Positions 1 to 64,000 of a stretch of DNA of 64,000 bases are shown here, one piece after another. The DNA lies in the NCBI RefSeq assembly GCF_004123805.1, contig NZ_RWJX01000006.1, positions 1 to 64,000 on the forward strand, in the 5' to 3' direction. The notes below the pieces were generated by a model that worked only from the letters and a program-made list of their open reading frames with translations, made no database searches and had not been told where the DNA came from. The position numbers were made by a program, and so were the translations under genes. This DNA is from Cellulomonas endophytica (GTDB lineage: Bacteria; Actinomycetota; Actinomycetes; Actinomycetales; Cellulomonadaceae). The stretch's first letter is position 1, and each line of letters begins with the position of its first letter.

Positions 1-133
1 CGGGTCGCGGGGCACGGGCCGGGACGCTAGCCCAGGCCCGGCCGCACGCGCCCGACCGCCCGGCCCGCAGGCGCCGGACGCGGCACGACGGGCCGTGCCC
101 GCCCCGCCGCCCCCGGGCCGCCCGCGGCCCGGT

Positions 134-178
134 CCTGCGTCAGAGGACCCTGCGTCAGAGGACCCTGCGTCAGAAGAC
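134..178. repeat. 15-bp tandem repeat, three copies
   Basis: Three consecutive 15-bp units (CCTGCGTCAGAGGAC, with one G-to-A change in the third) lie at the 3' end of the minus-strand acetyltransferase gene. Because 15 is a multiple of three, each unit contains a TGA in the frame of that gene (170-172, 155-157, 140-142), so the stop is effectively triplicated. Bases 1-133 before it show no gene I can support. Confidence 0.85.
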
Positions 179-1504
179 CCAGCTGCAGAGGGGCGCGACC
201 GGCCAGCCGGCGGCGAGGTCCAGGGCGCGCAGCGCGGCCGCGTCTCCCCGGACCAGCCCCGCGGCGGCGAGGGCCGTGAAGGACCGGCCGCCGAGGTAGG
301 CGGCGCCGAGCTCGCGGACGTCGAGCCGGACCGCGGCCTCGGCGTCGGTCCGCTCGAGGACCGCCGGGCGGGTGCCGTCCGCGGCACCCTCGCCCGTGGC
401 CAGCCGCCACCGGCCGGCGTTGGCGGGGAGCAAGGCGTCGGTGACCTCGAGGACGACGTCCACGGGTGCGCTCCAGCGCCGGGCCGCGAGCGCCGTGGGC
501 AGGTCGAGCAGCCGCACCCAGAGGTTGTCCGACAGGGTGCCGCGCCCCCGCGGGTCGACGAGGAGGGCGGCCAGCGGGTCGTCGAGCGCGAGGGACGGCG
601 TCCGCACGGTGGCGGTGAGGTCGAGGTCGAGCAGGAACGACCACACGCGGTGCGCGGCGGCGGCGTCGAGCGCGCCGACCTCCTTGACGCGCACGGACGC
701 CGCGGGGCCGGTCGGCTCCCACTTCTCCGTGCGGGCGAAGAGCGCGTAGCCGCGCGGCTCGCCGTCGGCCGTGGCGACGGTGAGCAGCAGCAGCGCCTCG
801 GCCCCGTGCCGCCACTCGACGGGGTCGACGAACACCCGCTGCCGCAGGACGTCGGAGTCGCGCGTCATCCAGCCCGGGCGGTGCGCCCCGGCCCGGTGCA
901 GCCGCTCGACGAGCTCGCCGTCGTGCGCCCCGTCCGCGCGGCGCAGGTGCACCCGCAGGTCCGCCGATCCCGGCACGTCCCGCAGCCGCGCCCCGCGCGT
1001 GAGGTCCCACGTGACGGAGTCGGCCGCGGAGCCGTACCCGAAGCGGCCGTAGATCGCCGGCTCGGCGGCCCACAGCGCGGAGACGGGCTCGCCGCGCTCG
1101 AGGCTGCGCTCGACGTGCGTGGCGATCATGCTCCGCAGGAGCCCGCGGCGGCGGTGGTCGGGGCGCACGCCGACCCACGTGAGGCCCGCGCACGCCACGT
1201 CGCCGCCGGGCACGGGCATGCGGAACGCGTAGGAGCCGTGCACGGCCGCGAGGCCGCCGTCCGGCCCCTCGACGCCCATGGCGCGGTCGACCGGCACGGT
1301 GAACGGCAGCTGGGCCTGCAGCTCCGGCGTCGTGGCCATCGCGAACGCCAGCGCGTCGACCGCGAGGTACTCCTCGACGCGCTCGGCCGGCACGGGCACC
1401 GTGCGGTACCCCTCCGGCAGGGCGTGCGGGCGGACGGTGGGGACGTCCTGCGAGGGCGTCCCGGTACCGGGAGCGGCGGCGGTGGAGGTGTCGGTGGCGA
1501 CCAT
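170..1504 (-). CDS. Eis-like GNAT family N-acetyltransferase
   Basis: A 444-residue protein with a GNAT fold near the N-terminus: the acetyl-CoA loop appears as the V-R-P-D-H-R-R-R-G-L-L-R stretch after a beta-strand ending in T-W-V-G. It is followed by a second acetyltransferase-like domain and a sterol-carrier-type C-terminal domain, ending in a hydrophobic S-W-V-F tail. Length and the pattern A-I-Y-G-R-F-G-Y-G fit the Eis family, which acetylates amines and in mycobacteria aminoglycosides; the C-terminal carboxylate is used for catalysis in that family. The ATG at 1504 is chosen because the open frame upstream is only shadow coding. Substrate unknown; family assignment firm, aminoglycoside activity not inferable. 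Convergence with no neighbour suggests a single-gene unit. Confidence 0.85.
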   Translation of the reverse strand: MVATDTSTAAAPGTGTPSQDVPTVRPHALPEGYRTVPVPAERVEEYLAVDALAFAMATTPELQAQLPFTVPVDRAMGVEGPDGGLAAVHGSYAFRMPVPGGDVACAGLTWVGVRPDHRRRGLLRSMIATHVERSLERGEPVSALWAAEPAIYGRFGYGSAADSVTWDLTRGARLRDVPGSADLRVHLRRADGAHDGELVERLHRAGAHRPGWMTRDSDVLRQRVFVDPVEWRHGAEALLLLTVATADGEPRGYALFARTEKWEPTGPAASVRVKEVGALDAAAAHRVWSFLLDLDLTATVRTPSLALDDPLAALLVDPRGRGTLSDNLWVRLLDLPTALAARRWSAPVDVVLEVTDALLPANAGRWRLATGEGAADGTRPAVLERTDAEAAVRLDVRELGAAYLGGRSFTALAAAGLVRGDAAALRALDLAAGWPVAPLCSWVF

Positions 1505-1597
1505 GGCGCCATCGTGCCGTCCCCACGGGGCCCCGGGCACCACCTTTCCGGCAGGGGGACCGGGGCCGGCGGGAGGCCGTGCGGCAGGATGTCGGCC

Positions 1598-2275
1598 GTG
1601 CCGATGCTGCTGCCCACGGGCGAGCCCGCCGCGACGGGGTGGAGGGTCGTCGACGAGGCCGCGCTCGTCGCCCGGGTGCTCGAGGCCGCGGGCGAGCCGG
1701 CGGGCCGGCCGCGGGTCGTCGCCGTCGACGGGCGGGGCGGCGCCGGCAAGTCGACCCTCGCCCGGCGGCTGGCCGCGGCGGTCCCGAGCACGGCGGTCGT
1801 GCACACGGACGACCTCGCCTGGCACGAGGCGTTCTTCGGCTGGGGCCACCTGCTCCAGGGGCTGCTCGAGGCCGTCCACCGGGACGGCGCCGGGCGGCTG
1901 CGGCCTCCGGCGTGGGAGCGGCGGGGGCGGCCGGGTGCCGTCGAGGTGCCCGCGGGCACGTCGCTCGTCGTCGTCGAGGGCACGGGCGCCAGCCACCGGG
2001 AGCACGCCCACCTGCTCGACGCCACGGTGTGGGTGCAGTCCGACGCGGCGGAGGCCGAGCGGCGCGCGATCGACCGCGACGTGGCGCAGGGCGTCAACGG
2101 CGACCGTGCCGCCGCGGTCGCCTTCTGGGACGAGTGGATGGCGCACGAGCTGCCGTTCTTCGCCGCGCAGCGCCCCTGGGAGCGGGCCGCGCTCGTCGTC
2201 GCCGGGACCGCGCCGGGGCCGCTGCCCGAGGGCGCCATCGCCGTCGTCGCCGGGCCCCTGCCCGCCGCGGCCTGA
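1598..2275 (+). CDS. P-loop nucleoside/uridine kinase-like protein
   Basis: A 225-residue P-loop NTPase. The Walker A motif G-R-G-G-A-G-K-S-T lies about 45 residues in, followed by an H-T-D-D-L-A-W-H motif in the place where uridine kinase-like enzymes bind the phosphate acceptor, and a V-V-V-E-G-T-G stretch that serves as Walker B. This is the usual actinobacterial 'uridine kinase family' architecture without a dedicated substrate motif, so the nucleoside is not known. Start: GTG at 1598 sits 7 nt after a CAGGAT -10 hexamer (1585-1590), the leaderless spacing seen elsewhere in the window; ATG at 1589 or 1604 is possible. It is divergent from the Eis-like gene and convergent with the next operon. 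Confidence 0.8.
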   Translation: MPMLLPTGEPAATGWRVVDEAALVARVLEAAGEPAGRPRVVAVDGRGGAGKSTLARRLAAAVPSTAVVHTDDLAWHEAFFGWGHLLQGLLEAVHRDGAGRLRPPAWERRGRPGAVEVPAGTSLVVVEGTGASHREHAHLLDATVWVQSDAAEAERRAIDRDVAQGVNGDRAAAVAFWDEWMAHELPFFAAQRPWERAALVVAGTAPGPLPEGAIAVVAGPLPAAA

Positions 2276-2330
2276 ACCGCCGCACGGGCCGTGGCCCGGG
2301 CCTCCCGCCCTGCCGCACCAGCACCCGGGC

Positions 2331-2960
2331 TCACCCGGCCGCGTCGGCCGTCCGGCGGACGGGCTGGCGCAGGATCGTGCGCAGCCGCTCCGGCGCCGTG
2401 CGCCGCGGGTCTCCGAGGTAGACCTCGTGGTGCCGGCCCGTCGGCACGAGCCCGTGCTCCGGCAGGAACCGCCCGTGCAGGTCCGCGAGCACGGGGCCCT
2501 CGTCGTCGTACGGGCCGACGTGCAGGGTCTGCACGCACAGCCCCTCGTCGAGCCCCAGCACGTGCAGCCGGTCGAGGGGCAGGACGGGCGAGCGCGCCGC
2601 GACGGCCGCCCGCGCCGCCGCCACGTGCTCGTCGCCCAGCCCGTCCGGGACGAGGACCAGGAGCGTCCACGACCACGCGCCCTTGTCCCGCCGGTCCGTG
2701 AAGGACACCGGGTCGTCCGCCCACCAGAGCCCCTCGAGCGGCGGCACGACGTAGTCCGCGCCGAGCGCCTCCCGGCTCACCGCCCGCAGCGCGTACGCCA
2801 CGGGGTAGAGCAGGGCGACCGCCTCCGCGTACGCCGGGACGGTGTCCGGGTCGCCCCGCCCGTCGACGGCGAGGTAGCGCGCCGGGGGCACCTCGAGCAC
2901 GCGCGGCTCACCGCGCCGGGCGGCGTACCGGTCGAGCGTCCGCCGCAGGTCCGTCCTCAC
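2331..2960 (-). CDS. GyrI-like small-molecule-binding domain protein
   Basis: A 209-residue stand-alone GyrI-like protein. It shows the family's two repeats: an N-terminal part with V-P-P-A-R-Y-L-A-V-D-G-R-G-D-P and a C-terminal part with L-C-V-Q-T-L-H-V-G-P-Y-D-D-E-G-P, ending in H-E-V-Y-L-G-D-P-R-R. Proteins of this type bind hydrophobic or cationic small molecules and some hydrolyse cyclopropanoids; no DNA-binding domain is present. The GTG start at 2960 overlaps the stop of the upstream cupin gene (GTGA overlap), so it is the third gene of a hydrolase-cupin-GyrI operon and is probably translationally coupled. Function within the operon (ligand binding or detoxification) is an inference. 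Confidence 0.85.
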   Translation of the reverse strand: MRTDLRRTLDRYAARRGEPRVLEVPPARYLAVDGRGDPDTVPAYAEAVALLYPVAYALRAVSREALGADYVVPPLEGLWWADDPVSFTDRRDKGAWSWTLLVLVPDGLGDEHVAAARAAVAARSPVLPLDRLHVLGLDEGLCVQTLHVGPYDDEGPVLADLHGRFLPEHGLVPTGRHHEVYLGDPRRTAPERLRTILRQPVRRTADAAG

Positions 2961-3334
2961 CTCGCCCGGCCGCGCTCGTCGGTCCGGTCCTCCTGCACGA
3001 ACACCGGCGAGGCATGGATGCACACCATGCGCAGGCGCCCGGACCCCGTGTTCGTGAAGGCGTGCCAGGTGCCGGGCTGCACGACCGCCGTGTCCCCGGC
3101 CTCCGCCACGACGACGACGTCGCCCCGGGTGATCGTCGCCCGGCCCTCGAGGACGGTCCACGTCTCGGTGTAGGGGTGCCGGTGGAGGCCGGGCCCCTGC
3201 CCCGGGTCGTCGTCGACGAGGTAGAAGCTGACGCCCGACCCGTGCGCCGCCCCCTCGAACCGCAGCGTCCGGCTGCCCGGCGCACGCAGGGTCTCCGCCC
3301 GGACGACGGCGGCGGCGTCGTCGCCCTCAGGCAT
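2957..3334 (-). CDS. small cupin-domain protein
   Basis: A 125-residue single-domain cupin. Motif 1 is visible as G-L-H-R-H-P-Y-T-E-T-W-T-V-L-E-G with the two histidines and glutamate that bind a divalent metal, and motif 2 as A-V-V-Q-P-G-T-W-H-A-F-T-N-T-G with the third histidine. This is a metal-binding beta-barrel; a specific enzymatic reaction cannot be assigned. Its ATG (3334) overlaps the 3' end of the upstream hydrolase gene by 8 bases, and its stop overlaps the GTG of the GyrI gene, so the three genes are packed as one operon. Confidence 0.85.
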   Translation of the reverse strand: MPEGDDAAAVVRAETLRAPGSRTLRFEGAAHGSGVSFYLVDDDPGQGPGLHRHPYTETWTVLEGRATITRGDVVVVAEAGDTAVVQPGTWHAFTNTGSGRLRMVCIHASPVFVQEDRTDERGRAR

Positions 3335-4229
3335 CGCCGGCCAGGACCGCGCGCAACGCACGGGCGAACTCCACCGGCCGGCCGGTCTGCCCGTACTCGC
3401 CGCCGAGGAAGCCCGCGTGCCCGCCGGGGAGGACGACGGGCGGCCGGCCGAGCGCCGCCGCGAGCGCGTGCCCGCCACGCCCGGCCATCTCGCCGTCGTC
3501 GGGGCCGCCGGACTCCTCGCCCACGGCGACGACGACCCGCGTGCGCGCGGCGCGCAGGGCCTCGAGGTCGGGCGTCCACCCCACGCCGCCGCCGCGCATG
3601 TTGGCCATGAGCGGGTCGTCGCGCGTGCCGTCGTCCGTGGTCGGCAGGCCGAAGGCCGCCGGGTCCGGGGCGGGCCGCGCGCGGAAGTCCGCGTCGACCG
3701 GACCGCGGTGGGACACGAGGGCGATGAACCGCGCCATCGCGGGCCCGGACCCGCCGGCGTCGTAGGCCGCCAGGATGTCCTCCGTGGCGGCCCGCACGCC
3801 GTCGGCGTCGGGGAGGAGAGCGGCCAGCGGCGGCTCGTGCGCGACGAGGAGCCGCACGTCGTCGGGGTGGGCGGCGACGAGCGCGAGGCCGTTCGTCGCC
3901 CCGCCGGACGAGCCGAACAGGTCGACGGGACCGTCCCCCAGCGCCTCGACCACGGCGTGCAGGTCCTCGGCGTGCTGCTCGACGGTGACCGCGGCGGACG
4001 GGTCGTCGCGCTCGCTGCGGCCGGTGTTCCGCGGGTCGACGAGGACGACGAGGCGGTCGGGGAAGTGCGAGGCGAGCGTGCCGAAGCCCGTGCTGTCCAT
4101 CGGGGAGCCGACGAGGAGCAGGGGCGGGACGCCGGGGGTGATGGCGGCGGCGTCGCCGAGGCGGTACGTGGCGATGCGGGCGCCGCGCGCGGGGACGAGG
4201 ACCGGCTCGGCGGCGGTGGTGGTGGTCAT
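3327..4229 (-). CDS. alpha/beta-hydrolase fold protein
   Basis: A 300-residue alpha/beta hydrolase. The oxyanion region V-G-S-P-M-D-S-T-G-F, the V-D-P-R-N-T-G-R-S loop and the nucleophile elbow G-S-S-G-G-A-T-N-G are clear, the central serine being the catalytic nucleophile; the catalytic histidine is probably in G-G-H-A-G-F near the C-terminus. Substrate is unknown. It is the first gene of a compact operon with a cupin and a GyrI-like protein, which suggests processing of a small organic molecule, but nothing in the sequence names it. Start ATG at 4229; divergent from the SRPBCC gene. Confidence 0.88.
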   Translation of the reverse strand: MTTTTAAEPVLVPARGARIATYRLGDAAAITPGVPPLLLVGSPMDSTGFGTLASHFPDRLVVLVDPRNTGRSERDDPSAAVTVEQHAEDLHAVVEALGDGPVDLFGSSGGATNGLALVAAHPDDVRLLVAHEPPLAALLPDADGVRAATEDILAAYDAGGSGPAMARFIALVSHRGPVDADFRARPAPDPAAFGLPTTDDGTRDDPLMANMRGGGVGWTPDLEALRAARTRVVVAVGEESGGPDDGEMAGRGGHALAAALGRPPVVLPGGHAGFLGGEYGQTGRPVEFARALRAVLAGDA

Positions 4230-4348
4230 GCGCGGGTAGACCGCCGGCCGTCCGACGACTCATCGGGCGCCCGCCCGACGGGGCGGGAGGGCCCGGCGGT
4301 CCGTCCGTCGGCCTCGTCCCCCAGCGGCCCCGGTGGCAGGCTGCGGGG

Positions 4349-4771
4349 ATGGTCCACGAGTCCCGGCACGTCGCCGTCCACGTCGCCCGCCCGCTCGACG
4401 AGGTGTGCGCCTTCGTCGCCGACCCCGCGCACCTGCCGTCGTGGGCACCGGGCCTCGGCACCTCGGTCGAGCACCGGGACGGGGAGTGGTTCGTCGCGAC
4501 GCCGCAGGGGGAGGCGCGCGTGACGTTCGCGCCGCCCAACCCCTTCGGCGTCCTCGACCACGACGTGGTCACGCCCTCGGGGGAGACCGTGCACGTGCCG
4601 CTGCGCGCGCTGCCCGACGAGGACGGGTGCGAGGTGGTGCTCACCGTCCGGCGCGCGCCCGGCATGTCCGACCAGGAGTTCGAGCGCGACGTCGCGCTCG
4701 TCACCGCCGACCTCGCCCTCCTGCGCACGGTGCTCGAGGGGTCGTCGCCGGACGAGACCCCGTCCGGCTGA
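4349..4771 (+). CDS. SRPBCC (START/Bet v1-like) family protein
   Basis: A 140-residue protein with the helix-grip pattern of small actinobacterial SRPBCC proteins: an opening strand H-V-A-V-H-V-A-R-P, then D-E-V-C-A-F-V-A-D-P-A-H-L-P-S-W-A-P-G-L, the hallmark 'F-x-x-D-P-x-x-x-P-x-W' start of the ligand cavity. These proteins bind hydrophobic ligands; the ligand is unknown. The ATG is preceded by CAGGCT (4337-4342) and exactly 6 nt, so the transcript is probably leaderless. It stands alone between the hydrolase operon and the M23 peptidase. Confidence 0.82.
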   Translation: MVHESRHVAVHVARPLDEVCAFVADPAHLPSWAPGLGTSVEHRDGEWFVATPQGEARVTFAPPNPFGVLDHDVVTPSGETVHVPLRALPDEDGCEVVLTVRRAPGMSDQEFERDVALVTADLALLRTVLEGSSPDETPSG

Positions 4772-4796
4772 GGGGTCGCGGGTTTACCGTGCCGGG

Positions 4797-5495
4797 ATGG
4801 TCGTGCTCGCGCTGCCGTTCGCGGGACGGTGGCGGGTCGAGAACAGCCCCGCCCGCCGCGTCCCGAGCCACGGCACCGACCTCATGGGGCAGCGGTACGC
4901 GATCGACTTCGTCGGGGTCGACGCGCGCGGCCGCTCCTCGCCCGTCCGCGACCTGCGCACCGTCCTGGGCACGGAGCCGCCGGAGCGGTTCGTCGGGTTC
5001 GGGCGCCCCGTCCTCGCGCCCGGCGACGGGGTCGTCGTCGTCGCGCACGACGGCGAGGCGGACTACGCGGCGCGCCGCTCGCCGCTGACGCTGCTGCCGT
5101 ACGCCCTCGGGCAGCCGGGGCGGCTGCGGGCGGGGACCGGCGCGGTGGCCGGCAACCACGTCGTCCTGGCGCTCGCGGACGGGGGCCCCTTCGTGGCGCT
5201 GGTGCACCTGCGGGCGGGGTCGCTCCGCGTGGCCGTCGGGGACCGCGTGGTGACGGGGACGGCCCTGGGCGCCTGCGGCAGCTCGGGGAACTCGACGCAG
5301 CCGCACGTGCACGTGCAGGTCATGGACGACCTCGACCTGGCCCGGGCCCGGGGCGTCCCGTCGGTGTTCGCCGGGTTCCGGGAGTGGCCGCGGCACGGCG
5401 GGGGAGCGGTCGTCCGCGACGTCGGAGTCCCGGCGGAGGGCGCGGTGGTCGAGGCCCTCGGGACCGGCCCCGGGGCGGCGTGGCAGGAGAGGTGA
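4797..5495 (+). CDS. M23-family (LytM-like) metallopeptidase
   Basis: A 232-residue M23 peptidase domain. Zinc ligands are visible as S-H-G-T-D near residue 30 and H-V-H near residue 170 (Q-P-H-V-H-V-Q), with G-N-H-V in between; this is the LytM glycyl-glycine/peptidoglycan endopeptidase layout. No signal peptide or membrane segment can be seen at the N-terminus (M-V-V-L-A-L-P-F-A-G), which is unusual for a cell-wall enzyme, so it may act inside the cell or on non-wall peptides. A TACCGT hexamer (4785-4790) followed by 6 nt precedes the ATG, indicating a leaderless transcript. It abuts the convergent alkyltransferase-like gene. Confidence 0.85.
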   Translation: MVVLALPFAGRWRVENSPARRVPSHGTDLMGQRYAIDFVGVDARGRSSPVRDLRTVLGTEPPERFVGFGRPVLAPGDGVVVVAHDGEADYAARRSPLTLLPYALGQPGRLRAGTGAVAGNHVVLALADGGPFVALVHLRAGSLRVAVGDRVVTGTALGACGSSGNSTQPHVHVQVMDDLDLARARGVPSVFAGFREWPRHGGGAVVRDVGVPAEGAVVEALGTGPGAAWQER

Positions 5496-5879
5496 TCAGC
5501 CGTCGTGCGGGTCGTCCCCGGCCGACCCCCTCGTGGGGTCCGCGCCGGTCGGCGGCGGCGGGAACCACCCGGCGGTGCGCAGGGCCACGCGGGTGCCGTC
5601 GGCGACGAGCGGCGTGGCCTCCTCGCGCAGGTGCCCCAGCGCGCGGGACGCGTGCCGCGCGGGCGGGCGGCCCGAGGCGTCGACGACGCGCCACCACGCG
5701 ACCCCGGAGCCGGCACGGGCGAGCACCTGCCCGGCCTGGCGGGGCCCGCCGCGGCGGGTGGACCCGGCCGCCTCCAGCCGCTCCGCCGCCGCCTCCGCCA
5801 CCGCGCCGTAGGACATCGCGCGCCCCGACGGGATGCCGGCGACGACGTCGAGCACGGCCTCGAGGTACTCCTCGTCCAC
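5496..5879 (-). CDS. MGMT-family alkyltransferase-like (ATL) protein
   Basis: A 127-residue protein with the MGMT DNA-binding domain: I-P-S-G-R-A-M-S-Y-G-A-V-A near the start and G-x-A-W-W-R-V-V-D-A-S-G where active methyltransferases have P-C-H-R-V. The acceptor cysteine is replaced by tryptophan, as in ATL proteins, which bind O6-alkylguanine and hand it to nucleotide excision repair instead of repairing it directly. The GTG at 5879 lies 7 nt after a TAGGGT -10 element, so it is probably leaderless. A longer frame reaches 5924 but that would put the start upstream of the promoter. Stop is adjacent to the end of the M23 gene. Confidence 0.85.
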   Translation of the reverse strand: MDEEYLEAVLDVVAGIPSGRAMSYGAVAEAAAERLEAAGSTRRGGPRQAGQVLARAGSGVAWWRVVDASGRPPARHASRALGHLREEATPLVADGTRVALRTAGWFPPPPTGADPTRGSAGDDPHDG

Positions 5880-5992
5880 GGCCGCGACCCTAGCGCCGCC
5901 GCGACGGCCGACCCTCCGCCGCACCGGTGGTGGGGCGGCCCGCTACGGTGGCGGCCGGCGCGGCGAGGGCGGGCGCCGGAAGGGGCGTCGAC

Positions 5993-7108
5993 ATGGACGG
6001 ACGGCAGGCAGGACCCGCGCTGGGGTACCACACGGGCTACTGGTCCGCGGGGCCGCCGCCCGGCGTCGCCGAGGCCGTCGCGGGCGCGGACGCGCTGGGG
6101 CTCGACTCCGTCTGGACCGCCGAGGCGTACGGGTCGGACGCCTTCACGCCCCTGGCGTGGTGGGGCGCCGCCACGTCCCGGGTGCGGCTCGGCACGGCGG
6201 TCGCGCAGCTCGACGCGCGCACCCCGACCGCCACCGCGATGGCGGCGATGACGCTGGACCACCTCTCCGGGGGGCGCGCGGTCCTCGGGCTGGGGGCCTC
6301 CGGCGTGCAGGTCGTCGAGGGCTGGTACGGCCGCCCCTACGCCAGGCCGCTGGCGCGGACCCGGGAGTTCGTCGCCGTGGTGCGGCAGGTGCTGCGGCGG
6401 GAGGCCCCGGTGCAGGCGGCCGGCGACTTCTACCGCCTGCCCCTGCCCGAGCCCGAGGGCAGCGGGCTCGGCCGCGCGCTGCGGCCCACGCTGCACCCCC
6501 TGCGGGCCGACCTGCCCGTGCTGCTGGCGGCGCAGGGCCCGCGCAACGTCGCGCTCGCGGCGGAGATCGCCGACGGGTGGCTGCCGCTGTTCGTCACGCC
6601 GTCGTCCGACGCGGCCGTCCGCGAGCAGCTCGCCGACGGCTTCGCACGGCGGGACCCGCGCCTGCCGCCGCCCGAGGCGTTCGAGGTCGTCGCGACGCTG
6701 CCCGTGGCGCTGGGCCCGGACGTGGAGCGGGCCGCGGACCGGGTCCGGCCCTCTGTCGCGCTCTACGCCGGCGGGATGGGGGCCCCGGGCGCCAACCACC
6801 ACCGGGCGGCCCTGGACCGGCTGGGGTACGCCGACGCCCTCGACGAGGTCGAGGCCCGCTTCCGCGCCGGTGACCGCGCCGGGGCCGCCGCCGCCGTCCC
6901 GACGGAGCTCGTCCGGGAGGTGGCGCTCGTCGGGACCGCCGCGGACCTCACGGAGCAGGCACGCCGGTGGCGGGGGTCCGTCGCGACGACGCTCGCGCTG
7001 CAGACGGACCCGGGGGACCTGCCGGACGTCGTCGCGGCCCTGCGTCGCGCGGGTTTGGGCGCCGCGGGCCCGGGCGCCGCCGGCCCGGGTGCCGGGCCTC
7101 AGATGTAG
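5993..7108 (+). CDS. LLM-class flavin/F420-dependent oxidoreductase
   Basis: A 371-residue TIM-barrel oxidoreductase of the bacterial luciferase-like superfamily. Typical segments are [26 protein letters not shown] and [11 protein letters not shown]. In actinobacteria such proteins usually bind F420; the substrate is unknown. The ATG at 5993 has a GGAAGGGG Shine-Dalgarno sequence and a TACGGT -10 about 44 nt upstream, so unlike many neighbours it has a leader. The 3' end overlaps the convergent cysE gene by 10 bp. The C-terminus is a repetitive G-A-A-G-P tail. Confidence 0.85.
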
Positions 7109-7680
7109 ATCGCCGGGTCGTCCACGTCGGCGAGCAGCGGGGTCACGGGGCGGCGTCGGATCGTCGCGGGCACGCCGACCGCGGTGCTGCCGGCCGGCAC
7201 GTCACGGATGACGACGGCGTTCGCGCCGATGCGGGCGTCGTCGCCGACGGTCACCGGGCCGAGGACCTTGGCGCCGGAGCCGACGACGACGCGGTCGCCG
7301 ACGGTCGGGTGCCGCTTGCCGTGGCGCATCGACGTGCCGCCGAGCGTGGCGCCGTGGAAGAGGACCACGTCGTCGCCGACCTCGGCCGTCTCGCCGATCA
7401 CCACCCCCATGCCGTGGTCGATGAAGAGGCGGCGGCCCAGCACGGCGCCGGGGTGGATCTCGATGCCCGTGGTGGCGCGCGCGGCCTGGGACAGCAGGCG
7501 GGCGGCCAGCTGCAGGCCGGGGCGGTGCCACAGCCGGTGCGCGGCCCGGTACGCCCACACGGCGTGCACGCCCGGGTAGCCGAGGGCGACCTCGAGGAGG
7601 CTGCGTGCGGCCGGGTCGTGGTCGCGCGCGGCCTGCAGGTCCTCCCGCAGCGTCGCGCGGAAGGGCAGGTGGTGGGACAT
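7099..7680 (-). CDS. cysE: serine O-acetyltransferase
   Basis: A 193-residue enzyme that acetylates L-serine with acetyl-CoA to give O-acetylserine, the carbon skeleton for cysteine. The left-handed beta-helix is clear from [19 protein letters not shown] onward, with the catalytic D-H pair and the [12 protein letters not shown] loop. It is the short EpsC-type form lacking the long N-terminal domain of enterobacterial CysE. It lies downstream of cysK on the same strand, 96 nt after the cysK stop, with a strong hairpin between them that may lower its expression. It shares its last 10 bp with the convergent LLM gene. Confidence 0.95.
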
Positions 7681-7714
7681 GCAGGGGGCCTCGGATCGGG
7701 AGGGGCGGACGCCG

Positions 7715-7745
7715 GTCCGGCCCCGGCGCGGTGCCGGGGCCGGAC
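7715..7745 (-). terminator. 13-bp perfect hairpin between cysK and cysE
   Basis: A perfect inverted repeat (GTCCGGCCCCGGC, 5-nt loop, GCCGGGGCCGGAC) in the cysK-cysE gap. There is no U-tract, so it may be an intrinsic-like actinobacterial terminator, a partial terminator or an mRNA stabiliser for the cysK transcript. Confidence 0.6.
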
Positions 7746-7776
7746 GGGCGGTGGTGCGCGGGACGGGGGCGGCCCG

Positions 7777-8712
7777 TCAGTCCATGAGGTCCTGGTAGAG
7801 GATCGTGGACAGGTAGCGCTCCCCGAAGGACGGGACGATGACGACGATCGTCTTGCCGGCGTTCTCGGGACGCTGCGCGAGCAGGGTCGCGGCGTGCAGC
7901 GCGGAGCCCGACGAGATGCCGACGAGCAGGCCCTCCTCGGCGGCGGCGCGGCGGGCGACCTTCACCGAGGTCTCGGCGTCGACGTCGATGATCTCGTCGT
8001 AGACCTCGCGGTCGAGGATCTCGGGGACGAAGTTGGCGCCGATGCCCTGGATCTTGTGCGGGCCGGGGGCGCCGCCGTTGAGGATCGGCGACTCGGCCGG
8101 CTCGACGCCCACGACCTGCACGCCCGGCTTGCGCTCCTTGAGCACCTGGCCGACGCCGGTGATGGTGCCGCCCGTGCCGATGCCCGCGACGAAGATGTCG
8201 ACGGCGCCGTCGGTGTCGGTCCAGATCTCCTCGGCCGTCGTGCGGCGGTGGACGGCCGGGTTGGCCTCGTTGGCGAACTGGCGGGCCAGGACGGCGCCCG
8301 GGCGCTCGGCGGCGATCGCCTCGGCCTGGTTCACCGCGCCGCGCATGCCCTCGGACCCGGGCGTGAGGACGAGCTCGGCGCCGAAGGCCCGCAGCAGCGC
8401 CCGGCGCTCCTTCGACATGGTCTCCGGCATCGCGAGGACCACCTTGTAGCCGCGCGCCGCGCCGACCCAGGCGAGGGCGATGCCCGTGTTGCCCGAGGTC
8501 GCCTCGACGATCGTGCCGCCGGCCGTCAGCTGCCCGGAGGCCTCCGCCGCGTCGATGATGGAGACGCCGATGCGGTCCTTGACCGAGTTGGCGGGGTTGT
8601 AGAACTCGAGCTTCGCCAGGACGGTCGCCGGCGCGCCGTCCGTGATGCGGTTGAGCCGCACGAGCGGGGTGTTGCCGATGAGCTGGGTCGCGTCGTCGTA
8701 GATGCGGGCCAT
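7777..8712 (-). CDS. cysK: cysteine synthase (O-acetylserine sulfhydrylase)
   Basis: A 311-residue PLP enzyme that converts O-acetylserine and sulfide to cysteine. The PLP lysine is K45 in N-S-V-K-D-R-I-G; the substrate loop T-S-G-N-T-G, the G-T-G-G-T glycine loop that binds the PLP phosphate, and the family's conserved S-x-G-E-R-Y-L-S-T end are present. Full family length. The ATG has a good Shine-Dalgarno sequence (AGGAGGACAG). Upstream lies a leader of roughly 290 nt encoding a short Cys-containing peptide and alternative stem-loops, so I infer cysteine-responsive attenuation. cysE follows on the same strand. Confidence 0.96.
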
Positions 8713-8814
8713 GGCGTCTCTGTCCTCCTGGGACCGGTCGGGGCGGTGGTCGTCGTGGACGGCCGGCCCGGGACGTGGGTCCGGGAGGGGTGCGACGGGG
8801 CCGTCCGCGGGGCG

Positions 8815-8874
8815 AGCGCTGGTGCGGGTGCGTCGCAGGGACGGACCCGCCCTCGGACGAGGGCGTCCAGCGCT
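8815..8874 (-). promoter_or_regulatory. structured attenuator-like leader RNA upstream of cysK
   Basis: Starting at the base after the leader-peptide stop codon, the minus strand can form an 8-bp outer stem (AGCGCTGG at 8874-8867 with CCAGCGCT at 8822-8815). Inside it are two mutually exclusive hairpins: CGCCCTC/GAGGGCG (8848-8865) and GCGGGT/ACCCGC (8824-8829 with 8845-8850), which share bases 8848-8850. A ribosome stalled on the Cys codons just upstream would cover the outer stem. The pairing is seen in the sequence; the regulatory role is inferred. Confidence 0.6.
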
Positions 8875-8961
8875 CTAGGGACAGCGACACGGGCGGGCGA
8901 CGACCACGTCGTCCGCCTGCGACGGCACGGCCACGAGGGACCGGAGGGTGCGGTGCAGCAC
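8875..8961 (-). CDS. cysteine leader peptide (28 aa) upstream of cysK
   Basis: A short ORF starting GTG at 8961 and ending TAG at 8875, with a strong Shine-Dalgarno sequence (GAGGAGGGG) 6 nt upstream. The encoded 28 residues end Ala-Arg-Pro-Cys-Arg-Cys-Pro. Both cysteines are TGT codons, rare in a genome that otherwise uses TGC, and they lie 2 and 4 codons before the stop, immediately in front of the outer attenuator stem. It lies between a good promoter (-10 at 9014-9009) and cysK. Cysteine-codon leader ORFs upstream of sulfur genes are known in mycobacteria; this one is different in sequence, and its role is inferred from position. Confidence 0.7.
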   Translation of the reverse strand: MLHRTLRSLVAVPSQADDVVVARPCRCP

Positions 8962-9008
8962 GCCTGTCCCCTCCTCGCCTGTCCCGGACCGTCGCCGTGG
9001 GCGCGACG

Positions 9009-9060
9009 ACCGTACCCGTAACGCCTCGGGCGCCGCAAAGAGTCCCACGACGAGTCCCAC
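9009..9060 (-). promoter_or_regulatory. cysK-leader promoter with upstream 9-bp direct repeats
   Basis: On the minus strand: -35 TTGCGG (9038-9033), 18-bp spacer, -10 TACGGT (9014-9009). Directly upstream of the -35 are two copies of GTGGGACTC separated by 3 bp (9060-9052 and 9048-9040), a 12-bp period that suggests a regulator-binding site, possibly for an activator. The promoter drives the leader peptide and cysK. Confidence 0.65.
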
Positions 9061-9188
9061 GACCGGGTGAGGACCCGGGGACCACCGGACGGCGCGCCCC
9101 GGGAGGCAGGTGCGTGCCGCTGCACGGGGAACGGGTGCGCGGGGGTCCGGGGCGCGCCGGACCGTCCCGCGGCGCCCCGGGGACGTGC

Positions 9189-9479
9189 TCAGCAGCAGGG
9201 GCGCACGCGCTCCCGCAGCGCGAGGACGGCGCCCTCGTCGAGCACCGTCACGTCCTTGGCCGTCTGCATCCACACCGCGTCGCTCATGACGTGGCCCGCC
9301 ACGTGCTCGACGACCCACAGGCCCGCGTCGGGTCCCGACCCGGCGACGAGGTGCCAGGTGCCGACGCGCCCGGTGGCGGCGTCGACGCCGCGCAGCGTCT
9401 CGGTGGCCGTGGCGGTGGCGGTGACGGCGGCGGGGTCGGTCGCCGCGACGGGCGGGGTCGCGAGCAGGGTGGCGCTCAT
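9189..9479 (-). CDS. hypothetical 96-residue protein
   Basis: I do not recognise this protein. From ATG at 9479 it has an Ala/Thr-rich N-terminus, then a compact part with T-W-H-L-V-A-G-S-G, W-V-V-E-H-V-A-G-H-V-M and V-W-M-Q-T-A-K-D-V-T-V-L-D, ending R-P-C-C. No signal peptide or membrane segment is obvious. The terminal Cys-Cys and the nearby histidines could bind metal, but that is speculation. The codon pattern (third-position GC) and the lack of a better overlapping frame support that it is coding. It is divergent from the GH35 gene. Confidence 0.55.
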   Translation of the reverse strand: MSATLLATPPVAATDPAAVTATATATETLRGVDAATGRVGTWHLVAGSGPDAGLWVVEHVAGHVMSDAVWMQTAKDVTVLDEGAVLALRERVRPCC

Positions 9480-9667
9480 GGGGGGCTCCGAGGGCGGGAG
9501 GACCGGTGCCGACGGTCGTCGACCCCTCCTCATCGACGCGGGGAGGGCACCCCTTGAGTCGCTGCGCCCCCGGGCGCGGGACGTCCCCAGCCCCGGCGCG
9601 GTTTCGTCCAGGGTCTGCATCGACCCGGCTCCTGCGCGCCGGCGTGGGCGGACCCTACGGTCGTCGC

Positions 9668-12112
9668 ATGCTCACCGCAGAGACCGCCGCCGAGGGCGTG
9701 CCGGGGACGACCGGGCCCCGCGCGCCCGGGCCGGCCCGGGGCGCACGCCGCCTCGTCGTGCCCGTCCCGCCCGCGCCGCGCCGCGGCCACCTCCCGCTGG
9801 GGGAGCCGGCCGGGACGCCGGACCGGATCGAGGTGACGAGCGGCTGGTTCGAGCGGGCCGGGCGGCCCTGGTTCCCGGTCAGCGGCGAGGTCCACTACGC
9901 GCGGGTGCCGCGGGAGCGGTGGTCGGACGTCCTGGGGCACGCCCGCGCCGGAGGGCTCGACAGCGTGGCGACCTACGTCCTGTGGCAGGCCCACGAGCCC
10001 GAGCCGGGGGTGTTCCGCTGGGACGGGGACCGCGACCTGCGGGCCTTCGTGCTGCTCGCGGCCCGGCACGGGCTGGACGTCGTCGTGCGGATCGGCCCGT
10101 GGGCGCACGGGGAGGCCCGCCACGGCGGCTTCCCGGACTGGCTCGTGGGGCGCGACGACGTGCGCCCGCGCACGGACGACCCCGCCTACCTCGCGCTCGT
10201 GCGCCGGCTGTACGCCGAGACGGCCGCCCAGCTCGAGGGGCTCAGCCACACCGACGGCGGGCCGGTCGTCGGCGTGCAGGTGGACAACGAGCTGTACGAC
10301 CAGCCGGGCCACCTGGCGACGCTGCGGCGCACGGCGGAGGAGCTGGGGCTGCGGGTGCCGCTGTGGACGGCGACGGGGTGGGGCGGGGCGCAGGTGCCCG
10401 GGACCCTGCTGCCCGTCTACAGCGCCTACCCCGACGGCTTCTGGGAGGAGACGACGACCGGCTGGCCGCCCTTCGCCCCGGTGCACTTCCGGTACAGCAG
10501 CGTCCGCGACGACCTGTCCGTGGGCGCCGACCTGCGCGAGGCGCTCGACGGCGTGGTCCTCGACCCCGCCGTGCCGCCGCGCCAGGACGACGACGCGCTC
10601 CCGTACGCCACCTGCGAGCTCGGCGGGGGGATGCACGTGGCCTACCACCGCCGCCCGCTCGTGCAGCCCCTCGACGTGGCCGCCCTCGCGCTGGCGAAGA
10701 TCGGCAGCGGCTCCGTCTGGCAGGGCTACTACATGTACGCCGGCGGGACGCAGCGGGTGGGCGCGCACGGCACGGAGCAGGAGTCGCAGGCCACGGGCTA
10801 CCCCAACGACGTGCCGACGCGCACCTACGACTTCCACGCGCCGATCGGCGAGCACGGGCAGGTCCGGCCGCACCACCACGCCCTGCGGCGCCAGCACCTC
10901 TGGCTGGCCGCGGACGCCGCGCTCGCGGCGATGCCGGCGACGATCGGGGGCGGGGGCGAGGACCCGGAGGAGCTGCGGTGGTCCGTGCGCTCGGACGGGC
11001 ACCGCGGCTACCTGTTCCTCACGACCTACCAGCCGGCGCACACCCCGCTGCCCCCGCAGCCCGGGGTCCAGGTCGAGGTCGTCCTCGGGGGCACCCCGCT
11101 CACCGTGCCGTCGGCGCCGGTCGACCTGCCCGCGGGGGTCAGCGTCGTCTGGCCGCTGCGCCTGCCGCTGACGGACGCGCTCGTCCTGCGCAGCGCGACG
11201 GCGGGGCTGCTCACGCGCCTGGACGCCGAGGACGCCGCCGACGCGACCGGGGACGTCGACCCGCTGGTCGTGCTCGTCGCGACGGACGGGGTGCCCGTCG
11301 AGCTCGTGCTGGAGGGCGACGTGCCGGTGGGGGGCGCGGGCCGCGGCGCCGCCCGGGACGGGACGACCGTCGTGACGCTGGCCGACGCCCCGGGGCCCGG
11401 GACCGTCGTCCGGCTGCCCGGCGTCCGGGTCCTCGTGGTCGACGAGGCGTCCGCCGACCGGCTCCACCGCCTCCACCTCGGCGGCCGCGACCGCCTCGTG
11501 CTGGCCGACGCGCCCGTGCACGCCGAGGACGGCGCCCTCGTCGCCCACCCGACCGGTCCCGTGTCGTCCGTGTCCGTGCTCCCGGCGCCGGCGCGGCTCG
11601 TCGGCGAGGGCGTGACGCCGGCGGCGTCGACCGCGCCCTGGACGACGTGGACGCTCACGACCCCCGACGCAGGGGCCCGCCGGCTCGTCGCGGACCTGCA
11701 CCCCGTCGCACCGGCACCCCCCGCGCCGACGCGGGGCGGGCCGATGGACCGCCTCGCCGCCCCGACGGACCTGTCGGGCGCGGCCCGCGTCGACCTCGCC
11801 GTGCCCGACGCCCTGCTCGCCGACGTCGACCGCGCGCTGCTGCGGATCACGTGGACGGGCGACGTCGGCCGCCTGCTCGTCGGCGAGGAGGTGGTGGGCG
11901 ACCACTTCTGGCACGGCCGCGTGTGGGACGTGGACCTGGCGCCCTGGCGCGACGAGGTGCGCCGGCACGGCGTCCGGCTCGAGCTCCTGCCCTGGCGCCG
12001 GGCCACGGGCGTGTGGGTCGACCCCTCCGTGCGGGACGTCCCCGACGGCATCACCGTCGCGGCGGTCGACGTGGTGCGCGTCCCCCGGGTCGTCGTGACC
12101 CTCGAGGACTGA
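9668..12112 (+). CDS. GH35-type beta-galactosidase
   Basis: An 814-residue glycoside hydrolase of family 35. The TIM barrel begins around residue 60 with W-F-P-V-S-G-E-V-H-Y-A-R-V-P and continues through I-G-P-W-A-H-G-E. The acid/base is E208 in V-D-N-E-L-Y and the nucleophile probably E317 in C-E-L-G-G-G-M. C-terminal beta-rich domains follow. No signal peptide is seen, so the enzyme is probably cytoplasmic and acts on imported galacto-oligosaccharides. TACGGT (9656-9661) plus 6 nt precedes the ATG: leaderless. The DUF5107 protein follows 100 bp downstream on the same strand, likely one transcription unit. Confidence 0.88.
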   Translation: MLTAETAAEGVPGTTGPRAPGPARGARRLVVPVPPAPRRGHLPLGEPAGTPDRIEVTSGWFERAGRPWFPVSGEVHYARVPRERWSDVLGHARAGGLDSVATYVLWQAHEPEPGVFRWDGDRDLRAFVLLAARHGLDVVVRIGPWAHGEARHGGFPDWLVGRDDVRPRTDDPAYLALVRRLYAETAAQLEGLSHTDGGPVVGVQVDNELYDQPGHLATLRRTAEELGLRVPLWTATGWGGAQVPGTLLPVYSAYPDGFWEETTTGWPPFAPVHFRYSSVRDDLSVGADLREALDGVVLDPAVPPRQDDDALPYATCELGGGMHVAYHRRPLVQPLDVAALALAKIGSGSVWQGYYMYAGGTQRVGAHGTEQESQATGYPNDVPTRTYDFHAPIGEHGQVRPHHHALRRQHLWLAADAALAAMPATIGGGGEDPEELRWSVRSDGHRGYLFLTTYQPAHTPLPPQPGVQVEVVLGGTPLTVPSAPVDLPAGVSVVWPLRLPLTDALVLRSATAGLLTRLDAEDAADATGDVDPLVVLVATDGVPVELVLEGDVPVGGAGRGAARDGTTVVTLADAPGPGTVVRLPGVRVLVVDEASADRLHRLHLGGRDRLVLADAPVHAEDGALVAHPTGPVSSVSVLPAPARLVGEGVTPAASTAPWTTWTLTTPDAGARRLVADLHPVAPAPPAPTRGGPMDRLAAPTDLSGAARVDLAVPDALLADVDRALLRITWTGDVGRLLVGEEVVGDHFWHGRVWDVDLAPWRDEVRRHGVRLELLPWRRATGVWVDPSVRDVPDGITVAAVDVVRVPRVVVTLED

Positions 12113-12212
12113 CCCCGCCTCCCTGCAGCGGCCGTGGCCACGACCGCCCCGGCACCCCCGACGGCATCCCGACGACCCGCCCTCCCCCCGACGACCCTGC
12201 GAGGACCGCACC

Positions 12213-15200
12213 ATGACCACCGACCAGCACGCCCCGCCCGCGCCGGCCCTGCCCGGCGCCGTCGACGCCGCTGCCGCCGCGGCGGTGGACGCGCGGCCGC
12301 GGATCACCCTGCCGGACGCCCCCGCGCACCTGGCCGCGACCCTCGCCGCCGGGGGCGCCGTGGCGTGGTCCGAGCCGCTGACGATCCGCACGTACGAGGC
12401 GGGCGAGCCGAGCCCGTACCCCATGTTCCTCGACCACCGCGTCTACCAGGGCTCCAGCGGCGCGGTGTACCCCCTGCCCCTCGTGGAGAGGGTGGCCGAC
12501 GAGGGCGTCGACCGGCCGTGGCAGGCGGTGCACCTGGAGAACGCGTACGTGCGGCTCGTGGTGCTGCCCGAGCTCGGCGGGCGGATCCACGTGGGGTACG
12601 ACAAGACCACGGGGTACGACTTCTTCTACCGGAACGACGTCATCAAGCCGGCCCTCGTGGGGCTGGCCGGACCGTGGATCAGCGGCGGGGTCGAGCTCAA
12701 CTGGCCGCAGCACCACCGGCCGGCCACGTACCTGCCGGTGGAGACGCACGTCGAGACCGACGACGACGGCACGGTCACCGTCTGGTGCGGCGACCACGAC
12801 CCCTTCGCGCGCATGTCGGCGCAGCACGGCGTGCGGCTGCGCCCGGACAGCTCGCTGGTGGAGCTGGCGGTGCGGCTGCACAACCGGACGAGCGAGCGCC
12901 GCTCGTTCCTGTGGTGGGCCAACGTGGCCGCGCGCGTCCACGACGACTACCAGTCCTTCTTCCCGGAGGACGTGCGGTACGTCGCGGACCACGCCCGCCG
13001 GGCGCTGACGGCCTTCCCGCGCGCGGACCGGCCCTACTACGGGGTGGACTACCCCGCGCTGGCGGCGGAGCACCCCGGCGCGGACCGGATCGACTGGTAC
13101 CGCAACATCCCCGTGCCGACCTCGTACATGGTCGTCGACTCGCAGGAGAGCTTCTTCGGCGGCTACGACCACGCCGCGGGCGCGGGGTTCGTGCACTGGG
13201 CCGAGCGGCGCCTGTCGCCGGGCAAGAAGCAGTGGACCTGGGGCGACGCCCCGTTCGGGCACGCCTGGGACGACCAGCTCACGGACGGCGGCGGGCCCTA
13301 CGTCGAGCTCATGGCCGGGGTCTACACCGACAACCAGCCGGACTTCTCCTGGCTGCTGCCGGGCGAGACGAAGGTGTTCACGCAGCACTGGTACCCCGTC
13401 CCGGCGATCGGCCCGGCCCACGCGGCCACCCCCGACGCCGCCGTGCACGTGGACCGCACGGGCGGAGCGGGCGGAGCGGGCGGAGCGGGCGGAACCGGCG
13501 AGGTCGTCGTCCGGGTCGCCGTCACGTCCCCGCAGCGGGGCGCCGAGCTGCGCGTCCTGCGTGCGGGCGCGGTGGTGGCGCGCCGCGTGCTCGACCTGCG
13601 GCCGGGCGAGGTCGGCACCCTCGGGGCGCCGGGCGGTGCGGGCGAGGACCTGCGGGTCGAGCTCCGCGACACGCACGGCCGCGACCTCGTCTCCTGGGCC
13701 CCCTCCCACCCCGCCGACGGGACGCCCTGGGTCGCCGACGAGCCCCCCGCGCCGCACGCGGTCGGCTCCGTCGAGGAGCTCTGGCTGACCGGCGTGCACC
13801 TGAGCCAGTACCGGCACCCGACGCGCTCGCCGCTGCCCTACTGGCGCGAGGCGCTGCGGCGCGACCCCGGGGACGTCCGCACGAACCTCGCGCTGGCCGA
13901 CCACGACCACCGCGCCGGCCGGTACGCGGCGGCGCTGGCCCGCGTCGAGACCGCCCTGGGTCGCCTCCAGCGCCGCAACGCCAACCCCCTCGACGCCGAG
14001 GGCCTCTACCTCGCGGGCCTGCTCCTGGCCCGCCTGGGCCGGGGCGAGGAGGCCGAGCGGGCGTTCGGCAAGGCCGGGTGGGACGGCACCTGGGCCGCGG
14101 CGGCCGGGCTGGAGCTCGCCCGGTCCCTGGCGCGCCGCGGGCGTGACCGGGCGGCGCTGCGCGTGCTGGACACGCTCGACGGCGTGGTCGGCCACGACGT
14201 GCGGCGCACCGCCGTGCGGGCCGTGGTGCTGCGCCGCACGGGCCGGGCGCAGGAGGCGGCGGCGCTCGTCGACGCGGCCCTGCGCGCCGATCCGCTGGAC
14301 GCCACGCTGCGGGTCCTGGCCGACCGGCGCCCGCCGACGGACGCCGGCCTGCTGGTGGACGTCGCGGGCGACCTGGCCCGGGCGGGGGAGCCCCTGGCCG
14401 CCGTCGCGCTGCTGGAGCGGGCGGCGGCGGCGCCGCCGACCCCGGCGGGCAACGTGCGCCCGGTGGCGCTGTACACGGCGGCGGAGCTGCTCGACGAGGC
14501 GGGCCGCCCCGGGGCCGCCGAGGCGCTGCGGGACCGGGCCCGGGCGTCCGACCTCACCTGGGCGTTCCCCCACGGGCTCGACGCGCACGACGTGCTCCGG
14601 CGGGCCGTCGAGGCCGCGCCCGAGGACGCGGTGGCCCGGCACCTGCTGGGGTTGCTGCTGTACGCGCACGGACGCCGACGCGAGGCGCGGGACCTCTGGG
14701 AGCGGGCCCTCGCCCTCGGGCTGCGGCACCCGGTCCTCCTGCGGGACGCCGGGCTGGCCGCCTACGCGGTCGCCCACGACGACGCGCTCGCCTGGCACCG
14801 GTACGCCGAGGCGGTGGCAGCGGCGCCGGAGGACGCGCGGCTGCGGTACGAGCAGGACCAGCTCGCGCTGCGGCTGGGCCACGGGCCGCAGGAGCGGCGC
14901 GCCCGCCTCGAGGCCGTCGAGCCCCTCGTCCTCACGCGCGACGACCTCACGGTCGAGTACGTCGGCCTGCTCACGGCCACCGGGGCCGCCGAGCGCGCGC
15001 GGGCCATCCTCCTCGGCCGTCGGTTCCACCCCTGGGAGGGCGGGGAGGGCCGGACGCTGGCCGCCTGGGACGCGGTGCACGACGCGCTCGGGCTGCCGCG
15101 CACCGACCCCCCGGCCGGCCTCGGCGAGGCGCGCCCCCGCTGGACCGCGCCCGCCGCGGTCCGCCCGGACGGCTCCACGGACTACTTCGCCACGAGCCTG

Positions 15201-15248
15201 CCCGACCTGCTCCTGTTCGTCCGGGAGAGCGAGGACGACGAGGGCTGA
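12213..15248 (+). CDS. DUF5107 domain protein with C-terminal tetratricopeptide repeats
   Basis: A 1011-residue protein. Residues about 60-400 form a DUF5107 domain, a mutarotase-like beta-sandwich seen with glycoside hydrolases: L-P-E-L-G-G-R-I-H-V-G-Y-D-K-T-T-G, then G-G-V-E-L-N-W-P-Q-H-H-R and W-W-A-N-V-A. A Gly/Ala linker from a 9-bp repeat separates a second beta region, and from about residue 530 onward there are TPR-like helical repeats (A-L-R-R-D-P-G-D-V-R-T-N-L-A-L-A and similar). Family function is poorly defined; presence beside GH35 suggests a role in galactoside metabolism, possibly sugar-end recognition. Start ATG with GAGGA Shine-Dalgarno. No signal peptide. Confidence 0.82.
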   Translation: MTTDQHAPPAPALPGAVDAAAAAAVDARPRITLPDAPAHLAATLAAGGAVAWSEPLTIRTYEAGEPSPYPMFLDHRVYQGSSGAVYPLPLVERVADEGVDRPWQAVHLENAYVRLVVLPELGGRIHVGYDKTTGYDFFYRNDVIKPALVGLAGPWISGGVELNWPQHHRPATYLPVETHVETDDDGTVTVWCGDHDPFARMSAQHGVRLRPDSSLVELAVRLHNRTSERRSFLWWANVAARVHDDYQSFFPEDVRYVADHARRALTAFPRADRPYYGVDYPALAAEHPGADRIDWYRNIPVPTSYMVVDSQESFFGGYDHAAGAGFVHWAERRLSPGKKQWTWGDAPFGHAWDDQLTDGGGPYVELMAGVYTDNQPDFSWLLPGETKVFTQHWYPVPAIGPAHAATPDAAVHVDRTGGAGGAGGAGGTGEVVVRVAVTSPQRGAELRVLRAGAVVARRVLDLRPGEVGTLGAPGGAGEDLRVELRDTHGRDLVSWAPSHPADGTPWVADEPPAPHAVGSVEELWLTGVHLSQYRHPTRSPLPYWREALRRDPGDVRTNLALADHDHRAGRYAAALARVETALGRLQRRNANPLDAEGLYLAGLLLARLGRGEEAERAFGKAGWDGTWAAAAGLELARSLARRGRDRAALRVLDTLDGVVGHDVRRTAVRAVVLRRTGRAQEAAALVDAALRADPLDATLRVLADRRPPTDAGLLVDVAGDLARAGEPLAAVALLERAAAAPPTPAGNVRPVALYTAAELLDEAGRPGAAEALRDRARASDLTWAFPHGLDAHDVLRRAVEAAPEDAVARHLLGLLLYAHGRRREARDLWERALALGLRHPVLLRDAGLAAYAVAHDDALAWHRYAEAVAAAPEDARLRYEQDQLALRLGHGPQERRARLEAVEPLVLTRDDLTVEYVGLLTATGAAERARAILLGRRFHPWEGGEGRTLAAWDAVHDALGLPRTDPPAGLGEARPRWTAPAAVRPDGSTDYFATSLPDLLLFVRESEDDEG
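13459..13494 (+). repeat. 9-bp in-frame tandem repeat (four copies)
   Basis: Four copies of CGGGCGGAG (the last ends GAA) inside the DUF5107 gene. They encode a Gly-Gly-Ala linker between the mutarotase-like part and the following beta domain. In-frame copy-number change would alter linker length only. Confidence 0.9.
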
Positions 15249-15331
15249 GGCGGCGGCCGCGACGCCGCCGGCACCGGCCCGCGCCCGGGAGGGGGCTGCC
15301 GCGGGCGGCGCCGGGCTCCTAGGGTCGGTGC

Positions 15332-16105
15332 ATGACCGTCGAGTACGTGCGGTACCGCGTCACAGGTGACGCGCAGGCGTTCGAGGACGCGTACGCGCGC
15401 GCCGCCCGGTCGCTCGCGCAGGCGCCCGAGTGCGTCGACTACGAGCTGAGCCGGTGCACGCAGGACCCGGCGGCGTACGTCCTGCGCCTGACGTGGACGT
15501 CCGCCGCCGGGCACCTCGAGGGCTTCCGCCACGGGCCCCACTTCCCGCCCTTCCTCGCGGAGATCCGGCCCTGGGTCGACGACCTGGAGGAGATGCGCCA
15601 CTACGAGCCGACCGCCGTGGCGGGGTCCGGGGGCGCCGTGCCGACGCTGCACGCCTGGGCCGGCGGCGCCGGGGCGTTCGAGCGCCTCACGGAGGTCTTC
15701 GACGGCAAGGTGCTCGCCGATCCCGTCCTCGGCCCGGTGTTCGCGGGCATGGACGCCTCGCACCCGCGGCACGTGGCGCTCTGGCTGGCGGAGGTGTTCG
15801 GCGGCCCGCCGCGCTACACGGCCGAGCGCGGCGGGTACCCGGCGATGCTCGGCCACCACCTCGGCCGGGGCATCACGGAGGTCCAGCGGCGCCGCTGGGT
15901 CGACCTGCTCCTGGACGCCGCCGACGAGGCGCGCCTGCCCGACGACCCCGAGTTCCGGGCGGCGTTCGTCGGCTCCGTGGAGTGGGGCACGCGGCTCGCG
16001 GTCGCGAACTCCCGCCCGGGCGCCGCGCCGCCCCGGGAGGCACCCGTCCCGCGGTGGGGCTGGGGCGTCGCGCCGCCCTACAGGGACGGCACCCCGGCGG
16101 GCTGA
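15332..16105 (+). CDS. antibiotic-biosynthesis-monooxygenase (ABM) - truncated haemoglobin fusion
   Basis: A 257-residue two-domain protein. Residues 1-95 form an ABM-type ferredoxin-like domain (V-E-Y-V-R-Y-R-V, then C-V-D-Y-E-L-S-R-C, then L-T-W-T-S-A-A-G-H-L). Residues about 100-220 are a group II truncated haemoglobin: A-F-E-R-L-T-E-V-F-D, D-P-V-L-G-P-V-F-A-G-M, W-L-A-E-V-F-G-G, with H176 in G-H-H-L-G-R-G-I-T-E as probable proximal haem ligand. Such fusions are known in Streptomyces and relatives; a role in oxygen- or NO-dependent oxidation of small aromatics has been proposed. TAGGGT plus 6 nt before the ATG indicates a leaderless transcript. Single gene between DUF5107 and lacI-type genes. 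Confidence 0.85.
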   Translation: MTVEYVRYRVTGDAQAFEDAYARAARSLAQAPECVDYELSRCTQDPAAYVLRLTWTSAAGHLEGFRHGPHFPPFLAEIRPWVDDLEEMRHYEPTAVAGSGGAVPTLHAWAGGAGAFERLTEVFDGKVLADPVLGPVFAGMDASHPRHVALWLAEVFGGPPRYTAERGGYPAMLGHHLGRGITEVQRRRWVDLLLDAADEARLPDDPEFRAAFVGSVEWGTRLAVANSRPGAAPPREAPVPRWGWGVAPPYRDGTPAG

Positions 16106-16144
16106 GCCGCCGCCGCGACGGGCCGCCGGTGCGATGATCCGCCC

Positions 16145-17158
16145 GTGAGCACCCCGGGCGCCCGGCCGACGCTGCTCGACGTCGCGCGGACGGCGGGCGT
16201 GTCACGGGCGACCGCCGCGCGGGTGCTCGCCGGCAGCGGGACGGTGCGGGAGGACATGGCGTCCCGCGTCCACGCCGCCGCCGGCACGCTGGGGTACCTC
16301 ACGAACCCGGTCGCGCGCGCCCTGCGCCGCGGCCGCACGGGCGCGGTGGCGGTCGTCGTGCCCCACAGCGCGACGGGCGGCCTGGCGGCACCGTTCGTCA
16401 CGGACCCCGTGCAGGGCGCCTCGACGGTGCTCTTCGAGCGCTCGCTCCAGCCCGTGCTGCTGCTCGACGACGGCCGCAACACCGACTGCCTGGTGCACCA
16501 CCTCCTGTCGGGGTTCGTCGACGCCGCCGTCGTCATCCCGCTGGGGGAGTCCGAGGCGCTGTTCCGCGAGCTGGGCGCCCTGCGGGTGCCGGTCGTCTTC
16601 GCCGGGCACCCGAGCGCGGACGTGGAGGGCCGGCACTTCGTCGACGCCGACAACCTCGGGGGCGCACGGGCCGCGGCCCGGGCCCTCCTCGAGGCCGGCC
16701 GGCGCCGCATCGGCATGCTCGCGGGCCCGGCCGCCTACGAGCCCGCCGTCGACCGCGAGCGGGGGCTGCGCGAGGAGCTCGCGGCGTGGGGCGTGCCGGC
16801 GCCCACGGTCGTGCGCGGCGACTTCTCCCTGCCGTCGGGCGTGGCCGCCTGCGAGGGCCTGCTGCGCCGCCTGCCGGACGTGGACGGGGTCTTCGCCGCC
16901 TCCGACCTCATGGCGGTCGGCGCGCTGCGCGCCCTGGCGGCGAGCGGCCGTCGCGTCCCGGAGGACGTGTCGGTCGTCGGGTTCGACGACACGGTGGTCG
17001 CGGCCACGTCCGAGCCGCCCCTGACCACGGTGCGGCAGCCCCTGCGCGAGATGGGCGCGCGCGCCGCCCGCATGGTCCTCGAGCTGCTGGAGCGGGGCGC
17101 GCTCGACGAGCCGCACGTCCTCCTCCCCACGGTCCTCACCCGCCGCGGATCCGTCTGA
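16145..17158 (+). CDS. LacI-family transcriptional regulator
   Basis: A 337-residue regulator. The N-terminal helix-turn-helix is T-L-L-D-V-A-R-T-A-G-V-S-R-A-T-A-A-R-V-L-A-G and the hinge N-P-V-A-R-A-L-R-R-G-R-T-G; the rest is a periplasmic-binding-protein-like sensor ending in the typical L-T-T-V-R-Q-P segment. These regulators usually repress sugar genes and are released by a sugar ligand. The ThuA/Gfo-Idh pair lies directly downstream, behind a promoter with a 12-bp palindrome centred on CG, a LacI-type operator shape, so that pair is the likely target. GTG start with a GATGAT hexamer 6 nt upstream. Confidence 0.93.
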   Translation: MSTPGARPTLLDVARTAGVSRATAARVLAGSGTVREDMASRVHAAAGTLGYLTNPVARALRRGRTGAVAVVVPHSATGGLAAPFVTDPVQGASTVLFERSLQPVLLLDDGRNTDCLVHHLLSGFVDAAVVIPLGESEALFRELGALRVPVVFAGHPSADVEGRHFVDADNLGGARAAARALLEAGRRRIGMLAGPAAYEPAVDRERGLREELAAWGVPAPTVVRGDFSLPSGVAACEGLLRRLPDVDGVFAASDLMAVGALRALAASGRRVPEDVSVVGFDDTVVAATSEPPLTTVRQPLREMGARAARMVLELLERGALDEPHVLLPTVLTRRGSV

Positions 17159-17197
17159 GCCGGCCGGGGGAGGGCGCCGTCGCCGCCGTGCGACCGC

Positions 17198-17247
17198 TTT
17201 ACAACGGCCGGGGCCTGCGGCAGGCTCTCCCGTCAGAGATCGATCTC
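17198..17247 (+). promoter_or_regulatory. promoter and LacI-type operator for the ThuA/Gfo-Idh pair
   Basis: -35 TTTACA (17198-17203), 17-bp spacer, -10 CAGGCT (17221-17226), then a perfect 12-bp palindrome GAGATCGATCTC (17236-17247) starting near the expected transcription start. A second perfect palindrome, CGCGACCGGTCGCG, lies at 17261-17274. Even palindromes with central CG are typical LacI operators. Positions seen directly; regulator assignment inferred from adjacency. Confidence 0.6.
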
Positions 17248-17436
17248 CGGCCTGCGGGCCCGCGACCGGTCGCGACCGCCCTGCCCGACGACGTGCACCT
17301 CGGCTGACCGCACCCTCCCGCCCCAGCACCTGCCGCCCAGCACCTCCCGCCCCGCGGCCCGGCGCCCCGCCGCCGACGGCCGGGACCGCGCCGCGCCGAC
17401 CCACCACCCCTGCACCCATCCCGACGGAGGGACGAC

Positions 17437-18141
17437 ATGACCCGACAGGCGCTCGTGGTCCGCGGCGGCTGGGACGGGCACCAGCCCGTCGCCGCCACGG
17501 ACCTGTTCCTGCCCTTCCTGCGGGACCAGGGCTTCACCGTGGACGTCGAGACCGACCCGGAGGTGTACGCGGACGCCGAGCGCATGGCGGCGACGGACCT
17601 CGTCCTGCAGTGCGTGACGATGTCCACCATCAGCGGCCCGGCCGTGGCCGGCCTGCGCGCGGCGGTCGAGGCCGGGACGGGGCTGGCCGGCTGGCACGGC
17701 GGCATCGCCGACTCCTTCCGGGAGAGCTCGGACTACCTGCAGCTCGTCGGCGGGCAGTTCGCCACGCACCCCGGCCGGGCGCCGGAGGAGCGGTCGGGCG
17801 AGGCGTCCGACAACTACCTGCCGCACCGGGTCGAGATCACGCCGCTCGGCCGCGAGCACCCGGTCACCGCGGGCCTCGAGGACTTCGCCCTCGAGACGGA
17901 GCAGTACTGGGTGCTGCACGACGACCTCGTCGACGTGCTCGCCACGACGACCCACCCGGTGCAGCCGTACCACCCGTGGCACCGGCCGATCGTCTCGCCG
18001 GCCGTGTGGACGCGGCTGTGGGGCGCCGGCCGGGTCTTCGTCGCGACGCCGGGCCACACCCCCGAGGTGCTCTCGGAGCCGTCCGTCCGCACCATCGTCG
18101 AGAGGGGTCTGCTGTGGGCCAGCCGCACGGCATCGGAGTAG
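17437..18141 (+). CDS. ThuA domain-containing protein
   Basis: A 234-residue ThuA-like protein with a class-I glutamine-amidotransferase-like fold: L-V-V-R-G-G-W-D-G-H-Q near the N-terminus, G-L-A-G-W-H-G-G-I in the nucleophile-elbow position (no cysteine) and P-V-Q-P-Y-H-P-W-H-R. ThuA proteins occur in disaccharide (trehalose, sucrose) catabolic operons and in sugar oxidoreductase loci. It has a GGAGGG Shine-Dalgarno sequence and overlaps the following oxidoreductase gene by 28 nt, so the two are co-translated. Probably controlled by the upstream LacI-type regulator. Confidence 0.88.
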   Translation: MTRQALVVRGGWDGHQPVAATDLFLPFLRDQGFTVDVETDPEVYADAERMAATDLVLQCVTMSTISGPAVAGLRAAVEAGTGLAGWHGGIADSFRESSDYLQLVGGQFATHPGRAPEERSGEASDNYLPHRVEITPLGREHPVTAGLEDFALETEQYWVLHDDLVDVLATTTHPVQPYHPWHRPIVSPAVWTRLWGAGRVFVATPGHTPEVLSEPSVRTIVERGLLWASRTASE

Positions 18142-19223
18142 TCGGCCTGGGCGTCATCCTCGACGCCTACCTGCGCACGCTCGCGGACCACCCCGGCGTG
18201 CGGCTCGCGGCCGTCGCGGACCTCGACCTCGCACGGGCGGCCGCGGTGGCGGAGCGCGTGCCGGGGGCGCGGGCCCTCACGGTCGAGGCCCTGCTGGACG
18301 ACGACGAGGTGGACACGGTCCTCGACCTCACCACGCCCGGCGCCCACGCGGAGGTCGCCCTCGCCTGCGCCGCGCACGGCAAGGCCCACTACGGGGAGAA
18401 GCCGCTGGCGGCGACGCTGGAGGACGCGCGCAGGGTCGTCGCGGCGGCGGCCGCCGGGGGCACGGGCCTGGGCTGCGCCCCCGACACGGTGCTCGGCACC
18501 GGCGTCCAGACCGCTCGTGCGGCGGTGGACGCCGGCGCGATCGGCCGCCCGACGTCGGCCGTGGCGACGTGGATCTCCCCGGGGCACGAGGCGTGGCACC
18601 CGAACCCCGACTTCTACTACCGCCACGGGGGCGGGCCGCTGCTGGACATGGGCCCCTACTACCTCACGAGCCTGGTCCACCTGCTGGGGCCGGTGGCGAG
18701 CGTGACGGGGGTGGCGGCAGGGCTGCGGGCCTCCCGCACCATCGCCTCGGGGCCCCGGGCCGGCGAGAGCGTCCCCGTCGAGGTGGCGACCCACGTGGCG
18801 GGCACGCTGCTGCACGTGGGCGGCGCGGTCTCGACCGTGACGATGAGCTTCGACGGCGCCGGCACCCGGGCCCGCCCCATCGAGGTGCACGGCGAGGAGG
18901 GCTCCCTGGCCGTGCCCGACCCCAACACCTTCGCCGGCGACGTCGAGCGCTTCGTGCCGGGCGGGGACTGGGAGGTGCTGCCGCCCTCGGCGGGTTTCGT
19001 CGAGGCGTCGCGCGGCGTCGGCCTGCTCGAGATGGTCGGTGCGGCCGGCCTCGGCGGGGCCCCGGCCACGCCGCGGGCCGGCGGCGAGCTGGCGCTCCAC
19101 GTCACGGAGCTCATGGCGGGCCTGCTCCGGTCCGCCGACGAGGGGCGCCGGGTCGACCTCACCACGGCGCCCGACCGGCCGGACCTCGTCCCGCTCACCC
19201 CGCTCGCGACGTGGAAGGGCTGA
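18114..19223 (+). CDS. Gfo/Idh/MocA-family sugar oxidoreductase
   Basis: A 369-residue NAD(P)-dependent oxidoreductase. The Rossmann glycine motif G-V-V-G-L-G-V lies at the very start, and the family motif appears as Y-G-E-K-P-L-A. The substrate part includes D-M-G-P-Y-Y-L-T-S-L. Enzymes of this family oxidise or epimerise sugars and inositols; the substrate here is not known. GTG at 18114 is chosen because an AGAGGGG Shine-Dalgarno sequence lies 7 nt upstream within the end of the ThuA gene. It pairs with ThuA in one operon under the LacI-type promoter. Confidence 0.9.
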   Translation: MGQPHGIGVVGLGVILDAYLRTLADHPGVRLAAVADLDLARAAAVAERVPGARALTVEALLDDDEVDTVLDLTTPGAHAEVALACAAHGKAHYGEKPLAATLEDARRVVAAAAAGGTGLGCAPDTVLGTGVQTARAAVDAGAIGRPTSAVATWISPGHEAWHPNPDFYYRHGGGPLLDMGPYYLTSLVHLLGPVASVTGVAAGLRASRTIASGPRAGESVPVEVATHVAGTLLHVGGAVSTVTMSFDGAGTRARPIEVHGEEGSLAVPDPNTFAGDVERFVPGGDWEVLPPSAGFVEASRGVGLLEMVGAAGLGGAPATPRAGGELALHVTELMAGLLRSADEGRRVDLTTAPDRPDLVPLTPLATWKG

Positions 19224-19244
19224 CGGCCGCGGCCGGCTGCGCGT

Positions 19245-20165
19245 CTACCCGTCCCCGTCGCAGTCCAGGCCCGCGGCGAGGGCGGCCAGGTTCGCGCGCA
19301 TGAGGGAGGGGTAGGTCTCGTCCTCCGCGACGCGCTCGACGGGGTGCAGCACCGCCGTGGCGACCCCCAGGTCCTCGGCCAGCGTCCCGGCGACCCGGGG
19401 GCTCGTCGTCGCCTCGAAGAACACCGTGCGCACGCCGCGGCCCTCGACGACGTCGACGACGTCGCGCAGACGGGCCGGCGAGGGCTCCACGTGCGGGTCG
19501 ATCCCCGCGATGCCCACCTGCTCCAGGCCGTAGGCATCCGCGAGGTAGCCGAACGCCTCGTGGGCCGTCACGAGGGTCGCCCCGCGGCACGGTGCCAGCG
19601 CCGCGGCGTACTCCTCGTCCAGCGCCCGGAGCTCCGTGACGAGCGCCCTCGCGCCGGCGCGGTGGTCGGAGGCCCCGGACGGGTCGAGCTCCGTGAGCCG
19701 GTCCGCCACCTGGCCGGCCAGGGTGGCCATGCGGCCGGGGTCCAGCCAGACGTGCGGGTCGCCCTCCCGGTCCGCCAGCGGGGCGGCGTCGAGGAGGTGC
19801 TCGGGCTGCTGCTGCGCGAGCGCCGCGTCGACGCCCGGCTGGAGGCCGGACAGGTGGACGACGAGGTCGGCCCCCCCGAGGGCCGCGACCTGTCGTGGCG
19901 TTAGCTCGGTGGCGTGGCTGTCGGCGCCCCGGGCGGTGAGGTTGATGACCTCGACCCGGGAGCCGCCGACCTCCCGCACCACGTACTCGAGGGGGTAGGA
20001 CGACGTGAGGACGGTGAACCCGTCGTCACCCGCCCCCGCACCCCCGCCGCCGGAGCAGGCGGCGAGGGTGAGGAGGCCGGCTACGAGGCCGAGGGATGGG
20101 AGGGCGCCGCGCGTGCGGCCGCCCCCGCCCGTCGTGCCCCGGGACGCGCCCGACAGGGTGCGCAT
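19245..20165 (-). CDS. aztC: zinc ABC transporter substrate-binding lipoprotein (AztC/ZnuA-like)
   Basis: A 306-residue cluster A-I metal-binding lipoprotein. The lipobox L-A-A-C puts the modified Cys at residue 37 after a hydrophobic signal. Candidate zinc ligands are in S-H-A-T-E-L-T-P, D-P-H-V-W-L-D-P, T-A-H-E-A-F and F-F-E-A-T-T. No long His-rich loop is visible, as in AztC-type proteins that receive zinc from a partner. The ATG at 20165 overlaps the stop of aztD (GTGATG context; GTG at 20168 is equally possible), so the two are coupled. Convergent with the Gfo/Idh gene. Confidence 0.88.
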   Translation of the reverse strand: MRTLSGASRGTTGGGGRTRGALPSLGLVAGLLTLAACSGGGGAGAGDDGFTVLTSSYPLEYVVREVGGSRVEVINLTARGADSHATELTPRQVAALGGADLVVHLSGLQPGVDAALAQQQPEHLLDAAPLADREGDPHVWLDPGRMATLAGQVADRLTELDPSGASDHRAGARALVTELRALDEEYAAALAPCRGATLVTAHEAFGYLADAYGLEQVGIAGIDPHVEPSPARLRDVVDVVEGRGVRTVFFEATTSPRVAGTLAEDLGVATAVLHPVERVAEDETYPSLMRANLAALAAGLDCDGDG

Positions 20166-21457
20166 CACCCGTGGTCGTGACCGGCGTGCTCGTCGGCCTC
20201 GCCCGTCACGCCCGAGAGCTCGTTCGGCACGACGTCGAGGTCGGCGCTCGCCCAGATCTCACCGGTCTCGATGTCCACGGCATGGATTGCCCGGCCGGCG
20301 GGGTCGGTGATGTACGCGGTGCCCTCCAGGGTGAAGACCTGCGGCTGCGGGTCCTGCCAGTTCTCGGAGACCTCCCACGCGTCGATCACGGGGACGGAGC
20401 GGGCGACCGTGCCGGCCTCGGTGTCGATGACGTGGAGCGAGCCGTCCGTGCCCAGGACGACGCCCTCGCCGTTCTCGCCCCGGCCGAGGGAGCGGTACCA
20501 GTACGAGGAGGGCAGGTCGACGAGCCGCAGGGTCGCGGTCCGCGTGTCGATCAGGGAGACGCGGGTGGTGAGGTCGATCTCGGCGTCCGGGTCCGCCTTG
20601 TAGTCGCCGAGGACGACGGGCGAGTCCTCCGTGCCGAACTGGTTGCCGATGCGGCCGTAGACGTCGGGGCTCTGCACCTTCGTGATCGTGCCGTCGCGGT
20701 AGACCAGGACGCCGTCGGTGCAGCCGATGACGACCGTCTCCTCCGCGGCGACGGTCTCGCCGTGGACGTCCGGGCACCGGTCGTCGGCGGCGATCTCCTG
20801 GTCGTCCTCGTCGAGCACGCGGATGCCGGTCCGGCCCTCCTCGGTGCCCTCCGAGACGACCATGCGCCCGTCGGACAGCTCGACGGCGACGCCGTGGTGC
20901 ACGGCGGGCGTGGTGTACGTGCGCAGCTCGCGGTCCTCGTCCTCGATCTCGGCGCTGCTGAACGACGTCACGTCGCCGGTGCCGTCGTCGAAGAGGACCG
21001 TCCTGCCGGCGTGCGTGACGACGTGCGCCGGCTCCTCGGCGGGGAAGACCGTGCCCGTGAGGCCCGGCTCGGCCGTGTAGAAGTGCGAGTGGTCGCCGTG
21101 GGTCTCCTCCCAGGCGCCGCCGTCGAGGACGTGCCAGCCGCCCTGCGCGGTGACGAGCAGGTGACGTCCGTCGCCGGCGGGGTTGAGCCGGACGAAGCCC
21201 TCCAGCCTCTCGTCGGCGAGCACCTCGAGCGTGGTGCCGTCCACGACCTGCACCCCGCCGTCGTAGGAGATCGCGAGGCGCGGGGAGGACGCGGCGGCCT
21301 CCGTGGCGCCCGAGGGGGTGCTCTCGCCGTCCTCGGTCGTGGCGCTGGCGGACGCGGAGGCGGAGCCGCCCGCCTCGGAGGTGCCGCAGGCGGCCAGGAG
21401 GACGAGGGGGAGGGCGGCGGCCGCCGCGAGGGGGCGGCGAGGTCGGGTCACGGGCAC
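20165..21457 (-). CDS. aztD: AztD-like periplasmic/extracytoplasmic zinc metallochaperone lipoprotein
   Basis: A 430-residue protein with lipobox L-L-A-A-C (Cys 24), a Ser/Ala/Thr-rich spacer, then a beta-propeller-like body with repeats such as A-G-D-G-R-H-L-L-V-T and G-V-V-L-G-T-D-G-S-L-H-V-I-D. A His-rich site T-H-G-D-H-S-H and a C-terminal H-A-G-H-D-H-G tail can carry zinc. AztD in Paracoccus passes zinc to AztC; the arrangement here (D then C on one strand, ATPase and permease divergent) matches that system. Start GTG at 21457 with AGGA 7 nt upstream; GTG at 21451 is an alternative. Confidence 0.82.
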   Translation of the reverse strand: MPVTRPRRPLAAAAALPLVLLAACGTSEAGGSASASASATTEDGESTPSGATEAAASSPRLAISYDGGVQVVDGTTLEVLADERLEGFVRLNPAGDGRHLLVTAQGGWHVLDGGAWEETHGDHSHFYTAEPGLTGTVFPAEEPAHVVTHAGRTVLFDDGTGDVTSFSSAEIEDEDRELRTYTTPAVHHGVAVELSDGRMVVSEGTEEGRTGIRVLDEDDQEIAADDRCPDVHGETVAAEETVVIGCTDGVLVYRDGTITKVQSPDVYGRIGNQFGTEDSPVVLGDYKADPDAEIDLTTRVSLIDTRTATLRLVDLPSSYWYRSLGRGENGEGVVLGTDGSLHVIDTEAGTVARSVPVIDAWEVSENWQDPQPQVFTLEGTAYITDPAGRAIHAVDIETGEIWASADLDVVPNELSGVTGEADEHAGHDHG

Positions 21458-21589
21458 GGAGGAGTCCTGTCTCGGGAGGGGGGTGGCGGAGGGCCGGTGG
21501 GCCGCAGGTGCGCCCGGGCGCGCCGAGGACGGCCGCGGCAGGGCCGGGCCGGTGTGCTCCGGCGGACCGGGCGGGACCACCTTAACGCT

Positions 21590-21608
21590 AACGATTCTCG
21601 TTTACAGT
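21590..21608 (+). promoter_or_regulatory. Zur-type palindrome abutting the aztA promoter
   Basis: AACGA-TTC-TCGTT, a perfect 5-bp inverted repeat with a 3-bp centre (21590-21602), sits directly against the -10 TACAGT (21603-21608) of aztA, and upstream of a TAAGGT hexamer for the divergent aztD. A repressor bound here would block both directions. A/T-richness in a very GC-rich region and gene context suggest a zinc-responsive Fur-family site; the regulator is not in the window. Confidence 0.6.
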
Positions 21609-21614
21609 GAAGCC

Positions 21615-22318
<704 letters not shown>

Positions 22319-22322
<4 letters not shown>

Positions 22323-23368
22323 GCGACCTGCTGGGGATGCTCGACCACGCCTTCCTGCAGCGCGCGCTGCTGGCCGCCGCGCTCGTAGGCGTCGCGGCGC
22401 CGCTCGTCGGGACCTTCCTCGTGCAGCGCGGCCTCTCGCTGGTGGGGGACGGGCTGGGGCACGTCGCCCTCGCCGGGGTGGCCGCCGGGGTCCTCACCGG
22501 CACGGCGCCGGTGGGGACCGCGCTCGTCGCCGCGGTGGGGGCGGCCCTCCTCGTCGAGGCCGTCCGGGCGCGCGGGCGCACCGCGGGGGACGTCGCGCTC
22601 GCGGTCGTCTTCTACGGCGGCATCGCCGGGGGCGTCGTCCTCATGAGCCTGGCCCCGGCCGGCGCGACGACGGACCTCGAGAGCTACCTCTTCGGGGCGA
22701 TCACCACGACCGGCACCGCCGACGTCGCCGTGTTCGCCGTGCTGGCCGCGCTGCTGCTCGTCGTCGTCCTCGTCCTGCGGCCCTGGCTCCTCGCGGTCGC
22801 GCTCGACGAGGAGCACGCCCGGGCCGTCGGGCTGCCGACGCGCGCCCTGACCTCCACGCTGGCGGTCCTCACCGCCGTGACGGTGGTGCTCTCGATGCGC
22901 ACCGTGGGGCTGCTGCTCATCAGCGCCCTCATGGTCCTGCCGGTGGCGGCCGCGCAGCGGGTGGGCCGCAGCTTCACCGCCGTGCTCGGCACGGCGTGCG
23001 CCGTCGGCCTGGTGTCGAGCGTCGGCGGGGTCGTGACGTCAGCCGTCGCGGACACCCCCTCCGGCGGCACCATCGTGCTCCTGGCCCTCGGCGCCTTCGC
23101 CCTGGCGGTGCTCGCCGAGGCCCTCGGCCGCCGGGGTCCGCGCGGTCACGCCCTCCGGCGGCGCTTGTTCTCGTACATCGCCGCGTCGGCGGCACGCCAC
23201 GCCTGGGGGAGCGTGCCCCCGGGTGCCCGCTCGGCGGTGCCGGCCGCGACGGGGACGGCCGCCGCGTCGAGCGCGGCCCGGAGCCGGACCTCCAGGGCGG
23301 CGGCGCCGGCCGGCCCCGTCTCGACGGCGAGGACCGCGAACTCGTCGCCGCCCAGCCGCGCCAGGTAG
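22319..23368 (+). CDS. aztB: zinc ABC transporter permease (AztB/ZnuB-like), C-terminally extended
   Basis: A 349-residue ABC-3 family permease with about eight membrane segments, including G-L-S-L-V-G-D-G-L-G-H-V-A-L-A-G-V-A and L-L-I-S-A-L-M-V-L-P-V-A-A-A-Q, both typical of the family. GTG start overlapping the aztA stop. The family normally ends near 23160; here the frame runs on for about 70 residues rich in Ala, Arg and Ser, antisense to the 3' end of the GGDEF gene (223 bp convergent overlap). The extension looks like loss of an original stop codon and may be disordered. Core function should be unaffected. Confidence 0.88.
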
Positions 23369-24102
23369 TCCGCGGAGCGGGCCGACCCCCGCAGGGCAGC
23401 GGCGCACCGGCGCAGCAGCGCGTCCCCCGCGTCGTGGCCGTCCCGGTCGTTGACCGCCTTCAGCCCGTCGACGTCGAGGACGACGACCGCGGCCGGGTGC
23501 CCGTACCGCACCGCGCGCGCCTCCTCCGCGGCCAGCACCGCGTCCCAGCCGCGACGGTTCCCCAGGCCCGTGAGCGCGTCCGTCGTCGCGTCGCCCTCCG
23601 CGCGCTCGAGGCGCCGGTGCAGGTCCTCCGCCTGCAGCTCGAGGTCGAGCAGGGTGGACAGCAGCCGCGCCTGGAGGCGGACGAGCGGCTCGAGCTCGCG
23701 CAGCGACGCCGGCTGCGGCTCGGGGTCGAAGCCGCACAGCGTGCCGAAGACCTCGCCGTCCGCCCGGACGAGGGGCATCCCGACGTACGCCTCGATCGGG
23801 AACCCCTGCCGGTTGGGCGCCGCCGCCAGGGCGGGGACCTGCGCCACGTGCGGGGCCACGTGCGGGCTCCGCCCGTCGACCATGACCGCGCAGAGGGACC
23901 CCGGCCAGCTCAGGACGGCTCCGGCGGCCATCCCGTAGCCGTCGGGGGAGTCCTGCGCGAGGAGCACGACCTGCCGGTCGTCGGACCGGCGCGTCACCAT
24001 CCACAGGCGCAGCCCGGCCCGGCGGCGGAGGTCGCCGAGCACGTCCTGCGCGGCCTCGGCGAAGCCGGCGAACGGGACGAGCGGAGCCGGTCCCGCGCTC
24101 AC
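23146..24102 (-). CDS. GAF-GGDEF diguanylate cyclase
   Basis: A 318-residue soluble protein. Residues about 10-150 look like a GAF sensor domain (Y-V-G-M-P-L-V-R-A-D-G-E-V-F-G-T-L-C-G-F), followed by a GGDEF domain with D-A-L-T-G-L-G-N-R-R-G and an intact active site G-G-D-E-F at 251-255. An R-x-x-D inhibitory (I-) site lies at 242-245, five residues before it, so product feedback is expected. The protein should make cyclic di-GMP from two GTP. GTG at 24102 is a best guess; an upstream frame reaches 24216. The 3' end overlaps the extended aztB by 223 bp. Confidence 0.87.
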   Translation of the reverse strand: MSAGPAPLVPFAGFAEAAQDVLGDLRRRAGLRLWMVTRRSDDRQVVLLAQDSPDGYGMAAGAVLSWPGSLCAVMVDGRSPHVAPHVAQVPALAAAPNRQGFPIEAYVGMPLVRADGEVFGTLCGFDPEPQPASLRELEPLVRLQARLLSTLLDLELQAEDLHRRLERAEGDATTDALTGLGNRRGWDAVLAAEEARAVRYGHPAAVVVLDVDGLKAVNDRDGHDAGDALLRRCAAALRGSARSADYLARLGGDEFAVLAVETGPAGAAALEVRLRAALDAAAVPVAAGTAERAPGGTLPQAWRAADAAMYENKRRRRA

Positions 24103-24301
24103 CGGCGGACCCGGGGAGCGCAGGTGAGGGCGCGGGCGGAGGCGCGGAGTGGCGCACGGGCAGGACCGGTCACGGCTGCGGACCACCTCTCGCCCGGCGG
24201 CTGCGGGCGGGCCCATGATCCCCCGGCGGTCCGCCCCGGTCGACCACGGGCCGGCGCGGCCGTCGTGCTCGGCCCTCGGGCCGGGGTGCGCGCGGCGGGC
24301 G

Positions 24302-26386
24302 TCAACCCTCGACGACGAGCAGGTCCCAGCCCCCGATGGTCACGTCCTGCCCGGCGGTGAGCGTCCGGTCGTCCAGCAGCGACCGGCCGGCCACGGGCAG
24401 GGTCAGCGTGACGGGCCCCGCGGAGTAGTTGAGCAGGTAGGTCAGGGCCCGGCCGCGTCCGTTCGTGCCACGGCGGACCGCGACCGTCGGGGTGGCGGCC
24501 GCGACGTCCTGCGGCCAGTCCCACAGGCCGGCGTCGCGCACGAGGGCGCCGAGGACGGCCCTGGTCGTGGCCGCGTCCGTGAGGGTGGCGAGGTAGGTGG
24601 CGGTGCCCGCGCCGAAGCGGTTCCGCGTCAGCGCGGCGTACGACGACCAGGCGGGGTGGTCGTACCCCGCGAGGACCTCCGTGCCCGCGTCGGGGACGAG
24701 CAGCTCCAGCAGCGCCTCCGCCGCGGGCCCCTCGTCGCCCGGGCCGTCCCCGGAGCCGGTCCCGGAGCGCTCCGCCAGCCCGGCGAACGCGCCGCGGAAG
24801 GCCAGGCGGGCGCCGTCCGGGGTGGAGAACTGGTTGTAGGTGGCGCCGAAGACGTCCGTGAGGCCGTGCGGCGCGCGGTCGTGCCAGACCTTCACGTGCT
24901 CGTCGGCCACCGCGGTCCGCAGGGTCGCGACGAGGTGCCCGCCGCCCTCGACGTACGCGCGCAGCGCCTGCACCGTCGCCTCGGGGGCGCTGTAGAGGAC
25001 CGGGGCGACGACCATCGCGTAGCGGCCCAGGTCGGGGTCGTCGAACGGCACGAGGTCGACCTCGACGTTGAGCTCGAACAGGGCGTCGTACACCCGCCGC
25101 AGCACGTCGTTGTACGACACGGAGCGCGCGAGGGCCGCCGGGAAGCCGGTCTCCAGGGCGAACCAGCGCAGGGCCGTCAGCGCCTCGTTGCTCACCATGA
25201 CCGCGACGCGGTTCTGCTTGCGCAGCCCGGTCAGCGCGGCGCCGAGCCGCTCGACCTCCGCACCGAAGACCCCGGCCTCCTCGAGGGTGGGGTTCGTCTC
25301 CAGGTCGTGGCTGAGCAGCCCCTTCCAGTACGTCTCGAAGGAGTGGTGGATGGAGTGCCAGTGCCAGTACATGACCCCGAGCGCGCCGCTGGCGAGGTGG
25401 CTCCACGCCTGCAGGCGCAGCTGGCCGGGGTAGGGCAGCCACCCCATCTGCCCCTGGGCCTGGGTCTCGAGGACGAGGTAGTTGGCGCCGCCCTTGATCG
25501 AGCGGGTCATGTCCCCGCCGAACGCGATCTCCTTGCCCGTCAGGCGGGACTGCGTCGGGTGGTAGATGTCCACCCCGGCGAGGTCCACCGCGCGGGCGGC
25601 GCGGAAGTGGTCCACGGAGGGCTGCAGGCCGTAGGACCAGCCCGGCGCCCAGTCGAAGTCGAAGTTGTGGGTGACGAACTGGTCCTCGCGCGCGTACTCG
25701 CGCACGAGGGCCGCCTGCCAGCCCAGGTACTCCTCCACCAGGCCGCGGCGGTACCGGTCGAACGCCGCCCCGAGCGAGCCGTTGATGGTGCCGCGCACGT
25801 CGGGGAAGTCCTCCCAGGCGTCCACACGGTTCGACCAGTAGTCGAGGCCGTAGGCGGCGTTGAGGGCGTCGAGGTCGCCGTCGAAGAGCTCGCGCAGGTG
25901 GCGCACGAAGCCGCGCTGCACCCCGGGCGAGGCGGCGTCGTAGTACTTCGTCTCGTTGTCCACCTGGAAGCCGATGACGTGCTCCCGGTGCGCGGACCGC
26001 TCCAGCAGCCGGCGGATGACGCGCTCGCCGTGGAGCCGGAACGCGGGGTGCGTGAGGTCCATGATCTGCCGCGCGCCGTAGCGTGGGGCGTCGGTCCGGT
26101 CGGTCACGGCCAGCACGCCGGGGTGCTCCGCGACGAGCCAGGCCGGCACCGCGTACGTCGGGGTCCCGACGACCACGCTGATGCCGGCCGCCTCCGCCGC
26201 GTCGAGGGCCCGGTCGACGTGGGTGAGGTCGAAGACGCCGGGCCGGGGCTCGAGGGTGCTCCACGTGGACTCCGCGATGCGGATGACGTTGAGGTGCGCC
26301 GCCCGCATCATCGCCGTGTCGGTGGTGACCCGGTCCGTCGGCAGGTACTCGTCGTAGTACGCCGCCCCGAACAGCACGCGGTCCAC
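24302..26386 (-). CDS. GH42 beta-galactosidase
   Basis: A 694-residue family 42 glycoside hydrolase. Acid/base is E145 in Q-V-D-N-E-T-K-Y-Y and nucleophile E307 in L-V-L-E-T-Q-A-Q-G; the N-terminal G-A-A-Y-Y-D-E-Y and A-E-S-T-W-S-T-L-E-P segments are standard for the family. A trimerisation-type middle domain and a C-terminal beta domain (N-Y-S-A-G-P-V-T-L-T-L-P) complete the usual length. Intracellular (no signal). The second beta-galactosidase in this window, after GH35. GTG at 26386 with GGAGGG Shine-Dalgarno. The 199 bp between it and the GGDEF gene show nothing recognisable. Confidence 0.93.
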   Translation of the reverse strand: MDRVLFGAAYYDEYLPTDRVTTDTAMMRAAHLNVIRIAESTWSTLEPRPGVFDLTHVDRALDAAEAAGISVVVGTPTYAVPAWLVAEHPGVLAVTDRTDAPRYGARQIMDLTHPAFRLHGERVIRRLLERSAHREHVIGFQVDNETKYYDAASPGVQRGFVRHLRELFDGDLDALNAAYGLDYWSNRVDAWEDFPDVRGTINGSLGAAFDRYRRGLVEEYLGWQAALVREYAREDQFVTHNFDFDWAPGWSYGLQPSVDHFRAARAVDLAGVDIYHPTQSRLTGKEIAFGGDMTRSIKGGANYLVLETQAQGQMGWLPYPGQLRLQAWSHLASGALGVMYWHWHSIHHSFETYWKGLLSHDLETNPTLEEAGVFGAEVERLGAALTGLRKQNRVAVMVSNEALTALRWFALETGFPAALARSVSYNDVLRRVYDALFELNVEVDLVPFDDPDLGRYAMVVAPVLYSAPEATVQALRAYVEGGGHLVATLRTAVADEHVKVWHDRAPHGLTDVFGATYNQFSTPDGARLAFRGAFAGLAERSGTGSGDGPGDEGPAAEALLELLVPDAGTEVLAGYDHPAWSSYAALTRNRFGAGTATYLATLTDAATTRAVLGALVRDAGLWDWPQDVAAATPTVAVRRGTNGRGRALTYLLNYSAGPVTLTLPVAGRSLLDDRTLTAGQDVTIGGWDLLVVEG

Positions 26387-26514
26387 AGCCCCACCCTCCG
26401 TCGCGTGGCCGGGCGCGTCCTCGCGCCGGCGCGACCCGTCCGGACCGCGCGGTCACCCTACCGACCGGTCGGGCTCCCGCGGCGTGGACGAGGGCGGGGG
26501 CCGCCGCGGCCGCT

Positions 26515-27045
26515 CTACGCGCCGAGGGCACCCGCGATGCGGTCGAAGGACTGCACGAGCCACGGGCTCAGGGCCCACGGGGCGGCCTCGACGGTCCGGC
26601 GCAGCCTCTCGGGCGTGACCCAGGTGAGGTCCATGACCTCCTCCGGGTCGGCGACCGGGGGCCGGGCGGCGCGCGCCAGGAAGATCGGGCAGATCTCGTT
26701 CTCGACGACCCCGGAGGCGTCCGTGGCGCGGTACCGGAAGTCGGGGTCGATGAGCCGGACCTCGGTGAGCACGAGCCCGAGCTCCTGCTGACCCCGGCGC
26801 CGGACCGCCTCCTCCATGGGCTCCTCGGGCGCCGGGTGGCCGCAGAAGCTGTTGGTCCACACGCCGGGCCACGTCCTCTTGTGCAGCGCGCGCCGGCTGA
26901 CGAGGACCCGCCCGTCGTCGTCGACGACGTGGCAGGAGAACGCCAGGTGCAGCGGCGTGGTCGCCGTGTGCACCCCCGCCTTCTCCGCCACGCCGATGGC
27001 GCCGCCCTGCTCGTCGAGCAGGACGACCATCTCCGGCTCCGTCAC
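26515..27045 (-). CDS. idi: isopentenyl-diphosphate delta-isomerase type 1
   Basis: A 176-residue Nudix-fold isomerase converting IPP to DMAPP. Catalytic C68 is in N-S-F-C-G-H-P and the glutamates E115/E117 in V-E-N-E-I-C; metal-binding His residues are in T-P-L-H-L-A-F-S-C-H. GTG start at 27045 behind GAGAGGGGAG. It lies downstream of a crtI-like and a UbiA gene on the same strand, so it probably supplies prenyl units for the carotenoid. Confidence 0.95.
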   Translation of the reverse strand: MTEPEMVVLLDEQGGAIGVAEKAGVHTATTPLHLAFSCHVVDDDGRVLVSRRALHKRTWPGVWTNSFCGHPAPEEPMEEAVRRRGQQELGLVLTEVRLIDPDFRYRATDASGVVENEICPIFLARAARPPVADPEEVMDLTWVTPERLRRTVEAAPWALSPWLVQSFDRIAGALGA

Positions 27046-27142
27046 GGGAGCTCCCCTCTCCGAGGGCCCGCGGTGTGCGCGTGCCCGTCTGCGTCCGTGT
27101 CCTGATGGGTCCGTGCGTGGCGTGCCGACGGGTGCGCCGTCG

Positions 27143-28588
27143 TCACCGCCGGTCGGCGGGCGCCGACCGCAGCAGCCGCGCCACCGCGATCATCGCGCCC
27201 CCGAGGACGGCCGGGATGCCGCCGCCCGGGTGCACGGACGCCCCGACCCGCCACAGCCACGGCCGCCACGGGTCGTGGTAGGCGGGGCGGTGGAAGGGCC
27301 CGCTCAGCCAGGGCGGCCGGGCCGCCCCGTAGAGCGCGCCGTGCGGCTCCCCGAGGGCGCCGTAGGAGTGCGGGTCGAGCACGAAGGGCCTCTCCATGCG
27401 CTCGGTCAGGGGGGCGTCGAGACCCAGGACGGCCGAGACCCGCTCGACCTCGCGGCGCACGAAGGGGTGCTCGACGGTGTAGCGGCCGCCGTCCGCGGGG
27501 GCGGTGAGCAGGACGCCGACGGTGCTGCGGCGGTTCGGGTACACCTCGCCGGCGCGGTAGTGGTTGACGAAGGCCATCGTGTCGGCGGGCTCGTCGCCGG
27601 CCTCGAGGCTGCGGTAGAGGGCGGCCGGGCGGGTCGGCAGCACGACGCTGTGCGCCGCGAACCCCGCGGGCAGCTCCTCGCGCAGCACCCCGTACACGGC
27701 GATGCCGGAGCACGAGAGCGCGCGCGGACGGGCGCCCGGGCGCCGTCGGCCCGGGCCGGCGCCGAGGGGCGGGGCGTCGAGCAGCGTCGCGAGGCGGTCG
27801 GCGTCCAGGGCGCTGACGACGAGGTCGGCCCGGTGCTCCCCGGCGACGGTGCTGACGCGGCCGCGCCGGAGGCGGGTCACGGCCTCGCCCGTGCGCACCT
27901 CGACCCCGGCCGCCTCCGCCCGGCGCGCGAGCGCCAGCACGATCTCGTGCACGCCCCCGCGGGGGACCCAGGCGCCGCGCTCGGCCATGATCGCCGGCAT
28001 GCTCGCGTAGAGGGCGGGGGTGCGCGCCGGCGAGACCCCCGCGTTGAGCGTGTGGATGGCGAGGACGTCCCGCAGCCCGTCGGGCAGCCAGGGGAGGCCG
28101 TCGAGGTAGGCGGCGGTCGTCAGCCGCCGCCCGTAGACCGCGAGGAGCCGCCGCAGCGCCGGCAGCGCCGCCCGGTCGAGGGGGTCGGCGAGCAGCAGCG
28201 CCGTCACGTCGTCCGCGAGCGGTGCGTGCAGGTCGCAGAAGCGGCGCCAGGCCGGGTACCAGGGGTGGTCGGGGGCGACGGGCAGGGTCGTCTCGTCACC
28301 GCGGTGGTGGTAGCGGCCGACCTCGGGCAGACGGACGAGGTCCAGGTCGGCGCCCGGGTCCGGCCGCCGGTCGTCGCCGAGCCGGCGCACGAGCTCGTCC
28401 CAGACCTCGGGGAACGTCACGAGCGACGGCCCGGTGTCGACCCTTTCGTCGCCCAGCAGCACCCGGCGGCTCTTGCCCCCGAGCCGGTCCGACGCCTCGA
28501 GCAGCACCACCCGGTGCCCGGCGCGCGCAAGGAGGGCCGACGCCGCGAGGCCGCCGAGCCCGCCGCCCACGACCACGACCCGGCTCAC
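27143..28588 (-). CDS. phytoene desaturase-family FAD oxidoreductase (CrtI-like)
   Basis: A 481-residue FAD-dependent desaturase. The dinucleotide motif V-V-V-G-G-G-L-G-G-L-A-A-S starts the protein, followed by L-L-E-A-S-D-R-L-G-G-K and, near the C-terminus, G-A-S-V-H-P-G-G-G-I-P-A-V. The family removes hydrogens from phytoene or later carotenoids. With a UbiA prenyltransferase next to it, it could act in a C50 pathway (lycopene elongation plus 3,4-desaturation) or simply make lycopene; the substrate cannot be read from sequence. GTG at 28588, 34 nt after the UbiA stop; idi follows downstream. Confidence 0.88.
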   Translation of the reverse strand: MSRVVVVGGGLGGLAASALLARAGHRVVLLEASDRLGGKSRRVLLGDERVDTGPSLVTFPEVWDELVRRLGDDRRPDPGADLDLVRLPEVGRYHHRGDETTLPVAPDHPWYPAWRRFCDLHAPLADDVTALLLADPLDRAALPALRRLLAVYGRRLTTAAYLDGLPWLPDGLRDVLAIHTLNAGVSPARTPALYASMPAIMAERGAWVPRGGVHEIVLALARRAEAAGVEVRTGEAVTRLRRGRVSTVAGEHRADLVVSALDADRLATLLDAPPLGAGPGRRRPGARPRALSCSGIAVYGVLREELPAGFAAHSVVLPTRPAALYRSLEAGDEPADTMAFVNHYRAGEVYPNRRSTVGVLLTAPADGGRYTVEHPFVRREVERVSAVLGLDAPLTERMERPFVLDPHSYGALGEPHGALYGAARPPWLSGPFHRPAYHDPWRPWLWRVGASVHPGGGIPAVLGGAMIAVARLLRSAPADRR

Positions 28589-28622
28589 GGCCGCCCCCCG
28601 GTGCCGGCGGGCCCCGTCGCCG

Positions 28623-29498
28623 TCACGGGTAGCGCCCGAGGTGGACGGCGACCGTGAGCAGCACCCCGGCGACGGACCCCGCGACGTAGGGGAACGCGAC
28701 CGACAGACGGTAGAGCCGGTGGCCCGTCGCCGGCGTGGGGTCGCGCAGCAGGCCCACGACGAGGGTGCCCGCGATCGCCAGGTTCACGGCCGCCACGGGG
28801 ATGCTCTCCAGCGCGAAGAGCACCGTCGAGAGCAGCCACCAGGCCCCGCTCCACAGCGCCGTCCCCCGGGGCCCGAGGCGCACGGCCGTCGTCGTGATCC
28901 CCGCGGCCCGGTCCTCGACGATGTCCTGCACCGCGTCGAAGGGGTGCTTCGCCACGCTCCACGCCATGAGCCCGAGGGCCACGGGCCACACGGGCTCCAC
29001 GCCGAGCGCCAGGGGCACGATCAGCAGCGGCAGCGCGTACGCGGCGTTGCTCAGCGCGTCGAGGAACGGGCGGGCCTTGAACCGCAGCGGCCGCGCGGAG
29101 TAGAAGACGAAGACCCCGGCGTACAGCAGGACGACGGCGTTGGCCGCGGTCGGGAGGGCGAGGAGGAACCACAGGAGGAACGGCACGTTGAGCACCGCGA
29201 CGCCGCCGGCGATGAGCCGCACCTCCGAGGGCCGGATGCGCGCCCCCTCGAGGGAGCCCTTGCGCGGGTTGGCGGCGTCCGTCTCCTGGTCGTAGATGTC
29301 GTTGACGCCGTAGATGAGCAGGTTGAACGGCAGCGTCAGCCACAGGAGGACCGGCAGGGCGCGCACGTCCATGAGCGCGCCGGTGAGCCAGACGGCGACG
29401 ACCCCGCTGCCGATGGTGTTGACCCACAGCACCGGGCGCGAGATGTGCACGAGGCGTCGCAGGACCGCACCGGCGCGGGCCGGCGCGACGCCCGCCAC
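28623..29498 (-). CDS. UbiA-family prenyltransferase (lycopene-elongase-like)
   Basis: A 291-residue integral membrane prenyltransferase with about eight hydrophobic segments. The magnesium-diphosphate motif is N-D-I-Y-D-Q-E-T-D and a second Asp-rich motif is D-I-V-E-D. The N-P-R-K-G after the first motif and the neighbouring CrtI-like and Idi genes resemble lycopene elongases (CrtEb/LyeJ type), which would make C50 carotenoids; homogentisate- or heme-type substrates are less likely by context. GTG at 29498 behind GAGGGGGCGAGG. A longer frame passes through a poly-G tract upstream, so a longer N-terminus is not excluded. Confidence 0.82.
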   Translation of the reverse strand: MAGVAPARAGAVLRRLVHISRPVLWVNTIGSGVVAVWLTGALMDVRALPVLLWLTLPFNLLIYGVNDIYDQETDAANPRKGSLEGARIRPSEVRLIAGGVAVLNVPFLLWFLLALPTAANAVVLLYAGVFVFYSARPLRFKARPFLDALSNAAYALPLLIVPLALGVEPVWPVALGLMAWSVAKHPFDAVQDIVEDRAAGITTTAVRLGPRGTALWSGAWWLLSTVLFALESIPVAAVNLAIAGTLVVGLLRDPTPATGHRLYRLSVAFPYVAGSVAGVLLTVAVHLGRYP

Positions 29499-29573
29499 GG
29501 CCTCGCCCCCCTCAGCGACGGGACCGCCCTCCGCACGACGAGGACCGGCGCGTGCTGCGAGCGCGCATGCCGT

Positions 29574-29585
29574 CCCCCCCCCCCC
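29574..29585. repeat. C12 homopolymer in the UbiA/glycosyltransferase intergenic region
   Basis: Twelve consecutive C residues. The 313-bp gap (29499-29811) between the divergent UbiA operon and the glycosyltransferase also holds a minus-strand TACGTT hexamer near 29690 that may be the operon promoter; I see nothing else there. On the minus strand the tract lies in the UbiA leader, or in the N-terminal coding region if a longer start is used, and is prone to slippage. Confidence 0.9.
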
Positions 29586-29811
29586 GTGATCGTCGTCGTG
29601 CCGTCCTCGTGCCGTCGCGGTCCCCGCCGCCGCGGCGGCAGGGCGCGCCGACCACGCGGCCACGCACCCCGGGCGTCGTCGGGGCAGAACGTAACCCGGC
29701 CCGCGGAGACGGGGCCAGCCCGCGCCGACGCGCCGGTGGTGCGCCCGCAGGTCGCTCACAGGTCGGCCGGCGCCTGTCGGCGGGCGGGCCGGCACGGGGG
29801 AGACTGCCCGG

Positions 29812-31038
29812 GTGCGGATGATGCTGCTGACGGCCGGGACCCGCGGCGACGTCGAGCCGTTCCTGGCCCTGGCCCGGTACGCCGCCGCCCGGGGCCACGA
29901 CGTCCGGCTGGCCACGACCGAGGACGCGGAGCGGCCGCCGGACGTGGACGTCGTCGGGCTCGACCTCGACTTCCGCCGCGTGTTCCGTCCCCCGGGCCGC
30001 ACGCCGTGGGCGCTGGCGCACCACCTGCGCACGGAGGTGCGGCCGGGGATGCGGCGGATGTTCGCCGCGGCGGTGCGCCAGACCCTGCTCTTCGCCCCCG
30101 ACGTGGTGGTGCACCACCCCCTGGTCCTCAGCGCGCCGATGGCGGCCGACGCCCTCGGCGTGCCCCGGGTGCTCGTCGAGCTCTCCCCGGTCGCGACCCC
30201 GTCCGGGGCGTTCCCAGCGGCGGGGGGCCCGACGGCGACGTACGACCTGGGCCGCTGGAACCGGGCGACCTACGCCGTCCCGCGCGCCGCCGCCCACCTC
30301 TTCGACGCCGACGTCGCCCGGGCCGCGGCGGGGCTGCCCGGTGGCCGCCGCCCCCCGGTGCGGACGCGCTCCCGCGCCACGCTCATGGCCGTGAGCCCGC
30401 AGCTCCTGCCCCGGCCCCGGGACTGGCCGGCGCAGGTGCACCTCACGGGGAGCTGGCACGACGAGGACGCGCGCGGGGGCAGCCGGCACGACCGGACGGC
30501 GGTGGCGCCCGTGGACCCCGAGGTCGCGGCGTTCGTCTCCGGCGGCGGGCACCTCGTCGCCTCCTTCGGCTCCATGGCGGTGGGCGGGGCCGAGGCGCGG
30601 GCCCGGGCCGTCGTGGCGGCGGCCCGGGCCCACGGCCTGCGCGCGCTGCTGCTGACGGGCTGGGGCGGGATGGCGCTGCCCGAGGACCTGCGCGGCGACG
30701 ACGTGCTGGCGGTGCGGTCGGCGCCCTTCGACGCGGTCCTGCCGGGCGCGGCGGCGGTCGTCCACCACGGCGGCGCCGGCACGTCGCACGCGACGGCCCG
30801 CGCCGGCGTCCCGGCCGTGGTCGTGCCGGTCACCGCCGACCAGCCGTTCTGGGGAGCGCAGCTCCACCGGCGCGGCCTCGCGGCCCGTCCCGTCCCCGTC
30901 CGCCGCCTGACGGCCGCGACCCTGGTGTCCGCCCTCGGTGACTTGTCCGGCCGTCGCGAGCGTGCCGCCGAGGTCGGGCGGGCCATGCGGCAGGAGGACG
31001 GCCTGGGGGCGGCACTGGCGGTGCTCACCGCGCTGTGA
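29812..31038 (+). CDS. GT1-family (UGT-like) glycosyltransferase
   Basis: A 408-residue GT-B glycosyltransferase related to MGT/UGT enzymes. N-terminal acceptor part: L-L-T-A-G-T-R-G-D-V-E-P-F-L-A-L. C-terminal donor site: V-V-H-H-G-G-A-G-T-S-H-A-T-A-R-A-G-V-P and D-Q-P-F-W-G. These enzymes move glucose or other sugars from UDP/dTDP donors to lipids, sterols or carotenoids. Position divergent from the carotenoid genes makes a carotenoid or terpenoid glycosylation plausible. GTG at 29812 lies 6 nt after GAGACT (leaderless-type); ATG at 29818 is an alternative. Confidence 0.88.
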   Translation: MRMMLLTAGTRGDVEPFLALARYAAARGHDVRLATTEDAERPPDVDVVGLDLDFRRVFRPPGRTPWALAHHLRTEVRPGMRRMFAAAVRQTLLFAPDVVVHHPLVLSAPMAADALGVPRVLVELSPVATPSGAFPAAGGPTATYDLGRWNRATYAVPRAAAHLFDADVARAAAGLPGGRRPPVRTRSRATLMAVSPQLLPRPRDWPAQVHLTGSWHDEDARGGSRHDRTAVAPVDPEVAAFVSGGGHLVASFGSMAVGGAEARARAVVAAARAHGLRALLLTGWGGMALPEDLRGDDVLAVRSAPFDAVLPGAAAVVHHGGAGTSHATARAGVPAVVVPVTADQPFWGAQLHRRGLAARPVPVRRLTAATLVSALGDLSGRRERAAEVGRAMRQEDGLGAALAVLTAL

Positions 31039-31107
31039 CGCCCGGCGCCACCCGCACTGCCGTGCGGGCCGCGGCCCCGGGTGCCCGGCGGCCCGGTCCG
31101 CCGTCCG

Positions 31108-31338
31108 TCAGGAGGGGCCGAGGGCGCCGGGGTCCGGTGCACGGAACGGCGGGTCCGCCCGGTCCTCCAGGCCCGCGGGGAGGCTCTCGTCGGGGGCGGC
31201 GTCGTCGGCACCCCCCGTGAGGCCCTCGTCCTCGTCGAAGCCGGGGGCCGTGCCCGGCGCATCGGGACCCAGGTCGGCCGCCGGGACGCCGTCGGCGTTC
31301 CTGTCGGGGTGGGGGAGCAGGGGTTCGGTCTGGCTCAT
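31108..31338 (-). CDS. small acidic hypothetical protein (76 aa)
   Basis: A short acidic, probably disordered protein rich in Asp, Pro, Gly and Ala (G-F-D-E-D-E-G-L). No domain recognised. The ATG at 31338 is preceded by CAGGCT and 6 nt, the leaderless pattern used by neighbours, which supports the gene being real. Function unknown. Confidence 0.6.
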   Translation of the reverse strand: MSQTEPLLPHPDRNADGVPAADLGPDAPGTAPGFDEDEGLTGGADDAAPDESLPAGLEDRADPPFRAPDPGALGPS

Positions 31339-31480
31339 GCCCCGAGCCTGCACCGCGGGCCGAGGGCCCGCGACGCCGCCCGGACGCGTCGACGCTCGCC
31401 GGAGCCGCCCGTGGAGTCAAGAACAGTCGGCATCGGATGGATATTCGTCACCGCCGACCCGGCGGCGGCGTCGGCCGGCC

Positions 31481-32098
31481 GTCATCCACGAGCGCCTCAC
31501 CGACGAGGCGCGCGTGCACGACCCGTCCTACCCGACGCCGGCCTACCTGCGCTCCATCACGCGCACGGGGAACATCCGGGACGTCGGTGACACGGCGGCC
31601 GCGACGCCCGGCTCCGACCTCATCGAGGAGGTCCTGCTCGACGACAGGCCGGGCCAGGTGTTCCTGCAGGCGTGGGGCGGCCCGAACACGATCGCCCGCG
31701 CCCTCCTGTCGATCCAGGAGGAGTACGAGGGCACGCCGGAGTGGGAGGCGGTGCACGCCAAGGTGTCCGCGAAGGCCGTGCTCACGAGCTGGGGCCAGCA
31801 GGACACCACCTTCGTCGACTACATCCGGCCGAACTGGCCGGACCTGGAGCACCGCGAGGTCGCCACGAACATCTGGGGGTACTTCGCCCGCGGCGCCGTC
31901 CCCGGGGACCAGGCGTCGAAGCTCGGCGCGGCGTGGATGCAGGCGAACGTCTCGTCGGTGGGGCCGCTCGGCGCGGAGTACCGCGTGTGGGGCGAAGGAG
32001 AGCAGATGGCCGCCGGCTTCGACGACGAGGACTACTTCGGCCTGTCCGGGTACACCGCCGACGAGCTGCGCGCCATGGGCTACCTCGTGTGGGGGGAT
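31481..32098 (+). pseudogene. DUF1593 (nucleoside hydrolase-like) gene fragment
   Basis: About 205 codons match the middle of DUF1593 proteins: H-D-P-S-Y-P-T, L-Q-A-W-G-G-P-N-T-I-A-R-A-L and N-W-P-D-L-E-H-R-E-V. The N-terminal part with the catalytic T-D-x-G-N-E-P-D-D motif is missing, and the homology stops after G-Y-L-V-W near 32095, where the frame runs into unrelated sequence. No start codon with a ribosome site is seen. Intact relatives are secreted carbohydrate-active proteins, so this is probably a deletion remnant. Confidence 0.7.
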
Positions 32099-32263
32099 CC
32101 CCTTGAGCACCGTCGCTCCCGTGGTGGTGCGTGCGCTCGCGGCGGCCCGCCGCGGTCGACGGCCCACCCTAGGGGCCGTGGAGCGCGGCCGTGCTCGTGC
32201 GGCGCGCCGGCGGTCGGGCTCGTCCCCTTGCCCCGCAGGCGGACGCACCCGCAGGGTGAGGCC

Positions 32264-32887
32264 ATGTGGAGCAGGGTGGTCGCGGGCGGCGACGGCGAGG
32301 ACGACGGGCGCGACGTGGACCACGAGCGGGAGATGCGGTCCTACGCGCCGCCGGACAACGAGGTGGGCGTCGCGGTGGCGGGGCCCCGTCTGGTCTCCCG
32401 CACGGACGGGGCGGCCCTCCTGCTCGACGCCGTGGTCGTGCACTCCACCGGCCTGCGCATCCGGATGGCGCTCGTGTGCCGGGACGTGCCCGGCTCGGCC
32501 GGCCGCCACCCCTACCGGGACCTCGAGCCCGCGGTCGGGGTGGAGCTCGCGGACGGGACCCGGGTCCTGCCCCGCCTCGGGCGCATGGGGCAGCCGCAGC
32601 TGCACGAGCGCGGCGGGCAGGGCGGCGGGCGCCGCTGGGAGCGCGAGCTCTGGCTGTCGCCCGTCCCCGACGGCGACCTGACGGTCGTGCTCGGCTCCGT
32701 CGGGATCGAGGTCCCCGAGGGGCGGTGGGTCGTCCCGGGCGAGGAGATCGCGGCCGCCCGGCTCGGGGTGCTCGAGCTGTGGCCGTGGACGCCCGAGGTG
32801 CACGAGGACGTCTACCCGGAGTCCCCGCTGCCGGCCGGTGGCTGGTTCGAGGCGGCCGCCGGCGCGTCGTCGGACGCGCCCGGGTGA
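32264..32887 (+). CDS. hypothetical protein (207 aa)
   Basis: I do not recognise a domain with certainty. The protein has a Asp/Arg-rich start, then beta-rich sequence (D-G-A-A-L-L-L-D-A-V-V-V-H-S-T-G-L-R-I-R-M-A-L), a Gly-rich loop and W-E-R-E-L-W-L-S-P-V-P-D-G, then L-E-L-W-P-W-T-P-E-V-H-E-D. No signal peptide. ATG at 32264 behind AGGGTGAGG. Its stop overlaps the GTG of the MarR gene (GTGA), so it is in an operon with the regulator. Confidence 0.65.
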   Translation: MWSRVVAGGDGEDDGRDVDHEREMRSYAPPDNEVGVAVAGPRLVSRTDGAALLLDAVVVHSTGLRIRMALVCRDVPGSAGRHPYRDLEPAVGVELADGTRVLPRLGRMGQPQLHERGGQGGGRRWERELWLSPVPDGDLTVVLGSVGIEVPEGRWVVPGEEIAAARLGVLELWPWTPEVHEDVYPESPLPAGGWFEAAAGASSDAPG

Positions 32888-33378
32888 CCGGGGGAGGGGG
32901 CGGCCGCGGCTCCGTCCGTCGGGCGAACGAGGCCTGGGAGGCGCTGTTCCGCGCCCAGGCGACGCTCGCGCGCGAGTTCGAGGCCGCCGACTACTGGGGC
33001 GACGTCTCGCCGCGCGACTACGGCCTGCTGTACGCGCTCGCCGGGCAGGCGGACGGCGTGCGCGTCACCGACCTCACGCGCGACGTCCTCCTCACCCAGG
33101 CCGGCGTGTCGCGGCTCGTCGGGCGGCTCGAGGCGCGGGGCCTCGTCGCGCGCCTGGGCGACCCCGACGACGGGCGCGCCAGCCGCGTGGTGCTCACGGA
33201 GGCCGGCCGGGCGGCCCAGCGGCGGGTCGGGCGGGCGCACGCGCGGCACGTCACCGAGGCGATGACCCGCGCCCTCGCGCCGGAGCAGCTGGAGGTCCTG
33301 CGGGGGCTCACCACGGACCTGTCCCTGGCGACGCCTCGCACGGACGGGTCGCCCGGCACCCGGCGCGGCCACGGCTGA
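32884..33378 (+). CDS. MarR-family transcriptional regulator
   Basis: A 164-residue winged-helix regulator: V-T-D-L-T-R-D-V-L-L-T-Q-A-G-V-S-R-L-V-G-R-L as the recognition helix region and D-P-D-D-G-R-A-S-R-V-V-L-T as the wing. MarR proteins repress adjacent genes and respond to phenolic or redox signals. GTG overlapping the upstream stop. An inverted repeat lies 24 bp after its stop, before the LLM/F420 gene pair, which is the likely regulated operon. Confidence 0.9.
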   Translation: MTGGGGGRGSVRRANEAWEALFRAQATLAREFEAADYWGDVSPRDYGLLYALAGQADGVRVTDLTRDVLLTQAGVSRLVGRLEARGLVARLGDPDDGRASRVVLTEAGRAAQRRVGRAHARHVTEAMTRALAPEQLEVLRGLTTDLSLATPRTDGSPGTRRGHG

Positions 33379-33401
33379 CCGGCTGCGCGCGACGGCGGAA
33401 T

Positions 33402-33417
33402 ACATGCGGCGTCATGT
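33402..33417 (+). promoter_or_regulatory. candidate MarR operator
   Basis: Inverted repeat ACATG-CGGCGT-CATGT between the MarR gene and the LLM oxidoreductase gene. Size and position fit a MarR operator for the downstream operon; binding is not shown. Confidence 0.45.
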
Positions 33418-33518
33418 TGTTGGGCGGGTGCAGCGGCACGACGAGGGGCACGGGCCCGTCGGCCGCCGGCACGAGGCCCGACGCCTCGCGCGAACGCCGT
33501 GAGAGAGGCAGTGCAGGC

Positions 33519-34658
33519 ATGACCACCACGTCGAGCACGGGGACGACCGGACGGATCCAGTTCGGTCTCGACACGTTCGGTGACGTCCCGGAGGACGACC
33601 GCGGGGCGCTGCTCTCCCACGCGGACGCCATCCGGCAGGTCGTCGAGGAGGCGGTGCTGGCGGACCGCAGCGGCGTCGACGTCATCGCCCTCGGCGAGCA
33701 CCACCGCCCCGAGTACGCGATCTCGACCCCCGAGACGGTGCTGGCGGGGATCGCCACCCGCACGGAGCGGATCACGCTCGCCTCGGGCGTCACCGTGCTG
33801 TCCTCCGACGACCCCGTGCGGGTCTTCCAGCGCTTCGCGACCGTCGACGCCCTCTCGGGCGGCCGGGCGCAGGTGATCCTCGGCCGCGGGTCCTTCACGG
33901 AGTCCTTCCCCCTGTTCGGGTACGACCTCGCGGACTACGACGTGCTCTTCGAGGAGAAGATCGCGCTCTTCGCCGAGCTCCTCAAGGAGGGGCCGGTGAC
34001 CTGGCAGGGGACGACGCGTGCGGCGCTGCACGAGGCGGAGGTGTTCCCCCGCACCGACTCGGGGCACCTGGACACCTGGGTCGGCGTGGGCGGCTCGCCG
34101 CAGTCCGTGATCCGCGCCGCCCGCTACGGGCTGCCCCTCATGCTCGCGATCATCGGCGGGGACCCGGCGCGGTTCGCCCCCTACGTCGACCTGTACCGGC
34201 GGGCCGCCGAGCAGCTCGGCACGACGGCGCACCCGGTCGGGATGCACTCCCCGGGGTTCGTCGCGGACACCGACCGGGAGGCCGTCGAGCTCGTCTGGCC
34301 GCGCTACCGGGTGCTGCGCGACCGCATCGGCGCGCTGCGTGGGTGGCCGCCGATCCACCGGGACGAGTTCGAGGCGGAGGTCGCCGAGGGCTCGCTCTAC
34401 ATCGGGTCGCCCGAGACGGTGGCGAGGCGCATCGCGGCAGCCGTGGGCACCCTCGACGTGGGCCGCTTCGACCTCGTCTACACCACCGGCAGCACCCCGG
34501 TGCGGGCGCGGATGCACGCGGTCGACCTCTACGGCAACGTCGTCGTGCCGCGCGTGCGCGAGCTCCTCGCCGCCCGCACGGGCGTCGCGGCCGGATCGGC
34601 CGTGTCCGGCGGGTCGGGCGACGAGGGCGGCGGCGCCGACGCCCGGGCCCGGGCATGA
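33519..34658 (+). CDS. LLM-class flavin-dependent oxidoreductase
   Basis: A 379-residue luciferase-like TIM-barrel protein of the Atu2307/SP_0267 subfamily, with [19 protein letters not shown] and [11 protein letters not shown]. These proteins are flavin- or F420-dependent. ATG at 33519 with GAGAGAGG Shine-Dalgarno. The stop overlaps the ATG of the next gene (ATGA), an NADP/F420 reductase-like protein that could supply reduced cofactor. Probable MarR control through the upstream palindrome. Confidence 0.88.
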
Positions 34659-35329
34659 GCACGGTCGCCGTCCTCGGTGCCGGGAAGGTCGGCACGGTCC
34701 TGGCCCGGCTCGCGGTCCGTGCCGGCCACCGCGTGCTCGTCGCCGGCTCGGGCGACCCCTCCCGCATCGCGCTGACGGTCGAGGTGCTCGCCCCGGGCGC
34801 CGTCGCGACCACCGCGGCCGACGCCGCGCGGGAGGCGGACGTCGTGGTGCTGGCGCTGCCCCTGGGCAGGTACCGCACCCTCCCGGCCGACGCGCTCGCC
34901 GGGAAGCTCGTCGTCGACGCGATGAACTACTGGTGGGAGGTCGACGGGGTGCGCCCGGACCTCACGGACGCGGGCACCTCGACGAGCGAGATCGTCCAGG
35001 CGTCCCTGCCCGCCTCGCGGGTGGTCAAGGCCTTCAACCACATGGGCTACCACGACCTCGAGGCCGGGGCACGCCCTCGTGGGGCGGCCGGACGGAAGGC
35101 GATCGCGCTCGCGGGCGACCGGACCGAGGACGTCGCGGTCGTGGCGGCGCTCGTCGACGGGCTGGGTTTCGACCCCGTCGTCGCCGGGCGCCTGGCGGAC
35201 GGCGCGGCGCTCGAGCCGGGCACCGCGCCCTTCGGGGCGAACGTCGACGCGGACCGTCTGCGCGCGATGCTCGTCCGTCCGCCCCTGGCCGCCGTCCCGG
35301 CGATGACGACGGGCGCCGACCCGGCCTAG
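34655..35329 (+). CDS. F420:NADP oxidoreductase-like NADPH-binding protein
   Basis: A 224-residue Rossmann protein: [11 protein letters not shown] at the start, V-L-A-L-P-L-G-R-Y at the cofactor edge and V-V-K-A-F-N-H-M-G as the family hallmark of F420H2:NADP reductases (also NADPH-dependent F420 reductases). Coupled (ATGA) with the LLM gene, so the pair may run a small redox pathway with F420 or flavin recycling. The IS3 element starts 28 bp after the stop. Confidence 0.85.
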
Positions 35330-35357
35330 CTGTACTCGGCCAGCACGTTGGTGACGG

Positions 35358-35383
35358 GGGACTGTTGCAGGTTCGGTTGACAC
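35358..35383 (+). repeat. left terminal inverted repeat of the IS3 element
   Basis: Begins GGGACTGTTGCAGG and ends GGTTGACAC. Compared with the reverse complement of the right end, 23 of 26 positions are identical. Confidence 0.85.
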
Positions 35384-35417
35384 CTGACCTGTGGGGACTG
35401 TGGTCCCCGCTGGAAGG

Positions 35418-35717
35418 ATGTGCCCCGTGCCCAAGCCCCATCCGAAGGAGTTCCGCGATGACGTCGTGGCGGTCGCGCGCCGCGGTGAGGCGCCGATCGC
35501 TGACATCGCGAAGGACTTCAACATCTCCGAGTCGTGCCTGCGGAACTGGTTGAAGGCCGCTGACGTCTAGGCCGGCAACCGGCCCGGCGTGACGGCCAGC
35601 GAATCGGCCGAGCTGCGGGACCTGCGGCGCCGCAACCGGTTGCTGAAGCAGGAGAACGAGGTCCTGCGCAAGGCCGCCGCGTACCTGTCGCAGGCGGTGC
35701 TGCCCTCCCCAAAATGA
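35418..35717 (+). pseudogene. IS3 orfA (helix-turn-helix transposase subunit) with in-frame TAG
   Basis: Reads as an IS3 OrfA: P-K-E-F-R-D-D-V-V-A-V-A-R-R-G-E, then I-A-D-I-A-K-D-F-N-I-S-E-S-C-L-R-N-W-L, the helix-turn-helix. After residue 50 there is TAG (35568-35570) where relatives have a sense codon; translation would otherwise continue through E-L-R-D-L-R-R-R-N-R-L-L-K-Q-E-N, the leucine-zipper region, to TGA at 35715, overlapping orfB. No frameshift, only the stop. OrfA is therefore probably lost. Confidence 0.8.
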
Positions 35718-36601
35718 TGTTCCCGCTGGTCCGTGACCTGGCCGCGACAACGACGCCTGTGCGGGTGCCGGTCGCGGTGACCTGCCGGGTGCTGGGGTTC
35801 TCGACCCAGGCGTACTACAAGTGGCTCCCTCAGCCCGTCTGCGAGCGGGACCTGACGGACGCGTATCTGACGAACGAGGCCCTGGACGCGCACGCCGAGG
35901 ACCCCGGCTACGGGTACCGGATGGTCTGGGAGGACCTGGTCGCCGCCGGTCACCAGGTCGGCGAACGCCGCGTGTGGCGGCTGTGCTCGATGCAGGGCGT
36001 GTTCTCCGCCCACTCGCGCCGCCGCGGCAGGACCAAGCGCCCGGGCCCGTCGGTGCACGACGACCTCGTCCAACGCCAGTTCACCGCGGACCGGCCGAAC
36101 CAGCTGTGGCTGACCGACATCACCGAGCACTGGACCGCCGAGGGCAAGCTGTACTGCTGCGCCATCAAGGACGCGTTCTCCAACAAGATCGTCGGGTACT
36201 CCATCTCCGACCGGATGAAGTCCAAGCTTGCCGTCGACGCCCTCACCAGCGCAGTTGCCCGCCGCGGCGGAGCCGCGGCAGTCGCAGGATGCGTTGTCCA
36301 TTCCGACCGAGGCAGTCAATTCCGGTCCCGGAAATTCGTCGCCGCATTGCACCGGAACGAGCTCGTCGGATCGATGGGACGCGTCGGCGCAGCCGGCGAC
36401 AACGCCGCCATGGAGAGCTTCTTCGCACTCCTGCAGAAGAACGTCCTGAACCGCTCGCGCTGGGCCACCCGCGCCGACCTGCGCATGGCCATCGTCATCT
36501 GGATCGAGAGGAGCTACCACAACCGACGCCGCCAACGCCGCCTCGGACGCCTGACCCCCGTCGAGTTTGAGACCATCTACACGACCGCCCCAGCGGCCTG
36601 A
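35714..36601 (+). CDS. IS3-family transposase OrfB (DDE)
   Basis: A 295-residue DDE transposase/integrase. The catalytic triad is D135 (L-T-D-I-T-E-H-W), D198 (H-S-D-R-G-S-Q-F) and E234 (A-A-M-E-S-F-F), giving the D-x62-D-x35-E spacing of IS3 OrfB, so it looks catalytically complete. ATG overlaps the orfA stop. Codon use is less GC-biased than the flanks, especially in the last third, consistent with recent transfer. Confidence 0.92.
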   Translation: MMFPLVRDLAATTTPVRVPVAVTCRVLGFSTQAYYKWLPQPVCERDLTDAYLTNEALDAHAEDPGYGYRMVWEDLVAAGHQVGERRVWRLCSMQGVFSAHSRRRGRTKRPGPSVHDDLVQRQFTADRPNQLWLTDITEHWTAEGKLYCCAIKDAFSNKIVGYSISDRMKSKLAVDALTSAVARRGGAAAVAGCVVHSDRGSQFRSRKFVAALHRNELVGSMGRVGAAGDNAAMESFFALLQKNVLNRSRWATRADLRMAIVIWIERSYHNRRRQRRLGRLTPVEFETIYTTAPAA

Positions 36602-36617
36602 GAACCACTCACCCCGA

Positions 36618-36643
36618 GTGTCAACCAGACCTGCAGCAGTCCC
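36618..36643 (-). repeat. right terminal inverted repeat of the IS3 element
   Basis: Reverse complement begins GGGACTGCTGCAGG and ends GGTTGACAC; pairs with 35358-35383. Confidence 0.85.
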
Positions 36644-36972
36644 ATGAGCCCGACGCCGTTCTTCAGCGCGCGGTCCTGTGGGAGTTGCTCGAACGACCTG
36701 CGTGGGCCGCGGATGCGCTTGCACGTGTCCCTGAGGGGGACGCCGGACGCGACCTACGCAAGCACGCACATGAGGTCAGCGTCCTCGCCGACGCGGTCGC
36801 CGGTCGTGTGCGCGCGGACGTCGACTGCTCTGGCTGGTCCAACTGGCTGCAGCGAGCTGTGTGCGACCAAGCCTCCGATATACCCGTCCTGCGGGTCCTA
36901 GCCGAGAGGGGTTTCAGCCGGCACGTTCGCGCGCGAGCAACCAGCCGGCTCCGCGAACTAGCTGGCCGCTGA
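36644..36972 (+). pseudogene. partial hypothetical gene next to the IS3 right end
   Basis: A plus-strand open frame that runs in from the IS end without its own ATG, then R-P-A-W-A-A-D-A-L-A-R-V-P-E-G-D-A-G and S-N-W-L-Q-R-A-V-C-D-Q-A-S-D-I-P-V-L-R-V-L-A-E, to TGA at 36972. A TTG at 36685 could serve as start. The stretch looks like the C-terminal end of a helical protein cut by the IS, but I do not recognise the family. A minus-strand alternative in the same codon phase is given in the findings. Confidence 0.4.
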
Positions 36973-37428
36973 GGGCGAAGTGTGCGCCCGGCGCCACGGG
37001 AGTTGCCTACGACGGCAGCCGCTCGCATCGCGGCAGATCCGGGCGAGCGCGGCCCCGCTGTCAGCCGCACCTAGGAGATCGGGCCTTCGGCCGTCCAACC
37101 AGCGGGGCGAGCGCGGCGGCGCACCGGGGTCTACTTCCTGGCCTTCTTGAACCTCTCGCGAGGACAACCCGAGTGCGCCCTTACCGCCAAGTTGGCCGCG
37201 CAAGGGACTGCCTCGCCAGCGTAGCGATACCCCGGTGTCAGCCGACTCGCGCGACCGCAGCCCGTCAGAAGACCGACCGCCTCGCGGCAGATCCGGACGT
37301 CCGACCAGCGGCAGATTTCGGCGAGCGCAACTGCCCCCGGAGCGGCATGACCGTGAAGTTGTCCGGGGTCTGAGCGGACCAAGCGTCGCGTTCCGCGGCC
37401 TGTCGAGACTTGTCGTCTGTGAGGACGG
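36973..37428. other. 456-bp stretch without a recognisable gene
   Basis: Lower-GC, degenerate-looking sequence. The only structure I see is a short repeated motif, CGGCAGAT, occurring three times (near 37030, 37283 and 37310), two copies extended to CGCGGCAGATCCGG. No ORF here has a plausible start and protein. Probably decayed mobile DNA. Confidence 0.55.
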
Positions 37429-37971
37429 CTACTCGTTGAAGCCGTCGCCCTCGGGGACCGGTTCACGCCAGGTCCAGGCCAGGGCAGCGGCGGGCAGCAT
37501 GGTGGCGGTGAGGAACGAGGCGACGAGCAACGTCGTCCAGCCCCCGGTCTCGACGAGCTGCACGCCCGCCTTGTCAACCAGGAGGTTGTCGAGGACCGCC
37601 AGGACTGCCAGCACACCCAGCAACGACAGGGTGAGGTTGAAGCCGCGGCGGTAAGCATGGTCGCGGTCGCTGATCTCGCGTTCGTCGAGCAGGTTCTCCG
37701 GTGCGTCGTCCAACATCCGCGTCGCGCGGCGCAGCACGGCCAAGGCGTAGCTGGCCGGGGCGATGGCAAACACGACCAACGCCGGGTCGAAGTCGCCGAC
37801 GGTAGCGGCCAGGACACCAAAGGCGAAGGTGGCCGCGGGGAGCAGGGCGAGCGCGCGGCGGGCGGTGTGGGTGGCCAGCCACGCCGGCAGCGGCTGCTGG
37901 CGTTGTTCCTGGAGTCGGGCATGGGTAGCGGCGCGTCGGTGCGCACGGTATTCGGTCCCGATGGGGTTCAT
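37429..37971 (-). CDS. small integral membrane protein coupled to an HTH regulator
   Basis: A 180-residue protein with a basic N-terminal part and four hydrophobic segments (A-L-A-L-L-P-A-A-T-F-A-F-G-V-L-A and T-L-S-L-L-G-V-L-A-V-L-A-V-L among them), ending in a charged tail. Function unknown; such proteins are commonly paired with a small XRE-type regulator. Its ATG overlaps the stop of the regulator gene (ATGA), so both are expressed together and the membrane protein may be the effector or an immunity-type component. Confidence 0.75.
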   Translation of the reverse strand: MNPIGTEYRAHRRAATHARLQEQRQQPLPAWLATHTARRALALLPAATFAFGVLAATVGDFDPALVVFAIAPASYALAVLRRATRMLDDAPENLLDEREISDRDHAYRRGFNLTLSLLGVLAVLAVLDNLLVDKAGVQLVETGGWTTLLVASFLTATMLPAAALAWTWREPVPEGDGFNE

Positions 37972-38300
37972 GTGCTGGCTCCTGCCTGGGCGGGCACTGC
38001 CGTGGGTGCCTCAGCGGGCGCCTTGGGGGATATGGGGGCGGGGTAGAGCTGCGTTGACATGGGTGGGAAGGGGGTGAGGGAGAAGAGCGCCTCCACGGGG
38101 AGGCCGAAGTGGCCGGCCAGGCGCAGGGCGAGTTCGACGGAGGGGCCGTAGTCGCCGCGTTCGAGGAAGCCGATGGTCTGGACGTTGACGTCGACCGCTT
38201 CGGCGAGCTGGCGGCGGGTGATGCCGCGTTCGGCGCGCAGCACCGCGAGGCGGTTGTGCAGGTGCTTCGCGCCTGCCGACTCTTTCGCCTTGTCCACCAC
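37968..38300 (-). CDS. XRE-family HTH transcriptional regulator
   Basis: A 110-residue regulator with one Cro/CI helix-turn-helix: L-R-A-E-R-G-I-T-R-R-Q-L-A-E-A-V-D-V-N-V-Q-T-I and G-D-Y-G-P-S-V-E-L-A-L-R-L-A, then a short Pro/Ala tail. The GTG at 38300 is chosen because CAACAT (-10, 38312-38307) ends 6 nt before it; longer frames start upstream of the promoter. A perfect palindrome overlaps that -10, so autorepression is likely. Coupled to the membrane protein downstream. Confidence 0.82.
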   Translation of the reverse strand: MVDKAKESAGAKHLHNRLAVLRAERGITRRQLAEAVDVNVQTIGFLERGDYGPSVELALRLAGHFGLPVEALFSLTPFPPMSTQLYPAPISPKAPAEAPTAVPAQAGAST

Positions 38301-38306
38301 CCTCAC

Positions 38307-38335
38307 ATGTTGCGTCCCCGCAACACAAAGCGCAA
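38307..38335 (-). promoter_or_regulatory. promoter of the HTH/membrane-protein pair with overlapping palindrome
   Basis: Minus strand: -35 TTGCGC (38335-38330), 17-bp spacer, -10 CAACAT (38312-38307). A perfect inverted repeat TGTTGCG-TCCC-CGCAACA (38308-38325) covers the -10 and much of the spacer, the classic placement for a repressor. The XRE-type protein encoded just downstream is the obvious candidate. Confidence 0.7.
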
Positions 38336-39226
38336 GGGAGGCAATGGAGATGGCACATGGGGTGGTGCTCGATGACCTCGCGGACATCGGCATGACCGTG
38401 CGTTGGTGAGCGCGGCCCGGAGAGGGTGACAGGGGCCGCCGCGGTCAGCCGTGAGCCCGTGTTGAGTCGGCCCGTGGCGATGACGGCGGGCCGTCATCGG
38501 GGGCGCTCGTCGTCTGTCACTGGCTCTGCAGACCCACTCACGCGGCCACGCCGAGCCGTGGTGCCAGAAGAGTCAACTCCTCTTGGCAACGGTCGTTGTC
38601 GCCCGTCGCGAGCCGGCGGTGGGAGCTCGGCGGCAGCACGGCACCCTCAGGCGGCGCGCCCCTCGCGGCGCTCTGGCGGGCATCGCGGCGGGGAGGGGCC
38701 GCGCCCGTCAGAGCGGGCGTGTCCCCGGTGACGAGCCCGTGAGTGGCGCCAGTCCGTCCCCGGCGCCCGCGTGGGGAGCACGAGGCGCGACGGTCGCAGT
38801 GCTGGCGCTTTTTGTTCCTCGCTCGATTTGACGCGTGAGCCGCGCGTACGGCGTGGGCGCTGGGGCGTCCCATCGCCAGGGCGGCGTCGACGAGGCGAAG
38901 GGCTGTATTTCACAGGTGGCGCCGCTAGAGAAACACTGCAGAAGCCACGCGTATTGGTGCGCCATGTCGACGCCCGCCTCTGCCGCCAGTCTGCTGGCCG
39001 CAATCCGTGCGCGAGCTGCCGGGGTTGGCCGGGGCATAGGCAGCCACGGCTCACCTGGAGATGCCGGCCACGGTGTCTGGGCGTCCGGGACTCCCGCGGT
39101 CCCCGGTGTGGCGCCGCGCCAGCAGCCGGTGGTGTCGTCGGCTCCGCGGCTGCTTGAGCCTGTGCTCGGGGAGCGCGTCTTCCGCGCCTGCGGGGCCTCA
39201 CCTGTTGAGGTGGAGGGGAGGCGCCT
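38336..39226. other. 891-bp stretch with no gene I can support
   Basis: Several overlapping open frames exist on both strands, but none has a recognisable protein or a good start. The region contains a 22-bp palindrome (38478-38499) and is part of the mobile-element-derived segment next to tRNA-Gly. Confidence 0.5.
38478..38499. repeat. 22-bp perfect palindrome
   Basis: CGATGACGGC-GG-GCCGTCATCG, 10-bp arms. The half-site CGATGACG recurs in the larger inverted repeat at 40531-40574 and over the start of the excisionase-like gene, so it may be a binding site of an element-encoded protein or a terminator. Confidence 0.65.
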
Positions 39227-39637
39227 ATGGGCAGACGGCGCGACCAGGTTCGGCGGGAGCGCGCTCGCCAGGCGGCAGCGGCCCGAGCGGTCTCGGTTGC
39301 GATAGGGGCGGCGGCTGACGGTCGGCGCCGCCTCCTCGGGCTCTCGTCGCATGCGACTCCCTGGCCCGTCTCCTTCGATGACCTAGGAGACCCTGACGAT
39401 GCCGGCGCCGGAGGAGGGCTCGAGCGCGGCATCGAGACAGGGGAGACCGCGGGCGACGATGGAGAACTCGCCACGGTGCTGACGCGATGCCGGGCCATTC
39501 GTCAGCTGCATCAGGAGTGCGAAGCCCAGCTGGCCAGCGCGGTCTGGTCGGCCCACGAGCGCGGGCAGAGCTGGGCGGAGCTGGGACGGATGCTCGGCGT
39601 CAGCCGACAGGCCGCGCGTCAGCGATACGGCAGGTGA
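39227..39637 (+). CDS. small HTH protein (136 aa)
   Basis: A basic, Ala-rich N-terminus, a disordered acidic middle and a C-terminal helix-turn-helix, S-W-A-E-L-G-R-M-L-G-V-S-R-Q-A-A-R-Q-R-Y, a pattern common in short actinobacterial DNA-binding proteins. ATG with GGAGGGGAGG Shine-Dalgarno. Probably a regulator of the mobile region; target unknown. Confidence 0.65.
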   Translation: MGRRRDQVRRERARQAAAARAVSVAIGAAADGRRRLLGLSSHATPWPVSFDDLGDPDDAGAGGGLERGIETGETAGDDGELATVLTRCRAIRQLHQECEAQLASAVWSAHERGQSWAELGRMLGVSRQAARQRYGR

Positions 39638-39838
39638 GCGTCATCCTGCGACGCCGATGCCTCGGAACAGGAGTCCGAGCCGGCCCGGTCAGAATCCCCG
39701 CGACGTCGCAGCGGTGATCGGGGCTGCCGCGGCGACGTGCGTCCTGCCCCGCCACAACAACCGGTCCGCCCGGTCACGCCCCGGAACGGGACACGGGCGG
39801 CGTTGCCGCGTCTGGTTGTACCCGGTCATGCTCGAGCC

Positions 39839-40086
39839 GTGAAGGTCGCCATCTCTGTCCCGGACGGCACCTTTGAACGGGTCGTGCGGCGCGCCGCCGA
39901 TCTCGGCATGAATCGGTCCGAATTCTTCGCCCGCGCCGCGGAGCGGTAGCTGGACGGGCTCGACCGCGCCTCGCTCACGCAGCAGATCGATACGCGCTGG
40001 CGACCGTTCCTCCGGGCGAGGACGGGACGACGTCGGCTGCGGTCGCCGCCGGGCGTCGGGTGCTCGCGCAGGACGACGACTGGTGA
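39839..40086 (+). pseudogene. broken mazE-like (ribbon-helix-helix) antitoxin gene
   Basis: Begins at GTG with a ribbon-helix-helix start: K-V-A-I-S-V-P-D-G-T-F-E-R-V and N-R-S-E-F-F-A-R-A-A-E-R. Then TAG (39947-39949) stands where relatives have a Tyr codon; the frame continues L-D-G-L-D-R-A-S-L-T-Q-Q-I-D and a frameshift later it resumes as A-V-A-A-G-R-R-V-L-A-Q-D-D-D-W, the normal antitoxin end, whose stop overlaps the toxin start. Promoter -35 TTGCCG (39803), 18 bp, -10 CATGCT (39827), then 6 nt to the GTG. Two lesions: nonfunctional. Confidence 0.75.
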
Positions 40087-40425
40087 TCGAGCGGGGCGCG
40101 ATCCACTGGGTGGATCTCGGCGCTCCCGTCGGATCCTGGCCAGGGAAGCGCCGGCCGGTCGTCGTCGTGTCCGGGCAGCGCTCCAACGACAGCCGCATCG
40201 CCACGGTGATCGCCGTCGTCATCACGACCAACGTCGCCCTCGCGGCGATGCCTGGCACCGTGTCCCTGCCGGCCGCGGCCACGGGCCTTCCCTGTGACTC
40301 CGTCGTCGATGTCACCGGCCGTGGTCACCCTCGACAAGACCGACCTCGAGGAGCGCGTCGGGATGCTGCCTCTGGCGCTGCAGCTCGACGTGGACCGGGG
40401 CCTGAGCGTGGCGCTCGGGCCGTAG
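40083..40425 (+). pseudogene. frameshifted mazF-like toxin gene
   Basis: GTG overlapping the antitoxin end. The protein begins as a PemK/MazF endoribonuclease: R-G-A-I-H-W-V-D-L-G-A-P-V-G-S-W-P-G-K-R-R-P-V-V-V-V-S, with the substrate loop and I-T-T-N. One extra base around 40317 (C-A-C-C-G-G-C-C) shifts the frame; after it V-V-T-L-D-K-T-D-L-E-E-R-V-G ends normally at TAG 40423. The last beta-strand and helix are therefore lost, so the toxin is probably inactive. Confidence 0.78.
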
Positions 40426-40530
40426 GACTCCAAGCCCGGCCTGCTCGGACCTCGCCTGCGAGCGCGACGGCAACTCGGTCGTCTCGCTGTTCCCTCGCCG
40501 CGCACCGACAGCCCCAAGCTGAACTGCATG

Positions 40531-40574
40531 CGTCATCGGCTCGTCATCGGCGAGGCGATGACGAGCCGATGACG
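40531..40574. repeat. 19-bp perfect inverted repeat with 6-nt loop
   Basis: CGTCATCGGCTCGTCATCG at 40531-40549, loop GCGAGG, and its exact complement at 40556-40574. It lies 111 bp before the excisionase-like gene. It contains several copies of the CGATGAC motif seen at 38478-38499. It could be a strong terminator, a protein-binding site or a recombination site. The remaining 260 bp between mazF and the excisionase gene show no ORF I can support. Confidence 0.8.
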
Positions 40575-40685
40575 ATCTCGGGGCAGATCGTGATGACGGG
40601 CGTCGGCATCGCGTCTTGGCGTAGCAGAGGTGCTCATGGCTCCTGGATGTCCTGCTCGACGACGCACGGGTTGGCTGGAGGAGCG

Positions 40686-41066
40686 ATGACGGCGCGCGAC
40701 GACCGCACAGCCCGGCACGGCGGGGAGGCGGCAGTCGGTGTGCTGCTCGACGCCCGTGCCGCCGCGGGCGTGCTCGGCATCAGCGTCACCATGCTGCGCA
40801 CGGCCACCGCGGCTGGCGAGATCGCGCACGTCCGGCTGCGCGGACGAGGTGACGGCGCGCGGGACGCCGTGCGGTGGCTGCGGACGGACCTCGACGCGTG
40901 GGTCGAGGAGCACCGCGTGCCCGCGCAGCCCTTCACCCCGCCGGCGCCGAGACGGCGGGCCGGTCGCCGGGCGGCGACGCCGGCGCGGCCCGCCGTGCCT
41001 CGACCGAGGCACGGCGGCCCCCTGCTGTCAGCTCGGGCGGTGCTGCGGGAGGTCGGCTCGGCCTGA
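40686..41066 (+). CDS. excisionase-like (MerR/HTH_17-type) DNA-binding protein
   Basis: A 126-residue protein with a winged-helix of the excisionase type: L-L-D-A-R-A-A-A-G-V-L-G-I-S-V-T-M-L-R-T, then A-H-V-R-L-R-G and W-L-R-T-D-L-D-A-W-V-E-E-H. Basic C-terminal tail. ATG with GGAGGAG Shine-Dalgarno. It overlaps the 3' end of the convergent integrase gene by 39 bp, the usual xis/int neighbourhood, so it is likely the recombination directionality factor of the integrated element. Confidence 0.75.
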   Translation: MTARDDRTARHGGEAAVGVLLDARAAAGVLGISVTMLRTATAAGEIAHVRLRGRGDGARDAVRWLRTDLDAWVEEHRVPAQPFTPPAPRRRAGRRAATPARPAVPRPRHGGPLLSARAVLREVGSA

Positions 41067-42167
41067 GCGCGGCGATCGGTCGGGGAGCGGCAGGACTCGG
41101 GCGCCGTCGACGGAGCCAGCGGCGATGCGGTCCGCGATGGCCTCGTCGCGCTCGTCGGCGGCGCGCTGGTAGAGCATCGCGGCGCGCGGCGTGGACTGGC
41201 CCATGCGGCGCATGATCTCCTTCGTCGACGCGCCGGTCTGCGCCGCCAGGGTGCCGCCGAGGTCGCGGAAGGCGTGGAAGGTGACGCCCTCGAGCCCGAT
41301 CTGGGCCGCGGCACGCTTCACGAGGGCGTCGATCCAGTTGTTGGGCGGGGGAGTGCCGTTGCGGGTTGGGAAGACGAGGTCCTCCGGCCCAGGCCCGGCG
41401 AAGGCGGCCAGGTGCGCCTCCAGCGCCGGCCGCATCGTCTTCGGCAGGTGGATGACGCGCTCCGACGCCGGCCGCTTCGTGTCGCGGAAGCTCCCGCGGT
41501 ACCACTGACGCTCGACCGACACCGTCATCCGCAGCACGTCGACGTCCCGCCGGCGCAGCGCGACGAGCTCGCCGTAGCGAGCGGTCGACATGACCGCCAG
41601 GTGCACGAGGAACTGCCACCGGTCGGGCAGGAGGGCGGCGATCTGCCGCGCCTGCTCCAGGTCCGGCATCGCGCGCACCTTGTGCCGCGTGACGCTGCCG
41701 CCCTTGATGCGGCACGGGTTGACGACGATCGCGCCGTCGTCGACCGCGACGTTGAGCACCTGGCGCAGCAGCGCGTAGGAGCGGGCGCGGGCCGTCGGCG
41801 CAGCCTTGGCCTCCATCTGGGCGTACCAGGAGCGCACCAGCGCGGGGTGGATCTGCCCGAGCTCGAGCAGCCCGAACGTGGGCAGCAGGTGGTTGTCGAG
41901 GTAGCCGGCGTACAGGCTCTTCGTCGTCGGCGCGATCTGCGCCGTCGACAGCCACGTCGTGGCGTAGACGTCGAAGCGCTGGTGCGCTGCCGCAGGGTCG
42001 CTCCAGGAGCCGCGCTCCCGCTCCGCGGCGAGGTCGTCGAGCCACTCCCGGGCGGCCTCCGCGGAGGTGAAACGCGTCGTCTCGTGCACGCGGCGGCCGT
42101 CGGTCCCCGGGTAGTAGGCCTGCCACCACCCGCGCTGCTGCCGCACGCCGCCGAACGGTCTGGGCAC
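41028..42167 (-). CDS. tyrosine-type site-specific integrase with altered catalytic residues
   Basis: A 379-residue phage-type integrase. N-terminal arm-binding part (R-G-W-W-Q-A-Y-Y-P-G), SAM-like core-binding domain (T-T-K-S-L-Y-A-G-Y-L), then the catalytic domain: R197 (A-R-Y-G-E-L), K231, H298-x-x-R301 and nucleophile Y333. The H/W position in the L-G-H-S motif is Gln here (M-G-Q-S), and the residue after R301 is Asp instead of His. It may still be active, but weakly. It faces away from tRNA-Gly, the probable attachment site 171 bp upstream. Confidence 0.85.
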   Translation of the reverse strand: MPRPFGGVRQQRGWWQAYYPGTDGRRVHETTRFTSAEAAREWLDDLAAERERGSWSDPAAAHQRFDVYATTWLSTAQIAPTTKSLYAGYLDNHLLPTFGLLELGQIHPALVRSWYAQMEAKAAPTARARSYALLRQVLNVAVDDGAIVVNPCRIKGGSVTRHKVRAMPDLEQARQIAALLPDRWQFLVHLAVMSTARYGELVALRRRDVDVLRMTVSVERQWYRGSFRDTKRPASERVIHLPKTMRPALEAHLAAFAGPGPEDLVFPTRNGTPPPNNWIDALVKRAAAQIGLEGVTFHAFRDLGGTLAAQTGASTKEIMRRMGQSTPRAAMLYQRAADERDEAIADRIAAGSVDGARVLPLPDRSPRSGRADLPQHRPS

Positions 42168-42212
42168 CGACCGCTCACCCCCGCCGTTTGATAGCCAGTC
42201 GGTGGCGGGGCT

Positions 42213-42232
42213 GGGTACTGAGTGGGTACTGA
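42213..42232. repeat. paired GGGTACTGA repeats upstream of the integrase
   Basis: Two copies of GGGTACTGA (42213-42221 and 42224-42232), 11 bp apart, between the integrase start and tRNA-Gly. Helical-turn spacing near att suggests integrase arm-type or Xis binding sites. Confidence 0.55.
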
Positions 42233-42297
42233 AGCCCGCCAGATCCGAGCGTAGCGAGAACTCTTGGAACTGAACCGGGTCCGTCGCCGGGCCTCCG

Positions 42298-42319
42298 AGA
42301 GCCGCTCCGTCGCGGCTCT
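42298..42319 (-). terminator. hairpin downstream of tRNA-Gly
   Basis: AGAGCCGC, 6-nt loop, GCGGCTCT; a perfect 8-bp stem 19 nt after the tRNA 3' end on the minus strand. Likely terminates the tRNA transcript. Confidence 0.55.
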
Positions 42320-42337
42320 GACCTGCGGTGATGCTGG

Positions 42338-42408
42338 AGCGGACGACGGGAATCGAACCCGCGTAGCCAGTTTGGAAGACTGGGGCTCTACCATTGAGCT
42401 ACGTCCGC
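42338..42408 (-). tRNA. tRNA-Gly (anticodon TCC)
   Basis: A 71-nt cloverleaf on the minus strand: 7-bp acceptor GCGGACG/CGTCCGC, D-arm A-G-C-T-C-A-A-T-G-G-T-A-G-A-G-C, anticodon loop C-T-T-C-C-A-A (TCC), T-arm G-G-G-T-T-C-G-A-T-T-C-C-C, discriminator T. The CCA is not encoded. It borders the mobile region, and its 3' end points toward the integrase, the usual att arrangement. I did not find a second copy of its 3' end inside the window. Confidence 0.95.
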
Positions 42409-42542
42409 GCAGGTCAGGACGCTGATCGGTGGCCGCTCGCCGGGGCGGGCCGCCGCCGGGGGACCCGACCGCGCCGCCCAGGGTACCGGTCGTGGGGCGG
42501 CGCTCGTCGCCCCGCCCGCTCGGGGCCGCTACCGTCCCGGGC

Positions 42543-43490
42543 GTGATGACGACGCAGCGCCTCGCGGTCCTGGACCTGGGGTCCAACACGGTCCACATGC
42601 AGGTGGTCGACGCGCGGCACGGCGCGCGGCCGTCCCCGGTGGGGTCGCAGCGCTCCGTCGTGCGCCTCATGCGCTACCTGCAGCCCGACGGCTCCATCAG
42701 CGACGAGGGGGTCGCGCTCATCCTCGCGGGCGTCGACGCCGGCCTCGCCTTCGCCCGCTCACAGGGGTACGACGAGCTGCTCGCCATGGCGACGTCCGCC
42801 TTGCGTGACGCCAGGAACGGGGGAGCGGTGCTGGCGGAGATCGGGCAGCGGCTCGGCGTGCCCGTCGGCGTGCTGTCCGGCCCCGACGAGGCGCGCCTGA
42901 CGTTCCTCGCCGCCCGGCGCTGGGTGGGGTGGGCCGCGGGGCGGCTGCTGCTGCTCGACATCGGCGGCGGGTCGCTGGAGATCGCGTCGGGGGTCGACGA
43001 GGAGCCGGACGTCGCGCTGTCCGTGCCGCTCGGCGCGGGCCGGACGACCGCGATGTTCCTGCTCGACGACCCCGCCGGTCCCGGGCAGGTCAAGGGGCTG
43101 CGGGAGCACGTGCGCCGCACCCTGGCCCCGGCCGTCGCCGAGCTGCGGGGCGTGCCGGCGCCGGACCACGTGGTGGCGACGTCGAAGACGTTCCGGTCGC
43201 TGGCGCGGCTCTCGGGGATGCAGGTGGCCGTCGTCGGGCCCGACGAGCGTTGGCGGATGCGGCGCTCGCAGCTGGCCGACTGGGTGCCGCGGCTGGCACG
43301 CATGACGCCGGAGGGGCGCAAGGAGCTGCCGGGCATCACGGCCGAGCGCACGTTCCAGATCGTCGGGGGAGCGGTCGTCGCCGAGGAGGCGATGCGCGCG
43401 CTCGGCGTCGACGAGGTCGAGATCTGCCCCTGGGCGCTGCGCGAGGGCGCGATCCTGCGGCGCCTCGACGCCCTCGCCGCCGGTCGCTGA
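42543..43490 (+). CDS. Ppx/GppA-family phosphatase
   Basis: A 315-residue exopolyphosphatase/guanosine pentaphosphatase-type protein of the ASKHA fold: V-L-D-L-G-S-N-T-V-H at the start and L-L-D-I-G-G-G-S-L-E-I in the middle, both phosphate-binding loops. It could hydrolyse polyphosphate or pppGpp. This is the short actinobacterial form without an HD extension. GTG at 42543 lies 7 nt after TACCGT (42530-42535), leaderless-like; ATG at 42546 is the in-frame alternative. tRNA-Gly lies upstream on the other strand and tRNA-Pro follows. Confidence 0.9.
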   Translation: MMTTQRLAVLDLGSNTVHMQVVDARHGARPSPVGSQRSVVRLMRYLQPDGSISDEGVALILAGVDAGLAFARSQGYDELLAMATSALRDARNGGAVLAEIGQRLGVPVGVLSGPDEARLTFLAARRWVGWAAGRLLLLDIGGGSLEIASGVDEEPDVALSVPLGAGRTTAMFLLDDPAGPGQVKGLREHVRRTLAPAVAELRGVPAPDHVVATSKTFRSLARLSGMQVAVVGPDERWRMRRSQLADWVPRLARMTPEGRKELPGITAERTFQIVGGAVVAEEAMRALGVDEVEICPWALREGAILRRLDALAAGR

Positions 43491-43592
43491 CCGGTCGCCG
43501 ACCGGCGGCTGACCGGCAGCCGGCCGGCGGCCGGTGGCGGCTGGACACGGGCCCCGGCCCCGGCGCGCGCCGCCACTAGACTCCGGCGGGCA

Positions 43593-43666
43593 CGGGATGT
43601 GGCGCAGGTTGGTAGCGCGTCCGCTTTGGGAGCGGAAGGTCGTGGGTTCGAATCCCGCCATCCCGA
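43593..43666 (+). tRNA. tRNA-Pro (anticodon TGG)
   Basis: A 74-nt cloverleaf: acceptor CGGGATG/CATCCCG, D-arm with G-C-G-C-A-G-G-T-T-G-G-T-A-G-C-G-C, anticodon loop T-T-T-G-G-G-A, T-arm G-G-G-T-T-C-G-A-A-T-C-C-C. A TAGACT -10 ends 10 nt before it (43577-43582). CCA not encoded. Confidence 0.96.
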
Positions 43667-43858
43667 CGAGGGTGCGCCGCCGCATGCCACCGTCCGCCGT
43701 GGGTCCCGCGCGGAGCAGCGCAGCGCGCCGGCGGCACCTCCGCGGGGTGGTCGCGCTCCGACACCCGATCGGGTGGCGACACCCCGGGTCGGGGGCCACA
43801 GTGGGACGGACGTCGGCGTCCGCGCAGGACGCCCCGCCCACCAGTCGGAGGTGCCCAC

Positions 43859-45073
43859 ATGAAGCTGGACTGGCTCAAGCCGCTCGTCCGTCGTCCCGGA
43901 CCGTTCGTCACCGTGCACATCGACGCCACGCGCGCCGACACGCGGGCCGACCGGGAGATGCGCGACCGGTGGCAGGGCCTGCGCCGGGACCTCCTGGAGC
44001 AGGGCTGCGACGAGACGGTCCTGGCGAACCTGGACGACCGCGTCGCCGAGGCCACGGGTGTCGGCGGCCGGCACGGGCGGATCCTCGTCGCGACGACGGA
44101 GGGCGTGCTGCTGGACCGCGTCCTCCCGGTCCCGCCCGCCCGCGACGAGGCCGTGTGCGCCTCGGAGCCGGCCCTGCTCGGCGCCGCCCGCGCCGGGGAG
44201 GAGGAGGTGCCGCACCTCCTCGTCGAGGTCGACCGCTCCGGCGCCAACCTCACGTGGTCGTACGGGACCGGCGTGCCCGGCCAGGACGTGGAGACGACGG
44301 TCGAGGGCGGGCACGACGAGCTGCGCAAGGTGCCCACCGGGGGCTGGTCGCAGCGGCGGTTCCAGTCCCGGGCGGAGGACTCCTGGGAGCGCAACGCCGC
44401 GGCCGTCGCCGCGGAGATCGACCGCATCGCCGGGGAGAAGCACCCCGAGGCGGTCCTGGTCACCGGGGACGTCCGCGCGGTCGCCCTCGTGCGCGAGGCG
44501 GTCAACCCCACGCACAAGGAGCTGCTCGTCGAGCTGTCCGGGGGGTCCCGCGCGGAGGGCGTCAAGACGGACGTGTTCGAGTCGCGCGTGAAGGAGGCGC
44601 TCGACGTCGTGCGCGCCCGTCGTCGCGAGGCCGTGCTGGACGTGTTCCGCCAGGAGCGCGGCCGCGCCGGCGCCGCGGTGACGGGGCTGGCGGACGTCGT
44701 CGACGCCCTGCGCCGCGCCCAGGTGCGCGAGCTCGTCCTCGACGAGGCCACCACGCTGCCCGGCTCGCCGCTGGCGGACCGGCGGCTGCACGTGGGCCCC
44801 GACCCCCTGCAGCTGGGCCTGTCCGCCGACGACCTGGCGTCCCTGGGCGTCCAGGACGGGGAGGGCGACGAGCTGCGCGCGGACATCGCGCTCGTCGACG
44901 CGGCGGTCGGCTCCGACGCGGGCATCACGTTCGCGGAGACGGGTTCCGTCGAGCTCGTCGACGGCGTCGGCGCGATCCTGCGCTACGAGGACGCCAGCAC
45001 CCCCGACGAGTCGCTGCTGACGATGGGCGGCGACACGCACCGGCAGGGCCGCCACCGCGCGGTCGCCCGCTGA
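43859..45073 (+). CDS. Rv2629-family ribosome hibernation factor (Balon/Vms1-like)
   Basis: A 404-residue protein of the actinobacterial Rv2629 family, related to eRF1/Vms1 and to the hibernation factor Balon. Features: F-V-T-V-H-I-D-A-T-R near the start, G-G-R-H-G-R-I-L-V-A, V-L-V-T-G-D-V-R-A-V and L-V-D-G-V-G-A-I-L-R-Y near the end. The family binds the ribosomal A site in dormant cells and preserves it; known homologues have no peptide-release GGQ motif. GGAGGTG Shine-Dalgarno before the ATG. Located directly upstream of tig and clp genes, i.e. among protein quality-control genes. Confidence 0.82.
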   Translation: MKLDWLKPLVRRPGPFVTVHIDATRADTRADREMRDRWQGLRRDLLEQGCDETVLANLDDRVAEATGVGGRHGRILVATTEGVLLDRVLPVPPARDEAVCASEPALLGAARAGEEEVPHLLVEVDRSGANLTWSYGTGVPGQDVETTVEGGHDELRKVPTGGWSQRRFQSRAEDSWERNAAAVAAEIDRIAGEKHPEAVLVTGDVRAVALVREAVNPTHKELLVELSGGSRAEGVKTDVFESRVKEALDVVRARRREAVLDVFRQERGRAGAAVTGLADVVDALRRAQVRELVLDEATTLPGSPLADRRLHVGPDPLQLGLSADDLASLGVQDGEGDELRADIALVDAAVGSDAGITFAETGSVELVDGVGAILRYEDASTPDESLLTMGGDTHRQGRHRAVAR

Positions 45074-45314
45074 CCCGACGGACGCCCGGTGCCGCCCACG
45101 CGCGGCGCCGGGCGTCCGCGCGTCGGGCGCGAGGCGCCGCCGGCGGTGCCGGCACCGCGCCGGGCGGGTCGTCCGGCCACGGGCCGGTGCGTCCGGCGGC
45201 GCGCTCCTGACGTACCATCGAGGGTCGCACGCGTGCCGTGCCGTCGCGGTGCGCCCCCGGTGCCCGCGTGCACCACGCCCGCCCGCCTGACCCGACTGCT
45301 GGGAGAGCACAAGA

Positions 45315-46760
45315 GTGAAGAGCGCCGTCGAGACCCTGGACCCCACCAAGGTCAAGCTGACCGTCGAGGTCACGTACGAGGAGCTCGGCCCGAGCATCAC
45401 GCACGCGTACGAGCACATCGCGCAGCAGGTGACGGTCCCCGGCTTCCGCAAGGGCAAGGTCCCGCCGCGCATCATCGACCAGCGCGTCGGCCGCCCCGCG
45501 GTCATCGAGCACGCGGTCAACGAGGGCCTCGGCGGCTTCTACGCGCAGGCCGTCCGCGACAACCAGCTGCGCCCCCTGGGCCAGCCCGACGTCCAGGTGA
45601 CGAAGGTCCCCGGCCTCGTGAAGGGCGAGGAGGAGGGCCAGCTCGAGTTCACGGCCGAGGTCGAGGTCCGCCCGACCGTCGAGCTCCCCGACCTCGACGC
45701 CCTCACCCTCACCGTCGACGGGCTGGACGTCTCGGACGAGGACGTGCAGACCCGCCTCGACGCGCTGCGCGAGCGCTTCGGCACGCTCGTCGGCGTCGAC
45801 CGCCCCGCGCAGGAGACGGACTACGTCGTCCTCGACCTCGTCGCCACCATCGGCGAGGAGGAGGTCGACCAGGTCTCCGGCATCAGCTACCAGATCGGCT
45901 CGGGCAACATGCTCCAGGGCCTCGACGAGGCGCTGACCGGCCTCTCCGCCGGCGAGACCACGACCTTCGTCTCCACCCTGGTCGGCGGCGAGCGCGCCGG
46001 CGAGGAGGCCTCCGTCACCGTCACGGCGCAGCAGGTCAAGGAGCGCCAGCTCCCCGAGGCCGACGACGAGTTCGCGCAGCTGGCGAGCGAGTTCGACACC
46101 CTCGACGAGCTCGTCGCGGACCTGCGGGAGCAGGCCGGCAAGGGCAAGGCGTCCGGCCAGGCCGTGCAGGCGCGGGACCTGCTGCTCGAGAAGATCGTCG
46201 GCGACGCCGAGGTGCCCGTCCCCGCGGGCGTCGTCGAGGCCGAGGTCGTCCGGCACCTGGAGTCCGAGGGCCGCCTCGAGGACGACGAGCACCGCGCGGA
46301 GGTGCAGGAGCAGGCCACGACCGCCCTGCGCAACCAGATCGTGCTCGACACCCTCGCGGAGCACCTCGGCGTCAAGGTGAGCCAGAACGAGCTCGTGGAG
46401 TACCTCGTCGCGGCCTCGCGCCAGTACGGCATGGACCCGAACACCTTCATCAAGACGATCGACGAGAACGGCCAGGTGCCCGCCATGGTCGCCGAGGTCG
46501 CGCGCTCGAAGGCGCTCGCCGTCGCCCTGCGCCGCGTGCAGGTGACGGACGCCTCCGGCGCCCCCGTCGACCTGTCGGAGTTCATCGGCTCCGACGAGGA
46601 GGACGCCGCGGTCGAGGCCGAGGAGGCCGCGGACGCCGGCACGACGGCGGACGACCTCGCGGAGGAGACGGCGACGGAGGTCGCCGTCGCCGAGGAGGAC
46701 GCGCTCGAGGGTGGCGACGAGGCCGGGGCCGGCCAGGCCCAGCCCGTCGCGAAGGGCTGA
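45315..46760 (+). CDS. tig: trigger factor (ribosome-associated chaperone, PPIase)
   Basis: A 481-residue trigger factor. The ribosome-binding signature G-F-R-K-G-K at residues 43-48 lies in the N-terminal domain; the FKBP-type domain follows (about 160-240), then the C-terminal chaperone arms and a long acidic Ala/Glu tail. GTG start with GGGAGA Shine-Dalgarno; a TACCAT hexamer near 45216 may be its promoter. It precedes clpP1 in the common tig-clpP-clpX order. Confidence 0.96.
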   Translation: MKSAVETLDPTKVKLTVEVTYEELGPSITHAYEHIAQQVTVPGFRKGKVPPRIIDQRVGRPAVIEHAVNEGLGGFYAQAVRDNQLRPLGQPDVQVTKVPGLVKGEEEGQLEFTAEVEVRPTVELPDLDALTLTVDGLDVSDEDVQTRLDALRERFGTLVGVDRPAQETDYVVLDLVATIGEEEVDQVSGISYQIGSGNMLQGLDEALTGLSAGETTTFVSTLVGGERAGEEASVTVTAQQVKERQLPEADDEFAQLASEFDTLDELVADLREQAGKGKASGQAVQARDLLLEKIVGDAEVPVPAGVVEAEVVRHLESEGRLEDDEHRAEVQEQATTALRNQIVLDTLAEHLGVKVSQNELVEYLVAASRQYGMDPNTFIKTIDENGQVPAMVAEVARSKALAVALRRVQVTDASGAPVDLSEFIGSDEEDAAVEAEEAADAGTTADDLAEETATEVAVAEEDALEGGDEAGAGQAQPVAKG

Positions 46761-46879
46761 CGCCGTCGCCACGACCGCAGGACGCAGCACCGGAGGGGCC
46801 CCGCGCACGGCGCGGGGCCTCTCCGCGCGTCCGGCCGCCGTCCTCCGTCCGGGCCGCCGGCACGGGCCCGGGGGGTATG

Positions 46880-46937
46880 CGCCGACAGCGAAAAGGGGCG
46901 CCGGGGGAGCGGGCGCGTCGGTGGTGCGGGCTAGGGT
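46880..46937 (+). promoter_or_regulatory. clpP1P2 promoter with ClgR-type box
   Basis: CGC-CGACA-GCG (46880-46890) matches the core of the ClgR activator site (CGC-N5-GCG with the preferred inner bases). It lies about 57 bp upstream of the start expected from the -10 TAGGGT (46932-46937), a normal activator distance. clpP1 starts at 47013. ClgR itself is not in the window. Confidence 0.6.
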
Positions 46938-47012
46938 CGCTCCAGGCCGATCGAGGGGTGCGCGAGCAGCCCCCGGACCCGGCCCCACAGCGGCGACACG
47001 AGGGAGCACGGC

Positions 47013-47684
47013 GTGAACGAGCGAGGCATGGACATGGCCGCGATCGGCCGGGGCGCGACGGCGGACGCCATCGGCGTGCCGGCGGTGGCGCGGTCCGACG
47101 GCGCGAGCATGGGCCTCAACGACAGCATCTTCAACCGGCTGCTGCGGGAGCGGATCGTCTGGCTGGGCTCGGAGGTGCGCGACGAGAACGCGAACGCCAT
47201 CTGCGCCCAGATGATGCTCCTGGCGGCGGAGGACCCGAACAAGGACATCTGGCTGTACATCAACTCGCCGGGTGGCTCCATCACGGCGGGCATGGCGATC
47301 TACGACACCATGCAGTACATCCAGCCGGACGTGGCGACGATCGCGATGGGGATGGCGGCCTCGATGGGGCAGTTCCTGCTCTCCTCGGGCAAGAAGGGCA
47401 AGCGCTACGCCCTCCCGCACGCCCGCGTGATGATGCACCAGCCGTCGGGCGGCATCGGCGGCACGGCGACCGACGTGCGCATCAACGCCCAGCTGATCCT
47501 CCACATGAAGAACGTGCTCGCCGAGCTCACCGCGCAGCAGACGGGCAAGAGCACGGAGCAGGTGAACCGGGACGCCGACCGCGACCGCTGGTTCACGGCG
47601 GACGAGGCGCTGGAGTACGGCTTCATCGACCACGTCGTCACGAGCTCCGGCTCGGTCACCGGGGGCGGCGGCACGGGCTCCTGA
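47013..47684 (+). CDS. clpP1: ATP-dependent Clp protease proteolytic subunit 1
   Basis: A 223-residue serine protease subunit. The nucleophile is S117 in M-A-A-S-M-G-Q, the base H142 in M-M-H-Q-P, and the Asp is in the following D-R-D-R-W-F stretch. It forms the mixed ClpP1P2 barrel with the next gene product and degrades substrates unfolded by ClpX/ClpC. GTG start (ATG at 47028 or 47034 possible). 52 nt to clpP2. Confidence 0.96.
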
Positions 47685-47736
47685 GCCCGGCCCGCACCGT
47701 CCCCGCCCCGACACCCGCACCCCTGAGAGGACACCC

Positions 47737-48438
47737 GTGAGCGACGAGTACGCGTTCGGCACCCGTGCCGCCCGCCTGGCCGGCCCCGGCGGACTGGCCC
47801 CCACGAGCCCCGCGGGCCGGTACGTGCTGCCCCAGTTCGAGGAGCGCACGCCCTACGGCTTCAAGCGGCAGGACCCGTACACCAAGCTGTTCGAGGACCG
47901 GATCATCTTCCTGGGCGTCCAGGTCGACGACGCGTCCGCGGACGACGTGATGGCCCAGCTCCTCGTGCTCGAGAGCATCGAGCCCGAGCGCGACATCACG
48001 CTGTACATCAACTCGCCCGGCGGCTCCTTCACGGCGCTGACGGCGATCTACGACACGATGCAGTACATCCGCTCGCCCATCGCGACGGTCTGCCTCGGGC
48101 AGGCCGCCTCGGCGGCGGCGGTGCTGCTCGCCTCGGGCACGCCGACGAAGCGCCTGGCGCTCCCGAACGCCCGCGTGCTCATCCACCAGCCGGCCATGCA
48201 GGGCGGCGGGTACGCGCAGGCCTCGGACATCGAGATCCAGGCCAACGAGCTCATCCGCATGCGCGAGTGGCTCGAGGAGACGATCGCGCACCACACGGGG
48301 CGCGACCTGGAGCAGGTCAAGCTCGACATCGAGCGCGACAAGATCCTCACGGCCCAGCAGGCCAAGGAGTACGGCATCGTCGACCAGGTGCTCGAGAGCC
48401 GCAAGGGCGTCCGGCCGACGGTCGTCCACCCGGCCTGA
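47737..48438 (+). CDS. clpP2: ATP-dependent Clp protease proteolytic subunit 2
   Basis: A 233-residue paralogue of ClpP1 with S125 in G-Q-A-A-S-A-A and H150 in L-I-H-Q-P. In actinobacteria ClpP2 makes the ATPase-binding face of the mixed ClpP1P2 tetradecamer. GTG with GAGAGG Shine-Dalgarno. Same operon as clpP1; clpX follows after 230 bp with its own leader. Confidence 0.96.
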
Positions 48439-48668
48439 CACCCGGTCGCACCGAGCAGGACCGCTCGACCCCGGCCCCGGCCACCGGCGCGCACCCCGCG
48501 CGCCGGTCGCCGGGGCCGACACGCCGGAGGCGGTGGACGGTCGGCTGACAGGCCCGCCGCGGTGGTGTGGAATGGTGTGCGAGCGGCGCGGCCGCCGGCA
48601 CCGCCCACCGGGCGGGAGGTGGCACGCACGGCCCGCAGCGCGCGGGGCGCAGAGGAGGGGAGAGGCAC

Positions 48669-49955
<1,287 letters not shown>

Positions 49956-49960
49956 GGCCG

Positions 49961-50347
49961 GTGGCAGGGCAGGACGGCGAGGCCCCGGCGGCCGCGCCGG
50001 CACCGGCGAGCGCCGCGCACCCCCCGACCGCCCTCGCCGACGCGGGGACGCCGCCGGAGCTCGCGCGGCTGCGGCACAGCATCGACAACATCGACGCCGC
50101 CCTCGTGCACCTGCTCGCGGAGCGCTTCAAGGCCACGCAGCAGGTCGGCCTGCTGAAGGCGGAGCGCGGCCTGCCCCCGGCGGACCCCGCGCGCGAGGCG
50201 CGGCAGGTCGCGCGGCTGCGCGCCCTGGCCGTGGACGCCGACCTCGACCCCGTGTTCGCGGAGAAGTTCCTCGCGTTCATCGTCGAGGAGGTCATCCGGC
50301 ACCACGAGGCGCTGGCCCAGGACGCATCGGCCGGGCCGAGCGCCTGA
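49961..50347 (+). CDS. chorismate mutase (AroQ type)
   Basis: A 128-residue AroQ-fold mutase converting chorismate to prephenate for Phe/Tyr synthesis. Helix 1 R-L-R-H-S-I-D-N-I-D-A-A-L-V-H-L-L-A-E-R and E-R-G-L-P-P-A-D-P-A-R-E match the intracellular actinobacterial mutases that bind DAHP synthase. GTG at 49961, 5 nt behind clpX, so it is probably cotranscribed. An Ala/Pro-rich N-terminal tail precedes the domain. Confidence 0.9.
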   Translation: MAGQDGEAPAAAPAPASAAHPPTALADAGTPPELARLRHSIDNIDAALVHLLAERFKATQQVGLLKAERGLPPADPAREARQVARLRALAVDADLDPVFAEKFLAFIVEEVIRHHEALAQDASAGPSA

Positions 50348-50386
50348 CCGCTCACCGGGCCGCGCCGGGCGCACCCCGAGCGCGAT

Positions 50387-50464
50387 CCCCCCTCGACGAG
50401 ATGACGGTCCGGGTCGGTCCGGGCGGCCCGGAGCGGTCGGGAGCGGCATCTCGTGGGGAGGGGG
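50387..50464. terminator. bidirectional hairpin between convergent genes
   Basis: CCCCCTC-G-ACGAGATG (to 50403) can pair with CATCTCGT-GGG-GAGGGGG (50447-50464): 8 + 7 bp separated by a small internal loop, with a 43-nt GC-rich centre. Placed between the convergent chorismate mutase and fadD genes. Confidence 0.6.
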
Positions 50465-50480
50465 TCGGGGCGGCTCCCGG

Positions 50481-52322
50481 TCAGTCGGGGCGGTCGGCGG
50501 CCGGGCGCTCGTCGACGTAGAGGGCCTCGACGTCGCCGGCGAAGTCCTTGAGCACGGCGGCGCGGCGGACCTTGAGCGACGGGGTCAGGTACCCGTTGGC
50601 CTCGGTGAAGTCACCGGGCAGGACGCGGAGCTTGCGGATGGACTCCGCGCGGGAGACGGCCTCGTTCGCGCGCTCGGCGGCGGCGTCCAGGGACGCGAGG
50701 ACGCGCGGGTCGGTGCGGGCGGCCTCGACGTCCATCGCCGGCAGCCCCTTGGACGCGAGCCACCCGGGCAGCATCTCGGCGTCGAGCGTGACGAGCGCGC
50801 CGATGAAGGGCCGCCCGTCGCCCACGACGACGACCTGGCTGACGATGGGGTACCCGCGCAGGCGGTCCTCGAGCACGGCGGGGGCGACGTTCTTGCCGCC
50901 CGCCGTCACGATGATCTCCTTCTTGCGGCCCGTGATGCGCAGGTAGCCGTCGTCGTCGAGCGTCCCGAGGTCGCCCGTGCGGAACCAGCCGTCGACGAGG
51001 GCCTCGGCCGTCGCCTCGGGCTGGTGGCGGTAGCCACGGAAGACGTGCGGGCCGCGGACGAGGATCTCGCCCGCGTCGTCGATCCGCAGCGCGGTGGCGG
51101 GGAAGGCCGGGCCGACGGTGCCGATCTTCGTCAGCGCCGGGCGGTTCACCGCGGTGGGCGCGGTCGTCTCCGTCAGGCCGTAGCCCTCGAGGACCTTCAG
51201 GCCCACGCCCCGGTAGAAGTGGCCGAGCCGTTCGCCCAGGGGTGCGCCGCCGGAGACGGCCCACTCGCACCGGCCGCCGAGGGTCGCCCGCAGCTTCGAC
51301 AGCACGAGCCGGTCGGCCAGCGCGTGCTGCGCCCGCAGCCGCGCGGAGGGCCGGCCGCCGTCCTCCTGCGCGCGCGAGTACGCGGTGGCGACGTTCGCGG
51401 CCCAGCGGAAGACCTTGAGCTTCCCGCCGGCGCCGGCCTTCTGCTCAGCCGAGTTGTAGACCTTCTCGAAGACCCGCGGGACGGCCAGGAGGAACGTGGG
51501 GCGGAACGAGCCCAGGTCCGCCACCAGGTGCTTCGCGTCCGGCGCGTGGCCGAGCACGGCGCGCGAGGGCACGCACAGCACCTCGATGAAACGCGCGAAG
51601 ACGTGCGCCAGCGGCATGAAGAGCAGGGTGCGGGCACCGGGCGTCGAGACGACCTCCCCGAGGCCGGCGGCGCCGTTGAGCGCGAGCGCGACGAAGTTGC
51701 CGTGCGTGAGCTCGACGCCCTTGGGACGGCCCGTCGTGCCCGAGGTGTAGATGATCGTCGCGAGGTCGTCGCCGCGGGCGAGGCCGCCGCGGCGCACGAC
51801 CTCGTCGTCCGTCACGCCCGCCGCGCGGCCGCGCTCCACGAGCGTGCCGACCGCGCCCTCGTCGAGCACGAGCACCTCGGTGAGCCCCGGCAGGTCGTCC
51901 CGCACCTGCGCGACGGTGGCGGCGTGGCGGGCGGTCTCGACCACCGCGAGCCGGGCGCCGGCGTCCGCGGCGATCCAGCGGACCTGCTCCGCCGACGAGC
52001 TCTCGTACACCGGCACCCCGACGGCGCCCGCGGCCCAGACCGCGAAGTCGACGAGCGTCCACTCGTAGCGGGTGCGCGACATGATCGCCACGCGGTCGCC
52101 CGGGGCGACGCCCGAGGCGACGAGCCCCTTCGCCAGCGCCCGCACCTCGGCGACGAACTCCTCGACGAGGACGGGCGTCCACGCGTCCGCGTCCGCGCCG
52201 CCGCCGCCGCGGCGCTCGGCGAAGACGCCCCGGGCGTCGTCGGCCAGGCGCTGCGCCAGGAGGCCCGGGATCGACAGGGCGGCGTCGGGGACGACGAGCG
52301 TCTCGGAGACGGCTTCACGCAT
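50481..52322 (-). CDS. long-chain fatty-acid--CoA ligase (FadD15-like)
   Basis: A 613-residue ANL-superfamily ligase. AMP-binding motif T-S-G-T-T-G-R-P-K-G, the P-L-A-H-V-F region, G-Y-G-L-T-E-T-T-A, W-F-R-T-G-D-L-G and I-T-G-R-K-K-E-I-I-V-T are all present. It activates fatty acids to acyl-CoA at the expense of ATP. This FadD15/AMP-binding type is widespread in actinobacteria next to valS. ATG at 52322, 41 nt after the valS stop on the same strand; likely one unit. Confidence 0.93.
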   Translation of the reverse strand: MREAVSETLVVPDAALSIPGLLAQRLADDARGVFAERRGGGGADADAWTPVLVEEFVAEVRALAKGLVASGVAPGDRVAIMSRTRYEWTLVDFAVWAAGAVGVPVYESSSAEQVRWIAADAGARLAVVETARHAATVAQVRDDLPGLTEVLVLDEGAVGTLVERGRAAGVTDDEVVRRGGLARGDDLATIIYTSGTTGRPKGVELTHGNFVALALNGAAGLGEVVSTPGARTLLFMPLAHVFARFIEVLCVPSRAVLGHAPDAKHLVADLGSFRPTFLLAVPRVFEKVYNSAEQKAGAGGKLKVFRWAANVATAYSRAQEDGGRPSARLRAQHALADRLVLSKLRATLGGRCEWAVSGGAPLGERLGHFYRGVGLKVLEGYGLTETTAPTAVNRPALTKIGTVGPAFPATALRIDDAGEILVRGPHVFRGYRHQPEATAEALVDGWFRTGDLGTLDDDGYLRITGRKKEIIVTAGGKNVAPAVLEDRLRGYPIVSQVVVVGDGRPFIGALVTLDAEMLPGWLASKGLPAMDVEAARTDPRVLASLDAAAERANEAVSRAESIRKLRVLPGDFTEANGYLTPSLKVRRAAVLKDFAGDVEALYVDERPAADRPD

Positions 52323-52363
52323 CGGTGCGGGGCTCCCGGGTCGGGGGTGGGGCGGCGGCGGGG

Positions 52364-55057
52364 TCAGCGGGTTCCGGCGTCGGCGGGCAGGACCAGGCGG
52401 GCGTCCTGCGCCACGACGCCCTCGGCGCCCTCCGGCGCGACGGCGAGCCCGAGGGTGCCGGTGACGCGGCCGGCGGCCCGGACGTCGGAGAGGGCCGCCT
52501 CGACGCCGTCGCGCAGGGCGGCGGGCACCACGAGGACGGCGTGCTCGATCTCCGTGCGCATGGAGACCTTCGCCTCCGACTTCACCTTGCGCAGGGCCGC
52601 CAGGGCGGACCCGGCGGCGCCGACCACGGCCGGCACGGCGTCGCCGGCCCCCGTGCGCAGGCCCGCGGACGTCGGCCACGGCGCGCGGTGCACCGAGCCC
52701 TCCCGCCACCAGGACCACACCTCCTCCGTGGCGAACGGCAGCACGGGTGCGAACAGGCGCAGCAGCGCGTCGAGCGCGAGCCCGAGCGCGGCGCGCGCCG
52801 ACGCCGTGCCGGCGCCGACCTCGCCCTCGGCGTCGCCCGCCCCGTAGGCGCGGTCCTTCACGAGCTCGAGGTAGTCGTCGCAGAACGTCCAGAAGAACGT
52901 CTCGGTGAGCTCGAGCGCGCGGGTGTGGTCGTACGCCTCGAGCGCGGCGGTGGCCGCGTCGACGACGTCCGCCAGCCCCGCGAGCATCGCGCGGTCGAGC
53001 GGGTCCACGACGAGGGCCGGGTCCAGCACCACGGGCTCGTCGGGCGCGCCGAACGACAGCGCGAACTTCGAGGCGTTGAGGACCTTGATGGCCAGGCGGC
53101 GACCGATCTTCATCTGCCCGACCTCGAAGGCCGCGTCCGTGCCGAGCCGCGCGGAGGCGGCCCAGTACCGCACCGCGTCGGAGCCGTGCTCCTCGAGCAG
53201 CCCCATCGGCGTCACGACGTTGCCCTTGGACTTCGACATCTTCTTGCGGTCGGGGTCGAGGATCCAGCCGCTGATCGCCGCGTCCGACCAGGGCAGCGAG
53301 CCGTGCTCCAGGTGCGAGCGCACCACGGTGGAGAACAGCCAGGTGCGGATGATGTCCTGCCCCTGGGGCCGCAGGTCCATGGGGAAGACCCGCGCGAACA
53401 GGTCGGGGTCCGTCCGCCAGCCGCCGGCGATCTGCGGCGTGAGGGAGCTCGTCGCCCACGTGTCCATGATGTCCGGGTCGCCGACGAAGCCGCCGGGCAC
53501 GCCCCGCTGGTCCTCCGTGTACGCCGCGGGCACGTCGGAGGAGGGGTCGACGGGCAGCGCGTCCTCGCCGGGCAGCAGCGGGGCGTCGTGGCGCACCTCG
53601 CCGTGCTCGTCGAGCGGGTACCAGACGGGGAACGGCACGCCGAAGAACCGCTGCCGGGAGACGAGCCAGTCGCCGTTGAGGCCGCCGACCCAGTTCTCGT
53701 AGCGGACCTTCATGAAGTCGGGGTGGAAGTCCAGCTCCGTGCCGCGGGCGAGCAGCTCGGCCCGCAGCGCCTCGTCGCGGCCGCCGTTGCCGATGTACCA
53801 CTGGCGGCTCGTGACGATCTCGAGGGGCTTGTCGCCCTTCTCGAAGAAGTTCGCCTTGCGCTGCGTGGCCACGGGCTCGCCGTCGAGGTCGCCCGTCTCG
53901 CGCAGCCCGGCGACGACGGCCTCGCGCGCGGAGAAGGTCGTCTTCCCGGCGACGGCGGCGTAGCGCTCCCGGCCCTCGTCCGTGGCGATCCAGTCGGGGG
54001 TGTCGCGCAGGATCCGGCCGTCGCGGCCGAGCACCGAGCGCGTCGGCAGGTCGAGCTCGCGCCACCACTGGACGTCGGTGAGGTCGCCGAACGTGCAGCA
54101 CATCGCGATGCCGGCGCCCTTGTCGGGCTCCGCGGCCGGGTGCGCGAGCACGGGCACCTCCACGCCGAACAGCGGCGTCCGGACCGTGGTGCCGAACAGG
54201 TCGCGGTAGCGCTCGTCGTCGGGGTGGGCGACGAGGGCCACGCACGCGGGCAGCAGCTCCGGGCGCGTGGTCTCGATGTGGACCGCGCCCGTGCCGTCCG
54301 TGCGGTGGAACGCGACGCGGTGGAAGGCGCCGGGGTAGTCGCGGGCCTCGAGCTCGGCCTGCGCGACGGCCGTCTGGAACGTCACGTCCCACAGGCCCGG
54401 CGCCTCGGCCTGGTACGCCTCGCCGCGGGCGAGGTTGCGCAGGAACGCCTGCTGGGCGACCGCGCGGGCCTCGGCGGAGATCGTCTGGTAGGTCATGCCC
54501 CAGTCGACGGACAGCCCCAGGCGCCGCCACAGGGCCTCGAACTGGACCTCGTCCTCGGCCGTGAGGCGCTCGCAGAGCTCGACGAAGTTCCGGCGGCTGA
54601 TCGGCACCTGGTCCGCGGCGCGCACGCTCTTGCCCTCCGCGCCCTGCAGGGGCGGCTCGAAGGCGGGGTCGTACGGCAGGGAGGGGTCGCAGCGCACGCC
54701 GTAGTAGTTCTGCACCCGGCGCTCGGTGGGCAGGCCGTTGTCGTCCCAGCCCATGGGGTAGAAGACCTCGGCGCCGCGCATGCGGCGGAACCGGGCGACG
54801 ACGTCCGTGTGGGTGTAGCTGAAGACGTGGCCGACGTGCAGGGAGCCGGAGACGGTCGGCGGCGGGGTGTCGATGGAGAACACCTGGGCGCGCTCGGCGG
54901 TCCGGTCGAAGGCGTAGAGGCCCTCGGCCGTCCAGCGGCCGTCCCAGCGCTCCTCGATCCCGTCGAGGGAGACGCGGTCCGGCACGGACCGCCCCGGTAC
55001 CGCGGTGCCGGGGGCGGCGGCCGGGGCGGACGGGGCGGAGGGGAGGTGATCGGACAT
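52364..55057 (-). CDS. valS: valine--tRNA ligase
   Basis: An 897-residue class Ia synthetase. H-V-G-H (HIGH-type) in G-S-L-H-V-G-H-V-F, the editing domain with T-T-R-P-E-L, the K-M-S-K-S loop in R-K-K-M-S-K-S-K, and a C-terminal anticodon/coiled-coil region. Charges tRNA-Val and edits Thr. ATG at 55057 sits 7 nt after GAGGAT, leaderless-like. Divergent from the SDR gene. Confidence 0.96.
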   Translation of the reverse strand: MSDHLPSAPSAPAAAPGTAVPGRSVPDRVSLDGIEERWDGRWTAEGLYAFDRTAERAQVFSIDTPPPTVSGSLHVGHVFSYTHTDVVARFRRMRGAEVFYPMGWDDNGLPTERRVQNYYGVRCDPSLPYDPAFEPPLQGAEGKSVRAADQVPISRRNFVELCERLTAEDEVQFEALWRRLGLSVDWGMTYQTISAEARAVAQQAFLRNLARGEAYQAEAPGLWDVTFQTAVAQAELEARDYPGAFHRVAFHRTDGTGAVHIETTRPELLPACVALVAHPDDERYRDLFGTTVRTPLFGVEVPVLAHPAAEPDKGAGIAMCCTFGDLTDVQWWRELDLPTRSVLGRDGRILRDTPDWIATDEGRERYAAVAGKTTFSAREAVVAGLRETGDLDGEPVATQRKANFFEKGDKPLEIVTSRQWYIGNGGRDEALRAELLARGTELDFHPDFMKVRYENWVGGLNGDWLVSRQRFFGVPFPVWYPLDEHGEVRHDAPLLPGEDALPVDPSSDVPAAYTEDQRGVPGGFVGDPDIMDTWATSSLTPQIAGGWRTDPDLFARVFPMDLRPQGQDIIRTWLFSTVVRSHLEHGSLPWSDAAISGWILDPDRKKMSKSKGNVVTPMGLLEEHGSDAVRYWAASARLGTDAAFEVGQMKIGRRLAIKVLNASKFALSFGAPDEPVVLDPALVVDPLDRAMLAGLADVVDAATAALEAYDHTRALELTETFFWTFCDDYLELVKDRAYGAGDAEGEVGAGTASARAALGLALDALLRLFAPVLPFATEEVWSWWREGSVHRAPWPTSAGLRTGAGDAVPAVVGAAGSALAALRKVKSEAKVSMRTEIEHAVLVVPAALRDGVEAALSDVRAAGRVTGTLGLAVAPEGAEGVVAQDARLVLPADAGTR

Positions 55058-55286
55058 GGGCGCCATCCTCCCAGATCCGGCGGGTCGTCCCGGTGCCGTC
55101 GCTCCTGCGCCGGCGTTCCCCGCCGGCGGTCCCCGGGCCGGCGGCCTGCGGGCCGGCGTTCCTGTGCCGGGGCTGCGGCGGCGCGCACCCGCGCTGGCCG
55201 GGGGCGGCGGGGACGCCCACGATGGCGGCGGGCCGTCCGGCCCGTTACGACGGGGCCGCCGGCCGGCGGCGGAGGGCGGGGTCGAC

Positions 55287-55991
55287 GTGGCGGACCTGAC
55301 GGGGCGGCGCGTGCTGGTCACCGGCGGCAGCGGGGGGCTCGGGTCGCGGGTGGCGGCGCGGCTGGCGGGGGCCGGCGCGCGGCTCGCCCTCGTCGCCCGG
55401 GACGCGGACCGCCTGGCCGCCGCGGCGCCCGAGGGGGCCACCCTGCTGCCCGCCGACCTGCGGCGGCCGGAGGAGCCCGCCCGCGTCGTGGCCGCGGCGG
55501 TGGAGGCCCTCGGCGGTCTCGACGCGGTGGTCGTGGCGCACGGGGTGGTGGCGTTCGGGGCCGTGGAGGACCTGGACGCGGCGACGCTGGCCACGCTCTT
55601 CGCGACGAACGCGCTCTCGCCCGCGCTGCTGCTGGCGGCCGCGGTGCCGCACCTCGTCGCGTCGGCGGAGGCGGGGCGCACGCCCGTGGTGCTGCACGTG
55701 TCCGCCGTCGTCGCCGAGCGTCCGACCGCCGGCATGGCCGCCTACAGCGCGAGCAAGGCGGCGCTCACAGCCCTCGACGCCGCCGCGGCCCGCGAGCTGC
55801 GCCGCCGCGGGGTGCGCGTGGTCGACGCCCGGCCCCCGCACACCGGGACGGGCCTGGCCGAGCGGCCGCTGACGGGCACCGCCCCCGCGCTGGGCGCGGG
55901 GCTGGACCCGGACGCGGTGGCCGACCGCCTCGTCCGGGCCCTCGTCGACGACGAGCGCGACCTGCCGGCCTCGGCGTTCGACGCGGGCTGA
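55287..55991 (+). CDS. short-chain dehydrogenase/reductase
   Basis: A 234-residue SDR: T-G-G-S-G-G-L-G near the start, A-T-N-A-L-S and Y-S-A-S-K in the active site (Y and K catalytic). NAD(P)-dependent oxidoreductase with unknown substrate. GTG at 55287 behind GGAGGGCGGGG. It precedes the NRPS gene by 174 bp on the same strand and could belong to that cluster, but this is not shown by spacing alone. Confidence 0.85.
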   Translation: MADLTGRRVLVTGGSGGLGSRVAARLAGAGARLALVARDADRLAAAAPEGATLLPADLRRPEEPARVVAAAVEALGGLDAVVVAHGVVAFGAVEDLDAATLATLFATNALSPALLLAAAVPHLVASAEAGRTPVVLHVSAVVAERPTAGMAAYSASKAALTALDAAAARELRRRGVRVVDARPPHTGTGLAERPLTGTAPALGAGLDPDAVADRLVRALVDDERDLPASAFDAG

Positions 55992-56165
55992 CGCGCCGCT
56001 GCCCCCGGCCTCCGGTCCGGCCGTCCCGTCCCTGGACACGTCGGAACCGGCGCCCCGGGCCTGGCAGGATCGGCGCCGGTCGCGCCGCACGGCGGGCCGG
56101 GCCGTCGCGGGACGGGGCGGAGGCCAGCACCCGACGGCCCCGGGGGACGCCGGGGGGACGGACCG

Positions 56166-59100
56166 ATGGACGAGGGCCTGCGACGCGCCCACCGCGCGCC
56201 CGACGCGCGCACGCTCGTCGACGTCCTGACGGCGACCGCCGCGGCGCACCCGCACGCGCCGGCGCTCGACGACGGCACGACCGCGCTGAGCTACGCCGAG
56301 CTCGAGCTCGTCGTGGGTGCGGCGGCCGCGGGGCTGGCCGCCGAGGGCGTGCGGCGGGGGGACCGCGTCGGCGTCCGCATCCCGTCCGGGACCGTGGAGC
56401 TCTACGCGGCCGTGCTGGCCGTCCTGCGCGCGGGCGCCGCGTACGTGCCCGTGGACGCCGACGACCCCGACGAGCGGGCGCGGACGGTCTTCGACGAGGC
56501 CGGCGTCGTGCGCGTCCTCGGCGCGGACGACCTGTCCCTCCTCGCGGCGGCGGGTGAGGGCACAGCCCTGCCCCCGCACCCGGGGCTCGACGACGACGCC
56601 TGGATCATCTTCACCTCCGGCTCCACCGGCCTGCCCAAGGGCGTCGCGGTGACCCACCGGTCCGCGGCGGCCTTCGTCGACGCCGAGGCGCGGCTGTTCC
56701 TCCAGGGCACCCCGCTCGGCCCGGGGGACCGGGTGCTCGCCGGGCTCTCGGTCGCCTTCGACGCCTCCTGCGAGGAGATGTGGCTGGCGTGGGGGCACGG
56801 CGCGTGCCTCGTGCCCGCCCCCCGGGCGCTCGTGCGCAGCGGCGTCGACCTCGGCCCCTGGCTCGTCACGCAGGGCGTCACCGTCATCTCGACCGTGCCG
56901 ACGCTGGCGGGGCTCTGGCGCCCGGACGAGCTCGAGGCCGTCCGGCTGCTCGTCTTCGGCGGCGAGGCGTGCCCGCCCGAGCTCGCCGCCCGGCTCGTCG
57001 CGCCCGACCGGGAGGTCTGGAACACGTACGGGCCCACGGAGGCGACCGTCGTGGCGTGCGCCGCGCCCCTGACGGGCAGCGGCACCGTGCGCATCGGGCA
57101 CGCGCTCGACGGCTGGGACCTGGAGGTGCTCGCCCCCGACGGCACGCCCGTGCCGCCCGGCGGGGTGGGCGAGCTCGTCATCGGCGGCGTCGGCCTGGCC
57201 CGCTACCTCGACGCGACGAAGGACGCCGCCGCCTACGCGCCGCTGCCGCAGCTCGGCTGGGAGCGCGCGTACCGCTCCGGCGACCTCGTCCGGGCCGACC
57301 CCGAGGGCCTCGTCTTCGTCGGGCGGGCCGACGACCAGGTCAAGGTCGGCGGCCGGCGCATCGAGCTCGGCGAGGTCGACGCGGCGCTGCTGGCCGTGCC
57401 CGGGGTCGCCGCCGCGGCCGCCGCGGTCCGCACCACGCCGGCGGGCACCGCCGTGCTCGTCGGGTACCTCGTGCCCGCCGACGGGCCGCTGGACCTCGCG
57501 GCGGCCCGCGCCGTGCTGGCCGGGCGGCTGCCGGCCGCCCTCGTCCCGCTGCTGGCCGCCGTGGAGGCGCTGCCCACGCGCGGGTCCGGCAAGGTCGACC
57601 GGGCGGCGCTGCCGTGGCCGCTGCCCGGCGCGCCGGCCACCGCGGGCGACGCCCCCGCCGCGCCGCTCGGCCCGACCGCCGCCTGGGTCGCGCCGCGCTG
57701 GACCGCCGCCCTCGGCACGCCCGTGGCCGGGCCCGACGAGGACTTCTTCCTCGCCGGCGGCGGCAGCCTCGTGGCGGCGCAGCTCGTCGCGGCGCTGCGC
57801 GAGCGGTGGCCGACCGTCACGGTCGCGGACGTCTACGAGCACCCGCGCCTGGGCGCCCTGGCCGACCGCCTCGACGAGCTCGCGCCCGCCGCCGGGACGG
57901 TGACCGGCCCGTCCGCGACGCCCGGGCCCGTGCCCGCGCACGTGCCGTGGGTGCAGGCGGCGCTCGGCCTCGTCCCCGCCGCCCTCGTCGGGGCGCGCTG
58001 GCTCACCTGGGCGCTGGCGGTCGTCGCGCTCCTCGACGCCCTGGGGCGGCACCCCGCGTGGCTGCCGGCCGTCCCCGGAGCGCTGCCCGCCGCGCTCGTC
58101 GGCTGGGTGCTCCTCGTCAGCCCGCTCGGCCGCATGGGCACCTCCGTGCTCGTCGCGCGGACCCTGCTGCGGGGGCTGCGGCCCGGCTCCTACCCCCGCG
58201 GTGGCGTCGTGCACCTGCGGCTGTGGTTCACGGAGCAGTGGGTGCGGGCCGCCGGCGCGGAGGGCCTGTCCTGCGCGCCCTGGACCGCCGCCTACGCCCG
58301 GGCGCTGGGCGCCCGCGTCGGCCGCGACGTCGACCTGCACACGGCGCCGCCGGTCACGGGCCTGCTCGTGCTCGGCGACGCGTGCGCCGTGGAGCCCGAG
58401 GTGGACCTGCGCGGCCACTGGGTCGACGGCGACGTGCTGCGCGTGGGCCGGGTGCGGGTCGACCGGCGCGCGACCGTCGGGGCGCGCACGACGCTGGCCC
58501 CGGGCACGCGCGTGGGGGAGGGCGCCGAGGTCGGGGCCGGCTCCGCGGTGCTCGGGCACGTGCCGCCTGGAGAGCGCTGGGTCGGCTCGCCGGCCCGGCT
58601 CGACGGCCCCGCCCGCGAGCACTGGCCCCGCACCTCCGCCCCGCGCGCCCGGGCGTGGGTGCTGGGCTACGGCGTCGGCGCCTCGGTCCTGGCCGCGGTG
58701 CCGCTCGGCGCGGCGGCGGCGGGGCTCGTCGTCCTCCTGGCGCTGGGCGGCCTGCTCGATCCCGCGGTGACGGACCCCGCGGACGCCCTGCGGCGGGCCC
58801 TGCTCGCGGCCCCCGCGGCGGCGGCGACGGCCTTCGTGCTGCACGCCCTCGTCGTCCTCGCGGTCGTCCGGCCGCTCGGCCGCGCCACCACGGAGGGCTA
58901 CCACCCCGTCCGCAGCCGCGCCGGGTGGGCCGTCTGGGCCACGCTCCGGCTGCTCGACGAGGCGCGCACCGCCCTCTTCCCGATCTACTCCAGCGCGCTG
59001 ACCCCCGCCTGGCTGCGGGCGCTGGGCGCGGACGTCGGCCGGGACGTGGAGGCCTCGACCGCGCTGCTGCTGCCGCGCATGACGACCGTCGGCGCCGGGG

Positions 59101-60092
59101 CCTTCCTCGCCGACGACACGCTGCTGGCGTCCTACGAGCTCGGCCGCGGCTGGATGCGCATCGCGCCCAGCGTGGTGGGCAAGCGCGCCTTCCTCGGCAA
59201 CTCCGGGATGATCGGGCCGGGCCGCAAGGTGCCCAAGCGCGGGCTGGTCGCCGTGCTGTCGACCACGCCGCGGACCGCGCGCAAGGGCCAGTCCTTCGTC
59301 GGGTCGCCGCCCGTGCGGCTGCGCCGGACCGCCGGGGACGCCGACGCGACCCGGACGTTCGCCCCGCCGGCGCGGCTGCGGGTGGCGCGGGCGCTCGTCG
59401 AGGCGTGCCGGGCCGTGCCCGTCGTGCTCTCCGCCGCGCTGGCCGTGGCCGTGCTCGGCGTGCTGGCGGCGCTGGCGGCCGGGCGGGGGATCGGCACGGC
59501 CCTGCTGCTGGCCGGGCCGGTGGTCCTCGGCGCGGCCGCCGTGGCGTGCGCGCTGGCGACCACCGCGAAGTGGCTCCTCGTCGGGCGGCACCGCGTGGCC
59601 GAGCACCCGCTGTGGAGCGCGCGGGTGTGGCTCGACGAGCTGGCCGACACCTTCGTCGAGCAGCTCGCCGTGCCCTGGCTCGGGCCGGCGGCCGCCGGGT
59701 CGCCCGCGCTCACGTGGTGGCTGCGCAGCCTGGGGGCCCGCATCGGGCGGGGCACCTGGTGCGAGACGTACTGGCTGCCCGAGGCGGACCTGGTCGAGCT
59801 CGGCGCCGGCGCGACGGTCAACCGCGGCTGCGTGCTGCAGACGCACCTCTTCCACGACCGGGTCCTCAGCACGGGGACCGTCCGCCTCGGGGCCGGTGCC
59901 GGCATGGGCCCGCACGGGGTCGTCCTGCCGGCCGCCGAGCTCGGCGCCGGGACGCTCGTCGGGCCCGCGTCCCTCGTGCTGCGCGGCGACCGCCTGCCCC
60001 CGGGGACGCGCTGGACGGGCAACCCGGTGGCGCCGGACGGCCGGGCGGCGGGGCTCCCGGTGGCGCCCGTCGCCCCCGTCGGGGCACGGTGA
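56166..60092 (+). CDS. Pls/PosA-type non-ribosomal peptide synthetase (predicted basic poly-amino-acid synthase)
   Basis: A 1308-residue single-module NRPS. Residues 1-480: adenylation domain with T-S-G-S-T-G-L-P-K-G (150-159), Y-G-P-T-E (288-292) and K476. Residues about 505-575: carrier protein with S534 in G-G-G-S-L for phosphopantetheine. The rest has about six membrane segments interleaved with hexapeptide-like regions; no condensation (HHxxxDG) or thioesterase domain. Length and layout match epsilon-poly-lysine synthetase (1319 aa in S. albulus). Pocket residues aligned to GrsA read D199-A200-E203-S242-V263-G265-T287-V295-V296-K476, close to a published Lys code (DAESIGSVCK). ATG with GGGGGGACGG Shine-Dalgarno. 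Coupled to an M1 peptidase; PPTase 2.4 kb downstream. Confidence 0.88.
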   Translation: MDEGLRRAHRAPDARTLVDVLTATAAAHPHAPALDDGTTALSYAELELVVGAAAAGLAAEGVRRGDRVGVRIPSGTVELYAAVLAVLRAGAAYVPVDADDPDERARTVFDEAGVVRVLGADDLSLLAAAGEGTALPPHPGLDDDAWIIFTSGSTGLPKGVAVTHRSAAAFVDAEARLFLQGTPLGPGDRVLAGLSVAFDASCEEMWLAWGHGACLVPAPRALVRSGVDLGPWLVTQGVTVISTVPTLAGLWRPDELEAVRLLVFGGEACPPELAARLVAPDREVWNTYGPTEATVVACAAPLTGSGTVRIGHALDGWDLEVLAPDGTPVPPGGVGELVIGGVGLARYLDATKDAAAYAPLPQLGWERAYRSGDLVRADPEGLVFVGRADDQVKVGGRRIELGEVDAALLAVPGVAAAAAAVRTTPAGTAVLVGYLVPADGPLDLAAARAVLAGRLPAALVPLLAAVEALPTRGSGKVDRAALPWPLPGAPATAGDAPAAPLGPTAAWVAPRWTAALGTPVAGPDEDFFLAGGGSLVAAQLVAALRERWPTVTVADVYEHPRLGALADRLDELAPAAGTVTGPSATPGPVPAHVPWVQAALGLVPAALVGARWLTWALAVVALLDALGRHPAWLPAVPGALPAALVGWVLLVSPLGRMGTSVLVARTLLRGLRPGSYPRGGVVHLRLWFTEQWVRAAGAEGLSCAPWTAAYARALGARVGRDVDLHTAPPVTGLLVLGDACAVEPEVDLRGHWVDGDVLRVGRVRVDRRATVGARTTLAPGTRVGEGAEVGAGSAVLGHVPPGERWVGSPARLDGPAREHWPRTSAPRARAWVLGYGVGASVLAAVPLGAAAAGLVVLLALGGLLDPAVTDPADALRRALLAAPAAAATAFVLHALVVLAVVRPLGRATTEGYHPVRSRAGWAVWATLRLLDEARTALFPIYSSALTPAWLRALGADVGRDVEASTALLLPRMTTVGAGAFLADDTLLASYELGRGWMRIAPSVVGKRAFLGNSGMIGPGRKVPKRGLVAVLSTTPRTARKGQSFVGSPPVRLRRTAGDADATRTFAPPARLRVARALVEACRAVPVVLSAALAVAVLGVLAALAAGRGIGTALLLAGPVVLGAAAVACALATTAKWLLVGRHRVAEHPLWSARVWLDELADTFVEQLAVPWLGPAAAGSPALTWWLRSLGARIGRGTWCETYWLPEADLVELGAGATVNRGCVLQTHLFHDRVLSTGTVRLGAGAGMGPHGVVLPAAELGAGTLVGPASLVLRGDRLPPGTRWTGNPVAPDGRAAGLPVAPVAPVGAR

Positions 60093-61453
60093 CCGGCGTG
60101 GTGCCGGACCCCTACGTGCCCCACCGCGGCGGTGGCGGCCTGCGGGTCGAGCGCTACGACCTCGAGCTCGACTACCGCGTGCGCACGAACCGGCTCGCCG
60201 GCACCGCGCGGCTCCAGGGCGTCGCGACGCTCGACGTCGACCGCGTGACGCTCGACCTGGACCGGCTGCGGGTGGAGGACGTGCGCGTCGACGGCGCGCG
60301 CGCCCGCTGGACGCACCGGGACGGGCGCCTGGTCGTGCGACTGCCGGCGCCGGTCCGGGCGGGCACGGGGCTCGTCGTCGAGGTGCGCTACGCCGGGGCG
60401 CCGCGGCCGACCCGCGGGCCCTGGGGCGAGGTTGGCTGGGAGGAGCTGACGGACGGGGTGCTCGTGGCCGGGCAGCCCGACGGCGCCCCCTCGTGGTTCC
60501 CCTGCGTCGACCTGCCGGGGGAGAAGGCCGAGCTGCGGCTCGTCCTCACCACGGAGCCCGGCTACACGCTCGTCGGCAACGCCCCGGTCCTCGCGCGGAC
60601 CTCCCGCGCGGGCTCCGTGCGCTGGGAGCTGGCGCCCTCCGCGCCGCTGGCCCCCTACCTGGCGACCGTCCAGCTCGGCCGGTACGAGCGCCACGTCCTC
60701 GCGCCCGGCCCCGACGGCGGGCCCGGGGTGGGGCAGGACGTCCGCCAGGAGGTGCACGCGCCCGCCGCGCGCCGGGCCGGGGCGCTGCGGGACCTCGCCC
60801 GGCAGCCGGTCATGATGAGGCTGTTCTCGGACCTGTTCGGGCCGTACCCCTTCGACTCCTACGCGGTGGTCGTCACGGACGACCCGCTGGAGATCCCGCT
60901 GGAGGCCCAGGGCCTGTCGGTGTTCGGCGCGCAGCACCTCGACGGGCGCGGCGGGTACGAGCGGCTCGTCGCGCACGAGCTCGCGCACCAGTGGTTCGGC
61001 AACAGCCTCACGGCGACGACGTGGCGCGACATCTGGCTGCACGAGGGCTTCGCCTGCTACGCGGAGTGGCTGTGGTGGGAGGCCTCCGGGCAGGCGTCCG
61101 CCGATCGCACGGCGCGCGAGGCGCTCACCCGGCTGCGGCGGCTGCCCCAGGACCTCGTGCTCACCGAGCCCGGCGCCGAGCGGATGTTCGACGACCGCGT
61201 CTACCAGCGGGGCGCGCTCACCGTGCACGCCCTGCGGCGGGCGGTCGGCGACGGGCCCTTCGTCGACGTGCTGCGGGCGTGGACGGCGCGGTACCGGCAC
61301 GCGACGGTGCGGACCGCGGACCTGCTCGCGGTCGTGCGCGAGGTGGCGGGGCGCGACGTCTCGCCCGTGCTGCTGCCCTGGCTGCAGGAGGCGGGGCTGC
61401 CCGACCTGCCCTCGGGCAGCGGCGGCGGTCGGCTGCGCCGGCTGCGGCTCTGA
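60089..61453 (+). CDS. M1-family zinc metallopeptidase
   Basis: A 454-residue aminopeptidase-N-like enzyme without a signal peptide or the long C-terminal domain of PepN. Zinc site H296-E297-x-x-H300 (H-E-L-A-H-Q-W-F-G-N) and E319; the substrate-side motif is A-Q-G-L-S-V-F-G where many members have G-x-M-E-N. GTG overlaps the pls stop (GTGA), so it is translated together with the synthetase. The likely role is trimming or degrading the polymer, or self-protection; peptidases next to poly-lysine synthetases are known, but this one is untested. Confidence 0.9.
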   Translation: MTGVVPDPYVPHRGGGGLRVERYDLELDYRVRTNRLAGTARLQGVATLDVDRVTLDLDRLRVEDVRVDGARARWTHRDGRLVVRLPAPVRAGTGLVVEVRYAGAPRPTRGPWGEVGWEELTDGVLVAGQPDGAPSWFPCVDLPGEKAELRLVLTTEPGYTLVGNAPVLARTSRAGSVRWELAPSAPLAPYLATVQLGRYERHVLAPGPDGGPGVGQDVRQEVHAPAARRAGALRDLARQPVMMRLFSDLFGPYPFDSYAVVVTDDPLEIPLEAQGLSVFGAQHLDGRGGYERLVAHELAHQWFGNSLTATTWRDIWLHEGFACYAEWLWWEASGQASADRTAREALTRLRRLPQDLVLTEPGAERMFDDRVYQRGALTVHALRRAVGDGPFVDVLRAWTARYRHATVRTADLLAVVREVAGRDVSPVLLPWLQEAGLPDLPSGSGGGRLRRLRL

Positions 61454-61535
61454 CGCGCCGGCCGCGCCGGCGGCCGCGCCGGCGGACCGCCCCGCCCGGG
61501 GCGCGGGGGCGCGCGGGCCGCTCTAGGGTCCGGAC

Positions 61536-62471
61536 GTGAAGACCTTCACCCTGCCCGGCACCGACATCACCGCGCCGAACGTCGTCCTCGGCCTCATGCG
61601 GATCACGGACAAGACCGACGACGAGGTGCGCGACCTGCTCCGGGCCGCCCGCGACGCCGGCATCGACTTCCTCGACCACGCCGACGTCTACGGTTCGGAG
61701 CTCCACCACTGCGAGCGGCGCTTCGCCGAGGCGATGGCGCTCACCGCCTCGCAGCGGGACGAGCTGACGATCCAGACGAAGTGCGGCATCGTCCCCGACG
61801 GCCCGTACTTCGACTTCTCCTACGAGCACGTCGTCGCGTCCGTCGAGGGCTCGCTCGAGGCGCTGCGCACGGACCGCATCGACGTCCTGCTGCTGCACCG
61901 CCCCGACGCGCTCGTCGAGCCCGAGGAGGTCGCGCGGGCGTTCGACACGCTGCACGCCGCGGGCAAGGTGCGCGCCTTCGGCGTCTCCAACCACACCCCC
62001 CGGCAGATCGACCTGCTGCGCCGGTACGTGCAGCAGCCGATCGTCGCCAACCAGGTGCAGCTGTCGATCCCGCACGCGCCGCTCGTCGCGCAGGGCGTCG
62101 CCGGGAACATGCTCGCCGAGGACCAGTCCGTGGTGCGGGACGGTGGCGGGATGCTGGACTACTGCCGCCTCCACGACATCACCGTCCAGGCCTGGTCCCC
62201 GTTCCAGGGCGGCTTCTTCACCGGCGCCTTCCTCGGCGACCCGGCGTTCGCCGAGCTCAACGCCGTGGTCGACCGGCTCGCCGCCGCCTACGACGTGCCG
62301 CCGATCGCCATCGCCACCGCCTGGATCACGCGGCACCCGGCGCAGATGCAGGTCGTGCTCGGCACGACGACCCCCGAGCGCGTCACCGGCGCCGCCCAGG
62401 GGTCGGACCTGCCGCTCACGCGCGCGGAGTGGTACGAGCTGTTCCGCGCCGCCGGGCACATCGTCCCCTGA
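61536..62471 (+). CDS. aldo/keto reductase
   Basis: A 311-residue TIM-barrel AKR with the tetrad: D-H-A-D-V-Y-G (Asp, Tyr), K83-region T-K-C-G and H-R-P in L-L-L-H-R-P. NADPH-dependent; substrate not known. TAGGGT plus 6 nt precedes the GTG: leaderless, so it is a separate transcription unit from pls-M1. Confidence 0.9.
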   Translation: MKTFTLPGTDITAPNVVLGLMRITDKTDDEVRDLLRAARDAGIDFLDHADVYGSELHHCERRFAEAMALTASQRDELTIQTKCGIVPDGPYFDFSYEHVVASVEGSLEALRTDRIDVLLLHRPDALVEPEEVARAFDTLHAAGKVRAFGVSNHTPRQIDLLRRYVQQPIVANQVQLSIPHAPLVAQGVAGNMLAEDQSVVRDGGGMLDYCRLHDITVQAWSPFQGGFFTGAFLGDPAFAELNAVVDRLAAAYDVPPIAIATAWITRHPAQMQVVLGTTTPERVTGAAQGSDLPLTRAEWYELFRAAGHIVP

Positions 62472-62516
62472 GCGGCCCGGCGGCGGCCGCACGGGCGGTC
62501 CGGCGGACCGGGTCCC

Positions 62517-63341
62517 TCACGCCCCGTGGGGGACCGTCGGGGCCGGGTCGCCGAGCAGGTCGACGAGCCCGCTGTCGACCCGCCCCGCCCCGGGCGGACC
62601 TGCGGCGGCGTCGGCGCCCCGCCGGGTCGTCCGCAGCGCCAGCGCGGCGGCCGCCCCCGGCGGGGCGCCGGCGGGCACGACGAGGTCGAGCAGCCACCAC
62701 CGGCCGCCTGCGAGCCGCGGGTCCGCCGTGCGCACGGCGGGGGCGCCCGCGGCGTCCGCGACGTCCAGCGCACCGGAGGCCAGCCGCAGCCCGCACCCGG
62801 CGGCCTTGAGCACGGCCTCCGCCCGCACCCACCGGGTGCGTCGGTCGTCGGCGCCCCCGCCGGGCGCCGCGCGCACCCCGGCGGCCCGGAGCGCGTCGGC
62901 GGGCACCGCGCCGCTCTCCACGTCGACCCCGAGCCCGTCCGCGGGCCCGTCCGCGAGCCCGTCCCCGAGCCCGTCCCCGGGCCCGTCCCCGGGGCCGGAC
63001 GCACGGCCCCCGGCCGCCCGCCCGAGGGCGACGACGACGAGGCCCGGCGTGCGCGCCAGGCTCACGAGCGGCGCGGGCCGGCCCGGTGGCCCCCCGACGA
63101 CGCGCGGTGCCCCGTGCCGGCCGGAGCCGCAGCGCGGGCACCGGCGCACGAGCCGCCCGCGGCCGTCCGTGGCCCCGTGCACCACGGCGTCGGCGAGCAC
63201 GAGCGAGGCGGCCAGCGCGTCGCGCACCGGTCCGGGCCGGTGGGCGGCGACGCGCTCGCGGTCCGCGGGCCCGAGGCGGGGGAGGAGGGCGTCGGCGGGC
63301 GGCGGCACGGCGAACCGCACCGTCACCGCGCCCGCGTCCAC
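62517..63341 (-). CDS. Sfp-type 4'-phosphopantetheinyl transferase
   Basis: A 274-residue PPTase. The metal/CoA motif is G-V-D-V-E-S, and the second motif W-V-R-A-E-A-V-L-K-A-A-G corresponds to W-x-x-K-E-A-x-x-K. It transfers phosphopantetheine from CoA to carrier proteins; the nearby single-module NRPS carrier is the obvious substrate. CAGGAT plus 6 nt before the GTG gives a leaderless transcript. A 12-bp tandem repeat inserts a Gly/Asp-rich stretch directly before the first motif. Convergent with the AKR gene. Confidence 0.82.
   Translation of the reverse strand: MDAGAVTVRFAVPPPADALLPRLGPADRERVAAHRPGPVRDALAASLVLADAVVHGATDGRGRLVRRCPRCGSGRHGAPRVVGGPPGRPAPLVSLARTPGLVVVALGRAAGGRASGPGDGPGDGLGDGLADGPADGLGVDVESGAVPADALRAAGVRAAPGGGADDRRTRWVRAEAVLKAAGCGLRLASGALDVADAAGAPAVRTADPRLAGGRWWLLDLVVPAGAPPGAAAALALRTTRRGADAAAGPPGAGRVDSGLVDLLGDPAPTVPHGA
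62931..62990. repeat. 12-bp in-frame tandem repeat in the PPTase gene
   Basis: Five 12-bp units (G(A/G)GCCCGTCC(C/G)C) encode repeats of the type Gly-Asp-Gly-(Pro/Leu), ending a few residues before the catalytic G-V-D-V-E-S. Copy-number change stays in frame. Confidence 0.88.
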
Positions 63342-63430
63342 GGGCCCATCCTGCCGGGCGCCGGGCGGGCCGCCGCTGGTTAGGGTGGGCGCCGCGGTGG
63401 CCGGCGGACGGCCCGCGACGAGGAGGACGG

Positions 63431-64000
63431 GTGGGCGAGGGCCTGCGGGTCGGCTGGACGGCGGCGCTGGAGCAGCTGCACCCGCGGGACGCGGTGGAGC
63501 TCGCCGTCGCGGCCGAGGCGGCCGGCTTCACGGGCACGCTCGCCACGGACCACTTCCAGCCCTGGGTGCCGGCGCAGGGGCAGGCCTCCTTCGTCTGGAA
63601 CGTGCTGGCGGCGGTGGCGGAGCGCACGCGCGGGGACGTCGGCCCGGGCGTGACGGCGCCGACCTTCCGCTGGCACCCGGCGATGGTCGCCCAGGCCAGC
63701 GCCACGCTCGCCGCGATGCACCCCGACCGCCACTGGCTCGGGCTCGGCGCGGGCGAGGCCGTCAACGAGCACGTCGTCGGGCAGTACTGGCCGGAGGCGC
63801 CCGAGCGCATCAACCGCCTCTTCGAGGCGCTCGACCTCATCAAGCGCCTCTTCGCCGCCAGCCTCGCCGGCAAGGACACGAAGTTCTCCGGGCAGTGGTA
63901 CCGCCTGGAGTCGACGCGGCTGTGGACCATGCCCGAGCGCGCGCCGCAGGTGCTCGTCGGGACGGCGGGGCCGGTGACCGCGCGCAGGGCGGGGCGGCAC
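63431..64000 (+). CDS. F420-dependent LLM oxidoreductase, glucose-6-phosphate dehydrogenase family (partial)
   Basis: The window ends inside this gene; 190 residues are seen. It starts with V-G-W-T-A-A-L-E-Q-L-H-P, then A-T-D-H-F-Q-P-W-V-P and L-G-L-G-A-G-E-A-V-N-E-H, matching the F420-dependent glucose-6-phosphate dehydrogenase (Fgd) subfamily. It could reduce F420 from G6P or act on a related sugar. GTG with GAGGAGGACGG Shine-Dalgarno and TAGGGT further upstream. Divergent from the PPTase gene. Confidence 0.85.
   Translation, partial: MGEGLRVGWTAALEQLHPRDAVELAVAAEAAGFTGTLATDHFQPWVPAQGQASFVWNVLAAVAERTRGDVGPGVTAPTFRWHPAMVAQASATLAAMHPDRHWLGLGAGEAVNEHVVGQYWPEAPERINRLFEALDLIKRLFAASLAGKDTKFSGQWYRLESTRLWTMPERAPQVLVGTAGPVTARRAGRH

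Follow-up and report, generated by a model that had tools for sequence, protein, structure and literature searches.

Does the region at 55,287–63,341 of this 64,000-nucleotide stretch of Cellulomonas endophytica DNA (the window) encode a synthetase of a basic poly-amino acid rather than an ordinary nonribosomal peptide synthetase (NRPS), and which of the surrounding genes belong with it? We consider it highly likely that the region carries a Cellulomonas copy of the actinomycete pls–pldII module, a lysine polymer synthetase with an M1 peptidase that would trim the polymer, accompanied by a putative 4'-phosphopantetheinyl transferase (PPTase) that would activate the synthetase.

The synthetase gene, pls (56166..60092, plus strand), is a full-length ORF without internal stops. 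Its 1308-residue product is laid out as an adenylation (A) domain (~1–489), a carrier (T) domain (~509–569) with the phosphopantetheine residue Ser534, which is present in all 103 aligned full-length proteins, and a C-terminal region (~576–1290) with six transmembrane helices and three C domains. The sequence-only reading had described an NRPS of this length with adenylation and carrier domains, roughly six membrane segments and neither a condensation nor a thioesterase domain, and each of these points is confirmed. Pfam reports AMP-binding (E 2.7e-59) and PP-binding (E 3.3e-9) over their cut-offs, and no Condensation or Thioesterase domain in the protein at E 0.001. In the hydropathy scan (scan window 19, KD of at least 1.6), six membrane stretches arranged as three pairs stand out (~602–623/632–654, 832–869/878–907 and 1076–1121/1108–1139), along with two marginal stretches within the A domain (403–422 and 449–468). 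In an AlphaFold model of residues 576–1308 (pLDDT 86.3, pTM 0.89), long helices lie at all six stretches, the second being split in two. When the C-region model was searched with Foldseek, the best matches were mostly hexapeptide acyltransferases, with low TM-scores (TMq at most 0.17). Hydropathy and model together thus give the arrangement expected of a Pls, with six transmembrane segments between three acetyltransferase-like C domains.

At the family level, the protein scores 645.8 bits against the curated Pls/PosA model TIGR02353, for which the cut-off is 423.1, and the best solved relative of its A domain is the epsilon-poly-L-lysine synthase 7WEW_A (637 bits; 66–67% identity). Linear gramicidin synthetase and other NRPSs are also among the matches of the A and T domains, as would be expected if this were an ordinary NRPS module with partner modules elsewhere in the genome. 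However, 7WEW stands far above the standard NRPS chains, so that the best homologues are not standard NRPS modules, and no Condensation domain is found at E 0.01 anywhere in the organism's own genome (99.59% complete). On these grounds, together with the TIGR02353 match, we reject a standard assembly line, to which we give almost no chance. The earlier proposal of a polymer synthetase of the Pls/PosA type is upheld by family, closest relative, architecture and a lysine-type substrate pocket.

That pocket bears on the monomer. With code positions mapped by GrsA numbering, the code in the window reads DAESVGTVVK, as against DAESIGTVVK in 7WEW. Because nine of the ten positions are equal, lysine is the predicted monomer. 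The one difference, at position 5, is V in the window and I in 7WEW and in the lysine-type relatives (21/21, 80/80 and 12/12, in overlapping sets). The 80/80 result for the code as a whole has an element of circularity: one of the two peptide patterns with which the genomes were scanned, ASCEEMW, fixes positions 2 and 3 (the other was AYVPVD[AV]D), so that only the remaining positions are free evidence. In PosA, the residue equivalent to position 5 makes no contact with the substrate (PMC10522769). At position 2, lysine-activating members have Ala, PosA has Met, and the PDAP and PDAB synthetases have Phe (PMC10522769); the window has Ala.

The enzyme could nevertheless be a family member that makes a cationic homopolymer from another diamino acid, such as ornithine, diaminobutyrate, diaminopropionate or beta-lysine. 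Such enzymes share the family and the C-terminal domain, and L052, a locus of the same order, has the code DFEYNGTVTK, so other members exist nearby. Against this, the window's pocket departs from that of 7WEW at only one position in ten and keeps Ala at position 2, and the M1 neighbor follows the lysine code: it accompanies pls in all 12 lysine-code loci of the phylum draw and in none of the five divergent relatives, one of which (L055) comes from a contig just 7.7 kb long. We therefore regard a different diamino acid as very improbable, and predict from sequence that the most likely product is epsilon-poly-L-lysine, a naturally occurring antimicrobial polymer, which the peptidase would cut.

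The peptidase gene itself, a pldII-like M1 metallopeptidase (plus strand), matches PF01433 (E 4.8e-26) and has an intact HEXXHX18E zinc motif. Its GTG start (60089–60091) overlaps the pls stop codon TGA (60090–60092) by 4 bp, which sets the ORF at 60089..61453 (454 residues) and bears out the operon of synthetase and M1 peptidase proposed earlier. From its family, zinc site and overlap with pls, we predict that it is the counterpart of PldII. Four genomes of one genus have an M1 gene next to a lysine-code pls, and these genes' products are 49–50% identical to the window M1. The named actinomycete loci are the best 80 of at least 577 pls-type matches confirmed in the genome scan, a cut that leaves out more distant members. 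In all 80, pls has an M1 homologue downstream, and the in-frame 4-bp overlap recurs in 45. The gluzincin motif is present in 22/22, 79/80 (the exception being L096) and 12/12 loci of the lysine-type sets, and in 0/5 of the divergent loci. The named loci and the genome set overlap (for example, L062 = G022, L063 = G017 and L064 = G010), and these counts are not independent. The pls–pldII pair is thus common across actinomycetes, and the copy in the window is real but largely ordinary.

The third proposed component is an ORF at 62517..63341 on the minus strand, convergent with pls. The sequence-only reading had placed a PPTase 2.4 kb away, and the distance from the synthetase end is 2425 bp. The match to PF01648 is weak (17.6 bits, below the cut-off of 25), and its putative identity as an Sfp-type PPTase is backed by a family alignment, in which CPxCG, HG, GVDVE and W...EA..K are common to the window protein and to PPTase-like ORFs near relatives' pls, with the Lys of KEA replaced by Ala in the window. 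A convergent Sfp-type PPTase occupies the same spot in part of the genus. Matches to a profile of this PPTase occur in 15 of the 19 pls-positive genomes (four have none) and in 5 of the 17 pls-negative ones (Fisher p 0.006), counts that lean toward pls-positive genomes and may miss cases, since the profile was built from ORFs near pls and only 73 of the 101–184 first-pass candidates per genome were scored. The comparison covers the 36 of 40 scored genomes that had been searched for pls, and so leaves out G058–G061 (two with a match).

Only one other ACPS-family match, AcpS-like, is found in the organism's own genome. The genome has three PP-binding matches, namely the T domain of Pls, the ACP of fatty-acid synthesis and, next to an FkbH-like gene, a second ACP (both ACP neighborhoods judged by eye), which weakens the argument that Pls is the PPTase's sole possible carrier protein; the carrier beside the FkbH-like gene could be an alternative target. 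From genome content and synteny, we conclude that the convergent PPTase probably activates the synthetase.

Two further genes of the region are real ORFs by Pfam: an SDR oxidoreductase (55287..55991, plus strand) between a valS-like gene and pls, and an aldo/keto reductase (AKR; 61536..62471, plus strand) between the M1 gene and the PPTase. Whether they belong had been left open. Neither is found at relatives' pls loci with a match above 60 bits. Flank matches among the named loci are weak and 26–33% identical, for SDR in L070, L074, L086, L106, L126 and L140, and for AKR in L064, L076 and L104. For the SDR, the 35 other genomes of the genus yield no match at E 1e-30 (at most 79 candidates scored per genome). 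AKR orthologues of 70–85% identity occur in 25 of these 35; 10 of the 25 are among the 17 pls-negative genomes, and in the 15 pls-positive ones the gene is on a different contig from pls or distant on the same contig. We therefore reject both as pathway genes, and they probably lie outside the system.

By analogy with characterized relatives, the A domain would activate L-lysine as the adenylate and transfer it to the T domain, on whose Ser534 the convergent PPTase would have installed a phosphopantetheine arm. The membrane C region, with its six helices and three C domains resembling left-handed beta-helix acyltransferases, would then repeatedly link a lysine's epsilon-amine with the carboxyl of the following residue, so that epsilon-poly-L-lysine forms with no classical condensation or thioesterase domain involved. 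The M1 peptidase may cut this polymer, setting its length or protecting the producer. More speculatively, the C3 motif QTHxxxD could be the amide-forming site; its residues H1227, H1230 and D1231 are intact in the window, and the pattern was not found in two of the five divergent loci (L056 and L149).

What the genes encode is compatible with a locus that is silent or degenerate, so that the strain makes no polymer. Corynebacterium variabile has a working pls and yet no polymer was detected in culture (PMC8117764), so the presence of pls does not mean production, and 17 of the 36 genomes of the genus have no TIGR02353 match over the cut-off (19 have one). The full-length ORF and the intact Ser534, C3 residues and M1 zinc motif speak against decay, and we judge silence unlikely, with an appreciable chance. 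The module is nonetheless widespread (at least 577 matches). One reading of its use, which we hold doubtful as a whole, is that in Cellulomonas and most other actinomycete carriers pls–pldII, in some with its own PPTase, does not serve to secrete an antibiotic; it would instead make a short, peptidase-trimmed epsilon-oligolysine that is retained by the cell and functions in the envelope or in acid stress, with QTHxxxD as the amide-forming site.

The lysine-polymer module proposed here belongs to an already known system, of which this locus is a new member, from Cellulomonas. The locus is not a new layout, as pls with a downstream peptidase gene has been described for Streptomyces albulus and C. 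variabile (PMC8117764, PMC9223678). A search of open-licence PMC, with other wordings and subscription journals outside its scope, returned no paper joining Cellulomonas with poly-L-lysine synthetase, and no cryo-EM structure was found in the PMC literature. The window places an intact pls–pldII module in Cellulomonas, and the nearby Sfp-type PPTase, which recurs with pls–pldII in part of the order, could aid heterologous expression. The Pls of C. variabile made epsilon-poly-L-lysine when expressed in S. coelicolor (PMC8117764); the Results and Discussion of that paper do not mention a PPTase beside its gene. PosA, the delta-poly-L-ornithine synthetase of Acinetobacter baumannii, shares the family model name and a similar predicted C-terminal fold, but has the code DMEHNGTVSK and ornithine as substrate, and the main text of PMC10522769 contains no word that starts with 'peptidase'. 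Closest is the Pls–PldII of S. albulus, which has the same architecture of A domain, T domain and six transmembrane helices with three C domains, a pocket equal at nine of ten positions to the window's by way of 7WEW, and an adjacent peptidase gene, translationally coupled in S. albulus (PMC9223678) and with an overlapping start in the window. The window differs in its sequence (66–67% identity, from the A domain alone), in the I-to-V change at code position 5, and, downstream, in a putative PPTase gene convergent with pls and an AKR gene lying in between.

The 1308-residue NRPS-like synthetase (56166–60092, + strand) is of the Pls/PosA type, as the sequence-only reading had proposed. Over their cut-offs, Pfam profiles match only its AMP-binding and PP-binding regions, while NCBIfam TIGR02353 ("Pls/PosA family non-ribosomal peptide synthetase") spans residues 598–1288 and scores 645.8 bits (cut-off 423.1). 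The top solved chain for the adenylation (A) domain is 7WEW, an epsilon-poly-L-lysine synthase, with 637 bits, and the chains ranked after it are standard NRPSs with at most 336 bits. The ten substrate residues of the pocket (D199, A200, E203, S242, V263, G265, T287, V295, V296 and K476) give the code DAESVGTVVK, as compared with DAESIGTVVK in 7WEW, the sole mismatch being at position 5. According to the PosA study (PMC10522769), code positions 1 and 3 bind the amine pair, position 2, which is Ala in lysine enzymes, Met in PosA and Phe in PDAP/PDAB enzymes, apparently determines side-chain length, and position 5 makes no substrate contact in PosA.

More divergent relatives were also seen. L052, from the same taxonomic order, carries a full-length family member (2725–6639) with the code DFEYNGTVTK, whose second residue, Phe, is the one found in PDAP/PDAB synthetases. 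At L055, L148 and L149 (genomes G040, G219 and G186), a separate A domain–carrier domain protein of ~640–700 residues adjoins a separate TIGR02353-type protein; the pocket reading of these split relatives, DIWQSTADDK, is probably misaligned.

The M1 metallopeptidase gene (60089–61453, +) directly follows the synthetase gene: its GTG start overlaps the pls stop by 4 bp, and its product bears HEXXHX18E. An M1 homologue lies 3' of pls in all 21 full-length lysine-code loci of relatives (L031–L051) and in the contig-split locus L053, in each of the 12 lysine-code loci drawn from across the phylum, and in 80/80 named actinomycete loci, these being the best 80 of at least 577, with the in-frame 4-bp overlap recurring in 45 of this best 80. 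Spacing is wider at some loci, the M1 match starting ~630–680 bases past the synthetase stop in L083, L103, L104 and L122, and ~2,170 bases past it in L101. The zinc motif is present in 22/22 loci of relatives (L031–L051 and L053), 79 of the best 80 named loci and 12/12 lysine-code loci of the phylum draw, against 0/5 divergent loci. Beside the divergent synthetases no M1 gene was found in any of five cases: L052, the split relatives L055 (on a contig of only 7.7 kb), L148 and L149, and L056.

TIGR02353 matches exceed the cut-off in 24 of 58 relatives, including 19 of 36 genomes in the genus, and in 14 of 296 phylum-drawn genomes, the window's own included. Among 14 control genomes the only one is Corynebacterium glutamicum, a species that, in PMC8117764, served as a host in which no epsilon-PL was detected; the count of controls made alongside the relatives likewise gave one. 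The same paper reports that C. variabile pls, which has a peptidase gene downstream, yields epsilon-PL when expressed in S. coelicolor, and that C. variabile itself gave none in culture. In a scan of named genomes at least 577 of 595 matched stretches were confirmed, the best 80 including Cellulomonas, Rhodococcus, Nocardia, Mycobacterium, Arthrobacter, Curtobacterium and Kribbella; a Pls homologue in Nocardia is also noted in PMC4035055.

In this genome (4.2 Mb, 174 contigs), the row SDR–pls–M1–AKR is divergent from a gene named valS-like by eye. The SDR (55287–55991, +) and the aldo/keto reductase (AKR; 61536–62471, +) are judged not to be part of the pls system. The AKR occurs widely in Cellulomonas: a match is present in 25 other genomes, where it either lies apart from pls or the genome has no pls. 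For the SDR, no match at E 1e-30 turned up among 35 other genomes of the genus. Elsewhere in the window, a chorismate-mutase-like stretch (~49990–50347, +; translation judged by eye) lies immediately 3' of clpX.

Convergent to these genes is a PPTase-like ORF (62517–63341, − strand). Its Pfam score is below the cut-off, and it aligns with PPTase-like ORFs of relatives that are convergent to pls and lie right after the M1 gene or within ~1 kb of it. A motif scan placed such an ORF near pls in 21 of 106 loci, two of which (L044 and L063) are from one genome and one of which is the divergent, M1-less L056. Within the genus, the PPTase family profile matches 15/19 pls-positive versus 5/17 pls-negative genomes (Fisher p 0.006), a table biased by a profile built from ORFs near pls and by the scoring of only part of the first-look candidates, and one of the five pls-negative matches is weak and contains a stop. 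The match adjoins pls in 10 of the 19 pls-positive genomes when positions are compared, and the profile search gave no Sfp-type PPTase match in pls-positive Cellulomonas G005, G018, G022 and G024. The sole other ACPS-family match in the window's genome looks like AcpS and lies behind a glmS-like gene (named by eye). The same genome encodes a 78-residue free-standing acyl carrier protein (L143, 1477–1713, − strand) adjoining an FkbH-like gene, named by eye, which is possibly another PPTase target.

Both hydropathy and the AlphaFold prediction for the last 733 residues of the synthetase (pLDDT 86.3, pTM 0.89) show three long-helix pairs, each followed by a strand-rich region. Foldseek at E 0.001 returned 12 matches with low TM-scores: nine galactoside or serine acetyltransferases and three designed self-assembling protein entries. 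The predicted fold is consistent with the model of PosA in PMC10522769, which has three beta-helices. In C3, the third acyltransferase-like domain, the stretch QTHLFHDR is almost invariant, with H1227 and D1231 conserved in 103/103 and H1230 in 102/103 aligned proteins. The divergent L052, L055 and L148 carry QTHLFED or QSHSQED there, and L056 and L149 have no match to the motif pattern. This near-invariance, along with the C3 variants of the divergent loci, suggests H1227 and D1231 as reasonable candidates for the amide-forming site.

The finding is real, and the earlier reading is correct in substance. Modestly new are the occurrence of pls-pldII in Cellulomonas, the recurrent PPTase near pls, the way in which presence of an M1 neighbour divides along pocket type, based on few divergent loci, and the candidate catalytic motif in C3. 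The locus itself is the already known pls-pldII system: in S. albulus, as described in PMC9223678, pldII lies next to pls and its translation is coupled to that of pls; repression of pldII lowers epsilon-PL tolerance and lengthens the polymer.
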